From assembly GCF_032854445.1 (NCBI RefSeq), contig NC_088301.1, positions 10,662,281 through 10,726,280 on the forward strand: a stretch of DNA of 64,000 bases. The letters run 5' to 3'. The notes under the pieces were generated by a model. That model saw nothing but the letters and a program-made list of their open reading frames with translations. It was not told where the DNA came from and made no database searches. This stretch comes from Liolophura sinensis. Taxonomy: Eukaryota > Mollusca > Polyplacophora > Chitonida > Chitonidae. Shown piece by piece: positions 1 to 64,000 of the stretch. The position numbers and the translations under genes are program-made. Within the stretch, counting starts at the first letter, position 1. Each line of letters opens with the position of its first letter.

Positions 1-1580
<1,580 letters not shown>

Positions 1581-1800
1581 CATCTAACTCGGTACACCTT
1601 CAGGACCTTTAACTCTGTACAACCCTTGGCCTCTAGCTTGGTACACCTTTGGGATCACTAACTCGGTACAAACCTGGACCGCTAACTCCGTATAGCCTTG
1701 GGACCTCTAACTCGGTACATCCTTGGGGTCTCTAACTCGGTACACCCTGAAGCCTCCCACTCGATACACCCTGGGGGGCACCAACATAGCACACCCTTTG
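1581..1800. repeat. Degenerate minisatellite, about 30 bp unit
   Basis: About seven or eight imperfect units built on 'tctaactcggtacaccttgg'. Units differ by substitutions and small indels, so the array is old. The short frame at 1723-1920 that crosses it is not a credible gene. Confidence 0.8.
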
Positions 1801-3018
1801 GGAAGAAAAAAACACCAACGAAAAACGGTAACTGAGAAAAGTTCAACCATCAACAGTCAAGTCGGTGCCGAGTCACTAGCCCGTCAATCGTTTGCCAATG
1901 ACATGATTGTGGAAGATTGAATTTTCTTGTATGCTTTTTTCCATGTTCACCGAAAAAACAACATTGGGGAACCTTTCCGGCCTAAAGTAATTCGGCGGTA
2001 AGCTGTTCATGTGTATTCTATTGTCAATTCATGCCTTTACAATGAACTTTTTGTTGGAAAACCGATAACGCACGACTGTTTTATTGCAAGGGAACCCTGT
2101 TTAATTCAGCTTCAACTGAATGACTAGTAGTCTGTTTTGTATTCTATTCTACGATCTACAAACATTGAAAACCTCGTTTACCTGAAGATGTAACGAAACA
2201 ACCCTAATCAATGATTTATATACATCAGTACTATTGTACCTGAGACTAACGTAAACTTTGTAAACAAACCTTAGCCCACGGCCCACACAAACTCGCATCG
2301 GACGATTGCATTCTTTTACAAGATGCACCCTATATCTCCCTTCTAATATCACTTCCGGCAACGTACCTACAAGAGACTTCCTACAGCCGTAGCTGTATTT
2401 TAATTGTATTTTACTAATACGACGATGGTCAATTTAAAGGTGGAGAACATATTGAAAACTGCATAAAGCTCACATGAAAAAGTGCGAAAAGTAAATGTGG
2501 TTTTCATTACTTTTTTCGATTTTTCTTTAAAGAGAGAAAAACACCCTCGGAAATAATTTTTCTGTGGTGCGTATTTGTTAACACCTCTTGGTATATATTG
2601 TCTTTGTGTGATAATGTTATAAATGAGGATGTCACACATGTTTAATAAATCTATTTGCACCAGAATTTGATCTTTTCGGCTAACAAATGTGTTAAACCTG
2701 GGTTTTGATCACATCTATATTTTTAATATGTGCATAAATATAATCATAATGCAGATTGAATCCATGTGTTTAGATATAAGCAACAAATTTACATTCAAGT
2801 AAATTTATTAGACAAACCTCACATCCTTATTTCGACCATTTTTGTACACAGACAATACATACCAAGGGTGGTCTGAAATACCCAAAATACAAGTATATTA
2901 TTAAATAGCCTTTTCTTCTGAAAAAAATTTTTTTCACGCCCTTACATCTAATTATGGAACAATTTTTATGTTTTGCTCACCTTTGATACATAATGTAAAC
3001 GTATGTGTGTAAATATGT
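1801..3018. other. Unassigned sequence
   Basis: AT-rich with short frames on both strands and no recognised domain. The frame at 2149-2361 (-) resembles no family I know. Confidence 0.45.
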
Positions 3019-3345
3019 ATGCCTGGGGTTTTACGTCGAAGTTAACAATTGTTCAGTCGTATGACGACGAGGAGTCATTAGGTGTGTGTGTACCTATACT
3101 GTGTCTTCTTGTGACAGGACAAGTGCATACTGCCAAAGTGCTGCCGCCACTGAAGTGTCACGTCAAAGTCACCAGACATGACACCCCACCCGTCACATAC
3201 TGACACCCTACCAACCAGTCATGCTTCGTTGCTCTAACTTCTCAGCCACGCGAGACAGCAACGAGTACTATTTTGTATGTCTTTAGTATGACCCGACAAG
3301 TGTTTGATCATGGCTCTTCCGACTTGGAGGCTGATGCATAACGTA
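3019..3345 (-). mobile_element. SINE family 2 copy (tRNA-derived), antisense, diverged
   Basis: It shares blocks in order with the better copies at 15664-16009 and 39161-39440: a 'ttcagtcgtatgacgacga' block, the 'ccaaagtgctgc' block, and the 'gccacgcgagacagcaac' block followed by 'tatgacccg'. The tRNA-like head lies at the right end and is badly decayed. Confidence 0.7.
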
Positions 3346-3780
3346 ACGTGTATTTCATCACGCGATCGCATCTGCCACAGGCCCGTGGTCTGCAGAAAGA
3401 GCCACGCAATGTACACGCCACCAAGAGTTAACGAAGAACCCTGTGGCAGTGCACACGTTCTCTACTAATACATGGCGGTCATATTGTGACATACCCATAG
3501 AGAATACTCATACATATCTGTGCATTAACGTCTGGCACGCTGAATATGAAGAAAAAAATTGTCCGATCGTCAAACACTCTAACAAAGGCTATAATTAGTT
3601 ACTGAGTCCAGCGCTGGCTGGCTGGTCCGGGGGAGTTTGGGGGACACTCAGGCCTGATTGCAGATCTATTGATCTGGTAAAAGTCTTGTGTAACATTTAC
3701 TGGGTGTTACGTAAATCCTGGCACATCGACCATATACCGAGGTGATCGAAGATCACAGGTGTACATTTTTCTGTGTCACA

Positions 3781-3905
3781 CAGTGACCTTCAGGTGTCGC
3801 TCGATAACCTTCTGGTGTCACCAGTTGACTTTCAGATGTCACCAGTTGACCTTTAGCTCTCACCCTATGGCCTTCACGTATGGCCTGGTGACCTTCATTT
3901 TCAGT
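3781..3905. repeat. Short degenerate tandem repeat, about 26 bp unit
   Basis: Four or five imperfect units of the type 'tgaccttcaggtgtcacc'. They also create several TGACC half-sites, which probably reflect the repeat and not a regulatory element. Confidence 0.6.
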
Positions 3906-4870
3906 TTGTTTTCCTACACGATGTAGGTTTGCCGGAATGACAGCACTATGCTATGAAACGGAATATACGCGTACCGATCTCACTCAGTGCACCAACTATT
4001 CGTTCTATGTTTATTTGCTGCATTATTTTGAGTGGATTGGTTAGGCCAATTTATGTCTTGTCATTACCTGCTTGGAATGCCCCTACTGCAAAAGAACGCT
4101 CTGAGCACTGAACTACCTTTTCCCACGCAATAGCGAACCGGGTCCAAACTGACTATAAACACGGGCCAATTGATATTTATATTTTATTCTTTTTTTTTTT
4201 TTTGGGAGTTTTATTCTTTCCTTTCATAATTATTCCGCAGGCTGGAGTAGTGTGAAAACGACCGTCGCCATCCCCTCCATCCTCAAGCACTATGCGACTC
4301 CCCGTCAACTGCCTCGACCATGGCCTCAACAGGATGATTCAGGCAAAAACAATAAGCAAAATGCCAAGAGGTGATAAAACAACTTCGTCTGAGACAAATG
4401 TCATCGCAGATTAGTAAAACGACGAGGACACAAACAAATCGCCAGGATTATCGTTTGGAAAAGACATCTACCCACAAAACAAACCAGCTTACAAGTCGCT
4501 AGTATGAAAACCTGATGTGGTCCAGTGCAGCTACCATATAATTACCACAAGTCATATCAACATAAATGATAACAATACTCTGTAATTTTGTAAAGCTCAT
4601 CAGTAGGGACAGAAGAACAAGGCAAAGTATGGCCCTGCTGCATGGCATTGTATAATTAGAGAGAATATCAGCTGTAAACTGATGTAAATTATATCATGTC
4701 CTTTTAATTGCCAGTAATTATACTTAGCGAGAGATTCATTTTGACTTTGCTGTGTTGTCAAAATTGTGGTCTGCTCATTAAATACAGCTAATACACATGC
4801 TGGTAAAAATGAAAAGTCGATGGAAGTAAACACAACGGTATTCTTGGGTGTAACTCTAATATCAAAACGA
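3906..4870. other. Unassigned sequence
   Basis: No supported gene. A T-rich run lies at about 4190-4204. Confidence 0.45.
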
Positions 4871-5047
4871 AGTACATCAAGATGACAACGAGGTTCTCTG
4901 AGATCACAGCGAGGTCCTCTGAGATGATAACATTGCCCTCAAAAGCCATTATTGAGGTCAAGAGATCACAACGCGATTTTCGGAGGTCAGAACGAGGTTC
5001 TTCTAGATAAAAAGATCCTCTGAGAACATAGCGAGTTCTTCAGAAAG
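4871..5047. repeat. Degenerate tandem repeat, about 26 bp unit
   Basis: Imperfect units around 'aacgaggttctctgagatca' recur about six times with heavy divergence. Confidence 0.6.
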
Positions 5048-5581
5048 CTCACGGCTTGCGGTCTGTATATATATAATGATCGATGCTGAAACTAAATTCA
5101 CACGATGCTGAGTCTCTTGACAGAACGTGGTTAGACTAATACAGATAAAGCAGCTATCCTCCCTTAAAGAGACAGCCAGAACGCTGCAATTGTTCTGTCA
5201 AACGTATACACTATCACGCGTCCTTTGAGCCCGCAAAGCGACGTTTTGTGTAGATAAAAGCCAGACCAAACCTACCGTTAACACAATTCTCTCGGATCTG
5301 TGAGAAAATAGATGGTAAAAGCAGGAAGTAAGACCCGTCTCACCCGCGACTTCCGGGAAAGTAGTCTTCTCTTTCTCACTGATGCCGTAAAGACATTGTC
5401 GACATTCGAGATGAAAACTCCGAAATTAAGATGAAGCTCGTAGACAGTCATTGATTTCCGAGTCAAATGCCAAGGTCTGATGTATCTGTTCATATTAGCC
5501 GCATGTCAATAAACTAAATCTATGATGCATAGACAGGCCCTGGTCTCGAGTTAAGCGGTATTAGATACGATTATTATATAA

Positions 5582-5720
5582 ACCCCCTTAGACTTTATCG
5601 CAATTTAACACAGGTAGAAATGAAATTAGGCTACGGCACAGTCAATTTCAATCAACCCCTGACTGTGCCGCAGCCCATTTTCATTTCTGCCTTTGTGAAA
5701 TTGCGATAAAGTCTTTGGGG

Positions 5721-5722
<2 letters not shown>
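5582..5722. mobile_element. Palindromic foldback element (MITE-like)
   Basis: Two 63-bp arms (5582-5644 and 5660-5722) are near-perfect reverse complements around a 15-bp loop. The arms include 'gactttatcgcaattt' and 'ctacggcacagtca'. The ends are CCCCC/GGGGG and the flanks are TATA on both sides, so the TSD cannot be told from the adjoining (TA)n. The size and shape fit a short non-autonomous DNA element; its superfamily is unknown. Confidence 0.75.
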
Positions 5723-5723
<1 letters not shown>

Positions 5724-5791
<68 letters not shown>

Positions 5792-5796
5792 TATAC

Positions 5797-5877
<81 letters not shown>

Positions 5878-5900
5878 TAGATAGATAGATAGATAGATAT
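5724..5900. repeat. (TA)n microsatellite ending in (TAGA)n
   Basis: About 150 bp of TA dinucleotide, interrupted once near 5790 by 'aggtatacg', ending in about six GATA/TAGA units. It starts exactly at the right edge of the foldback element. Confidence 0.97.
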
Positions 5901-8900
5901 ACATCTGATTAATGCTTTCCACCGTGTTCGTATATATTCATATAGAAACGTTATCTGTAGAAGCCCTATTGTACATCACTTTCTTGGAAACACCTTTATG
6001 TGCGTACACCTATATACATGTACTTACTGAAAATAATGGTTCAATAAATTATTACAACTCGAGGCTTATCAGCGTGCTTGAGCTATTTCTGGAAGGAATA
6101 AAGCATTGGTGGTTACATCATGAAAGATAAAACAATACAAAATCTAAAGAAGTAAACAGAATAAACGCAATAAAACAAGAACAGGTATGCGTCAAGACGG
6201 TATGTAGTCGTAGGATGTCATGCATTTATACTGAAGTTGTGACCTACTGTATACCATGTGAAGAGCTTAGTCAAAGCGACCAAAGTCAAACCATTGGTGG
6301 CTAGAGACAAATTTTCTTTTCGTGTAGACGTAACCGACCAAATGTGTTTTGGAGTCTTGGACTAAGATATTTTGGTCGAATCAACTGATTTTGATCAAAA
6401 CATTTATTGTCAAATAAACCTGAATGAGCTGACCACAAATAACAAAGGAAACATCGCACTAATCCACAACTAAAACAGCTACCTCCCCTAAAATGCCTAA
6501 AACGTAATGTTCAAATACATCGCCCCTATTGAGCCTTCAAGGTCCGATATTCCTATGACCCTCACAGTGGTTAAATGCTGCTTTTACTACGTCAGGAATT
6601 GGATATTCTTAATACACTTTGAGCCTTTATAAGCATTAAAATGCTTAAAAGCGCCTAAACTCTGGTAAAGAGGGTATATAAAATGTATCTACGTGACACA
6701 CACGATTAAAATGCTTAGTCAGAAATCAGCTATAGGCATAACACACTTTTGGTCATTATGGTTATTAAAATATAGCCCTGATAGAGTCGAACAGGATATC
6801 TGACACATATTATTGAAATTTTACGTTAGTCAGTCCACGAAAAAGCAGTTTAGAAGACACACTTTGTTTCGTCAGGGTCAAAAACAAAACCTTCAAAACT
6901 AGATGTTCACCATCTATTCAAATGTTATGCCAGTCGAATCAGGAATCAGCTATGTGTATAAAACATTTTGAGCTGTTATGATCTTCAGAATGGACCCGTT
7001 GACAAAGTTGACATGCACACTCTAGGTGCATTGCACAAACTGTTTGCACAAAATTATTCTTTTCCCACACGGAATTTGTCTAGGTTTGAGATGAACCCAT
7101 CAGACGGACTCGATATCATGAGTATAAGGTTAGCCAAGCTTAACCTCAGCAATCAGCACGGTGCCGAAACCAACACGTCGGCACTGACTTTGTGAGAGTC
7201 GCCATACGATTTGTCATCACGACCGCCAAATCACCGCTAGACACTGTGCAGCGACGACCACACGACAATCAACCTACCTTACACTCGGCTTTTCCCCAGC
7301 AGCGGAACAGCATACCTCCACAACGTAAAAGTTTCCATGCACTGTTTAACTGTGTACTGACAGAAAACACCAGACTACAGAGGCCTTTTAGGCACAATAA
7401 TTAGACAAATACGTTTACATGGGGCCCACGCGACCTCTCGGCTAATGAACACACCAGTTGTCAGTGTCGACTCGTATTGATTGTCCCCGAGAGCTGACTG
7501 ACAGCAGCAAGTGGCGCTGGCAGAAGCCTGGGGATTTCCTCCCAGAGATATCGTCCGCTGAGAGCCAGAAGATCCCAGTCCCGCGCAATCCGCCAATAAG
7601 ACGCTCGCGCAGACGCGCAAGGCGGCAAAGCGCACCCTTTTCTCCCCCCAAAACCCAAATGATTCAATTTTCTGTGGAAAGAAAACAACAAATAATAAGT
7701 TTGTTTCTGCCTCTTTTTTCCGTCTTCTCTATGAGTGTCCACAAAATCAGTTCGCTCTATTGAATTCCTCACGCGCATATATCGATGTCGAGTCTTTGTG
7801 GCGGGCTCTGAAACGGTCGCGAGAAGACACTCTGGAATCTGTCTTTCGATTGGTTGCCAAGATGTGGACATCTCCTTGAGCACGTCACGGCACCGAGGAG
7901 GCACAGGATCCAAGCAGGGCGGCAGCGACAAGATGTTGAACCACAATACAACGACCCTGCCAGGCAACAGCACACAAACCCGCCATCCCGGCATTTACCA
8001 AACTCCATGATTTATGCACATGATCATTAAATATGCAGGAAACCTTCTTAGCCGTTTCCTGGTCGTTATTATTTATTTCTTAAGACTTTCAATTTACTAG
8101 GTTTTTCTTCATGCAGCCCGGTATAATGACATATCAATGAGCAAAACATGTCTTTCGTGAATCCCGTGTTGTTTGCCAGATGGAAATCTTTTTGTGCTGT
8201 ATATTTCAAAAGCCAAGCCAATTATTCAAGAAAGGCTCTTTACCGGCAGACTGGAAATTTCTTTTTATGTGGAGACAAGACATTTCTTTATCCCGACTGA
8301 TAAGCCATTCCGAGTTGACATTCAGGATGTACTTAATCCCAGTGCGGCCCTTGGCCTGATGGGGCAGCTTCCACCTCTATAATGTCCCCTTACCCATACT
8401 TATACGTCTGTTATGCCAACGTCTCCATTCTGATCCCTTTTCAACATTTTACAGCTTGAAAGCCGAACATTCCACATCAGGATTCTGGTTCCAACAGATT
8501 CAATATGGTCTTCCCTAGGCATTTTTTCCTCTCTCCAAATTCCCTCATCAAATGTCATGAACAGTGGTAATTTGCCTTGTCATGTCATGCCAGGGCTGCT
8601 GGCGCATAAGAGCTCCGGAGTCTCGCAATCTTAACAGAAAACCTTTATTAAATGTTTAACTGTGGTTGGGTGACCAGAAGACAGGCGAACGATCAAATAT
8701 TTATACCGTGTTTATGAGAATCTACAGAGGACGAAAGCTAATGATTAATGTGTGTATGAAATACACAGATGCGGTGTCGCGTTTCGGACGCAGAACGTTT
8801 TCTCAACGGACGCCATATTGTTTTTTGCACACGGTTCAATTGTGTTGAGGTTGGCTTTTTACACTGAACATCGAGTTTCCTTTTTTGTAATGTTCATCTC

Positions 8901-9919
8901 TAGTTTTCCGATTCTTCCTGAAACCTAGAATTGCGCACAGTCTCACAAAACTGGTTTATTCTCAGGTCCCTGTCATTGTCTTATGCAATATTTGTCCAAC
9001 TGTCAGTTTTGTTCTTGTATTTTTGTAACTTTTTGTGTTTTGTTACTTTTAGTCACAAAAATTAATCTGAACCGCAAGATTCCAACCTTCAGGATAATGT
9101 CTGTTAGACAGTTTTAATACACGGGTAAAACTGATAGAAGGGAATAGGCATGCGCCATAAGTGTCCTGGTTGACGTTGCGTCGCGGCAACATTGCGAGGA
9201 GGTTGCAGGAATTAAAAAGAAGCTGAAACTATCGAATCCAGAGGTATTTACTGAAGAAAGTCAATGGCTAACTAAACGTACGATTGATTTTGGGAGGTTG
9301 CCGTGGTAAATAGATGTAGCGGACTGGATGGCTGTAAAGGCTAGCCCGTGGATACCGATCAATATGGTCAACAAAAGATTCCATCCGGCAATATTAACGC
9401 TGAGGGAAAAAATCACATCACTAACAGTAATGTTAATCACATCATGAAGGGTCCATTCTTCGATAGTTATCCTCAACGGAATTCCCCTTGCCAAGACCAC
9501 TCTACCCAGGGGGAGTGTTCAAAGGTATAAAGAATACCCCCACCCCACACAATCCAACCTCACGGGGGAAGGGAGCAAAGGAACCAGGTATTCCAGATAG
9601 TATCATCATTCTTACCGCGAAATGGGAAGATAACCAATTGAGGATTCCACGGCGTGGATAAACAGTACTCGAAAGTTGAAACATGCTCATATACAAATGG
9701 TGATAGTCTTAGGAGAGACTTCCTTCTCCTCAACTAATGTTTAACCAGATGTAACCGACAGAGAGACACATGTTATTGTGGGGATGAGAATTGTGGGGGA
9801 ACGAAAAACGCGTGGTACGGGAGGGGATTACTAAGGGAAGGAGGGTTGGGGGGGGCAAAGTCTAGTAAGGGAGGTACATAAAACATCACATATATACATT
9901 CAGTGTTTAAATATGATCA
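5901..9919. other. Unassigned sequence containing one GC-richer patch
   Basis: No gene could be supported. Frames are short except in the GC-richer patch at 7440-8005, which is listed separately. The frame at 8173-8382 (+) has no recognisable domain. Confidence 0.4.
7440..8005. other. GC/CpG-richer patch, possible exon or promoter
   Basis: This block has visibly more G+C and CpG than its surroundings and few stop codons in several frames. The longest frame is 177 aa at 7461-7994 (-), but it has no domain, low-complexity bias or signal peptide that I recognise. Two CCAAT-type motifs occur, 'gccaataag' at about 7590 and 'gattggttgcc' at about 7848. It could be a CpG-rich promoter or first exon, or a decayed GC-rich element. 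Open frames on both strands mean the long frame alone proves nothing. Confidence 0.3.
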
Positions 9920-11118
9920 TAATTTATATACACTCACTTACCTGGGCTGGAGATATGAAAGATTGTGTGCGAAACGCTTGATCAGTAAATGATAAATTTT
10001 CTGGCCTTTAGCAGGCTTTATTGAGGATAAGTTAAACAAAAGTCATGTTCTAAACACGAACGCCTATTGTACTAAATGCACAGTGGTGTTCTTGGGGAGC
10101 AATGTATCAAACATAAGGGTGACAGATGAAGTACAAACACATTACGTGTCGACCCCAAATCTAATCATGACCGAGATATGGTGCTAGTCTATGTATTCAA
10201 TCATTTACCTGAACAGTTGGACTAAGACTAACTGAGATAATTTAACATGCTTAAGACAAGATGCTAGAAGTGTAAAAGTTGCTTCAGTATAGGCATTAAC
10301 ATGAACTGCTTTCACTTGTTATGTGTTTGTTTATAGCCATTAATTTGTTGTCGCTACTCTGATTTTACTCTCCATGATGTAGTCTTTCATATTACATTTT
10401 AAAGTTGCAAGTCGGGTGTATTCGACATGGCGACTCAGTGATGCAGCAATAAATAAATGGAAAGAAACCGTTAGAAGTGACACCGGGCTGATTTGATGCA
10501 GTAAGTGACGTAAAATCCCAAGGAAGCAAACCATACCCTCCTGCATGCCTTAACACTTTCCACGTGAATAACAACATTTGGGGGGAAATATGAGGGACGT
10601 TCCTGGCGCAACAGTTCGCATTCTCTTCCCAAAGCAATATCATTCATAAGCAAACAGCTCAATTAAAAGTATTCTTGGTTTCACTGTAAACTTTCATATA
10701 GCCATTATCTGGGAGTAATACAAAATGGATGGTAGACCTCCAGCAATCCCTAGGAAGTGGATTTCGGTTTAATGGCGAAATAAAGATCTTTTCAATTATA
10801 CAGTCTCTGTGGATATCAGTTCTACATGTAAATACCTGGAGGGAATCTCTTTGTCTTGCACATGACTAGGCTTCTTCAGAATTATACCCAAAAGCGAATT
10901 TGCGAGGACGGTATCGAGCACGAGAAAGTCGGCGACGGGATAATCCAGATGTGGCAATTTACGACAGATTATCCATTCCACATTCATTAGCAAGGTGTAT
11001 TATTATTTCGGAGGCAATCTAGTCGCAGAATTTCTGGTTTCTGGTTTTTGTATGTGCGTACGTAACGTAGGGGGATAATGTGTAAATTGGTCTTAACATC
11101 TTCCAACCGATGTGTTAA

Positions 11119-12179
11119 AGTAAAAGAAACCTAAAATATGAAGTAAGGCTCATCATACAGAAAACTGAAACTATACGTAAAAACACCTTTATTTATTTAT
11201 TTTTTTTTAGATTTTTTAAGAGCGAAAAGCATTCAAATATGTGAATACTATGGTGGGCTTAAAGGAGAAGAAAATTTAAATATCAAACAAATACCATTGG
11301 ATAGAGTATGCATTTTCTCGCAGGTGCATGCCATAAAAAATTCTAATATGTACCTCAAGTTGATAAATTATAAAGTCCGCGCCAAGATCCCTTGTGGGCG
11401 ACTCCATTTTACCAAAAACTAGTCGTGAAGTCTTCTGTGTTAGGAGGAGAATTGGTGTCGGAAACCGCCGAAGTGCAGTTCGTACATTTCCGGTAGAACT
11501 CCTCTACCCATAATGTAGCGAACAGTACAGTTCGTTTTCCGCTTGCCGATCGGGAAACCGGAATGTTGGACGTAGGTTCCGAGTTTACACGAACAAGCCG
11601 GCAGTTTTAAGGACTTTCATTGGCCGAGAGGCAACACACCCCCAGCATAAATTACAAGGTGTTAAAGATGGAGGACGCGATGAACTCAACGATTTATGCC
11701 AGCTTTGCCGTTTTCAGACTTAACATGGATGGCGAGGAAAAATCGCAAAATATTCAGCAGGCACCACCAGATAGGAAAAAATGTGCTCTTTTCATCCTAT
11801 AGTGTCATGTTTTTAGGTTTTCTTCTCCTTTAATGAGCAACATTGACGGTACCAAGGAACTCCGACGTCACGTCATTTTTACCCCCTGATTTTCACCAGA
11901 AGGAAGGAATTTTTGGGAGGATTATTTCAGTAATCCTTTACTAATAGGTAAAAAGAGTAATTCCAACATTCAGCGTCGTAACTAAAGTTGAAAAAACTTC
12001 CTGTGACGTCAGAGCTCCTAAACTCTGATAGTATGGCCCACAAAGCCCACCTTAGAATTTACATGTTTGAACGCGTTTAACTCTCTTCACAAAAATCTAA
12101 AAAAATAAAAGTATATTTATTCATAGTTTTAAATGGTCTTTTTAGTGATACCTTCTTCGATTCTTAGAGGTCTTTTCCT
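11119..12179. mobile_element. T2/Kolobok-like MITE with long terminal inverted repeats
   Basis: The element is flanked by TTAA on both sides (11115-11118 and 12180-12183). Its termini are inverted: 'agtaaaagaaacc' on the left and 'aggaaaagacctc' as the complement of the right. Inverted similarity continues for about 150 bp, through 'ttttagattttt' to 'ggtgggctt'. The right end reads TTAAAGGAA, matching the TTAAAGGRR end known for T2-type (Kolobok) MITEs. Copy B of the duplication has a single 'gatgtcttaataatactata' at the equivalent point (about 16393), an empty site with one TTAA. There is no transposase. Without the nested element at 11263-11829 it would be about 490 bp. Confidence 0.85.
11263..11829. 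mobile_element. Second TTAA MITE nested inside the first
   Basis: TTAA occurs at 11259-11262 and 11830-11833. The ends are 'aggagaagaaaa' on the left and, as complement, 'aggagaagaaaacctaaa' on the right. Both ends read TTAAAGGAG, again close to TTAAAGGRR. The related outer element at 36860-37314 runs 'ggtgggctttatcacc' across this point and has no insert. The 567-bp interior encodes no recognisable transposase; the 60-codon frame at 11620-11802 is unremarkable. Confidence 0.8.
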
Positions 12180-13929
12180 TTAATAACACTATAGGCCAAT
12201 AATTGAAAAGGCGATATTGGAGACACACTGACATGGTCTACTACAGCATATATACTCTTACATGGTTATTGTGCAATCTCTTTGTATTGATGTAATCTAT
12301 AAAATCAGAGCTGCATACCAAATTCTTAACCGCGCATTGACTTATTTGATTTAACCTAGAATATGTGATACGATCATGTTTCTAACTTTGCCTGCAGCTG
12401 TCTTCAATACAATTTGATTCAGTTAGACGATGAATAGCGGAAATCCTAAGCGAAGAGACCAGCCGATGTCCAGACTGGATACTATCTGAATAGATGGACT
12501 ATTAAATGGCACTGGTTCACGCGTGTTGTAATCCAGTCATCGTAAGAACGACCCGAGAGGCAAAATGGCCACAACACTTCCACAGCTGAGCTAATTGGGC
12601 TTGACGATTGGATGAAAAATCACGTTTGCTTCGCGGTGAAGAACGGGAATTGGCGCCTTTTCTTATACTGGCACGCTGAGCCGATAAACGCGGTTCACCA
12701 GCCCAAAACTTTTCTTCCCTAGCCACTGAAATGTTCCTGTTAGCTTAAACCGACCGACCGACGGGCGCTGTTCCGAAGGCACGCCTCTCCTCAGCGAACC
12801 ACTTTATCTTTTATTTAGGGCTGTACCAGGAATTATGGAACGGAGGCCATACACAGAGCCGTTTAATAAGCGATTGAAATCTCGACGGCACTGAGTGCAT
12901 AACATTTCAGTATACGGTAGTACTTTACAATCGATATTTGCATATTTGCTTCATGGCTCGTAATTATGTAAGACCCCATCCAGTTACAATACATGTACAT
13001 TACCCCACATGAATACGGTAGGAATTTTGTAATCACCTGCACCGGTATCGGAAATCTGTGTGGTTCGTCTCTCCATTTTGGGGACATTTCTATCTTTATT
13101 TGCTGTGATCCACGGGGACGTGCTAATACACTGACATCTCCCCTCTATGATAACATCCAGGAACTTAGTCTGTGGTTATTGCATAAAACACTAACGTCTT
13201 TGAGCAGAACCTGAAGTGTCTACAACAAACGGGCACCACTGGTATTTTCTACACTGACGGAACATGATGGAAAGAAATACATGCCTCAATGTTTAGATTT
13301 CATTAGCCTTATTTCACGGTTTTGCTGGCAAACATGTTTGATTCAGACTGCAATAGTGTTATCCAAATACTCGAAATAAAGATCAAATTAATCCGCACAC
13401 AAAGAAACCGGAAACTGGTACTGTCGTCGGGCAGGGCAATCAAAACATTTGAATGCCAATATTTGAGATTGAATTCAGTCAAAGCTTTCTGATTGGCTCA
13501 TGCAGCGCCCGTCTGTAATAGAAGCTGGTCTAAGATTGGAAAAAGGTGTCATGAGAATGCCCATTCAGATCAGGTGAGGAAATCACGGAGGCCTGGACAC
13601 TAAATTACTGCCTGAAAAGAACAACCGGTATAAGTGAATTGAAAATGTCCGTTCAATATCCTAAACTGAATACGCTCAAGGAGAGGTACGGATTGACTAA
13701 ACTTTCACCGGACAGGGAAACTGCATTATTTGTGTGCTACCCTAGATACTCCCCTACAACATAGAAATAACACTGGTAACGAAATAGACGTTGCATATTG
13801 AAACCGATCCCTTACAGGCCTGCTTCGTTGCTAACCACTGTCCCCTTGGCTTCCAAAAATAGTGTTGCAAATCCAGTTACTACTTTTATCTTCCTTGATA
13901 CAGTTAACCTTATTTACTTCTTTATTTTA

Positions 13930-14555
13930 CTTTTTATATTTAATGATTGATTGATTGAAGTAACTGATGAAACATCTATGAATATGAGTAATACATATGA
14001 ATATCAATCCCATGATAATATCGCCTCTACACTTTCCCTCTCAGATCTTCTCTCCTTTGTTTTTCTTGTTCTTCATGAAGGTTTCGTCTTTGTCTTCCCG
14101 GTCGAAGGTTTACTCCTGCTCTTTTCCGGCCATAGCACTTCACCATATCCCCCCCCCCCCATAGGTTTCTTCTGTACATTCCTGCTCGTGGGTTTCCTTC
14201 TAACTGTACCTTCAACCTCGCGTGTTTCCTATGCCTCTTATACCCTTTTGTTCAGACCTTTTCCTTATTATTCTCTCATTATTCTAAAGATGCTTCTTTA
14301 CGTGCCTTTCTGGTCCGGTATTTACTCCTGTGATTTCCCTGTGAAGTGTTTACTCCTGTGATTTCCCTGTGAGGTGATTACTCCTGTGATTTCCAGGTAA
14401 GGTATTTTCTCCTGTGATTTTTTATTGTGCCTTTCCTCTTGTGCCTTCCCCGTCAAGTGTTCCCCCTCTGCCTCTACGGTCAGTGGTTTCTTTCTCCTTG
14501 TCAGATGTTTCGTCCTGTAGTTTCCTTTCTCCAGGAGTCTCTCGGTGACCCCACG
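13930..14555. repeat. Degenerate 28-bp-type array in copy A
   Basis: Imperfect units such as 'gtttactcctgtgatttccc' occupy the place equivalent to the regular 28-bp array of copy B (18690-19250). The long frames here (13951-14361 on +, 14322-14558 on -) follow from the repeat. A C-run of about 11 lies at 14150-14160. Confidence 0.75.
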
Positions 14556-15663
14556 CACCTAGCCTTCCGGGCTAATTACCATCAATATGAATATTGTTCT
14601 CGGTAGTTAATTATCCGCTATCTGCCTGACGACGATTATATACCTTGCTAAAAAGCTGTACAATTTGCTTCACTTCAGGTGTATGTGTGGACAATTAGCC
14701 GTTTTAGTGGAGAGTCCCCGGTGAACTGTGGTAACATTGTAGGCTGAAGACAATAGGCTTCACAGACATTATCGTCCATGTGTAAGCCATAAATCCCGCT
14801 ATATTTCCTCAATATCGACTATCACACATAATGGCCACTGTAGTCCGAATACTGACAAGGTCATTATAACCTGTGTTTGTTGTTATAACCTGAGTGAGCG
14901 GAGATTATCTACTATACAAGAGTAACATTCTCCGTCATGAATAGCATCTTTCATCAACAAGTATATTCTCGAACAGCATAATGGCAAAGTTTATAACTAC
15001 GTAAACCCACTGACACATGCATGTCGATCTGGGCAGGAGGTGAAAGATTGTGATTAAAACGTGTAATTAATAGGTCACAGTCTGGTGTTTGGCCTAAAAT
15101 ATTCACAGTAAGTCAGGAAACACGCTCCAAACATGATCACCTGGGTACGCCAAGCTCTGCTCGCCTCTGTGTCATTATACTGTGACGGCTACACTTACAA
15201 CGAGTGTGGTGTCTTCCACATGGTGATCAGGTGAGGCAGCAATAACCGTGTTACCAGTGACATTCACGAGAGCATAGTGAGCAAAACCAGATTAGCGTCG
15301 ACTTTGCGGTAGGTGGCAAATGGTGATATGACCGAAACAATATTAAACTTATCGTTAATTCCAAGAAAGCAAACAAAACATACACACTCTACTTTGCAAT
15401 TAATTAAAGACAGTTTGCCAAAATTATCTTACAGGAAACACTCATCAGTTATTAATGATTTGTGCGCAAAAAGTATATCCCTGGCACAAAATACCCCATT
15501 ATCACCAAACATTAGTATCCTAAGTAAGCAGCTCAGACCAGAAGTCAGGTCTAATAAGCTCATGTATTGCCTTGGTGCCTTGACATTTCAAATAAACATT
15601 ACTGGGAATAATACAAAACTGGTATGTATATATGGGAGCTAACCAGTCCAGGAGGCGGATTTG

Positions 15664-16009
15664 AGTTAGTGAGTGAGGGACTGAGTGATTGAGTGCTTAG
15701 GGTGTAGCGTCCTACTTAACAATTTTTCAGTCATATGACGACATAGGAGTCCTTAGAGTGCATGTGCGTTTAATGTGCCTCCGTGTTGCATTACGGATTT
15801 ACACCGCTCTTTTATCTAGTGCTGCTTCACTGTGACGACTTACCGAAGGCCAGTAAGACGCCCCGCCCGAACCATTGTACTGATACGGGTCAACGAGTCG
15901 TTGCACTATCCCCTTCATGCTGAACGCCAAGTGAAGAAGCTGCAGTTTCCTCCTTTAATGCCTTTGGCGTGATCCGACCCAGGATTGATCCTGGATCTAC
16001 CCACCCGGA
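15664..16009 (-). mobile_element. SINE family 2, full-length, antisense
   Basis: The flanks 'ggaggcggatttg' (15651-15663) and 'ggaggtggatttg' (16010-16022) form a 13-bp TSD with one mismatch. The 3' end (left) carries a 'gagtgagggactgagtg' repeat, then 'ttcagtcatatgacgacata'. The tRNA-like head lies at the right end. Copy A has 'aggaagtggatttcgg' at the equivalent site with no insert. Confidence 0.88.
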
Positions 16010-18206
16010 GGAGGTGGATTTGCGTGTGTGTTAAGCGCCATGTCAGCTTTATTCCAGGTAAAATTAACCCGAGAGAAACTGTAGAAAATCAGCTCCCTTC
16101 ACCTGAAACTCAAGAGGCCAACCTTGTTACGAAAAGGCAGCAAGAGAACAAGCCAGAATTTAATCGAGCATGCATTCTCATCTTGCTCAGTGGACTATCG
16201 GCGGTAGGATAATCCAACTATGGCGATTTAAGACAGATTATCCATTATCATATTCATCAACACGGCAGATTGTAATTTGTGGAGCAAACGACGCACAGAA
16301 TTTCTGATTTCTTTTGAACATCAAAATCGTTGAAATATTTGGTATGAAGGCTAAGTACATAAAGTGTTGGCCTTGACATCCTTCACAACTGATGTCTTAA
16401 TAATACTATAGGTGAATAATATAGTAGGCCATATACTGACATGCTCTGCTACAGTACCTGCTAGTATGCTCTTTTATGGTTACTGTGCAATTTTTCTCCA
16501 TTACAGTAATCTATGAAACCAGAACTGCCTACTGAATTCTCAAACCACGCATTGACTTGGTCGATTTAGTCAAAAATGTGTGATATCGACCATGTGTTTA
16601 ACTTTGCCTGCAGCTGTCTTCGCGATTTCCAAAACCAAGCAGTCTGAAGGCTGCTGCTTCTTCCTTCCTAGGAATGCTTCGTTTGTGTTTGATTTTATAT
16701 GTGCTAGGAAGAAAACCATGTCACACAATTCGATTCAGTTAGACGATGAATAGCGGAAATCCTGAGGGAAGAGACCAGCCGATGTGCAGACCGGATACTA
16801 TCTGAACAGAACTATCAAGTGGTATTGGTCCACGCGTGCTGTAATCCGGTCATCACAAGAACGACCCGAGAGGCAAAATGGGGCAACAATTCCACAGCAG
16901 AACTAATTGGGCTTTACGACTGGATGAAAAATCACGTTTACTTCGCGATGAAGAACGGGAATTGGCGCCTTTTCTTATACTGGCACGCTGAGCCGATAAA
17001 CGCTGTTCACAGATCCAAAACTTTTCTTCCCCAGCCACTGAACTGTTCTAATTAGCTTAAACCGGCCGACCGACGGGCGCTATTTCGAAGGCACGCCTCT
17101 CCTCAGCGAACCACTTTATCTTTTATTAAGGGCTGTACCAGGAATTATGGGATGGAAGCCATACACCTGCAACATGGCAACGCGAGTTTTCATCCAGTCA
17201 CTGCTTGATGCCATTCAAACAGAATCCTGACGGGGTCTACGGCTAACTCACGGAGCCCTTTAATAAGCGATTGAAATTTCGGCTGCACTCAGTGCATAAA
17301 ATTTCAATAAAAGGTAGTACTTTACAATCGATATTTGCATTACTTCGAGGCTTGTAGTTATGTAAGACCCCATCCAGTTACAATACATGAACACAATTAA
17401 CCCACATAAATACAGTAGGAACTTTGTTCCGCACCGGTATGGGAAACTCTAATCCCGTGTGGGACATAAAACCGTTTGCGTGGTATTTCCTCTTTGGAAA
17501 CATATTTATCTTTGTTTGCTGAGGTCCATGAGGACGTGCTAATACATTAGCATCTCCCTTCTATAGTAACATTCGGGAACTCAGCCCGTGGTTATTACGT
17601 CTTTGGGCAGAACCTGAAGTGTCTACAACAAACGGGCACCACTGCTGGTATTTTCTACACTGACGGAACATGACGGAAAGAAATACATGCCTCAATGTTT
17701 AGATTTCATCAGCCTTATTTCACGGTTTTGCTGGCAAACATGTTTGATTCAAACTGCAATAGGGTTATCCAAATACTCGAAATAAAGATCAAATTAATCC
17801 GCACACAAAGAAACCGGAAACTGGTATTGTCGTCGGGCAGGGCAATGAAAATACCTGAATGCCAATATTTAAGATTAGATTCAGACGAAGCTTTCTGACT
17901 GGCTCATGCACCTGCAACAGAGGTTGGTCTGAGATTGGAAAAAGCTGTCATAAGAATGCCCATTCAGATTACGTGAGGAAAATCCTGGACGCCTTGACAC
18001 TAAATTAATGCTAGAAAATGTACTGAACATGTCAATATCTTAAACTGAATACGCTCAAGGAGAGGTACGGACTGACTAAATTTTCACCGGAAAACTGCAT
18101 TACTTGTGTGCGAACTTCCATATTGCCCTACGACATATAAATGGCATTGGTGATGAAATAGCCTACACATTGAAACTGATCTCTTACAGGCCTGCTTCGT
18201 TGCTAA

Positions 18207-18555
18207 CCTACCGGCCCGGATAGCATCGTTTGTAGAGCGTCCGCTTCGCGAGCGGTAGATCCGGCATCAATCCTGGGTCGAATCACACCTAAGACTTTAA
18301 AAGAGGAAGTACAACTTCCTCGCTTGGCGTTCAGCATGAAGGGGATAGTGCAACGAATGCTTGACCTGTATCAGTATAATGGCTTGGGTAGGGTGGCTTA
18401 CTTGCCGTCAGTAAGGGGTCTCAGTGAAGCAGCACTAGATAAAAGAGCGGTGTAAATCCGTCCTGCATTACATACAGCCTAAGGATTCCTTCGTCCTCAT
18501 ATGACTGAAAACTTGTTGAGTACAACGTTAAACCCAAGTACTCACTCTCTCACTG
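18207..18555 (+). mobile_element. SINE family 2, full-length, sense
   Basis: The TSD is gttgctaa at 18199-18206 and 18556-18563. Copy A reads straight through 'cgttgctaaccactgtcccc' at about 13830, the uninterrupted target. The 5' part holds a tRNA-like head with a degenerate A-box region ('tagcatcgtttgtagagcg') and a B-box-like 'tgggtcgaatc'. The body ends in 'gtacaacgttaaaccc' and a CACT-rich tail. This is the best reference copy of this family in the window. Confidence 0.9.
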
Positions 18556-18689
18556 GTTGCTAAACACTGTCTCCTTGGCTTGCAAATCAATTTACAGCTT
18601 GTATCTTCCATGATACATCTAACCTTATTACTTGTTTAATTCACTCTTTATATTTATTTATTGACTGATGGCTTCATTTAATTGATGTT

Positions 18690-19250
18690 CCAGTCAGGTG
18701 TTTCCTCCAGTGCCTTTCCCGTCAGGTGTTTCCTCCTGTGCCTTTCCAGTTACGTCTATCCTCCTTTGCCTTTTCAATCACGTCTTTCCTCCTGTGCCTT
18801 TCCAGTCAGGTGTTTCCTCCTGTGCCTTTCCAATCAGGTATTTCCCCTCTGTGCTGTTTCAGTCAGGTGTTTCCTCTTGTGCCTTTCCAGTCAGGCATTT
18901 CCTCCTGTGCCTTTCCAGTCAGGTGTTTCCTCCTTTGCCTTTCCAATCAGGTATTTCCTCCTGTGCCGTTCAAGTCAGGTGTTTCCTCCTGTGCCTTTCC
19001 AATCAGGTATTTCCTCCTGTGCCTTTCCAGTTACGTCTATTCTCCTTTGCCTTTCCAGTCACGTCTTTCCTCCTGTGCCTCTCCAATCACGTCTTTCCTC
19101 CTGTGCACTCTCCAGTTTCTTCCTGTGTCTTCCTGGACAGGTGTTTCATATTGTCATTTCCCCGTCACGTTTGTCCTCTTGTGTCTTTCCGGTCAGTGGT
19201 TTCTTTCTCTACATTCCCTGTCAGATGTTTCGTCCTGTAGTTTCCCTTCT
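18690..19250. repeat. 28-bp minisatellite array
   Basis: About 20 units containing 'cagtcaggtgtttcctcctg'. Because 28 is not a multiple of 3, three overlapping frames read through it, giving Ser/Phe/Pro/Cys-rich translations up to 246 codons. These are repeat artefacts. Confidence 0.93.
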
Positions 19251-19765
19251 CCTGGAGTCTCTCGGTGACCCCACGCACCTAGCCTCCCGGATTAATTACC
19301 ATCAATACGCTGACGGCGCTTGTTGTTCTCTGCAGTTATTCGCTTTCTGCATGACGAGGATTATATACCTGGGGAAAAGCTGTACAATTTGCTTCACTTC
19401 AGGTGTATGTGTGGACAATTAGCCGTTTTATCGCCGAGTCCTCGGTGCATTGTGGTGACACTCTAGGCTGTAGACAATAGGCTTTATGGACATTGTTGTC
19501 CACATGCCATTAACTCAGCGTTACAGCCTGTCCGGACGACTTGGTGCAAACATGATGGCCGATTTGTAAGCCATATATCTCGCTATAGTTCGTCAATATC
19601 GACAATCACACATAATGGCCACTGCAGACTGAATACTGGCAAGTTCATTATAACCTGTGCTTTACTGAACAAACCTTCGGAACGAGAGGAGACAGATAAA
19701 ACCACTGCACGGAGAAAACGTCCACCATGCCAGTCATGTATCGCTTCTTTCATGAATATGTACGT

Positions 19766-20008
19766 CAGTTAAGATCATATGGTAACAATACGATGACCTG
19801 AATTTAATATGTGTACTTGTAGCGTTGACCTGTAGGTATTTAGACTTTGGATAGGGGTGTTTTTGAGGTATGGTGTAATGCTTTGGTCTTTGTGGAGAAA
19901 AATGAATCAATGATAAAATTCAATAGCGTTATGTCGAGTAACAAATTAGTGTCTATGTGGAATAAAAAAATTAATAGTGCTTGTGTGTTAAGGATGGCAG
20001 TTAAGAGT
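19766..20008. other. Unassigned spacer
   Basis: AT-rich sequence between the duplication and the 24-bp array, with nothing recognised. Confidence 0.5.
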
Positions 20009-20655
20009 TAACAGTTCGAGAGCGGAATATCTGAACAGTTCTTGAGGGCAATACCTAAACAGTTCTTGAGCGCAATACATGAACAGTTCTTAAGCACAAT
20101 ACCGGAACAGTTCTTGAGCGCAATGCCTGAACAGTTCTTGAGCGCAATACATGAACAGTTCTTAAACACAATACCTGAACAGTTCTTAAACACAATACCT
20201 GAACAGTTCTTGAGCGCAATACATGAACAGTTCTTGAGCGCAATACATGCACAGTTCTTGAGTGCAATACCTGAACAGTTCTTGAGCGCAATACCTGAAC
20301 AGCTCTTGAGCATAATACCTGAACAGTTCTTGAGTGCAATACCTGAACAGTTCTTAAACACAATACCTGAACAGTTCTTGAGCGCAATACATGAACAGTT
20401 CTTGAGTGCAATACCTGAACAGTTCTTGAGCGCAATACCTGAACAGTTCTTGAGCGCAATACCTGAACAGTTCTTGAGTGCAATACCTGAACAGTTCTTG
20501 AGCGCAATACCTGAACAGTTTTTAAATGCAATCCCTAAACAGGCCTAGAGCCCAATACCTGAACAGTTCTTGAGTGCAATATCTGAACAGTTCTTGAGCA
20601 CAATACCGGAACAGTTCTTGAGCGCAATACCTGAACAGGTCTAGAGCGCAATGGC
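20009..20655. repeat. 24-bp tandem array with palindromic core
   Basis: About 27 units. Each contains GAACAGTTC, a 9-bp palindrome around a central A, followed by 'ttgagcgcaatacct' variants. The period is a multiple of 3, so frames stay open on both strands: 8-residue repeats EQFLSAIP on + and LKNCSGIA or LRSRTVQV on -. Third-base variation does not look constrained, and no start context or signal peptide is present, so I treat it as non-coding. Confidence 0.93.
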
Positions 20656-20990
20656 TGAATAGTGCTTTAGTCATTTGCTTATATGTGAATCCAGATACGA
20701 TAAATGATGACATCGGCTACAAATATGTAACCGGCAATTGGCCACTTGTAATGACTTTTCTGTACCATCAATTCTGTATCACCACATTCTAACGCCGGAC
20801 TTCAGTCTAGACATTAAGTGAAAAGTCAGTCATTGCTGACCTAAATCGCTGGAAGTTGTTTGGTATGTTTTCGGTTGTCAGTATAAATGTTCCCACAGAA
20901 GTCCTTCGTGACCGGTGTACACGTTGTTCTTAATTCATTGGTGGCTGTTGCACACTAAGATTGGGTCAACTGATTGAACAAGGGTAATTC
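20656..20990. other. Unassigned spacer
   Basis: No feature recognised. Confidence 0.5.
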
Positions 20991-21135
20991 GACTCAAAAA
21001 ACTGAGTCGTATGACAATGTAGCTGAGTCACGGGCGACTCCTGTGAGTTTTCCGACTAAGCAAATGAGTCAAAATATAACCCGATTAGTCTCGACTTACC
21101 TGATCAGGTGATATGACTCAACTTTCTGAGTCGAA
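20991..21135. promoter_or_regulatory. Cluster of AP-1/TRE-like motifs
   Basis: Three exact TGAGTCA/TGACTCA heptamers occur at 21024-21030, 21065-21071 and 21114-21120. Extra GACTCA/TGAGTC hexamers form two small hairpin-like pairs at 20991-21008 and 21115-21132. Chance expectation is about one heptamer per 8 kb. It may be an enhancer, or a decayed repeat that carries the motif. No gene lies close by. Confidence 0.35.
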
Positions 21136-23465
21136 GTAACTCCACTGAATTACTCGGATTTTTGTCTTTTGTCTCAGTGCAGTATTTCAACAGCACGGTC
21201 AGTGGAATGAATAAGGTCACGGTTAAACTAGGCAGAAATTATTTCCATTCCTTTCTTGGCGGGAGGGTTGGATACGAGATACGAGAAACGATGTTCAGAA
21301 CAAAACCACATGATGTATAGCTATTGGGAGAATCTCGTTTTGGTTTATTTTCTCATTCGGAAAAAATACAAATGGCGTGACAGGGCTTGATTATTACAGG
21401 TTACCATGTCGACAAAACATCCTCGCTTTATCCCGCTCTGATTCCTAACCAACTGTTCAAGTTTTTGTACAAAATTTGTTTGTGCATGGGGGCACTACAA
21501 CGAACCTAGAGAGCGACGCATGCGCTGTGATGAGTATTTACATTACCCGAAGAGATTAACATGTTTTTCAGACATGGTTGCTACCAAGCGAGTCTCTCTG
21601 TTTGCCAGTACTCCGAGTAGGTAATGATCGCCATGTGCTTTGCAAATAATCTCTATGGCAGCGATGATCACAGTATCGGGTAAAACAGTATCACAGTAAA
21701 GTAACAGGCTGAAGATATCAGTAGCGAATACAACGGTGTCATATGGCGTGATCACTAGTGATGCTTGGACAGATCAGTTGCACCTGTTGTTTATTGTTCT
21801 TGTTTAACAAGGTGAACAAATGATATGCTAACAATGTTTACACTGATGTCAATATTTCACTACAAATACACTTATTTGCTTTTATGTATTTTACTTAATA
21901 TTTAAATTTATGCTTTTACATTTCACCTTTTTTTCACCGTCAGCCCTCGGGTTGATTACGGTCTATTAACATTAACATAACTCTACATTAGCACGTGACT
22001 CAATGGAGGCTGATGTATGTGTTTATGGCTTAGGCCTACATCATGTGATACTGATTTCACATATAAAGGTTTATTTTATTCTTCATGTCTATTATATTTT
22101 CGTTTTACCACCAAAATGTAACGCCAGGAGTGGTTCATCGAATTGTATACATAATTAAATTCTACAATACCATAAACTTTAGGTTGTAAAATAAATCGGT
22201 CAAAACTCTCCTCAAGTAAAAATCGTTTAGTAAACTAACGTTCATGTAAAATGAGTTGTTTTGGGTAGAAAGACTGCATGAACGCGGTTGCTCACACTTG
22301 CCTGTTCACAGGTGTAGATTTCCTGATTACCCGTCATAACACCTGTAATAAATCTACACTTGAATAAACAGTTGTACAAGCGCAATACCAACATTCTCCG
22401 CCCAAAAATATTGTTTTATTTTTCAAACTATTTTATTAATCGACACATGTCAGTCTGACCTTGATGGCAGAAAGTACTCACTTTGACAGTTCGTCAGTAC
22501 CCTCAACGCAGAATTATCCCCCGCGCTGTGAAATGTCTGATGGAGGACATTTTGCCATCCCGACCTATCTGATACAACGAGCGGCAGCAAGGCGAGATAA
22601 GGAAGCAGTGAAAGGCTTAATGTCGGTTTTCATAACATTCGTGAGATTAGCTCACGGCTACATTCACACATGATCATGTATTCAAGGCTTCTCCATGTTC
22701 TGCGCAATGGGTTATCCTTTAAGCTTAATGGCACCTTCAGTCAGAATTGCTATAGTCAGGAAAGATTCCTCAATGGTTTAGATCAGCGTTATCATGAATG
22801 TAGCTAAAGTTCATCCGAATAGAAGATCTTTAAATATTTCTAAATACTGGAGGTTGATTTATTGCAATGCTTAACAAGCTTTACTTTCAACACCTAGATT
22901 CTAAAAAGTAAATGAAAATTTCCAGTGTTTTCAATCACAAAATTGCCTGTCGAACAGCTTTATACAAGTTGTGCACGAACATGTCTTTGGTCAATATTAC
23001 AGACATCTTGAAAGCATTTGTTTGATTCGTTTGGCTCAAGATGACCATGGCAGAGTACAAAGGTCCCGTTTTGTTGCTGCGCACTGACAACAACAAATCA
23101 TTGTAATTTTTGGCCATGGTCAGCTTTAACTTCCAATTGTTTCACTCCTCAAACATTGGATACGCTTGATAGAGGCATACGTCAACGGTAACGACCAGCC
23201 GTTGCTCTTCAGGAACTTGCCACTGCGCTGGAGGAGGAAGGGAATGGACTGAATCACGTTGATCGGGGAGGTGCCTCGTCCTTTCCGTAAATGTTTGACG
23301 AATAAAAAAGGAGGATTCACGCAAGTTTAGCCCCTCTGACTCTCCATGATCCACGTCGTGTTGGACAGCTGGAGTCGTTTTTACTTGTTACATTAGATAA
23401 GTCATGGTCGGCTGATGTTCTGAATGTCATTATAGCTGTGGCTCATTTTTATAAAATATCTCCTT

Positions 23466-23466
<1 letters not shown>
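21136..23466. other. Unassigned sequence
   Basis: No convincing gene. Frames at 22461-22673 (+) and 23142-23354 (-) are short and show no known domain. Confidence 0.4.
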
Positions 23467-23497
<31 letters not shown>

Positions 23498-23585
23498 TTT
23501 GATTTGATTTGATTTGATTTGATTTGATTTGATTTGATTTGATTTGATTTGATTCGATTTGATTTGATTTGATTTGATTTGATTT
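23467..23585. repeat. (TTTA)n followed by (GATTT)n microsatellite
   Basis: About 8 tetranucleotide and then about 17 pentanucleotide units. They abut the 3' end of an antisense SINE family 1 copy, so the array looks like an expanded SINE tail. Confidence 0.95.
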
Positions 23586-23675
23586 GTGTTTCATGCCGGA
23601 ATCAAGAATATTTTATTTTTACTACGACCCTCCGCGGGCTGCTGAAGACCTTCCCACGTAGACCTGTGGAGGGCC
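23586..23675 (-). mobile_element. SINE family 1 fragment, antisense, internally deleted
   Basis: 'gtgtttcatgccggaatcaa' and 'gaccttcccacgta' match the family 1 3' end and middle. The part between them is largely missing. Confidence 0.75.
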
Positions 23676-24391
23676 AACGTTATTCAGAAGTATGTTTTAA
23701 AAAAGCAGCTTGAATTCAAGTGTCGTTTATGTGGGTCATTAGATCTAAACTTTAGGCCCTGGAGTCACGTTATGATTTATACAGGAGTGGTTTTGACAGC
23801 AAACTTTCAGCACGTGCTTAACTCTCAGTTGTTGTGAGTCATCTATCGACGTATAAGCCAAACAGTCTCTCACAAAAGCAAAACAAGTTCATGGAAAACC
23901 TCCAAAATGCCAGTGCTGAAAATAAACTTGGTCAACCTATACATGCATGTCCTCCTGTCAAACTAACTGATGATCCAGCATTTAGACAAAACAGTAACAA
24001 GATGGCTCAGTGTAATAAATTAGATCTACCAGTCAGCTTAACAGTCTGTGAAACAGACAAGAAGTGAGAATTTGAAAATTTTACAGTGTATACGGCATAA
24101 CAGGATAACCATACACACCAGAGAAAATCCCACAATGTCTGCTCAATGCAAGGGTGTTGTAGACAAAGTTAATCACATTTTAAACAAAACTTTTTTTAAA
24201 AAAGTTCATTAACTTAATAAAACGTATATATTGCTTCATCTTTTTAATGCCTCAACTCAGAGGACAAACCCTTGACAAGTGAGGTGGCGTGTTAGAATTC
24301 AGCACAGTTGGATCGGCTGAGGCCATACATCAGTTTCAGTTTTATGATGACGTTCGGGTATACGAGTGGGGTTGAGACGACCAAAGACAGC
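23676..24391. other. Unassigned sequence
   Basis: No gene supported. The 77-codon frame at 23834-24067 (+) has no recognisable domain. Confidence 0.4.
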
Positions 24392-25597
24392 GTTCTGGCC
24401 ATCTGAACCAGCGAGGCGAGTCTCCTAGTGTGTGAGAGATAAGACATTGCTTTGATCATCTTGGCCATGGAAGAGAGTTTCCTGGTTCTTGTGAACGACA
24501 AGCCAGTGCTTTGGTCATCTGAGCCAGCGAGGCGAGTCTTCTTGTTGTTGTGAGGGATAAACAAGAGCTTTGACCATCTGAGCCAGCGAGGCGAGTCTTC
24601 TAGTTGTTGTCAGGGATAAGCCATTGCTTTGGCCATCTAAGCCTAGTTCTTGTAAGGGATAAGCCAGTGCTTTGGCCATCTGAGCCAGCGAGGTGAGTCT
24701 TCTTGTTGTTGTCAGGGATAAGCCATTGCTTTGGCCATCTGAGACAGTGAAGAGAGTCTCCTAGTTCTTGTAAGGGATAAGCCAGTGCTTTGGCCATCTG
24801 AGCCAGCGAGGTGAGTCTCCTAGTTCTTGTAAGGGATAAGCCAGTGCTTTGGCCATCTGAGCCAGCGAGGTGAGTCTCCTAGTTCTTGTAAGGGATAAGC
24901 CAGTGCTTTGGCCATCTGAGCCAGCGAGGTGAGTCTCCTAGTTCTTGTAAGGGATAAGCCAGTGCTTTGGCCATCTTAGCCAGCGAGGTGAGTCTCCTAG
25001 TTCTTGTAAGGGATAAGCCAGTGCTTTGGCCATCTGAGCCAGCGAGGTGAGTGTTCTATTTTGTAAGGGATAAACCAGTGCTTTGGCCATCTGAGACAGT
25101 GAAGAGAGTCTCCTAGTTCTTGTAAGGGATAAACCAGTGTTTTGGCCATCTTAGCCAGCGAGGTGAGTCTCATAGTTCTTGTAAGGGATAAGCCAGTGCT
25201 TTGGCCATCTGAGCCAGCGAGGTGAGTCTCCTAGTTCTTGTAAGGGATAAGCCAGTGCTTTGGCCATCTGAGCCAGCGAGGTGAGTCTCCTAGTTCTTGT
25301 AAGGGATAGGCCAGTGCTTTGGCCATCTGAGCCAGCGAGGTGAGTCTCCTAGTTCCTGTAAGGGATAAGCCAGTGCTTTGGCCATCTGAGCCAGCGAGGT
25401 GAGTCTCCTAGTTCTTGTAAGGGATAAGCCAGTGCTTCGGCCATCTTAGCCAGCGAGGTGTGTGCCCTATTTTGTAAGGGATAAACCAATGCTTTGGCCA
25501 TCTGAGACAGTGAAGAGAGTCTCCTAGTTCTTGTAAGGGATAAGCCAGTGCTTTGGCCATCTGAACCAGCGAGGTGAGTCTCCTAGTTCTTGTAAAT
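24392..25597. repeat. 59-bp tandem array with higher-order structure
   Basis: About 20 units of 59 bp containing 'tttggccatctgagccagcg' and 'tagttcttgtaagggataag'. The left end is most diverged. A variant unit with 'ctattttgtaagggataaac' followed by 'gagacagtgaagagag' recurs at about 25051 and 25462, roughly seven units apart, which suggests block duplication inside the array. Confidence 0.93.
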
Positions 25598-26145
25598 TTT
25601 ACGCGTCAGCAGATACGATCATCGACGGTAGTTTTTTCCTGATAAACAAGTCTTATCGGTATCAAGCCGTATGGGAGGACATCGTGTATATTTTAACAAA
25701 AGTCGATTTGTTATATGAAGCTAGTTGTGTTAACAGTTTTTAGTCCTGGCTTCAGTTACGTTCAATGGGCAGAATTTTATCAGGTTACTGGAATGGATCT
25801 CTTTACAGGGCTTAAGACAGAGAGTCTATGAGTTGACAGAGATCATGCTTTGGTAAGCCCTATGTGTCAGTTTGTACAACAAAAGCATACAGAGTAAAAC
25901 CCCAAACCGTGACGACGGTATTACAGTTGTCAAACGCTCACATTTAAGAGGTGAAATCCGCGCTCAAATCAATGCCAACCCTAGTCTAAGAGACGCATTT
26001 TGTTCCCTTTATGAATGAAACGGGCTTCCCTCCATTCTTCACTGCCTCAGTGTCACTCTGAGGGTCCCCGTTCAACATTTTGTAAAATAACAAGATCACG
26101 CGAAACACACGCAAATTTATGTACTCACATTCTAAATGTATATAT
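25598..26145. other. Unassigned sequence
   Basis: No feature recognised. Confidence 0.5.
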
Positions 26146-26253
26146 TGATTTACTTATTTGTTTGTTTGTGTGATATTTCACGCCATGCTCAATACTATTT
26201 CATTACGGCTAGGATTATAGAGAAAGGCAGCCGGGCAGAGCCTGGGGGGAAAC
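26146..26253 (-). mobile_element. SINE family 1 fragment, antisense, old
   Basis: 'tgatatttcacgccatgctc' and 'gccgggcagagcctggggg' match the 3' half of the family with many changes. Confidence 0.65.
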
Positions 26254-27917
26254 ACTAAAGGCTATCTAACATATTGCTTTCCATACAATTATGCAACAAG
26301 TAACAAATATCACTTAAGTTGTGTAAACAACACGCATTCGTTAGACCTGCTCGATGATATGATTGTTGGTCTGTTTCTTGGTTGTTCGTGAACTGAGCTT
26401 TGATTTATTACTTTTTAACTCCGTATCGAAAGGTTTTCATTTATACGATGACATGTGCAGAATTCAAATGGTCACCTGCGAACTTCACACAAGACTACAC
26501 CAGACAGCGCAGTTGACTCCTTGCCACGAAGATCTCGAAGAAAGGTTAGCAGGGGAATCTTGAAAATTCTGTGTGCGAGAATGGGGCTGAAAAATGTCCC
26601 ACTTTACCATAAGTTACAGAATGTGGAACCTTTTCCTGTGCAATAGCGCCTCGGGATTCTGGACTGACCACTAATCTTGTGTAACACACAAGTATTTCGT
26701 GTGTGTAATGTTGTTTGTAGTCTTAGGGATGGCCATTGACTAAAGCAACACACCCAGCACATGGTATAGAGACGCATACTGACACGCCAGGTTGGGCAAC
26801 TTTCTCACACGAATATGTATGGAGTAATTAGGAATGTATTAACAGAACTACTACACAGCTACTACGCAGTTTACCTATAAAACATCTCCTCAAAGGCAGG
26901 AATGAACAGTCTTCACAGCTTAGATAAGAACTGCTCTAGGCGAGAAAGGTGTCCCCGATCTTACTCTTCCTTGCTCCTTAGTGACAGAAAGCGGTCGACG
27001 AAGATGGTTTTGCCATTTTCGCAACTCAATATTTAATCTACCTTTGTCCACTTGCTTTTCACCAATATGCTATTCATATATGTACGTTACGTCACATGTA
27101 GAGAAGTTCGTCTGTGACTTGCCGAAGGTCAGTGGTTTATCCCAGGTTCCGGCTTTCTCCAACAATAAAAAATTAACGCCAGTTGCGAAAAATTCCTGGG
27201 TATGGTCTTAAACAAGAATGGAAAATGTAAATAATAACATATTCCGTCAACATACAGAGCCAGTGAGACAGAAATTCAATAATGGCAATTCAGTTAACAT
27301 CCCGTGACATGCGCGTTAACATCGACGTACATTCTCCCTTGTGACAGGTTATATGGACAGCCAGACATACCAATTGTTTTCATGAACATCTCTATACGTA
27401 CAGGACAAAATCAAGTCGATTAAATTAGGCAGATGTTAGATCAGTGCTAATAACATTTCACAAGATAAGCTGACAGGTAGCTCAATACAACTCCACCCTG
27501 GCCGGCAAAAAAATATCGAGTTAGGTTTTAGGTTTCGAGGTCAAATTTATTTTTCGAACCAGGATATAAAAAATTGACGAAATTTATTACGATTCGTCAG
27601 AAAAAAAAGATTGGCAAATGTAATAATAAAAAATTTGAATGATTCCTAGAAAAAAGTTTATTATTCTACAACCCATTACCACAAGAAGCATATGTTTAGT
27701 CTACTCTGCTTCAATATATTTATACATAACGGTTACTCTAATATTATAGGATGGATGTTGCTTGAACGAATGACCAAAAGTCCGCACATAACAAGTAGGT
27801 ATCTTTTGAGCAAATTTTCACAGATAGTCACCAATACCAAGTAGCGCAATACCAGTCCCGGATATGTTTGATCAAGAATATGTATAATGTAATTACAAGT
27901 ACATGATACCATTCCGG
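26254..27917. other. Unassigned sequence
   Basis: No gene supported. A block at about 26360-26430 is repeated at about 28985-29060. Confidence 0.4.
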
Positions 27918-28109
27918 AAGCCTCTGTGGCCGGGGTGGTTTAAGTGGCGGTGCGGTGCAATCAGCCAGAAGCCTCTCACCCATGCGGTCGCTGTGAGTTC
28001 AAGTCCAGCTCTTGTTACCCCCCCCCCCCCCCTCCAGTAGTGTGTGGAAACTTCTACCAGCAACCTGCGGACGGCGTAGAATACTGATCACATAAATAAA
28101 TAAAAATAA
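27918..28109 (+). mobile_element. SINE family 1 copy, sense, internally rearranged
   Basis: A 'gcctctgtggcc' head, 'gcggtcgctgtgagttcaag' and an (AAAT)n tail are present. The middle is replaced by a run of about 16 C at 28018-28033 and a deletion. Confidence 0.75.
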
Positions 28110-30191
28110 TTGATACCATACCGATGTGTGGGCAATATAAATACATGATCTTTTCTTGAGATTAAGTCCTGATTTTAATTTTCGTGCTAAATAATCCCAC
28201 TCCAGTGGTTTTTCAGGTATGTATGGAATACATGTGCTGATCCGGCGGTCTCCACCATATTCTCGAACCCTTCCATAAGTCTATCAAATGGCTCTGATGA
28301 AGTTATATGATTTCTATGGGTCTACTTGCCCCCTTAAAAGCCTTACCTAATTCATCTTTCATTTCAATTTTGTCTTTTTAAGAAAAAAAATGTAACGCAT
28401 TTGACATAATATTCCCCATGAACATTTAAAACGGAAATTAAACGTGTTACTTTTTAACCCAGACATTGAAGAAACCCTCTGTAACTGGATGTAATGAATC
28501 TGGGATGATGTTGTATTGGAGACAGCTTCTGTTGCTTATAAACGAAGGTTTTTATTTTTTTTCATCGTCAGAATGGGAGTTAAAATGAGACTCTGTTCGT
28601 TATATTGTTTATTACCTGCTATTCATGTTTTCACTGCATAGTCTTGGCAAGTCTGATGGCTCGTGGAAATGGGTCGTCATTAGCTGTAGTGGCCTCTGAT
28701 TTACATTCGCAGGATATCTCGAGTAACCGACAATAAACCTTGTACAGTTTATTAACCTAAAAAGCTTTTATCTGTCTTCCCCTGTTAACAGCACTTCAGT
28801 CCGAGATGAACTGTGTATAGACGAGCATGTTACAATTGGTAATATTTCAGTTGAGAAGGGACTACTCAATTCAGGGATTGGTTATGGCTCCAGTGTATGT
28901 GCAACATCTATTCATATCAAAATTTCAAGCTGACGTTTAACCACATGCTAGAGCTTTACGTCACGCGGTTTGTCAGGTTTCAGGTGTTGGTCTATCTGTT
29001 TCTTGGTTGTTTGTGAACTGAGCTTTGATTTATTAGTTTTTAACGCCACATCGACATTTTTCAGGGCGGTTGATTCTTCTGAATAATAAACGGGTTAAGC
29101 AATTCGACCTACGAGTAACCAGTGACCTCATCGCTATCTGTGTATGACGTCACGCTTGATATCCGCCTTCACCTTCCCTAAACCTAACCGCCTTGGTATA
29201 TAGATTAGGTATTCTTGAGTTTGACGTATATAATATAATTAAAGACGTAGAGCATGGAGATTAAAACCAAAGCAGCGACCAAGTATGATAGTTGGCAAAT
29301 GGTCACACGAAACCGGTGAAAGACGGCCTTTTGTCATTTTAAAAAAATCAATAAATGAATACGCCATTGTGGCAAGCCGTTTTGATATTTATTCTCACAT
29401 TATACACATGCAGCTTTCTCTTAAGCATGCTAATTCGTTAGATTTTCTCAGTGATTTGTGTATACTATGGTATATAAAACATACATACACTGTCATAACG
29501 GCTGGATCAACCGTTATGTGAATAAAATGCCATTCTCATGCTAAGCAGAGCAATGCTCGTGGCTCAGTTGTTAAAAACTGGTTTAAGATTTAATACGAAA
29601 TTTAGCGTAAAGCAAAGTCTTCAGGTTTGCACTTAGCCTAAAAAAACATTGTGTTACATTATATTAAATATATCATTAAAGTGCTGCTGATATACTTGGA
29701 CTTTGGGTACCGCATTGACTGTTGAGTTTGGCTAAAAATTTAAATATAAAATATGACTTAATATATACATATATATATACCGGTATTAGCGAATACACAT
29801 TGGAACAACTGAGCCTTGTTCACCGCTGCACAGTCATCTGACCCAGGATTAGTGACTATCTGACTAGCTGGCTATATCACAGTCAGGATAGATCCAGCAA
29901 TGTGGAGAAACTAACAAATAGGCTAAATGTTGCGTGCAGAGTTTGATCTTTGTTCCTGTAAAGCGATATTTAAACGTCATGGCTGGCATTTGTAATTATA
30001 TCAGTTTCTAATAGTTCATTGACACTCTCTAATCTCAGAAGTGTTTCAACACAACACAAACGAGTTGAAGTTAACACATCTCCGAGCGAAGCATTTAATT
30101 TGTGCTCAAGAAAGCGCGACTTCTATACAGCGCTTAAAGATGAAACGCATTAAGCTAAGCTGTAAAATGAAAAGTACCATGTTACTGTCTT
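28110..30191. other. Unassigned sequence
   Basis: No gene supported. The frame at 29285-29521 (+) has no known domain. Confidence 0.4.
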
Positions 30192-30427
30192 TGATTTATT
30201 TATTTATTTGATTGGTGTTTTACGCCGTACTCAAGAGTATTTCACTTATACGATGGCGGCCAGCATTGTGATGGGAGGAAACCGGGCAGAGCCCGGGGAA
30301 AACCCACGACCATCCGCAGGTTGCTGACAGACCTTCCCACGTACGGCCGGAGAGGAAGCCAGCATGAACTCACAGCGACCGCATTGGTGAGAGGCTCCTG
30401 GGTCATTACCCTGCGGTAGCTCGCTTA
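30192..30427 (-). mobile_element. SINE family 1, nearly full-length, antisense
   Basis: It runs from the (TTTA)n tail through 'ggtgttttacgccgtactca', 'ggcggccagcattgtg' and 'cccacgtacggccggagag' to the head-proximal 'gcattggtgagaggctcctg'. The extreme 5' end is diverged. Confidence 0.9.
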
Positions 30428-32160
30428 TGCCAAAAACTGAAATCGACCAAACGGTTATTTGGAAAGGTTTCACATACCATACACAAATTACAAATGAATC
30501 GTATTTTCTTTGCACACGCCATCTGCTTTCACCAGGCCCTATGTTCAGAACGTCCTCTTTATCTCTCAGCCCGTGTAACCAGCGTCTAGCTGCAGGTTAG
30601 GCCCGTCTCTCGCAAATAACTCTGTTAACAAGTTTGTGCCCAATTTATACGATTGTTCTCGCATCATCTTGACGGCTGATTCTTCTGAAATGAGCTTCTT
30701 TACTCAATATTGGTCCCCTAACAGATCTTTTCTGTCGCCCAGTGACTCGCCTTGGGCTATCCGTCAGCTCGAACTCTGTCCACCTCAGGCTCCCGTCAGT
30801 TGTCACACACCTTGCCGGCATAGTATAGGAATCAATTTTCAGTCAGCTGAGCACCGCAGGGACTGCAGGGTGACAGGAAAAACACTGCGGGAGTTAAGTG
30901 GGCATTCATCGATGCCTTTGTGTCCCAGCATGTCTAGAACATACCTTGCGTCTTCCAACATCACTGAAAACTGCTGACTGCTTCTCTATGCATGATTTCG
31001 TCCTATTTTCGTACTTTTTATACTTTCTAAGTTTTTTGGTGGTTTGTGTTATTTGTCGTTTCGCGAAATGACCATGCGATTATTGACCTGGAAACATCCT
31101 TGTTGGTTAACGGCTGGCGTAGATTAATTCTATACCTTCTTCCGGCCTAACTGTATAATAATGCTTGCATAAATCCTTGAAACCCATGCCTGCCAGTTTA
31201 GCCATGGGTCACGACAAACAGTATTATGCAACAAATGGGAATGCCAAATGCTTACTGGTTTGGAGTACTAGTATACTTGTGCTGATGAAATGATTTCCTT
31301 TACTTGAGACAAAATGTAAAACATTTCTGGTATTATTTAGTTTTCGTCTCCAAATATTCACATGCTGAAAAATTTGTCTTATCATTGGATTTTTTAATGT
31401 TTTGCTGTGTTTGTGAAAGCTTCGGTTAATGATTCTGGCCTGTTTCCGAGCTTTCTGTTTTTGGCCGGACATCGCCTTTTTATTAGGCCGGAGGTACAGT
31501 GACAAATATTGACTGTCACCTCCATGCATGCTGCCTTAGTCAACTGAAACAAAATGCAACCCCGTCCGTTCCTCGTGGATCAAAATCCAATTAATCCATC
31601 CTTGGACCTCATAAATCAAATTTGTCGATTAGTGCGACGGGCGATTTGTATGGTAATTTTCATGTTTTCCATTAGATTTCCTGTGCTAGAACCATTCGGA
31701 ATCCGCCAAGAAAAAGGCACATATCCGAGTAAAACCAGGTCAACACTGCAGTCGTCCAAGACTGCTCCACTCACCCGGGAATAACTTATTAACCATTGAC
31801 ATACTTTTGACCTTTAACCTTCACCGAATCTTTGACCTTTGGAGAATGGATTTCCAGAAGGTTGCCAATCGATCATACACTAAGTATCACGTGTTCTTCA
31901 GGTCAGAAAAGAGGCTGGAGAGGGTGAGACGACGGAAAATGCGGTCGGATAGGGACAGAGCTTATAAGGACGGGCCACGTTGATATTCATGACGCAATCG
32001 TCCCAAAGGCACATTTTCAAAAAACTTCCACACTAATTCTTGTTTTCTTCAACATATTTTTACTGCTGTCACTGGACAACTGTCACTGAACAAAATGGTT
32101 CAGTGACAGTTTGGTTGACCAATGAATGCTCCAATTTGCCTGGCACTTTACTAAATATTT
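30428..32160. other. Unassigned sequence
   Basis: No convincing gene. The 113-codon frame at 30636-30977 (+) and the 101-codon frame at 31224-31529 (-) show no recognisable family. Confidence 0.4.
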
Positions 32161-32371
32161 TGATTTATTTATTTACTTTATTAATGTTTTACATGATACT
32201 CAAGAATATTTCACTTATACAATGGCGGACAGTATTATTGTGGGAGAAAAACCGGACAGAGTCCGTGGAAACCCACGAACCCACGGCAGGTGACTGGTAA
32301 ACTGTACCATGTACGACAGGAAAGGAAGTCAGTCTGAATGGGACTTACAGTGACCGCTCTGGTGGAGTGCG
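32161..32371 (-). mobile_element. SINE family 1, antisense, diverged
   Basis: 'atactcaagaatatttcact' and 'aaacccacgaacccacggca' match the consensus order. Its 5' end touches the start of the 69-bp array. Confidence 0.8.
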
Positions 32372-32390
32372 CTTGAGACATTGTACTGTG

Positions 32391-32889
32391 TGAGTACGCT
32401 AATTACTCGGTCATGGAGACCCTTAATTATTTTGAACACTGCGTGAGACGTTTCTTTCAGTATGTGGCAGAAACTCGGCCATGAGAGACCCCTAATTATT
32501 TTGAGCACTGCCTTAGGCGTTTCTTTCAGTATGTGGCAGAAACTCGGCCATGGGAGACCCCTAATTATTCTGAGCACTGCCTTAGGCGTTTCTTTCAGTA
32601 TGTGGCAGAAACTCGGCCATGAGAGCCCCCTCATTATTTTGAGCACTGCGTGAGACTTTTCTTTCAGTATGTGGCAGAAACTCGGCCATGAGAGCCCCCT
32701 AATTATTTTGAGCACTGCGTGAGACTTTTCTTTAAGTATGTGGCAGAAACTCGGCCATGAGAGGCCCCTAATTATTTTGAGCACTGCGTGAGACGTTTCT
32801 TTCAGTATGTGGCAGAAACTCGGCCATGAGAGACCCCTAATTATTTTGAGCACTGCCTTAGGCGTTTCTTTCAGTATGTGGCAGAAACT
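32391..32889. repeat. 69-bp tandem array, open on the minus strand
   Basis: Seven units of 69 bp include 'tatgtggcagaaactcggcc' and 'taattattttgagcactg'. The minus strand reads as 23-residue repeats (core FCHILKE, then AVLKIIRGL) within a 197-codon frame at 32329-32922. The frame has no signal peptide or known domain, and the period of 3x23 makes openness automatic once one unit is open. I call it a repeat; a coding role is possible but unsupported. Confidence 0.9.
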
Positions 32890-33954
32890 TTTTTTTAAAT
32901 TGACCATCTTTAAAGAGAACATATAGAAATGAAGAATAAACTTTAAAAGCTGATAACATCTTCAAAGAGCAAATGTAATGTTTGTCAGTTCTTGCCGTTT
33001 ATTGTGCGAGTTGATACAACTGAAGAGGAAAATCGCGCTACAATAGCATTAAAAACACCGATAGTTGTCGGCTTTGCATACATTTTCCTAACTGCTAGGC
33101 GGTTTTGTCTGAGCTTTTTGGGATATACCTTTCAAATCATTACCGAAGGCTTTTCGTCAAAGCGCAGGTTCTCCAACCAAATCAATGGTACTGTATTATG
33201 CAGACAAGCTTATACCCTGGGCGCATACCTGCAAACAAAGAGAAAGAATTACCCTTCCGGTAGACACGGTGTTAAACCTGGATAGTGAAAAGAGGTAAAC
33301 ATCTGAGTGAAAGTAAACACGACGTCCCGGATCAGAAGACGGTATAAACATCCAGTAGCCTGGTTACCACTGAGCGGCGTATACCATAGACATGCTCAGT
33401 GAGGGGTTACGTGATCAGAAGGGATATTAACAAGTGCCTACACAATCATCCTTGGCGCTGGGGGTTGTTGTAGCGAGGAAGACGAGGGGGAGTGTGTGGA
33501 GGGGTACACACACACATAGCCAGTGTATTGCCCAGACGGCTAGGTTTGCGAGTGTCATAACATAACCGGATGCTAGGTGTAACTCTGGTGGAAACAACTG
33601 TCAAACATTCACCCAGAATCATCCAAATACGCCTCAGAGCAGAAGCACCTGTGTATTCTTTAGCTGTATTAATCCGTTCAGCATTAAAGCAGACACGGCC
33701 TGAAACATCTGAACACAGTAACGAGACAAGCTTCACAGCGCAAGCCATTCCTCGGTGGTAATATTTTCGCTAACACCACCGTAGCATTTCAAACTGCCAC
33801 AGCCAGAGCACCGGATTGTCACTGTTTGAAGCGCAAAAATGTGTTGTTTAAGAGTTTAACACCTTCGTCTTTGTGGGGTTTTTTTGTGTGTAACGCTGTA
33901 CCTTGTTCAGTCAGGTTCAACGCTATTCTCCCACCAATGTGTAACTCTCTCCCA
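32890..33954. other. Unassigned sequence
   Basis: No gene supported. Frames at 32992-33285 (+) and 33446-33748 (-) lack recognisable domains. Confidence 0.4.
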
Positions 33955-34036
33955 CACGTCACAGCTCTCTGTCACACGTCACAGTTCTCTGTCACACGTC
34001 ACAGTTCTCTGTCACACGTCACAGTTCTCTGTCACA
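33955..34036. repeat. 20-bp tandem repeat
   Basis: About four units of 'cacacgtcacagttctctgt'. Confidence 0.9.
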
Positions 34037-34934
34037 ACTAAACAGACACTAAAGATCCCTCAACCCATAACACTTGCCGTTTAAACAACAATGAAATAAA
34101 TAGGTCATTGAGAAAATCCTTATCAGCATCTGTTCATATGACGTGTCCTCTGAATGCGGGCCCTCTGAGTCTATACACTGTCATTCACCTATAAACTTGC
34201 GTTATATAAGCAAACATTCTTGCTGAAAACAGCAATCATATAACTCGATGTACGACATCACCAGCGTGAGATGGCCGTTCGATAGGTATTTGTACTGGAT
34301 TATACTCCTGACTTACGACAGGATTCAAGAAGACGCATTTATAGCTCCCCTGAGGACATGGCGGAGCTCTTCAGCAGACGATAAGCCAGAGTCATAGTAT
34401 GGTTGTTCATAAAGCTTTTACAACCACAGCCCGCGATATAGACCACTGGAGGCTTATCCTACTCATCCAGTTTATCTGGGCTTTTATTGTAACCTGAGAA
34501 GATGTCAGGTGGTGTATGACGAATGTTGTAGTTGTAGTTTTACTAAAAACAGAGAAAAAAATTTCTCGACTCAAGACTTTCCTTAATGAAACTTCCAATA
34601 TTGACGTTTTCACGCTAATTTTACGTATACTGATTTCATTTAGTCAAGACAATAAACGAAGCAAAATGAGATTTAAAAATGCGTTGCTGTCGGGTTTCCT
34701 GGAAATTTTATACATTTCCGAACAAGAACATCAGCACTTTGCTGTATTTTGGCACCATAAGTGAACATTTAAGGCGTGTATATGACGCTAGATCCAGGTA
34801 TCTCTAGTCATGTCGTTTTGGCGGCAAGGCCTACATGTCCAGCTGTAACCACACTAATCTGATTTAATTTGTTGGTCTCAAATTCATAAAATTCCACGAT
34901 CATGGTGGAGCTTTCATTGCGTCCGGTCCCGGGC
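34037..34934. other. Unassigned sequence
   Basis: No feature recognised. Confidence 0.5.
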
Positions 34935-35140
34935 AATAAAATGCAGGATTGTGCCATTCAATTTTGAAACTATGGGGTACATAGGCCAGTCAAATGTGAG
35001 ATTGTGCCATTCAAATTTGAAACTATGGAGTATACAGACCAATCAAATGCAGGATCGTGCCATTCAAATTTGAAACTATGGAGTATACAGACCAATCAAA
35101 TGCAGGATTGTGCAATTGAAATTTGAATCTATGGAGTAAA
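34935..35140. repeat. 53-bp tandem repeat
   Basis: About four units, each with 'attgtgccattcaaatttga' and 'accaatcaaatgcagg'. Confidence 0.85.
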
Positions 35141-36069
35141 TATAATATGACTTCTCATGGGTACTCTTTGTACGTGTATATGGAGAAATGTCTCCATCTA
35201 ACAAAGGGCTAATCTAGGATGCTTGTGCACATGAAGTAGCAAAATTCGCCTGTAGCTGTCGAAGTTGGGTAACTTACACTCTGGTTTCCTTCAACCCATA
35301 AAACTGACCGAGATCGTATAAGCATCCAGTCCCTCGGTATGACTTTAAACAACAATCAAATAAACAACAATCACATAAATAAATAAATAAATAAATAAAT
35401 AAACAGTTTTTCACTCTTGGACCAAATAACTTCCTTCGAGGCACGTTGCAAAGGTTGGTGTAAATTTCAAAAGTCTTGATAAATTCATCTATAGAATTTC
35501 CACCACCATCTAGTTAGAATGCGAGAAAGAAGAAAAACATATACAATCCAATTAGATAACGATATACGACGAAAACAATTTTCAACGACTGTTAGGCAGA
35601 CGTGTGTTTTAACACGCAAAATATTTTTAAAATGCAGATTGATACTAGGTAGGGCTGTGTGACAGTAATAAGTGGTTACAGACGGTGAAGCGCTCAGTGT
35701 TATCCTGTACATTATCGACCTATTCAGCAAACACGAGAATTATCCAGGGCAAAGTAGACCTTTGTATCTGAAATACTTAAATCATAACAGCGCAATAGAA
35801 AGTATGCACGTCGAAATTACTCACGTCGATAAAACTTAAATTTGTATAAAAACAAAATTATTGAATTCGCCCGGGAAAAAAATAATCATCAAACAAACAT
35901 ATCGAGGGGGAAACAAACAAATTGTTTCAAGTGGATAGAAGCATTTGCCACAGAATGTAAAGCAATGGTTATTTTCTATTGATACATTTCTTTGTAAGCG
36001 ATAGATGTTCATTTGAGCAGGTCATTTCAGCATTGTTTAATCAGTAGATATTTTGCTAACATATTCACC
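35141..36069. other. Unassigned sequence with a short (AAAT)n
   Basis: An (AAAT)n run lies at about 35376-35402. No gene was found. Confidence 0.5.
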
Positions 36070-36134
36070 ATATAAAGCGAAATATTCATGAGTGCAGCGT
36101 AAAACACCAAACAAATGAATAAGTAAGTAAATAT
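36070..36134 (+). mobile_element. SINE family 1, 3' end only
   Basis: 'gagtgcagcgtaaaacacca' and the tail identify a severely 5'-truncated copy. Confidence 0.75.
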
Positions 36135-36859
36135 TTACCATTCATTTTAGTCGCCATCCCTTTTCCGCAGAACGACAATTAAATTTGGAGATTTACATAT
36201 TCAAACTGCCACATTGTCACGTCTTGTGCTTCTACTCTCCTGCGGCAGACTGTTTGGCACTCATTTGGAAGAACGCGCACATAATGCGCAGGCACTAGCT
36301 GGGAATTTGAGGGAGATTATCTCCCTTACAACAACTCTTTTTCCAATTTCGTGTCACAATACCCCATGAGAAAACCCGAATTGGTTTCCCAGGGAAATAG
36401 CCTGTTAACCTAGTTTTTACAGTGTGGCTTGAGGCAAAGAAACGTAACACCCTGGGAAAAAGCAATGTAAATACACATGCATTTGCTCTACAGATCTGGT
36501 ACCCTCCGTTCAAAGATTAATCACGTGACTTGCTTATAATCTGGCTGGTGATTCCATCAGAGAGACGAGATTTCCATCGGATCACATTCCCTTTCACCTT
36601 AACCTGGTTACGCTGTTTACGGACAGGTCACAGCCTCTTTATCCCATCCGTTTCAGACAGCCTTGTTTGGGGTTTTTTTCTTGAAAATGGCTTTGCTTGC
36701 GTCGATGTAAGACATGTTAGCATTTATTGGATAATATTAAATTGAACGTTATGTTGAATTAGCCTTCAAAGCACATGTTGAACATGTTGATATTAGGAAT
36801 ATCTTGGTGCCCAGGCCTCCTTTTCACCCTGCATGGGATGGCAGTTTGAAAATCGCGAA
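36135..36859. other. Unassigned sequence
   Basis: No gene or repeat recognised. Confidence 0.5.
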
Positions 36860-37314
36860 AATAAAAGAAAGCTAAAATTTGACGTAAGGTTCAACACACT
36901 GACAACTTAAAACTATGAGTAAAAATCCTTTGATTTAATTTTTTTTAATTTTTGAAAGGAGTGTTGAAAGGCATTCAAATATTTCATTACTCTGGTGGGC
37001 TTTATCACCTTTTTTTCCTGACGTTCACTAGAAGGAAGGAATTTTTGGTACGGTAACATTATTAAAGTAATCCTTCACTCATGGGTAGAAAGAGTTATTC
37101 CAACATTCAGTGTCTTGAGTTGGACAAACTGCCTGTGACGCCAGAATCCCTAACTTCTGATAGTATGGTCCATAATGCCCATCTTAGAATTGAAATGTTT
37201 GAGCGCCTTTAACTCTTTCACAAAAATCTATAAAAATAAAAGAAAGAATATTTGTGCATAGCTTTAAGTAGTCTAATTAGTGATACCTACTTCGATTTTT
37301 AAGGGTCTTTTCTT
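36860..37314. mobile_element. T2/Kolobok-like MITE, second copy of the outer family
   Basis: It is collinear with the outer element of 11119-12179: 'aataaaagaaagct' at the left, 'agaaggaaggaatttttgg' and 'gttattccaacattcagtg' inside, and 'gggtcttttctt' then TTAA (37315-37318) at the right. The left TTAA is decayed. It lacks the nested element found at 11263-11829. Confidence 0.82.
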
Positions 37315-37318
37315 TTAA

Positions 37319-38345
37319 AAGGTAAGACAGTACAACTGCTTATAGTTTGTTTCCCGTGAAACTGCTATTCAAACTATCTTAACCGAATTAAATATTTTGT
37401 GGATTTTTGTTTAAACTTTGAAACTTCAAAATGTGAAAATTATCGGAGATGTGAATGTCAGCAATTCAAGCCTAACATATCCGTATAATATACACCAGGC
37501 GTCAACCTAAAGAGGGGAATTACCTCACCGCTTTAAACCGATATAGGTCTAAGCATTAGTATCTGTACAGTTCCAATACAAAAATAATAAGAAATAAGGA
37601 ATACAATAAAAAATAGGTGTAAAAGCAGAATGAAACTAATCTACAGACAACTGACTGAAAACATGTGAGGCTGTCACAGTTTTTATGTTCATTGCTTTTC
37701 TTCTCGTCTCTTACGTTGTATGTCATTTTTAACCCGTCGTAAAATTCCGTTCCGCATTACGGCGTGTCTTGGAGTTGGTCCTCAGACATTAGCTGACAAT
37801 ACCATGTCAACATGGAGGAACGTTTCCGTCTGTCTCAGGCGATGTGTACTCCGCGATTTAATATGTCGGAGAGCAATCAATAATCAAAGGGATTGCTCTG
37901 GAGGCAATGGCCTATACCGACAAGAGAAAACAATCTCGGTATAACATCACATGTACAAAAAAAATCTTCTGGGAGCCTTTTTTTAAGCTGACGTTTTAAA
38001 ACTTCACTGGGCGATTAATCTTTGCAACACATACTAATGGATTTCTTACACGAATTTCGATAGGATAACGTAACGTCCGTTAAAGGTCATTCTCACATTG
38101 TCACAAGGTATATTACATCCTTGCTTTTTACACATAAATATAACAGGCGAATACGGCAGTGATATTTTACACTCACATGTAACATGCCCATGGTGTTCGC
38201 ATATATAACACTCATATACACATCAAGTACTCACATATTGCTGTGATATATTGCACTTACATATTACGTGGGTACATGGCACTCCAATAATACCGGTACA
38301 CTCATATGTAATACGACAGGTGGGACCTATTATATCAATATTATT
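37319..38345. other. Unassigned sequence
   Basis: Repeated 'ctcacata'-like phrases occur at about 38160-38300. No gene was found. Confidence 0.45.
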
Positions 38346-38501
38346 TTATTTATTTATTTGATTGGTGCTCTACGCCGTACTCACGAATATTTCACTTATG
38401 CCACGTCGGCCAGCATTATGGTAAGAAGAAACTGGACAGAGCCCGGGGGAAACCCACGAACATCTGCATGTTGCTGAGAGACCTTCCAACGTACAGCCGA
38501 C
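38346..38501 (-). mobile_element. SINE family 1, 5'-truncated, antisense
   Basis: The TSD is caatattatt at 38336-38345 and 38502-38511. The copy starts at the tail and stops at 'aacgtacagccga', so its 5' third was never inserted. Confidence 0.88.
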
Positions 38502-38511
38502 CAATATTATT

Positions 38512-39160
38512 CACATTGTGAAAACCACTCTAAAAGAGAATGACGTCACGATGTACGACAGGTATGACGTCATCTATATTGTTATTCATGATTGATCACA
38601 TACATGTATACGCTCTCGTGTAGACCTACTGGACATTGACGTTGAGAAGATGTGAAAAGGTCAAATAGTATGGTATAAATCAACGTCCTTATCAGCCTTT
38701 TTTTGTGAAAGCCAACGTCAACCTGACAGGGTATGAATATATAAAGCTTCTCGAGGAGTAGCAGAGTCTGTCGTGACCTTGATTGTAGTTGACATTAAAG
38801 GGTTGAGCATTACGAGAGTCTGAACCCGCTATCCACTTTTCTGTCGATCTGACTACATATACAACATACTTGGCGCCATTAATCACTCAGGCATTGATGG
38901 TTGTTTGTGGACAAGGAAAAAAAGCGTTTGAAATAAAGATTATGATTTTAAGAAAAACGAAGAAAACTATGCTAAAAACTAATAAAAGGAAATGATTGAA
39001 TAAAAAAAACATTCCTTTATGAGGAATATTTAACATCTCTTAATAAGCCCTGTATTTTACACACATTTTCTGTCAATGGTGTGAAATTTCGGAAATGACG
39101 TCATCGGTGAACAAACAGGTAACCTCATGTCTGACTCTTCCCACTATATAAACAAATAAA
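38512..39160. other. Unassigned sequence
   Basis: No gene recognised. Confidence 0.5.
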
Positions 39161-39440
39161 TGAATGAACGCTTAGGGTTAAACGTCATACTAAACAATTT
39201 TTCAGACATATGACGACGAAGATTACGTGTGTGTACATATATTGGGTCTTCTTGTAACCGGCGAGTCCATGCCGCCAAAGTGCTGCTCTCACTGAAGTAT
39301 CATGCCGAAGACATGTACCAAACACAACACCCCAACCAGTCTCATTATACTGACAACGAACCAACTATTCTTGTTTCTTTGCTCTAACATCTTAGTGCTG
39401 AGCGCCAAGCGACCCAGCAACAATTATATATCATTTTTAA
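39161..39440 (-). mobile_element. SINE family 2, antisense, lacking its 5' head
   Basis: 'ttcagacatatgacgacga', 'gccgccaaagtgctgctctc' and 'gagcgccaagcgacccagca' follow the family 2 order. The tRNA-like head is missing at the right. Confidence 0.82.
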
Positions 39441-39558
39441 AAGTCGTTGTTTATATAGGCCCCGGTAACAATGGGAAACTAATTGCTACATAATATATTA
39501 CAATGCATTTATCTCACTATACATAGGCATTATGTATTGCAACTTTCACAAGCTATAT

Positions 39559-39820
39559 TGGGGCCCTCAGTTGGTTCGCGCGCTAGCGCAGCGAAATGAC
39601 CCAGGAGCCTCAACACCAATGCGGCCGCTGTTAGTTCAAGTCCAGTTCATGCTGGCTTCCTCTGCGGCAGTAAGTGGGAAGGTCATCCAGCAACCAGCGG
39701 ATGGTCTGCGTTTCCCCCGGGCTCTGTCCGGTTTCCTCCCTCCATAATGCTGGCCGCCGTCGTATAAGTGAAATATTCTTGAGTGCGGCGTAAAACACCA
39801 ATCAAATAAATAAATAAAAA
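39559..39820 (+). mobile_element. SINE family 1, nearly full-length, sense
   Basis: The TSD is acaagctatat at 39548-39558 and 39821-39831. It contains 'gcgctagcgcagcgaaatga', 'gcggccgctgttagttcaag' and the (AAAT)n tail. The extreme 5' end is altered. Confidence 0.9.
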
Positions 39821-39831
39821 ACAAGCTATAT

Positions 39832-41129
39832 ACAACTGGGCCTGTATACTTTTCTCCCAAGTATAGATCTCACGAAATACAACTAGTTTTCAAACGTTAC
39901 AATTAGTTGAATGAGCTTGTTACATTGTACAAAATACAGAAGAAAGTATCAAGACCATATATGAATCGAATTTTGACTACTGCAACGCAACCTGTTTCAT
40001 GATAAAAGAGAACAGATTCTTATCTTGGATACACTGTGTTCCAAAAGTAAATCTGTTCATTTCTTTAAAAAAATATATTTAAATACATGCAAAGGATTAC
40101 GGTCAGCTGTTCCCAAATGTTATCTGTATATATCATATTCCTACTACATTTCTCAAAAAGTTAGACGATTTCGGGCAATTATGGCCGATATTTTCAACTG
40201 AGTGGATTCGTCAATAAAATCCTTTCATTCGCAAAATTCTAAACTTGTTTTCGCAAGTAAAATTTTGTTTTAATGGAGTCGTCGAATATTTCTTGATTTA
40301 AAAATATTTCTAAAGTTAATAAGTAACATAACTTTTTAAAAAATTAAATTATCTCCGGAGAAATATGAGAAAATATTTCAAATGCAAAAAACTGATGAAC
40401 TGCATCAGATGCAATTTCAAAAGATCTGCTTGTATATGCGAAATGGAAAGCGTTGAAGAGCAAACATTTTAATTTTGGGTTTCATACCACAGTATACGTT
40501 TCGACCAAACAGAGTTATGGACCAAATATTTCTTCATATTTGTCCGGGCAACTTTTAATGAACATCCTGTGCTGCGTTGCATAACGTTTTGTGTTTTAAC
40601 CAGTCTACCGCCGGAAAATCGGCATTGAAAATATACTGTGACGAGTTGCCTCCCTTTTTTCATCTAAAAAAGTTTGTTTCCGAATTTACTGATATATGGT
40701 ACTCGCACAGTTTATTCGACATATATTCGATTACGGGCAATAGTATTGGTCAAAGAAACGGGAATGCCAGGCAAGTCACTGACGAATTTCTGCAGAAAGT
40801 CTGTATAGAAACTCTTTCGTGTATGCTACATGTATGACTTAAAAGAATTTAAGGAAAGGATCTGCCTAAGGTGTTCGGTAAAATATGCTCAAAGATGCCC
40901 TCAAGCGCGGTAATCGGAGCATTTTGTAAAATTGTATAGTACGCCCTTTAGTCATTTTGTTTATTTGATTGTTGTTCAATGCCTTGCTCAAAAAATTCGA
41001 ATTTATACGACCGCCAGTTTCATGGATTGGGGAAACAGAAATGCCAGAAGTAAACCACCGACAACTGGCCAGTTACAATCGAACTTTCCCATGAATGACA
41101 TAACCTATTTTAGACTTTGCCATGCAGTC
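39832..41129. other. Unassigned sequence with one decayed SINE
   Basis: The stretch is AT-rich, and no gene was found apart from the decayed SINE listed separately at 40958-41075. Confidence 0.45.
40958..41075 (-). mobile_element. SINE family 1 remnant, antisense, very old
   Basis: 'atttgattgttgttcaatgc' and 'tatacgaccgccag' echo the 3' half of the family. Divergence is high. Confidence 0.45.
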
Positions 41130-41503
41130 AGAACAGTTCATACTGCTAAAAATGGACTGTTTCTAAAATTAAAGTACCTAGATTGTGGTCTTGATTTAAT
41201 CAACGTACTACGGATTGTAAATGATTCAGAGGTTTGCAATGCTGTGCCGAATTATTTCAACATACGAGAGCCGCCATGCATTTCCTACCTGTCTACAAAA
41301 CCAATTGCTGTCAAGATATTTAATTATTCGAAAGCAGTTAAATATTTTGAGATGTCTGGTTAACCATCTAGTAGATACAGTTGTGACTGTGAGTCGTCAA
41401 ACTTTATTTACAGTCCATGCCAACAGGTCATGACGGGTAACCTTGATACTGTAACCAATGATGATCTACGAAGTCTGCTGGTGGGAGGTCCGAAGCATAT
41501 AGA

Positions 41504-41742
41504 TTTTTTTTTGATTGATGTTTTACGCCGTACTCAAGTATATTTCACTTATACGACGGCGGCCAGCATTATAGTGGGTGGAAACCGGGCACAGCCCGGA
41601 GAAAACCCACGACCATCCGCAGGTTGCTGGAAGACCTTCCCACGTACGGCCGGAGAGGAAGCCAGCATGAGCTGGTCTTGAACTCACAGCGACCGCATTG
41701 GTGAGAGGCTTCTGGGTCACTACGCTGCGCTAGCGCGCTAAC
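41504..41742 (-). mobile_element. SINE family 1 inserted in the PLE, antisense
   Basis: The TSD is ccgaagcatataga at 41490-41503 and 41743-41756. The copy is nearly full-length, from 'gatgttttacgccgtactca' to 'gcgctagcgcgctaa'. It separates the GGPKH and RGLRK segments of the PLE. Confidence 0.95.
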
Positions 41743-42621
41743 CCGAAGCATATAGAGGGCTGAGAAAAATAAATATGAGAGCTAATAAGAAGATAGTTTT
41801 TTCAGCCCTTGAAAATTTTACAAATAAATGGTCTAAACGGCAGACGGTAGAACCTTCAGTCCTTGATAATTGGCTTGTGTATGTAATCCACCATATCAAT
41901 ACTAGTGCTCAGGTGACCGCCAAGCAAGTTAACATTTAACATTTGTGTACAAGAATTATTACTATCAGGTTTTTGTGGAGGAGCTTAATATCACAACAAC
42001 AAATGTAGCAACATCAACTTATTCCATAACGATCTATGGTGTGGAGGAACTATGTAAAAAACATCCGTCCTTTCTCAAACAGAGGGATATATCCGTACCT
42101 TCCCGTCACAGCTACATGCCACAACTTTACTGGATTCCAAAAATGCATAAATTCCCATACAAAACTCGCTTTTTTGCAGGGTCAGAAAGGTGCATCACCA
42201 AGTTTGTATCAGCTCTCTTAACGAAGGCTCTACAAGAAGTACATTCATTTTGGAACAAGTACTGTTGTGCAATTGTAAAAATAATTCAAGCATCAACTGT
42301 ATGTGGATACTCAAAGACTCAAAACGTCTTATTGAAGGACTATACTCTATAATACACATACCGTATAAGGACATATCTGCTTGGAATTTCTTCACTCTCT
42401 ATACTACGATTCCTCACACGGATTTAATAGATAGAATTTCATCACTAATTGTTTCGGTGTTTAATGAAACCGGTCAGCTATATTAACGTCAAAAAAGGCA
42501 ACAAAGCCCTCTTCAGCTCACCTACATACAAGGATTACCATTCATGGGATGTTTCCATGTTTATTGAGTTGCTTGAATTTATCATAACTAACATTTATGT
42601 GAAATTCGGGGAAACCATGTA

Positions 42622-42721
42622 CAAGGCGCCCACAAGTCGTGCACCATCCTGATTTTCATTTTTTTTTCTGTGGCTCAAGCATTCAACCTTGGATGGTGCG
42701 CGACTTCTGGGACACCCTGTG
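42622..42721. mobile_element. 100-bp MITE inside the PLE RT core
   Basis: The ends are inverted over about 28 bp, 'aagtcgtgcaccatcc' at the left against 'ggatggtgcgcgactt' at the right. Direct repeats catgta occur at 42616-42621 and 42722-42727. The PLE frame before the insert (FGETMY) resumes right after it at YQQCIGIP. There is no coding capacity; the superfamily is undetermined. Confidence 0.85.
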
Positions 42722-43310
42722 CATGTATCAACAATGCATAGGTATTCCGTCGGGTACAAATTGTACACCTGTCTTGACCGACCTGTACCTGTTGCCATAT
42801 GAATACGACTATATACAGAAACTATCGAGGAGTAATCCTCACCGGGCGCTAAAATGATATATTGATGATCTGCTGGCTTTAAGCTGACCACATACAGCAA
42901 AGGTTGTGAATAAGATTTACCCACCTTCTCTGGATTTAAAGGAAACCACAGACTATTCAGATGGTACATCCTATCTGGACTTATATTTGTCCAAAGGCCA
43001 AAACGGTTTCCTTTCACGCAGCCTTTACGACAAGAGGGAAAGTTTCAATTTTGACATTGTAAATTACCCTTACTTGGACAGCAATATACCGAAGGGTCTT
43101 GCATATGCCGTGTAAATATCTCGCCTTGTAGCATTTGTAAAATCGTGGATGTTGTGTGACGATTTCAGTCAACGTCACAAGCTATTACCGCAAAAACTAG
43201 GGAGTTACGTTATTCCACCAAACGCCTTCACCCCAAATTTCTGAAGTTTTACAATGAGTATAATTTTCTTGTAACTAAATATGGAAAGAGCGTGTTTTGT
43301 TTGTTTTCCA

Positions 43311-43956
43311 TGTTCTAGTAACTGAGGTGTCAAGGCTAAAATTTGAAACACAACAGACAAGTAAGTTATACCGTGACTTGTCCCGTACTCTAACACAACC
43401 TACATAAGATTAAACCGCTCGGGCTCGGCCAGGTTACTCTCAGGTCACCTTAACAGTCTGACCTCAGATCTGAGACTTAGTGCATTGACTCTGCCACAAT
43501 ATAATGACGGTATAATACTGGATCTGTATTTATCATACGTTATCAGACTTCAGCCAAAAATTCAAACTCAGCTACAGCTAAAATGTTTTGCTCTCGGAAG
43601 TTTAAAATTTGCACACCGATTCTTTACTGCAGAACAATGGGCCAGTCACAATTTTAGTTCTTTTCTCTTATGAGTTTGGCTTTTTAAGCACTAGCAAATG
43701 TTTGACTTAAATCTTACGTTGCTTGATAAATGTGGGCCCAGACCTTATAAAATAGGCCATATTTGGATGGAGTAAAAATATTGCCTCTATGCGACGTTAC
43801 TGAATTAGTGTTGAGAAGATTGACTACACGTGACATTATAGTGTGAAGTCTCGCTTTTGTATGTGAAGATAATAAAGTCCTGACCTCGATTTCTGACCAT
43901 GTGTACTAGTGATAGGGTCCAGATATGAGCACGTGTGAACCGCGATATATCTATCT
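43311..43956. other. Unassigned sequence 3' of the PLE
   Basis: It may include the decayed PLE 3' end. The 62-codon frame at 43485-43673 (+) is unrecognised. Confidence 0.4.
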
Positions 43957-44145
43957 TTCTTTGATTGGTGTTTCACGCCGTACTCAAGAATATTTCGCTG
44001 ATACGACGATGACCAGCATTATGGTTGGGGGTGGGGTGGGGGGTGTAACCTTTGACCATCCGCAAGTTGCTGAGTACCTTCCCACATACGACTCACAGTG
44101 ACCGCTATGGTGAGAGGTTCCTGGATGTTTGCACCGCAGAGCCCT
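43957..44145 (-). mobile_element. SINE family 1, antisense, with G-tract interruption
   Basis: 'ggtgtttcacgccgtactca', 'ccagcattatggt', then a G-rich run at 44022-44046, then 'ccatccgcaagttgctgag'. The middle of the element is replaced by the G-tract. Confidence 0.8.
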
Positions 44146-47100
44146 ATCCCCCCCCCCCCCACCCCACCCAATTTATATAGCATGTGTTATGATACAGCCT
44201 ATATGTAGGCCTGCTGGCACGCATGTTATGCTGTTTGACACCGACACTGGTGATGACAGCCAGTGAAAACAAACCTTGCCGTCTTCTGACCTCTTCCATC
44301 ATACGATTTATATAGCTGTTATATTAAAGCAATGTGCATGGAGTGGGCTGATTACATATACTTGTTCCCCTTTTCATAACTATTACTAGGGGGTCGGGAC
44401 AGTGTCAAGGCTAGATATGCACTCCCCTCTCGTTCAGTAGGTTAATAAAGAGTGTCAAAATACTGTAGATGCACGGGGATCTGTTACAGTGCCGTAACGT
44501 CATATGTGGCTTTTAGAAAGTTGAAAAGTTGGAAGGTTGAAAGACTGGTGCTTTATATGCTGAAAAAAACGAGATGCAGCTTATATCAGCGTAATGGCGA
44601 CTCGGGTCCAATCTGGATTAACCATTGTTCCCTTGTATAATGCATCACTGATACATTGCCATGCAGTTTGTCCACAAAATGCCATCACAGTTAAAGGCAG
44701 AAAAGAACAATGCGGATTAAAAACAAAGTGAGGAAGGTTACCAATATTGATATTCTGGTTACAGTTTTTTGATTATGTCATGCAGATGCCACTGAATCTT
44801 TTCCGACAAAAGTATTTCTGGTCACAGCTGAGTTTTTTCTGTATTGTTTATTCCCGCCTATTGTTAAAATAACGCACGTAGTAGTCTTCACCTTGAGTAT
44901 TACAAAAGAACAATGGTCAATCCAACTTTCATCCGAGCGAATATTGGGGATGAACACCGCCGCAGGAACCAGAGAAACCGACACACGTAAAACTGCAGAC
45001 CAGTCGGGGTCAAAGGTCAGATGTCTGAAATGAGCGGGTTTCTGCAAACGAGACTCGGCGAAGGGTCTAGAATTTGTTCTATATTAGAATACTAGTCTAT
45101 TGCCTACACATCCGAATTCATGCAACCGGGACCAAGATTGGTGGGAAAAATCAATGCGTTCATGCAACTTATATCCCGCATATACCAATGCTCTCGTAAA
45201 GAGCCGTGTAATCTTTCGTCGCTGAGGGTCCATCGGACAATCTTGTACAGCAGAACCGGCAAAAATGTTTCAATGACCCCAATGACTCTCGGCTGTTCAG
45301 AACGAACACATCATTGAATTCTTGATGGGTTATTGGTTGCCGCAAGTAAGGTTGTTTAGTTGTTTCTGGAGAACCGGGGACGTTTGACCGCATGTCATGT
45401 CGCGGAGAGCCGATGAAGGCTCATTGATTTCATGTGTATATGTTACCGGTGGTTATATTCGACACAGTCCGTGGTACTGTGCCAATTTGAGCCGCCGTGT
45501 AAAATTGTTCCGGGTGTTTTAATCCCGAGTACCGGTTTTACTGAAATATGGTAAATGACTTTATCGCTCAAAATAAAGCAACGTCACAAATTTTAGTGAC
45601 CATATTGGGACTGTGACATTCACACTGTCACAATCACAGAAAAACTATGAATTTTGCATATGTGTACACGGTACTGGGGGAAATGTGTGCAGTTTTACTC
45701 TAAGGCAACAATGTTTGTGTCAAGGGTTGTGTCAGCATTCACGTTACAGGGAGTACACTAATTCTCACAAACGATGCATCACAACTCAGCAAAGTGATGG
45801 CCCTTACAATGCTGGAAGGGGGTAATCGATGCAGCCAGACACTATTGATGTCATGTGACGTCTTGATAAAAGAAACAGCCCTACATGTGGTTTCGGACGA
45901 ACAAGGGTGATAACTCCTACACAAGATCGTTTCATCCGGGCTACTCATCTACGTAATCAAACTCATGTAGCACCAATGCATAAATGACACCAGCCATAGT
46001 TCGTGAAGCAAGAGGATCAGTATCTGGCAACACGAATACATCTTCTCTCTTAAAAATGTGGCGTTACAACTGTGTTCATATTCCAGCTCCATGAAAGTGT
46101 TAACTTTATTTTAACTCTGTTTCAAGTGTTGGGTTCAAGGCGAAGACTAACCAACTTTTAATGGAAACACTTTGACATGTATGAAGAGTGTTAAAGCATT
46201 AAAAGTGGTCAGATAATTCTTGTAAGTGCTGTCGCTCCTCGTGATCTTTACAGCGTTAAAATCTTTCGTTTTAAGAGAGTTCGACTACTGACGTAACACA
46301 GTCGACGACGTCTACTGTGCGTGGGACCAGCAACATCTAACATTGGTGAGGTGATCAGTGGCGTAGGTCAAGTTGTATTTTTTGATGTGATTGTTTTTGT
46401 TTCTGCAGGCCAATTTCGATACCATCTATTACATGTCGACATACATGTACAACCTGCGTGTTTGGCATCGACACAATCAACGTTACCTTGATTGCTGTGT
46501 CATATAGGCCAAAAGATGGGGTTAGCCCCAGGTCGAATACGGGACTGGTATGTCATTCCCAGGTGCATTATACCTGGAATGTTGCGTGAGCGAGCAAGCT
46601 GAGAGGTAAGAGCCACAGATGACACCTGTTTTGGACAGTAGACATGGTTTAAAAAGGACGTATCGGATATGGCATGTATGATTTACCATGGGGTTCTCCC
46701 TGTATTCCGGCAACCCCGTGTAAAGAGAGGAGTTCTAATAGCCATCTTGGGCTAAGATGGGGTGGTGGTATTGCTAAGGTCTGGTGAACATTTAATTGCT
46801 TTCCTCGGTCACAGTTTCATGTTTTCTTCCAAAATATAACTGCTGTAGTCTTTATTTTTCCCATGATTGCGGCACCTCCTCAGCTGCAGCTCTTCCAACA
46901 GAACAAACTTCCTTGTGCATACAGTAAAGGTGTCGATGGTGTATCTGACTCAGAACATCAATGTTCTTCCATGATCGTCCCATTCCTTGGATATGACCCC
47001 TGTTGAACATATCTAGTACGAAATTGATCTTCGGATTGTCAGGAGACAGCCTAACACACGCGCACAATTGGAATTAAGATTTTCCTGTCCACTCTATCTC

Positions 47101-47720
47101 TAACAAAGAGACGTTCCAGGGTCTGTGTACTTATAAGATTTTAACTTTCCACTAACTTGGACTTGCGGACGTGGGTGATATCTCCCTTCGGCGGACTTTA
47201 GTCACTGAAAACAACCATTTTCAGCTCTAAATTTTTGCCTTTTTTTCAATAAATAGGTGATTATAAGAAATGTTGTTTGACTTCATTTTGAAAACTGGAA
47301 ATATAATTAGACTTCAAAGTGTTTCTTTTGCTGTTTAGCGTATCTACTTCACAGATAAGCGTTAGTTTTGTTTGTTTGCCAGTTTGTTTCGGCGAGTTTA
47401 CTCCACGCATTTAACGACTGTACGTGTCTCCTTGTAACATTGCGTTCCTAGTGCTCACATAGTGATGCATCAGTGGAGCATGACGTTTGCTGTCTTACCC
47501 CTTATCCTGAGCACCAGGTGGATTAGCCAAAAAAACTACCAAGATTTTAAAGTCTGGTATTGAACTAAAATGCTTTAAATGCCGACTGAAATCACCCGTT
47601 GTCAGAGTTCATGGTTATACATAGCTCAAAGAAGTTGCTTACCGTGACTGACGTGAGATTCTTGCCTCACTCTTGACCCTGTGCCAAACATGTTCAAGTA
47701 CATCTGACGCAGGGACCCAG
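44146..47720. other. Unassigned sequence
   Basis: C-runs lie at 44151-44162. Related blocks sit in inverted orientation at about 44590-44643 and 44893-44957. The 71-codon frame at 46852-47067 (-) and the 89-codon frame at 44778-45047 (-) show no domain I can name. Confidence 0.4.
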
Positions 47721-47723
47721 TAT

Positions 47724-47806
47724 CCTATAATGTTGGCCGCAGTCGTATATTTATGTGAAACATTCTTGAGTACGAAGTGAAACACCAATGAAATGAATAA
47801 ATAAAT
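47724..47806 (+). mobile_element. SINE family 1, 3' end only
   Basis: 'tataatgttggccgcagtcg' through the tail 'aaataaat'; a 5'-truncated copy. Confidence 0.8.
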
Positions 47807-48188
47807 CCACGTATATCAGTTAGATATGTAGATATTCGTTGGCATAATACATAGATTGCTGTTTAAAATCATTTGGTTGTTTTCCCTCGGAGAAGAATAC
47901 TATAGTCATTATAATTTGGACAATAGCGGAAAATAATGTCTTCGTTAATCAGTATTTTTTTCCCAAATAAAATAGTTTGGAGTAAAAGTAACCGATGAGA
48001 CCTTGGTGAACACGCATGATGGGGCCTAGATGCATGGATGTGAATATTAATACGATAAAACATTGCTTCTGAATTAAAATTTTATATGACAGAGAATTTC
48101 GAAAACGCTAATTACTTGACTCATACGTGATGACGCAGTCTGATGTTCGCTGTATTCTCCGACATATTCTCTGTATTAATGGCTGGCG
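47807..48188. other. 3' flank of the VDE-like gene
   Basis: AT-rich. No canonical AATAAA is seen close to the stop on the minus strand. A TATAAA variant lies near 48082-48090, so the polyadenylation site is uncertain. Confidence 0.35.
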
Positions 48189-48995
48189 TCACTTGGAGAT
48201 ACAGTCAGATGTCCGAGGGGAACAAAAGTCACCAAAACTGTATCCATGCGCAGCTGCTGATGACGTCACCTGTTGCATTGCTTCTGGCGTCAGTTGTGGG
48301 GTCCGTGAATAGAGAATGGCTCCCTCGTACATCCAGGCCCCCGTTCCCCCACAGTAGTACATGAAGATATAGCCGTGATTCTGGGAGTAGTCCAACACTC
48401 TAAACTCTTCTTGGTGGTCTAGTCCATCCTGAGTGCTGTTAAAGTTCAAAACTCCGCCATTCATTGGGTTTCTCTGAATTACGGTCTCCGTTACTTCCAG
48501 ACGTCTGACGCTGCCGTTAACCGTTCTGGCGTCGTATTGTTCCCGTACGCTGCCCCGATACGGCAGAGAACCACTGGTGTAAGTGGAAATCTGACAGTCA
48601 AAGCAGTCGTATATAGGGTTCTTCCCCTTTACGATGTACCATGGCCCTTGGATATCCGCCAGCGTGAAGCTGGTGAACACCGAGGTGGGTTTGCGACATT
48701 GAACAGGGTGATCTGGCGGCGTCAGCACCACGCATTGGTTATCGGTCACCGCGCATTTCATGAAGGCGTCGAATTTGGCGTCTGCGTAAGAGCTGAGGCA
48801 GATGAAAACGCAGGTTTGGTTGGAGCCGCACGGGTTTATACACATAACAGCATCTCTGCATTCCGAGTCCATCATACAGGTAGCCATTTCTGAAGAACAG
48901 TGGTACAACATACAGAATATATTCATCTGACCACCGGAAACGGCAGGCAACCCACATGAAGCCAACAGAAACAAGATCAGCACTTGAGGCACCAT
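48189..48995 (-). CDS. Secreted violaxanthin de-epoxidase-like lipocalin protein
   Basis: A 268-aa intronless frame with start context AATATGG (A at -3, G at +4). Residues 1-21 are a hydrophobic signal peptide ending in AVSG. Residues 28-100 hold 11 cysteines (28, 33, 40, 46, 52, 56, 62, 66, 81, 88, 100), the same count and position as the Cys-rich domain of plant VDE. Residues 105-258 are the lipocalin domain: GPWY at 117-120, NPIYDCFDCQ at 126-135, YIFMYY at 209-214 and ILYSR at 227-231, in plant VDE order and spacing. Three N-glycosylation sequons (N59, N160, N186) fit secretion. Plant VDE removes epoxides from violaxanthin using ascorbate in the thylakoid lumen; this protein lacks a plastid transit peptide and the Glu-rich tail. 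A role in carotenoid or other hydrophobic ligand binding or conversion outside the cell is inferred only. A TATATA lies about 150 bp upstream (49145-49150). Family assignment is confident; enzymatic activity is unknown. Confidence 0.92.
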   Translation of the reverse strand: MVPQVLILFLLASCGLPAVSGGQMNIFCMLYHCSSEMATCMMDSECRDAVMCINPCGSNQTCVFICLSSYADAKFDAFMKCAVTDNQCVVLTPPDHPVQCRKPTSVFTSFTLADIQGPWYIVKGKNPIYDCFDCQISTYTSGSLPYRGSVREQYDARTVNGSVRRLEVTETVIQRNPMNGGVLNFNSTQDGLDHQEEFRVLDYSQNHGYIFMYYCGGTGAWMYEGAILYSRTPQLTPEAMQQVTSSAAAHGYSFGDFCSPRTSDCISK

Positions 48996-50035
48996 ATTGA
49001 AAAGAAAACTAACTTACGTCGAAAGGAAACGGCTTTGATTATCTCTGAGAAGTGGAATAGCCAGGAAACAGGGCTATCACGAAAACAGATTAGTCCATCG
49101 GTACGCGCCAATCTTATCTTTCTGGATATCTTAATGAAGGAGTGTATATAACTTAGCGATGCTTCGCAAGCAAGCGCAGGTCTAGCTATAGTCACTATGT
49201 AGTTGGAACTCAATTCGGAAGGAACTATCACGCATCTCTTCTAGCTCCTATCTATTTATCACACTCCTGAGGCACACTGACTAATATATTCACATTTCGT
49301 AAATTGTGGACGGTGGTTGGGCAGTGGGTGCGTATTTAGGACGGTTATAAATGGATGTTGTGCCTAGTTTACATTCCAGGCGTTTGATTGGTATATGCAT
49401 TGGGTTCATTTCGGTGTTAGTCTGACAAGTGCACGACAGGTCCAAATTTCAACAATATAGCTGACGATGAACGTATTAGACTAGACACATCAGTGTTCAT
49501 TCGTTCATATTCTTCCTATAGATATAGGAAAAATGCGTAGTCTGTAATGATCCTGTGACAACTCAATAGAACTATACCATTCCAATGTATATATCTTCAC
49601 CATTAGTTGCCATGGTAGAAACAAATCCTATACCATTGTAATGATCACGTGAAGCGCAATAACGCAATGATTCACGCCATACTTTCATTTGTATAGGCCT
49701 ACCAAGGTTTCCAGTTTTATAAACGGAGTACGATGCTATAAGTTGAATAGAACAATTGCAATGTCCAACATTAGTTGTCATGGTCGACTATATTTAAGAA
49801 CTGAGCCCTAGTTAAACCAGAGTGTCTATTTTTATAATTGTTCCCTAGTAGTCACATCACTTGGAAGCATCGGAAACACTTTTATGGCCAGGTATTGTCC
49901 CGCAGAATGAGTATCTTTTCCCTGCACAATGGTGATTCGGGTCCAAGTTGGCATATTACAAAGGCAAGAACGAACAATAGGTCACACAGCTAACGACGCG
50001 TTTATACATTTGGTCTTATGACTTTTAATGTTACA
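48996..50035. other. 5' flank of the VDE-like gene, then unassigned
   Basis: On the minus strand a TATATA (49145-49150) could be a core promoter. A donor-like GACGTAAGT lies about 20 bp upstream of the start codon. No second gene is seen up to the minisatellite. Confidence 0.3.
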
Positions 50036-51005
50036 TTTAATGTATAGCTTGTTAAACCTATGACACATAAACGTATAGCTAACGTATATAGTTTATTAAC
50101 ATAGAGTGTATTAATTTAGTTAATTAACGTATATAGCTTATTAACATAGAGCGTATTAATTTCGTTCATTAACGTATTGCTCATTAACATGTAACGTTTC
50201 ATTAACGTATATAGCTTATTAACATAAAGCGTATTAATTTAGTTAATTAACGTATATAGCTTATTAACATAAAGCGTATTAATTTAGTTAATTAACGTAT
50301 ATAGCTTATTGAGGCCTCCGTGGCTCAGTCAGTTAGCGCGCTAGCGCAGCGTAATGACCCAGGAGCCTCTCACCAATGCGGTCGCTCTGAGTTCAAGTCC
50401 AGCTCATGCTGGCTTCCTCTCGTATGTGGGAAGGTCTGCCAGCAACCTGTGGATTGTCGTGGGCTTCCCCCGGGCTCTGCCCGGTTTCCACCCACCATAA
50501 TGCTGGCCGCCGTCATATAAGTGAAATATTCTTGAGCACGGCGTAAAACACCAATCAAATAAATAAATAAAATATATAGCTTATTAACATAGAGCGTATT
50601 AATTTGGTTCATTAACGTATTGCTCATTAACATATAATTTTTCATTAAAGTATATAGCTTATTAACATAGAGCGTATTAATTTAGTTAATTAACGTATAT
50701 AGCTTATTAACATAAAGCGTATTAATTTAGTTAATTAATGTATATAGCTTATTAACATAGAGCGTATTAATTTAGTTAATTAATGTATATAGCTTATTAA
50801 CATAAAGCGTATTAATTTAGTTAATTAATGTGTATAGCTTATTAACATAAAGGGTATTAATTTAGTTAATTAATGTATATAGCTTATTAACATAGAGCGT
50901 ATTAATTTGGTTCATTAACGTATTGCTCATTAACATGTAACGTTTCATTAATGTATATAGCTTATTAACATAAAGTGGATTAATTTAGTTCATTAACGTA
51001 CAGTT
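50036..51005. repeat. 45-bp AT-rich minisatellite
   Basis: About 16 units containing 'gttaattaacgtatatagct' and 'tattaacataaagcgtatta', interrupted by a SINE at 50311-50572. Variants with 'ttcattaacgtattgctcat' recur at about 50160, 50607 and 50910. Confidence 0.93.
50311..50572 (+). mobile_element. SINE family 1, full-length reference copy, sense
   Basis: The TSD is tatatagcttatt at 50298-50310 and 50573-50585. It is complete: tRNA-like head 'cctccgtggctcagtcagtt' and 'gcgcgctagcgcagcgtaat', B-box-like 'gagttcaagtc', body 'cccccgggctctgcccggtt', 3' end 'gagcacggcgtaaaacacca' and tail (AAAT)n. The head is a degenerate tRNA-derived pol III promoter. The element has no coding capacity and would rely on a LINE for mobility. 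Confidence 0.95.
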
Positions 51006-51045
51006 CGTTAACGTATAGCTTGTTATTATTATTATCATACAGCAA

Positions 51046-51230
51046 CTCCTTTGATGCCCTAATAGTTAGAGCTTCCGCCTCGAAGTCGAGAGACCCCGGA
51101 ATTAAACCCGGGCTGGGTCATACCAAAGACTTCAAAATTGGTACTTGCTGCTGCCTTGCTTGGTACTCATCAGTGAGGTTTATAGAGGAAGGAAACATGA
51201 CTGGTTGACACGTTGTCGGTATGATGTGAC
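51046..51230 (+). mobile_element. SINE family 2-related copy, 5' part only
   Basis: A tRNA-like head with 'tagttagagcttccgcctcg' (A-box region) and 'ggaattaaaccc' (B-box-like) is followed by 'gggtcataccaaagacttca' and 'cttgctgctgccttgcttgg'. The conserved 3' end is missing. It sits between two minisatellite blocks. It is probably a SINE, not a functional tRNA gene: the anticodon arm cannot be folded convincingly and a SINE body follows. Confidence 0.75.
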
Positions 51231-51231
51231 T

Positions 51232-51425
51232 TATTAACGTATAGTTCATTAACGTATAATTCATTAACGTATAACTCATTAACGTATAGCTTATTAACAT
51301 ATAGCTTATTAACATCCGGTGTATTAACGTATAGCTCATTAACGTATAGCTTATTAACATATAGCTTATTAACATCCGGTGTATTAACGTATAGTTCATT
51401 AACGTATAGTTCATTAGCATTTATA
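51232..51425. repeat. 60-bp minisatellite with 15-bp subunits
   Basis: 'aacatccggtgtattaacg' recurs exactly 60 bp apart (51311 and 51371). Inside each unit, 15-bp subunits of the type 'attaacgtatagctc' repeat. The minus strand reads as NELYVNKLYV-type repeats. Confidence 0.9.
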
Positions 51426-51480
51426 ACATGGTTCATTAAGGTATATACCTTATTAACATGTATAACGTTTGGTTCATTAA

Positions 51481-51602
51481 TTTATTTATTTATATATTTG
51501 ATTGGTGTTTTACGCCGTACCCAAGAATATTTCACTTATACGACGGCGGCCAGCATTATGGTGGGTGGAAACCGGGCAGAGCCTGGGGGAAACCCACGAC
51601 CA
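51481..51602 (-). mobile_element. SINE family 1, 5'-truncated, antisense
   Basis: The TSD is tggttcattaa at 51470-51480 and 51603-51613. The insert runs from the tail to 'gggggaaacccacgacca', so the tRNA-like head is absent. Confidence 0.93.
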
Positions 51603-51860
51603 TGGTTCATTAAGGTATGTAGCTTATTAACATGTATAACGTTTGGTTCTTTAAGGTATATAGCTTATTAACATGCATAACGTTTGGTTCTTTAAGGTAT
51701 ATAGCTTATTAACATGTATAACGTTTGGTTCTTTAAGGTTTATAGCTTATTAACATGTATAACGTTTGGTTCTTTAAGGTATATAGCTTATTAACATGTA
51801 TAACGTTTGGTTCTTTAAGGTATGTAGCTTGTTAACATGTAATCCATAAACGTTTAGTTC
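51603..51860. repeat. 41-bp minisatellite
   Basis: Six units containing 'ttaacatgtataacgtttgg' and 'ttctttaaggtatatagc'. It shares the TTATTAACAT core with the 45-bp and 60-bp arrays to its left. Confidence 0.92.
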
Positions 51861-52195
51861 ATTAATTAATTATTCATCAATTGATCAATTGATCAAATTA
51901 AATATAAATCAGATTTTTTTTAAAGTTAGAATTATAAAGAGTTAATGTCTTTAGTTTTGAACTAAATAAACCTGTGGCCTCTTTGGTCATGCTCTGTCAC
52001 TGATTGGTGAGTTTAGCTTAAATATGTAAAACAAGACCTTTAACTCGTATCGCCTGCCTTAGCTTTGTATAGCCTGGCACAGGTTGTCACATATGGGCAT
52101 TTTGAGGGTATGTGTACTCTAATCTCGTATATAGTTCTATAATGTTAACCGTTCTGATTAAGTGATCGGTTCGGGTTTCTCTCCTCTTAATGCTT
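51861..52195. other. Unassigned AT-rich sequence
   Basis: No feature recognised. Confidence 0.5.
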
Positions 52196-52262
52196 GATGT
52201 CGTCGTATAAGTGAAAATATTCTTGAGTACGGCGAATAACTCCAATTAAATAAATAAATACA
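52196..52262 (+). mobile_element. SINE family 1, 3' end only
   Basis: 'tgtcgtcgtataagtg' to 'gagtacggcgaataactcca' and the tail; a 5'-truncated copy. Confidence 0.8.
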
Positions 52263-52368
52263 TGAATAGGTCTACACCATTGTATACCTCTCGACAGGAC
52301 TGGCCATGCAGCATAATATCGGCTTGCCAACGGTTCTCTATGGAAACCGGATGAGGATATCTAGCCTT

Positions 52369-52519
52369 GTGGCCCGCGGGTCGCGCCCTCGACACGAGGA
52401 CGGTGCAAATCGCGGGTGAATTTTTACCGTTCTCTTGACGCGGCCCACGGGGCGCGACAGTAGGGGACAATGACGGTAGCCCTTTGCGCGATTTGCTACA
52501 CCCTCGTGCCGCGAGCCAC
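52369..52519. mobile_element. GC-rich inverted-repeat element (MITE-like)
   Basis: The termini are GTGGCCCGCGG (52369) and CCGCGAGCCAC (ending 52519). Inside, CACGAGG, GTGCAAATCGCG and ACCGT recur on the right half as reverse complements in mirrored order. About 150 bp of very CpG-rich sequence sits in an AT-rich region. A TSD is not clear. It may be a MITE, or a structured regulatory or replication-related sequence. Confidence 0.6.
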
Positions 52520-53599
52520 GACCACGTGATGTAGGCCCACGTGCTATAGATCAATAGTAGTTATCTGGAGCGCAGTCCGCTGACAGAAATTGGCATGTGT
52601 TTGTATGGGGCATCCTTACACCTTGCACTAGACTTGTGAAAGGAACAAACTTCTAGAGGCTGCCAATAAAAGTTGTACATGAACAAAGTTCTTAAATATC
52701 GGCTGTGTAGAAAATGCTTGGAAACTATGCATCAATTTTTTATTACATCATCTGTAATGTGCATCACCTGGAATGTACAGATATAGCTTGAACTCTCAGT
52801 TCGGTTTTAAATCGCAAACAAATCTAACAAATAAATCTACGCTGTCGTAATTGAAATTAAGTGATCAAGACTTCTGCTCGAGTCAGGAGGTTCGAGTCTG
52901 GTAATTAGGCCTATTGGAAGTTGCAGTCATTAACCCCAGGCATAAAATATGAATGACTTCTCCATAAATGAACACATGATTGAGGCTGAATGCCACATCG
53001 CATAGTAACATTTCATTGACGTATAGCTCATGACGAATTTCCTCCTGGCGCATATAGGCCAGGCACTACTAGTACCCGGATACCTTGTCGTTGTCATAAA
53101 GGGCCACTGTGTAATACGGGTCGTTTTACCGTCCGCGTATTGCCGTCCGAAATCCAGAATAAAGTTACTAAAATCTAAATACATAGAAAATGTGATTGGA
53201 TTTGCGCTCATCGATTTTTCACCAACAATCCCCGGTAAAATTCTTGACAACGGCGTGGGTTAAACATTAAAAATATATATATATATTTTAAAAAGTTAAT
53301 AAATAATGAAAATGATGTTAAACAAGAAAAAACTTACACGAGGCTATGAGTGTATATTGCGTTCTATACACGTACTCCTTACAGCGCAAGCGTCGCTCTC
53401 TGTGTCGCTTTACCTTTTACTGCCACCAATAGCAAATTTTGTACAGAAATCTTGAACAACGCCGAGGTCACTGGGGTCACGGTAATGAGGCAGGAAGTGA
53501 TGTCAGAAAACACAAACAATCCACCTCAACCTTTGTCCCTAATAATAATTTATACGCATGCTTTCTCTTTATCTAAATTATGTACAACAATATTCTAAC
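52520..53599. other. Unassigned; possible 5' LTR remnant
   Basis: A stretch near 53373-53403 ('actccttacagcgcaag', 'gtcgctctctgtg') resembles 58112-58142 on the far side of the Gypsy relic and could mark decayed LTRs. No gene was found. Confidence 0.3.
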
Positions 53600-54125
53600 C
53601 AACACCTAAAACAATTTTAAGATTGATGAAATCCGTCAAGAAGGAGGTGTGTGAGTTGATCAGCTTATAACCCAGTTGAAACAAAAAGCTGCTAGTTGTA
53701 ATTTTGGCGAGTCTGCAGACGTACACATCAGAGACCAAACTATAGATAAATGTCGAGCAGCCATATAAGGAGAAAATTCCCGGAGAACTGTAAAGACTTG
53801 ACAATAGGTAAGCTAGCTGAAACAGCACGAGCGTTTGAATCTGTGTAGACCCAAGCAGCTCAGATGGAGGCTGGTGTTTCAGGGTCTAAAGAGACAGTAA
53901 AGTGGCTAGTAATAATCAAAAGAAATTCCGAAAGAAGCACAGCCGCAAGAGAAATGTGAAATGCTACAGGTGTGGTCGCCATGAGTGGCCACATATCCAC
54001 AGACAAATCCTGGCCCGCCATTGGACACACATGTAATGAGTGCTGTGGTGCTGATCATTTCTCTGTAACCCTTAAGACATATGATTCTAGGAAAGGGAGT
54101 AAACGCGGCGATCGTAAAAGTAAAC
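53600..54125 (+). pseudogene. Gypsy gag remnant with split zinc knuckles
   Basis: Capsid-like text (HIRDQTIDKCRAA) precedes the first knuckle KCYRCGRHEW at about 53959. A second knuckle-like stretch (CNECCGADHF, from 54032) is in a different frame, so a frameshift lies between them. A zinc-knuckle gag would package the element RNA; this one cannot be translated whole. Confidence 0.75.
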
Positions 54126-54520
54126 AAAGTAGTCTACAATGAAGATGAATTTACGTTTCGCGTAAATGACAATGTGCGCGACGGAATGATGGTGTTTTCC
54201 CTAGGATCTGCGCCGACAGATATGCTGATCGATTAGGTGCAACATGTAACATCGTTGACAAGCATACGTGGGAAAATTTAAAGAGACAAAAACTGAAATG
54301 TATAAAGAGCGAAAAGTGCGAAAAGAAACTGTATGCAGATTGTTCTGCTAAACCGTTTAGTGTAGAAGACAAATTCATCGCAGATATCGCGACTAACAAC
54401 GATGTGGTCGAGGCAGAATTTATTGTTCTGGATGGCCAGGGTGAACCGTTACTAGCCCGCGCAAGCCCAGTTCAACTGGGTGTCCTAAAACTCGGATCAG
54501 TCTTAAATGCGGTACGGACT
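54126..54520 (+). pseudogene. Gypsy aspartic protease remnant
   Basis: MLID is followed by GATCNIVD in a shifted frame. A single-base loss at 54231-54237 hits the catalytic D-S/T-G triad codon itself. Downstream text (SAKPFSVEDKFIADI) fits the rest of a retroviral-type protease domain. Confidence 0.75.
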
Positions 54521-54639
54521 GACATTGAATTTTGGAATGAATTTAAGTCATGTTTCGAAGGAGTAGGGAAACTTAAAGATTATGAAGTAAATTCACATCG
54601 ACAAGAATGTTCGACCAGTGGCCAAGCCGACAGGCCGCC

Positions 54640-55330
54640 CCGTGTCACTTGCGAGACGAAGTGGACGCTAAACTCAAAGAACTTGAGGACATGGAGAGTA
54701 TCGAACGAACCGACAGCCCAGTTCACTGGGTAAGCCCTATCGCAGTAGTACCGAAATCTTCAGCCGAAATCGATTATGCGTAGGTATGCGACGCGCGAAG
54801 AAGGTTGTTATTCGCACGCGGCACCCAATACCGACTTTGGAAGAGGTTCTACCCGATATGAAAGGCAGCAAAGTATTCAGTAAGCTAGATCTGATGTGGG
54901 GTTACCATCAGATCGTGTTAGAAGAACGGTCACGTGACACAATGACTTTCGCGACACATCGCGGATTCTGCCGTTATAAAAGGCTGATGTTTGGGATTAC
55001 TCAGCCAGTGAGCTGTATCAGGACATTATACGGCAGTTACTCCAAGGATGCGGCGAAGGGGATAAAAATCTGCCTGATGACATCGTGATTGACGCACCAG
55101 ATGTTCGCGAACACGATAGACGCCTACCTCTCCCCGGAGGAAACCCACGGGGGAAACCCACGACCATCCGCAGTTTAGTGCTCGAGCGTTTGTCCGAAAA
55201 AGATATTGCGCTAAATCCAGAGAAATGCCAATTTCGCATTTCAGAACTGACTTTCATGGGAAACGAACTGTCTGAAAAGGGAGTTGGCTCGGCTCGCGCG
55301 AAAGCAGGCGCAAACGCTTCCTAGGATTGG
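54640..55330 (+). pseudogene. Gypsy reverse transcriptase remnant
   Basis: WVSPIAVVPK, then a stop near 54781. The frame at 54786-55088 carries KVFSKLDLMWGYHQIVLEE (motif A) and FCRYKRLMFGIT (motif B region). A frameshift then leads to the DD motif as PDDIVIDAP at about 55071-55097. LNPEKCQFRISELTFMGN follows. A SINE-derived patch at 55131-55173 is inserted in frame. Confidence 0.88.
55131..55173 (-). mobile_element. SINE family 1 fragment in frame within Gypsy RT
   Basis: 'gggggaaacccacgacca' and 'tccgcag' match the antisense middle of family 1, with 'ggaaacccac' duplicated. It adds about 16 codons between EHDRRL and LVLERLSEK without breaking that frame. Confidence 0.7.
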
Positions 55331-55335
55331 AAGAT

Positions 55336-56034
55336 TTTATTCCTGATGTTGCGACGGCGTCCGCACCACTGAGATTGTTAAGCAAGAAAAACGTGTCGTT
55401 GTCCTGGGGAGAGAAGGAACAAAATGTACTTGGTAGGTTGAAGTAGAGAATGTCTTGAGCAAAGACTCTTGCGAAAACGGGTTGCCTCCGTGGCTCAGTC
55501 GGTTAGTGCCCTAGCGCAGCCTCTCACCAATGGTCGCTGTGAGTTAAGGTCCAGCTCATGCTGGCTTCCTCTCCGGCCGTACGTGGGAAGGTGCGCCAGT
55601 AACCTGTGGATGGTCGTGGGTTTCCCCCGGGATGTGCCCGGTTTCCACCCACCATAATGCTGGCCGCCGTCGTATAAGTGAAATATACTTGAGTACGGCG
55701 TAAAACACCAATCAAATAAATAAATAAATAAATCTTGCGAAAACGTGTGTTATGGCAGACGCGAGCCCCGTTAGACTCGGCACGATGTTGTACCAGGTGA
55801 CTAAAAGTGGTGAACACCAGGTTGTGAGATACGCTAGCCGTAGGTTGAGTGACGTGGAAAAACGCTACTCATAGACGGAGAAGGAGGATCTCGCTCTGAT
55901 TTGGGCATGCGCGAGATTCCACCTTTACATTTATAGGTCAGACTTTGACTTGCTCACTGACCATAAACAGTTGGAGATGATTTACACCCCAAGCCGTCAG
56001 CGAGAATTGAGCATTGGGTACTCTGGTTACAGCC
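55336..56034 (+). pseudogene. Gypsy RNase H remnant split by a SINE
   Basis: PLRLLSKKNVSLSWGE precedes the SINE at 55480-55732. After it come SPVRLGTMLYQV, VVRYASRRLSDVEKRYS, a stop, then EKEDLALIWACARFHLYIY and LTDHKQLEMIY. This order is typical of Ty3/Gypsy RNase H. Confidence 0.85.
55480..55732 (+). mobile_element. SINE family 1, full-length, sense, inside Gypsy RNase H
   Basis: The TSD is tcttgcgaaaacg at 55467-55479 and 55733-55745. The head is 'gcctccgtggctcagtcggt', the 3' end 'gagtacggcgtaaaacacca' and the tail (AAAT)n. A short deletion lies in the head near 55518. Confidence 0.95.
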
Positions 56035-56930
56035 GTATTCGTTGACGGTTCGCTATACGCCAGGGAAAAAGAATACCGCTGACGCGTTGTCAAGATTGAC
56101 ACAGATAACAGAAAGATCTGCGCCGTCCCACAGAAACGTCGCAGAGGAATACATCAAACTTGCGGCGGAGCATTCCGTTCCAGCATCCATGTGCACAAAG
56201 CATTTCGAACTATCAGATGTTCGCGAGAGCACCCAGTCAGGAGACTGGAAGTCGGATAGAGTTTAGTGTTACCGGATTGTTCGGAATGAACTTGAGAGTA
56301 TAACGTAAATTATTTCTGCTTGAAACGAGAATCGTCCTTCCGCAACATTTGTGCATTCAAGTATTGAAACTTGCACATAACAGCCACCAGGGTATCATTA
56401 AAAAGGAAATGCGATTGCGAACGAAAGTATGATGGAGAGGTATCGATCAAGAGGCCGAAAATTTGTGCAAGAGTTGTCACCCTTGTCACCTGTTGCGCCA
56501 ACTACCGCGCCCTGAACCAACACAGAGACCAACTCGCCCGTGGGAACATTTGTCGCTTGACTTAATGGGACCGCTACCGCTCGGAGACACATTATGGTGC
56601 TTTCTTTATAGTCCGTACTATGGTGTCGCTATTGTGAAATCAAAGACGTTTGCCAACCTGGTACACAATTTGGACAGAATGTTTGCTACCTGTGGAATGC
56701 CATATTCCATCAAAACAGACAGTGGTGCAAACAGAAAACGGAATTATGCACCGTAAAGTCGAGAGGTAAAATAGAACAATCCTAAAAACATTACGAATTG
56801 CCCACGTAGAGCAGACTGACTGGAAGAGGGAACTCAACACATTCCTTCTTACGTACAGAACGACACCCCATGTCACAACTGGTGTTGGTCCTACTGAACT
56901 GTTCTTCGGGTGAAGACTTCGAACAAAATT
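56035..56930 (+). pseudogene. Gypsy integrase remnant
   Basis: An HHCC-type zinc finger ends in CKSCHPCHLL (about 56464). The core shows LSLDLMGPLP (first Asp) and KTDSGAN (second Asp, about 56715). TYRTTPHVTTGVGPTELFFG follows near 56860. Stops and frameshifts separate the parts. Much of the expected core between the second Asp and the third acidic residue is lost. Confidence 0.85.
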
Positions 56931-57094
56931 ACCGGACTTGAAAATGGACAGCCATGTTGGAAAAGGTTATGTAGACCAAAGACGCCGCACCACTGAACGC
57001 GGCATCGTGGTTGGAGACACTGTCTTTGTCCAACAACGAAGTGAAAGTAAAAATATTGTCGCAGTTCAGCATTTGTACGGAAATATCGAGAAGC

Positions 57095-57332
57095 TGAACG
57101 CAACGAGGCATTCACGCCTGGGGAGGATGAACCAATCCCCCCCCCCTCCCCCTCCCTCCACACACTCACGCGACGACACTGTGGAGGAACATCGTGAACC
57201 AGAAGCGCCTATAAAATGCGACGAAGCATTCGCGCCTGAGGAGGATGAACCAATCCCCCCCCCCCCCACACACACACACACGCGCGCGCGACGACACGGT
57301 GGAGGAACATCGTGAATCAGAAGCGCCTATAA
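57095..57332 (+). repeat. 117-bp tandem duplication in the pol C-terminus
   Basis: 'gaggatgaaccaatcccccc' and 'tggaggaacatcgtgaa' occur twice, about 117 bp apart. C-runs and a (CA)n/(CG)n stretch sit in each unit. The pol text ends in SNLPSRINDFIMD at 57396. Confidence 0.85.
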
Positions 57333-57396
57333 CACAAACAAGGCCAACCCGTGAGAGCAATCTACCCTCCAGAATCAATGATTTTATCATGGACTA

Positions 57397-59317
57397 ATGT
57401 CAGCTGAAATGTTCAACTTCTGCAGTTTGACATTTAACACACTTCCAAGTAAAGTGTCTGGTATAGTAAACATCTTTAAAGCGATGTGTACATTTGAGCT
57501 ATGGTCTAAATATTCTTGAATGTTCGGAACTTTCAAAACAGAACTTAACATGCTCGTCTATGTGAATACTGTTGTCTGATGACATTTCTTACTTTGCTTT
57601 AAGGAAACTAGTTTGGATTATTCGGTTAATCAATCAAGTTTGGTGTTAGTGAATAGCGTACACGCTGCGCACGTTACGAATAACGCAAAGATTGCGATTT
57701 CTTTTGTATTATAGAGTTACTTTCTGAGAATGGATGGGATGTAGTGTTTCCACCTCTTACATCAGGTCGGTTTATTATGTAACCGGAAGTACTCGCGTGT
57801 ACGTGTCTTTATGTGTTGGAGGTGCATGGTCAGCATGGTGTGCAGAATTCACTTCTTTGATTAGATTCGTGTCTCCAAGTTAAATCTGTCAACATCCAGT
57901 AAGGGAACTCAACAAGAACCCACTTCATTTTCGTTGTAATAATATGGACGTTGAACATGTCAGTGTGTAGAACTTGGGTTGTTACGTGTCAGTGACTAAA
58001 GGCAATTTTAGGAAAGAGTATGACTGATTTTACAGATAGCTGAATATAGGCGACTGGCTAAAACAAATATACTATGGTACAACCCATGAATCACGGTCTC
58101 CTGATTTATACTCCTTACAGCACATGGGTCGCTCTCTTATGTGTTACGTGTCACTGACTAAAGGCAATTTTAGGAGAGAGTATGGCAGACAGCCGACTGG
58201 CTAAAAGAAAATATGCTGTAGTAACTATACAGTGAACACAATACGTGCATAGGCCTTCGTGTTCGTGATTCAAATCAAAACTGATAGGTGGCTGTGTCAA
58301 CAAAATGGACAATATATTATGCTTTAATGGCGAGGAGACAGTTCCATTTATCGCCTCTGTTTACATGCGTCAGGAGGAATTGCTTTTACTAGATTACAGA
58401 GAAATGAGACACAAGCAGGCGACGCTTGTCAAAATAAGTTTTCGTTTATGATAATAATATTTTTATTGAAGGTAACTCGGTCAGTTTGTACAAAACTGCT
58501 CTGTCCCAAGGCCTTCACTAACTAATAAAAACTAATACACAGAAACAGTTAAACAAATCACAACAGCTTGGGGTTTTGCTTGCTAACAACGGTTATGACA
58601 TTTATTTTGAATATATGCAATACACCTATATAGTTCACGTGTAACTGTAGATGAGTAACCTAATGAGTATATGAGGCTTACATATAGTTTTCAAGAGTCC
58701 ATGTTCACAGCCGCTCACTATATGTCAGTATATTCAGGATTTGAAATGCGATCCAACATTTGCATATGTATTTGTACGGTTTACTTCTGTTTTCCGTGTA
58801 TACGGTGGAGGGAAAGAACAGAAAAGCCGAACAGTTATGCTGTTAGAATTTCTAGTAAACGTTCAGCGAATATTGTGTAATTTTTACACGTAGTGTGCAA
58901 ATGTTCACTTTTTCCAGTAAACATTCCAGATATTTAAGATGAACTAAGGCATTTTTAATTGAAACAGTATGATCCTTTACATTGCGTAAGTAAGTCAGTA
59001 AACATGTCCAGATATGGTACCACACTCTCCGCAAATGCAAAAAAAGCTGAACGTTTACGTTTCGCCATGTATCTATAACACGATGTGATGTATTGTAAAT
59101 CATATACTGTATATCAAATCAGTACTTTCTTAAAACAAATAGGCCTAAAGGCCTTCTGCAGCATGCTTGAATGAAGACTACAAACTTAGGCTAAATCTTT
59201 TTGAGTACATGTTTCAGTACAGGTTTACTCATAACTGGTAAAAGTTTACCATGATAAATGTTACATTACAAAGATAAACGTATACTTTTATGTGAAATGA
59301 ACTGGATGCAGTTGTAG
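57397..59317. other. Possible 3' LTR remnant, then unassigned
   Basis: A local 162-bp duplication has 'ttacgtgtcagtgactaaag' at 57982 and again with one change at 58144. The part near 58112 resembles 53373 on the other side of the element. No gene is seen. Confidence 0.35.
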
Positions 59318-59541
59318 TAAGCGTTTACGACAAAATGACTCAGGAGTGTCTTAGGAGTTGCTGTGAGTTCAAATCCAGCTCACGCATGCTTCGTTCCTCT
59401 TCATTTGGTCAGCAACCTGCTGATGGCCGTGGGTTTCCTTCGGGGCTCTGCATGCCTGGTTTCCTCCCACCATAAGGCTGACCACCCTTACATACGTGAA
59501 ATATTCCTGAATATGAAGGATGAAATAAACAATTAAAATAG
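59318..59541 (+). mobile_element. SINE family 1, sense, diverged
   Basis: 'gttgctgtgagttcaaatcc', 'tggccgtgggtttcctt' and 'tttcctcccaccataaggct' follow family order. The 3' end is eroded. Confidence 0.8.
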
Positions 59542-59589
59542 AAACAAACTTATAATTTGTAACAATTTTTGTAATTTGTATAATTTATA

Positions 59590-59650
59590 TCATTGATATT
59601 TTACCCCATACTGAAGAATATGTCACTAACATAATGTCCATTATAGCGTT
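59590..59650 (-). mobile_element. SINE family 1 3'-end remnant, antisense
   Basis: 'atattttaccccatactgaa' then 'gaatatgtcactaa' resembles the antisense 3' end. It lies tail-to-tail with the copy at 59318-59541. Confidence 0.5.
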
Positions 59651-61307
59651 TAATCACCATGACGTCGTGTACTGACGGCATACGTCCCCCTTGGCATTTG
59701 CAACCGGCCGTAACGTTACGACCCCTTTCAGAAACAGCCCTTCGGACATGTGCATAAACCACAGAGAACCGCCGTCCTTCGTCAGCTACTCGAGAAATCC
59801 CCTGACGTAAGGCCACATCGTGTCCTGACCGCTCATGCATGTAGACCTTATCGTACATCACTGGAGTACATATAATTCCATTGGTTTCGCGTTTAATTTT
59901 CTCTGAACAACACTACAGTAAAACGCGAATACATCACTGTGCATAGAAAATTCATCTAAAACTGATGCATCGTGCATGACAAGAGTAAAATATATCCACA
60001 GACTGATTGGGGTTTATTTATATGCATAAGTACTTATAGCCAATTAATCAAACACCAACCGCGCCTCCCCACGCAATTCATTGTTATTCCCCTATATATA
60101 GATGTATAAAGAAAGGGCTTGACTGCAAATACTGCAAAACAGACGTAAAATACTATATTTGGGTTCTTATATAGTAGGCTCATGAAACTATGGGAAATAG
60201 GAGTGGGGAAATAAGTTCTATAACAATAGCTGAAAAGAAATATTTCAAAAGTGATTGGCTGAGGGAGTGAAATTATACCTACCAAAATACAGGTAAACAG
60301 CTTCAATGAGTGTCCGAAAATGGAATTCGCTTGTAATATTTCAAGCTTTAATTATTTCTGTACATACACCTAGGACGATATTAAATAAACATTGGTAAGG
60401 TAATGCTGGGCTCGCAAATTTAACTTTATCAGAGAAAATCCGGTCATGATTCCCATAATATATGAAAATGAACATATAAATAATTCTGCTAAATCATTTT
60501 TTTGTAGTTAAGGGAAAAGACAAGAAGTAATTTAACTTTACTTTTTTCGGACGAGTGGTGGAAACAGACATAAAGGGGCCATATTCGTTTATTTCTAACA
60601 CGCTTGCTAACTCTATAAACCAGGTTTTAATATGGAATTCTTAACCGGCCATGAGATACACGCCATACTGGAGAAACTGGAAACACGATGGCACGTCATG
60701 TCACTCATATCTTAAGCTTATTCAATCTGTATGGCAAAAAGGGAAAACAGAGAATGTGTTGCCTGACAGCGCAAACATGCGTTCTCGCGTTACAGAAAAT
60801 GTTCTCAGTTTTGCTTTTTACTCTGATATGCGATATGTTGGTTAGGCCTATACAAGCATCGCACAAAGAGGATATAGGCCTATACACTTTTTAAAACACA
60901 CTCAAACATAGGTACCGCTGCTTATAAGAAAGAGCTTCCGGGGCCTTAGCGGCCCCTTCACCCTTAGCGTAGCCAGCACCCTTGGCGTCCCCTGGACCCT
61001 AGCCTCACTGGTTAAAATAGTGGCTGTCCCACTTTGCTTCCTTAGGCCCTGCTACGGAATTTCATAGGCCTGTATGCACACTTCTCCCAGTTTCACATTT
61101 ATAAGGCTTGTCGGTTTGCAAATTCTGTCAACCGAAAATGTGAAAGTAACATACTTATAACGCACATAATAGGCACATAATCTGTGCCTATCCTAAATAT
61201 TCCTAAGATATATTCCTAAGGGAGTGACGTCATTTGTAATCATCAGAGGGATGTTGCATGTTCGCTGTAAAGTCTACCGGCCAACTATCTTCTATTTTCG
61301 TGCATAT
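59651..61307. other. Unassigned sequence with a small GC-rich hairpin
   Basis: At 60938-60956 'ggggccttagcggcccc' can fold. The surrounding 60935-61010 is GC-rich, with the minus strand reading an Ala/Gly/Lys-rich text. No gene could be supported. Confidence 0.35.
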
Positions 61308-61515
61308 CCTGTTGGTCGAGTGGTCTAAACGGTTGACATGTATTGCTGGCGATTTGGTGCCTGACTCTGAGGTCGCTGGTTCGAAACCCGCAGTGGTCTC
61401 AGCCAGATTGTAGCACTAGAATATTTGCTGTATTCAGGAAATGTAATCCCTGTTAACGATAATACTGTTACGTATATGCCTGCTGGCGGCAAACAACGAT
61501 AGAAACGTATAAGCA
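61308..61515 (+). mobile_element. Third SINE-like, tRNA-headed repeat
   Basis: The head 'tggtcgagtggtctaaacgg' (A-box) and 'ctggttcgaaacccgc' (B-box) are spaced as in a long-variable-arm tRNA (Leu/Ser type). They are followed by about 130 bp of non-tRNA sequence. Because the acceptor stem does not close, I call it a SINE and not a tRNA gene. Confidence 0.6.
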
Positions 61516-62009
61516 TTATTATTACAAATTTCGGCGATTTTACAAATCCAGGCAAATCTTTTGAAATTGAGCTCTGGTGATCTTACATAGTCGGATTGTA
61601 GCATGCGATTACGCTACTTTCCACCTATGTGTGACTACATGTAGGCCTACTTCGCCATAAAGCAGACCGATATACGAGACACGTACGTGAAATCACAGAC
61701 CTGTGTGAAATACACTTCTTGTGTCATATATGCATCTTGGGTAACACCGTCCAGCTGTGAAGAGAGACAATAGGATGGAGGGGGTGTGGTTTTGGCACAT
61801 TACTTAAATATATGGATTCGTACATCGAATACATGCAGTAGAATATGATACATAGGCCTATACTGAAACAATGTGGAATAGATGCACCTGATAGTCTGTG
61901 GTGCTGACTCATCTTATACGTTCGTGCATGTTGCTAAATGTACTAAACAGTCGTTTATACCTATGGCTCTCTATTTCAATGAGAGAGAAGTTTCACGTCT
62001 CAAAACTGT
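61516..62009. other. Unassigned sequence
   Basis: No feature recognised. Confidence 0.5.
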
Positions 62010-62617
62010 TGCGGTGTCACGCCGCCAAAGCAACGACCTTGACCCTTCATCCGTGTCGGTCAGTCGAAGGTCACCCCGAAGTTCACTACCCACAATGCTC
62101 GTGTTATGAATGGGGATATTGACTGCTGTTGAATGGAACAGCAAAATGTTTTAGGTTTTGTTTACCATTTTGTGTTCGGGGTGGAAGTTAGGATGTGTCT
62201 TGTAGTGACACGTAACTTCCGATAAAACCACGCTGATGTTCTGATTGTAGAACAAGAAGAAGTTACTCTTGAGTGAGTTAAAATAGAAAACATGGCCGTC
62301 CATGGCAATGTACCAAGACAACAACAACAAGTCTCCATGCCTCGCCTTAGAGATTATCAGCTAGACTTTGATCTTTTCAAGCGTTTTAATGAGATACGAC
62401 CCTAAGGTCAATCCATGTAGTATGAATCCTCTGTTTAGGCAAGTCTAGTTTTAGTTTGGTTAGGGTTTCGGTGGCCTGAAAATGAAGACACCTGAAATTA
62501 CACGTTGTTGTTTCCCTGGTGTGATTGAGTGCTTGTGTGATGATGGCACAGAGCTTATTGGTTATGAGGAAATCCGCTTCCGTCACGTCATGATCTGGCG
62601 TTGATTTCAGGAAAATG
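62010..62617 (+). promoter_or_regulatory. Probable promoter and noncoding first exon of the 62965 gene
   Basis: 'actacccacaatgc' at about 62085 matches the core of the ZNF143/Staf site, common at ubiquitously used promoters. 'aaggtca' and 'gaccttgaccc' half-sites flank it, and a YY1-like ATGGCCG lies near 62292. A strong donor (ATG|GTAAGA, GT at 62618) ends the putative exon. The transcription start is not defined. Confidence 0.4.
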
Positions 62618-62867
62618 GTAAGATAATCATTTGTTTTTATTATTAGATACTATGTTCATACGCTTGCTAGCTTAGGAATATGTTCTGATGAGATGTGTAT
62701 AATAGGCTTTATTTCCTTCTATATCTCATAGTCATATCATGAATGTTAGCCATTATGTTGTTATAGTTTTATTTTGTGTCATTAATAATTCCTCTCTACC
62801 TTATTTAATTGTTTGATTTGGGTGATGTCTATAAAAGAACTTAATCATGGTCTTTTGATCATTTCAG
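62618..62867 (+). other. Probable 5'UTR intron, 250 bp
   Basis: The donor GTAAGA is at 62618 and the acceptor 'ttgatcatttcag' ends at 62867. Splicing would join an ATG (62615-62617) to a short upstream ORF of 24 codons ending at TAA 62934-62936, before the main start. This is inferred from consensus only. Confidence 0.5.
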
Positions 62868-62964
62868 TTTGGTCAAACTTCAGTGAAAATTACTTTGCAC
62901 ATTTACAGTACAGGGAAGATGAATTTTGAAAATTAAAACCCCGTAGCTGTAGCATAATCTAGCC

Positions 62965-64000
62965 ATGGCAACTCCAAAGAGGTCACTGGCATCAAAATTT
63001 ACTCAGGAATCCAAGAAAAAAGAGTCTAAGAGTGACTCAGGGAAGTTGTTCAAGAAACAGAAAAGCAAGCGGGATGGATCTTCTAAGTTGAGTGTGCCTA
63101 GTGAAACAGAGGCCCCATCCAAACCTTCTCCGACACAAGGCAAGCGAGGGAAAGATGGTGATGGAGTCAAGCAGAAGAAACTAAGTCCATCCAGGACACT
63201 GGATACTGCTGTTCAGCGGAAGCTGTTGTATGAGGAAGATGGTGGTGGAAGCAAACCTGGTCAAGTTGCTGGCCAGAATGAAGGGAAAGGGAAGGTGACA
63301 AAAATAGGAGGACAAATAAAAGGATGGTGTACTCCCATAAAATCCACAGGAAGCTTTGTCACTCATGCCAACATTGTGCTGCAGCCAGGGAGTAAGGATG
63401 AGAAAACCGAATCTCTTCTGAACTCCTCACAGCCTGAACGGTCAGGTGTGTCAACTACAGATACTGCGATGATAAGTCATAAGAAGGTTGTACACTCTGA
63501 CCAGAAAAGTGATGTTGACCAGACGATCGAAATCCTCAAAGAGGAGCCTATGATGACAGAGCCTACACCTGCTGAAGGTATCCAACGCAAACTGTCAGAA
63601 ATAGTAGATCCAATAGCAGAGGAAACTGAAGTGTCACAAATGGAGATCGATGAAGCACCGGAAGAGATTAAAAGTCCAAAATCACCAGTTGTACCGTCCA
63701 AACTCAGTATGCAGTTACAAGAAATGATCAAGAAAGAGAACCGTCCCAAAATAGTAGTGCCAGAAATGAGATTAGATGAAGGGTCAGAGAAAACAAACCT
63801 GTCAAACTCACCCACACCTCTGAAGGGCAGCTCCTCCTCCTCTTTGCTCATTCGGCTACACTCTAAAGATGAGCACAGTGATGATGGTGACCCACGACAC
63901 CGCGAGAGCCCGGACTGTAGCGATGATGGAAGCCTTGACAGCGAGCAGTGGCATCATTTCTCAAAGCCACTACAGATTATCACATCTATGCAGCGCAGGA
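62965..64000 (+). CDS. N-terminal 345 codons of a large, probably nuclear protein (partial)
   Basis: The frame opens at ATG 62965 in a strong context (gccATGg) with an in-frame TAG 12 bp upstream at 62950-62952. It stays open to the window edge, 345 codons plus one base, and no splice donor is needed inside. The N-terminus is basic (KKK near 18-20, KKQKSKR at 30-36, GKRGK at 59-63, KQKK at 69-72), consistent with nuclear import. The rest is Ser/Glu/Asp/Lys-rich and looks disordered, with SP/TP sites (SPSR at 74, SPKSP at 237) and two SUMO-consensus-like tetrapeptides (LKEE near 191, IKKE near 255). QRKL occurs twice (84, 207). No folded domain is visible, so the family is not identified. Chromatin, DNA-repair or cell-cycle proteins often begin this way, but that is only a guess. 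Confidence 0.85.
   Translation, partial: MATPKRSLASKFTQESKKKESKSDSGKLFKKQKSKRDGSSKLSVPSETEAPSKPSPTQGKRGKDGDGVKQKKLSPSRTLDTAVQRKLLYEEDGGGSKPGQVAGQNEGKGKVTKIGGQIKGWCTPIKSTGSFVTHANIVLQPGSKDEKTESLLNSSQPERSGVSTTDTAMISHKKVVHSDQKSDVDQTIEILKEEPMMTEPTPAEGIQRKLSEIVDPIAEETEVSQMEIDEAPEEIKSPKSPVVPSKLSMQLQEMIKKENRPKIVVPEMRLDEGSEKTNLSNSPTPLKGSSSSSLLIRLHSKDEHSDDGDPRHRESPDCSDDGSLDSEQWHHFSKPLQIITSMQRR

Follow-up and report, generated by a model that had tools for sequence, protein, structure and literature searches.

What does a member of the violaxanthin de-epoxidase (VDE) family do in an animal? In plants, VDE is a carotenoid enzyme that serves in protection against strong light. The window considered here, that is, the whole stretch of 64,000 nucleotides analyzed, comes from the chiton Liolophura (Liolophura japonica here), and the initial annotation described in it a secreted animal protein with plant-type VDE architecture. 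In sections 8–10 of PMC13181403, VDE, VDL and VDR are treated as proteins of photosynthetic eukaryotes.

Gene Identification

The initial annotation placed the open reading frame (ORF) at exactly 48189–48995 and gave no strand; the span stands, and the strand is minus. The frame runs uninterrupted from ATG to stop, with 268 codons and a stop codon, and frame 1 of the plus strand over the same stretch contains stops. The profile of the VDE lipocalin family (PF07137) matches with 167.8 bits against a curated cut-off of 25.7 (E 3.8e-49), aligning residues 27–259 with profile positions 3–239 of 242 and thus both domains. A chance ORF is excluded by this match and by the length of the open run, 274 codons, where 30 mononucleotide shuffles of the window contained none longer than 191. 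The features are collected in Table 1.

Table 1. Features of the window and the evidence on which each was assigned.
Feature	Positions	Strand	Basis
VDE-family (PF07137) secreted-looking protein, complete ORF, 268 aa	48189..48995	-	ORF, profile match, relatives
Putative signal peptide, about residues 1–22	48930..48995	-	hydrophobic leader by eye, MVPQVLILFLLASCGLPAVSG; low model confidence
Cys-rich helical domain, residues 28–100	48696..48914	-	ten Cys equivalent to plant C9–C72, plus mollusc-group C100
Lipocalin domain, residues 103–268 (barrel and C-terminal helix)	48192..48689	-	PDB match, predicted fold, structure search
NPIYDCFDCQ, residues 126–135	48591..48620	-	D130, D133, C134, Q135 equivalent to plant D114, D117, C118, Q119
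E196-E197-F198, at the place of plant D177-D178-W179	48402..48410	-	alignment; Glu in place of the catalytic Asp, Phe in place of the cavity Trp
Y214, equivalent to plant Y198, kept	48354..48356	-	alignment
Putative tRNA-derived SINE-like element	50316..50565		by eye; start gaggcctccgtggctcagtcagttagcgc, within a long AT-rich array of ttaacgtatatagcttattaacata-like units
Probable retroelement remnant	54687..55088		reverse transcriptase match (PF00078) below cut-off
Long multi-frame ORFs of tandem repeats, not evident genes	18669..19422, 20008..20548		FPPVPFQSGVSSC-like and EQFLSAIP-like units

The gene sits within a contig of 60,359,117 bases; the assembly comprises 632 contigs totaling 609,464,459 bases. 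Algal contamination or a decaying copy might be suspected, the family being best known from photosynthetic eukaryotes and the database record of the protein (P0002, 232 aa) beginning at Met37, without the leader and the first two cysteines, and is ruled out for practical purposes by the 60.4-Mb contig, a second copy on a 36.6-Mb contig, bivalves as the nearest relatives, the lack of any stop or frame break, and a pattern of change concentrated at third codon positions. The host is the chiton, an animal as the initial annotation had it, and the gene is intact and constrained, encoding a secreted-looking member of the VDE lipocalin family.

Pfam searches of 10 of the 20 window ORFs of at least 120 aa returned a reverse transcriptase match and a PB1 match, both below threshold. 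No Pfam match was found for the ORFs at 54170–54733 and 56914–57315 that adjoin the probable retroelement remnant. Repeats resembling the surroundings of the SINE-like element also occur near the second VDE-family copy described below.

Domain Organization and Predicted Fold

The sequences GPWY, NPIYDCFDCQ and YIFMYY follow each other in the translation in the order originally reported. The structure of plant VDE (PDB code 3cqn) matches the protein with E 2.3e-17, and the predicted fold contains a lipocalin barrel like that of the Arabidopsis enzyme. Together with the profile match, these barrel matches bear out the proposed VDE-family architecture; neither of the two outcomes that the initial annotation had named as refuting it, a missing VDE profile hit or a prediction lacking the barrel, came about. 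The general lipocalin profiles PF00061 (Lipocalin) and PF08212 (Lipocalin_2) score below their cut-offs (18.0 versus 23 bits and 19.7 versus 24 bits, respectively). PDB structural matches cover residues 96–268 in at least a fifth of the rows. Animal carrier lipocalins (sandercyanin, crustacyanin, ApoD and bilin-binding protein) share the barrel fold, sandercyanin and crustacyanin with a weak sequence match; their matches extend over the barrel and not the Cys-rich cap. Since carrier lipocalins match any lipocalin barrel, this list gives no pointer to a ligand.

Eleven cysteines had been noted between residues 28 and 100 and likened to the plant domain. Their count and placement hold; the plant match extends to ten of them, C28 to C88, all of which align with Arabidopsis C9 to C72, while plant C7 is missing. 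The protein is further distinguished from plant VDE (Arabidopsis P0078; PDB codes 3cqn and 3cqr), with which it shares PF07137, these ten cysteines and the barrel, by additional cysteines at residues 100, 131, 215 and 258, C131 occupying the position of plant A115. In total, 16 cysteines follow the leader and could form up to eight disulfides, perhaps with C131 paired to C215 and C100 to C258. The two plant features that the initial annotation gave as absent are indeed lacking. Only 27 residues precede the first domain cysteine, C28, a short leader that offers no room for a plastid transit peptide, and only three residues follow C265, in contrast to the 100-residue tail with 28 glutamates that follows C249 of the Arabidopsis protein. 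The protein is presumably secreted.

Conserved and Substituted Residues of the Active Site

Residues are compared here in the numbering of mature Arabidopsis VDE, which is consistent with the residue names in PMC13181403. The alignment comprises 140 rows: 20 in the mollusc group (17 that group with bivalves, the two chiton copies, and P0028, a row on a long branch), 45 from probable protists, three stramenopile-looking and 72 plant or plant-like. The plant, protist and stramenopile-looking groups were assigned from names, position in the list and appearance, and no "protist" row carries an organism name. Fragments and odd models (P0018–P0021, P0023, P0025–P0027, P0029 and P0034) and the protein's own record, P0002, were excluded from the counts.

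In addition to the ten N-domain cysteines, the window protein retains plant D98, D114, D117, C118, Q119, Y197, Y198, Y214 and C249. The ascorbate contacts D114 and Q119 are thus present (D130 and Q135), as is the catalytic Y198 (Y214 of the window protein). The substitutions are D177 to Glu, D178 to Glu, W179 to Phe, H121 to Ser (S137) and F123 to Tyr, as well as F155 to Val, Q153 to Glu, R138 to Asp and D206 to Trp. D177 and Y198 are the two residues of VDE whose mutation abolishes activity (PMC13181403); the first is replaced by Glu and the second kept in the window protein, and many bivalve rows have Ser or Thr at 177.

Across the mollusc group, position 177 is occupied by Glu in eight rows, Ser in eight, Thr in two and Gln in one, with one gap; it is Asp in 72/72 plant rows, Glu in 43 and Asp in two of the 45 probable-protist rows, and Glu in the stramenopile-looking ones. 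The pH-trigger position 121 is Ser or Thr in all 20 mollusc-group rows and His in all 72 plant or plant-like rows. Trp at 179 is found in 17 of the 20 rows (one gap), the two chiton copies having Phe (window) and Tyr (second copy). Y198, D114 and Q119 are retained in 19, 20 and 19 of the 20 rows, respectively. Cysteines at 115 and 199 and Glu at 209 are present throughout the mollusc group (20/20) and in 45, 45 and 44 of the 45 probable-protist rows, and absent from the plant rows; of the two cysteines, the stramenopile-looking rows have only that at 115. C100 of the window protein is conserved in 20/20 mollusc-group rows; its place is taken by Gly (43) or Asn (2) in the probable protists and mainly by Val, Ala or Ile in plants.

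The combination of Glu at 177 and Tyr at 198 in the window protein is that of VDL and VDR of algae and plants, which also share the Cys-rich domain; the VDL tail is reduced or absent, and the window protein likewise has no Glu-rich tail (PMC13181403). They differ at W179, which the Figure 4 legend of that paper gives as conserved among its VDL and VDR models and which is Phe in the window protein, and in that their hosts are photosynthetic and the present one is a chiton. VDL is active on epoxy-xanthophylls, with Glu at 177 also reported for VDR (PMC13181403, section 10), so that E196 of the window protein is compatible with catalysis. The "plant-type" character originally assigned does not appear to extend to function, given the substitutions at D177 (catalytic), W179 (cavity) and H121 (pH trigger) and the loss of Y198 from the chiton paralog.

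A Second Copy in the Chiton Genome

An intron-unaware PF07137 search of the whole assembly found two loci over the cut-off, the window gene and a second copy on contig C10 (36,632,598 bases). This copy lies uninterrupted on the plus strand (L002, G000:C10:4557559-4558335) and matches PF07137 with E 6.7e-43. It shares 51% identity with the window protein over residues 7–267 (131/267, or 49%, in another alignment). The two coding sequences are identical at 61, 70 and 41% of first, second and third codon positions, the third having changed most, with dN of 0.43 and dS saturated. The second protein has His at 198, Asn at 117 and CPASDCFNCQ in place of NPIYDCFDCQ and is, judging from these residues, drifting away from the plant active site. 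The two chiton copies pair in the tree with support of 100/98; therefore, the duplication likely took place within the chiton line, of which a single species was sampled.

Distribution and Phylogeny

Relatives were searched in a database of 5.8 billion proteins. The first search returned five rows, including the protein's own record, P0002; the second, with a five-row alignment, returned 35, including that record and the query rows. Nine of the 35 carry an organism name, and all are bivalves, from eight genera (Pinctada, Dreissena with two rows, Mercenaria, Mya, Mactra, Sinanodonta, Saccostrea and Ylistrum), in a search that requires shared five-residue words and similar length and hence does not imply absence elsewhere among animals. 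These genera cover Pteriomorphia, Palaeoheterodonta and Heterodonta, and the gene therefore looks old in bivalves. The bivalve proteins (Pinctada imbricata P0004, Mya arenaria P0006, Mercenaria P0007, Saccostrea P0013, Ylistrum P0015 and others) are 36–46% identical to the window protein and share its two-domain layout, the cysteines at C100, C131, C215 and C258, and the lack of a Glu tail. The chiton protein differs in combining Glu at 177 with Phe at 179, whereas in Pinctada, Saccostrea and Ylistrum W179 is accompanied by Ser or Thr at 177.

The Mya record is titled "VDE-like protein", and in the genome paper on the Manila clam, VDE is one of five reductase families that this clam alone of four molluscs possessed and for which an antioxidant role was proposed (PMC5499747). 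Among open-access papers on VDE mentioning mollusc, bivalve, chiton, clam or oyster, a set that lies apart from subscription papers and preprints, titles and the beginnings of abstracts pointed to an animal gene only in PMC5499747; two of the other papers deal with kleptoplastic sea slugs. With bivalve members already on record, the chiton gene is less of a surprise than the initial annotation had it.

A third search, with a ten-row alignment, found 1418 proteins, with plant VDEs and the large probable-protist group (P0030–P0033, P0035, P0037–P0075 and P0077) among the 120 listed. Proteins of this group are mostly about 300–340 aa long and come from short contigs and two EukProt transcriptomes (P0050 and P0072). 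They share with the window protein, against plants, the cysteines at 115 and 199, Glu at 209 and mostly Glu at 177, and differ from it by W179 (45/45), Leu at 121 (33/45) and a longer interdomain stretch. Their identity to it is 23–27% in five aligned rows and 27–32% by local alignment.

In a 46-row tree, the mollusc rows form one group (87/81, not starred), whose neighbors on a joint branch of 97/93 are P0028 and the probable-protist group. In a 35-row tree without P0028 and some near-copies, the mollusc group (94/91) joins the probable-protist group at 98/90. Trees in which the molluscs join plants or the stramenopile-looking rows score 4.94 log units lower and are unrejected (p-AU 0.068 each); the three stramenopile-looking rows fall apart from the molluscs, and no named VDL or VDR rows are present. 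The trees are unrooted, have long branches, and were built without most of the 1418 matches and without rows bearing a green algal, diatom, VDL or VDR name. In the 35-row tree, the two chiton copies lie among the bivalves, beside rows of the P0011, P0017, Pinctada, Saccostrea and Ylistrum type (90/85), and a bivalve group excluding the chiton rows has a p-AU of 0.445. Transfer from an algal lineage into early molluscs would fit the patchy named distribution, with loss elsewhere as an alternative. A scan of viral_contigs and genome_contigs gave 15 and 45 pattern matches, respectively, with no confirmed relatives; it probes a prokaryotic or viral source weakly, since a single peptide pattern, [YF]DCFDCQ, was used.

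Seven bivalve-like models (P0018–P0021, P0023, P0026 and P0027) depart from the conserved sequence after KW[QY][IV][IL] and then Gly, and P0026 and P0027 enter it at TFRC. These breaks suggest shared introns in the bivalve-like genes. Both chiton copies read through both break points, and therefore have no intron in the coding part. A retrocopy or the loss of introns in chitons could explain the difference, as could a gain of introns in bivalves.

Possible Functions

We favor, at a probability of about 0.5, a secreted protein, locked by disulfides, that binds lipophilic compounds from the diet, probably xanthophylls, and does not carry out the pH-switched plant reaction, over an epoxide-opening enzyme or a protein for an unrelated ligand. 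The window protein, as part of a mollusc branch of chiton and bivalves, combines a Cys-rich cap with a lipocalin barrel behind it, and as many as eight disulfides would lock the structure. It would work in an extracellular or gut compartment, where the barrel would take in a hydrophobic dietary molecule, probably a xanthophyll; any chemistry on this ligand would be modified, with E196 and Y214 at the places of D177 and Y198. The class of ligand, the compartment and the absence of plant-type catalysis are tentative elements of this proposal. With key active-site residues changed, binding or a different processing of dietary molecules seems likelier than the plant reaction: position 177 drifts, H121 is gone from 20/20 mollusc-group rows, the second chiton copy has lost Y198, and the cysteines stay. 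Chitons graze on algae and hold lutein, zeaxanthin, fucoxanthin and metabolites (PMC3093257, PMC6949322). Against a binding protein, VDL is catalytically active with Glu at 177 (PMC13181403), and a plain binder would not need Y198, D114, Q119 and W179, which are kept in most of the mollusc group.

A second, rather doubtful reading is that the protein is an active enzyme on dietary epoxy-xanthophylls, with E196 and Y214 opening the 5,6-epoxide ring in the manner of VDL. Its substrates would be the end groups of fucoxanthin, diadinoxanthin and peridinin, and its products de-epoxidized, allenic, acetylenic or ring-opened. Glu at 177 with Tyr at 198 is the VDL/VDR state (PMC13181403), D114 and Q119 are kept, and bivalves do cleave the epoxy ring and convert the allene to an acetylene in fucoxanthin and peridinin; the passages of PMC3093257 and PMC6949322 on these mollusc steps name no enzyme for them. 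However, of the 18 mollusc-group rows in which residue 177 is Glu, Ser or Thr, only eight carry Glu and the other 10 Ser or Thr. The oyster Saccostrea is one of them (Ser), although oysters hold mytiloxanthin (PMC3093257). Tunicates make the same metabolites, yet none is found among the nine organism-named rows of the 35. Moreover, the window protein has Phe at W179 and lacks H121.

Somewhat less probable still is that the same fold serves an unrelated ligand, such as a bilin, sterol, fatty acid, signaling lipid or microbial compound, with carotenoids uninvolved. The ligands of lipocalins change easily, and the structural neighbors bind bilins, retinol, progesterone and others. Two contacts of the docked plant substrate (PMC13181403) are altered in the window protein, F155 to Val and Q153 to Glu. 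Set against this, the cases of VDE and VDL covered in PMC13181403 have xanthophylls as substrates, and two aromatic substrate contacts stay aromatic (F123 to Tyr, W179 to Phe).

Biological Implications

The mollusc branch of the family offers a concrete candidate for steps in the uptake or modification of fucoxanthin, peridinin and diadinoxanthin by these animals. A bolder scenario, which we consider improbable, is that early molluscs acquired a gene of the VDE family from an algal or other protist source and turned it into a secreted gut protein that still opens the epoxide rings of seaweed and diatom xanthophylls in chitons and several bivalve lines. If true, it would supply a missing animal enzyme of marine carotenoid metabolism, a light-protection enzyme reused in digestion. 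The natural series of Asp, Glu, Ser and Thr at position 177 is a resource for probing the mechanism of VDE. A conserved, secreted-looking branch, found in one chiton and in bivalves and with an altered active site, also raises the question of what role this fold plays without photosynthesis.
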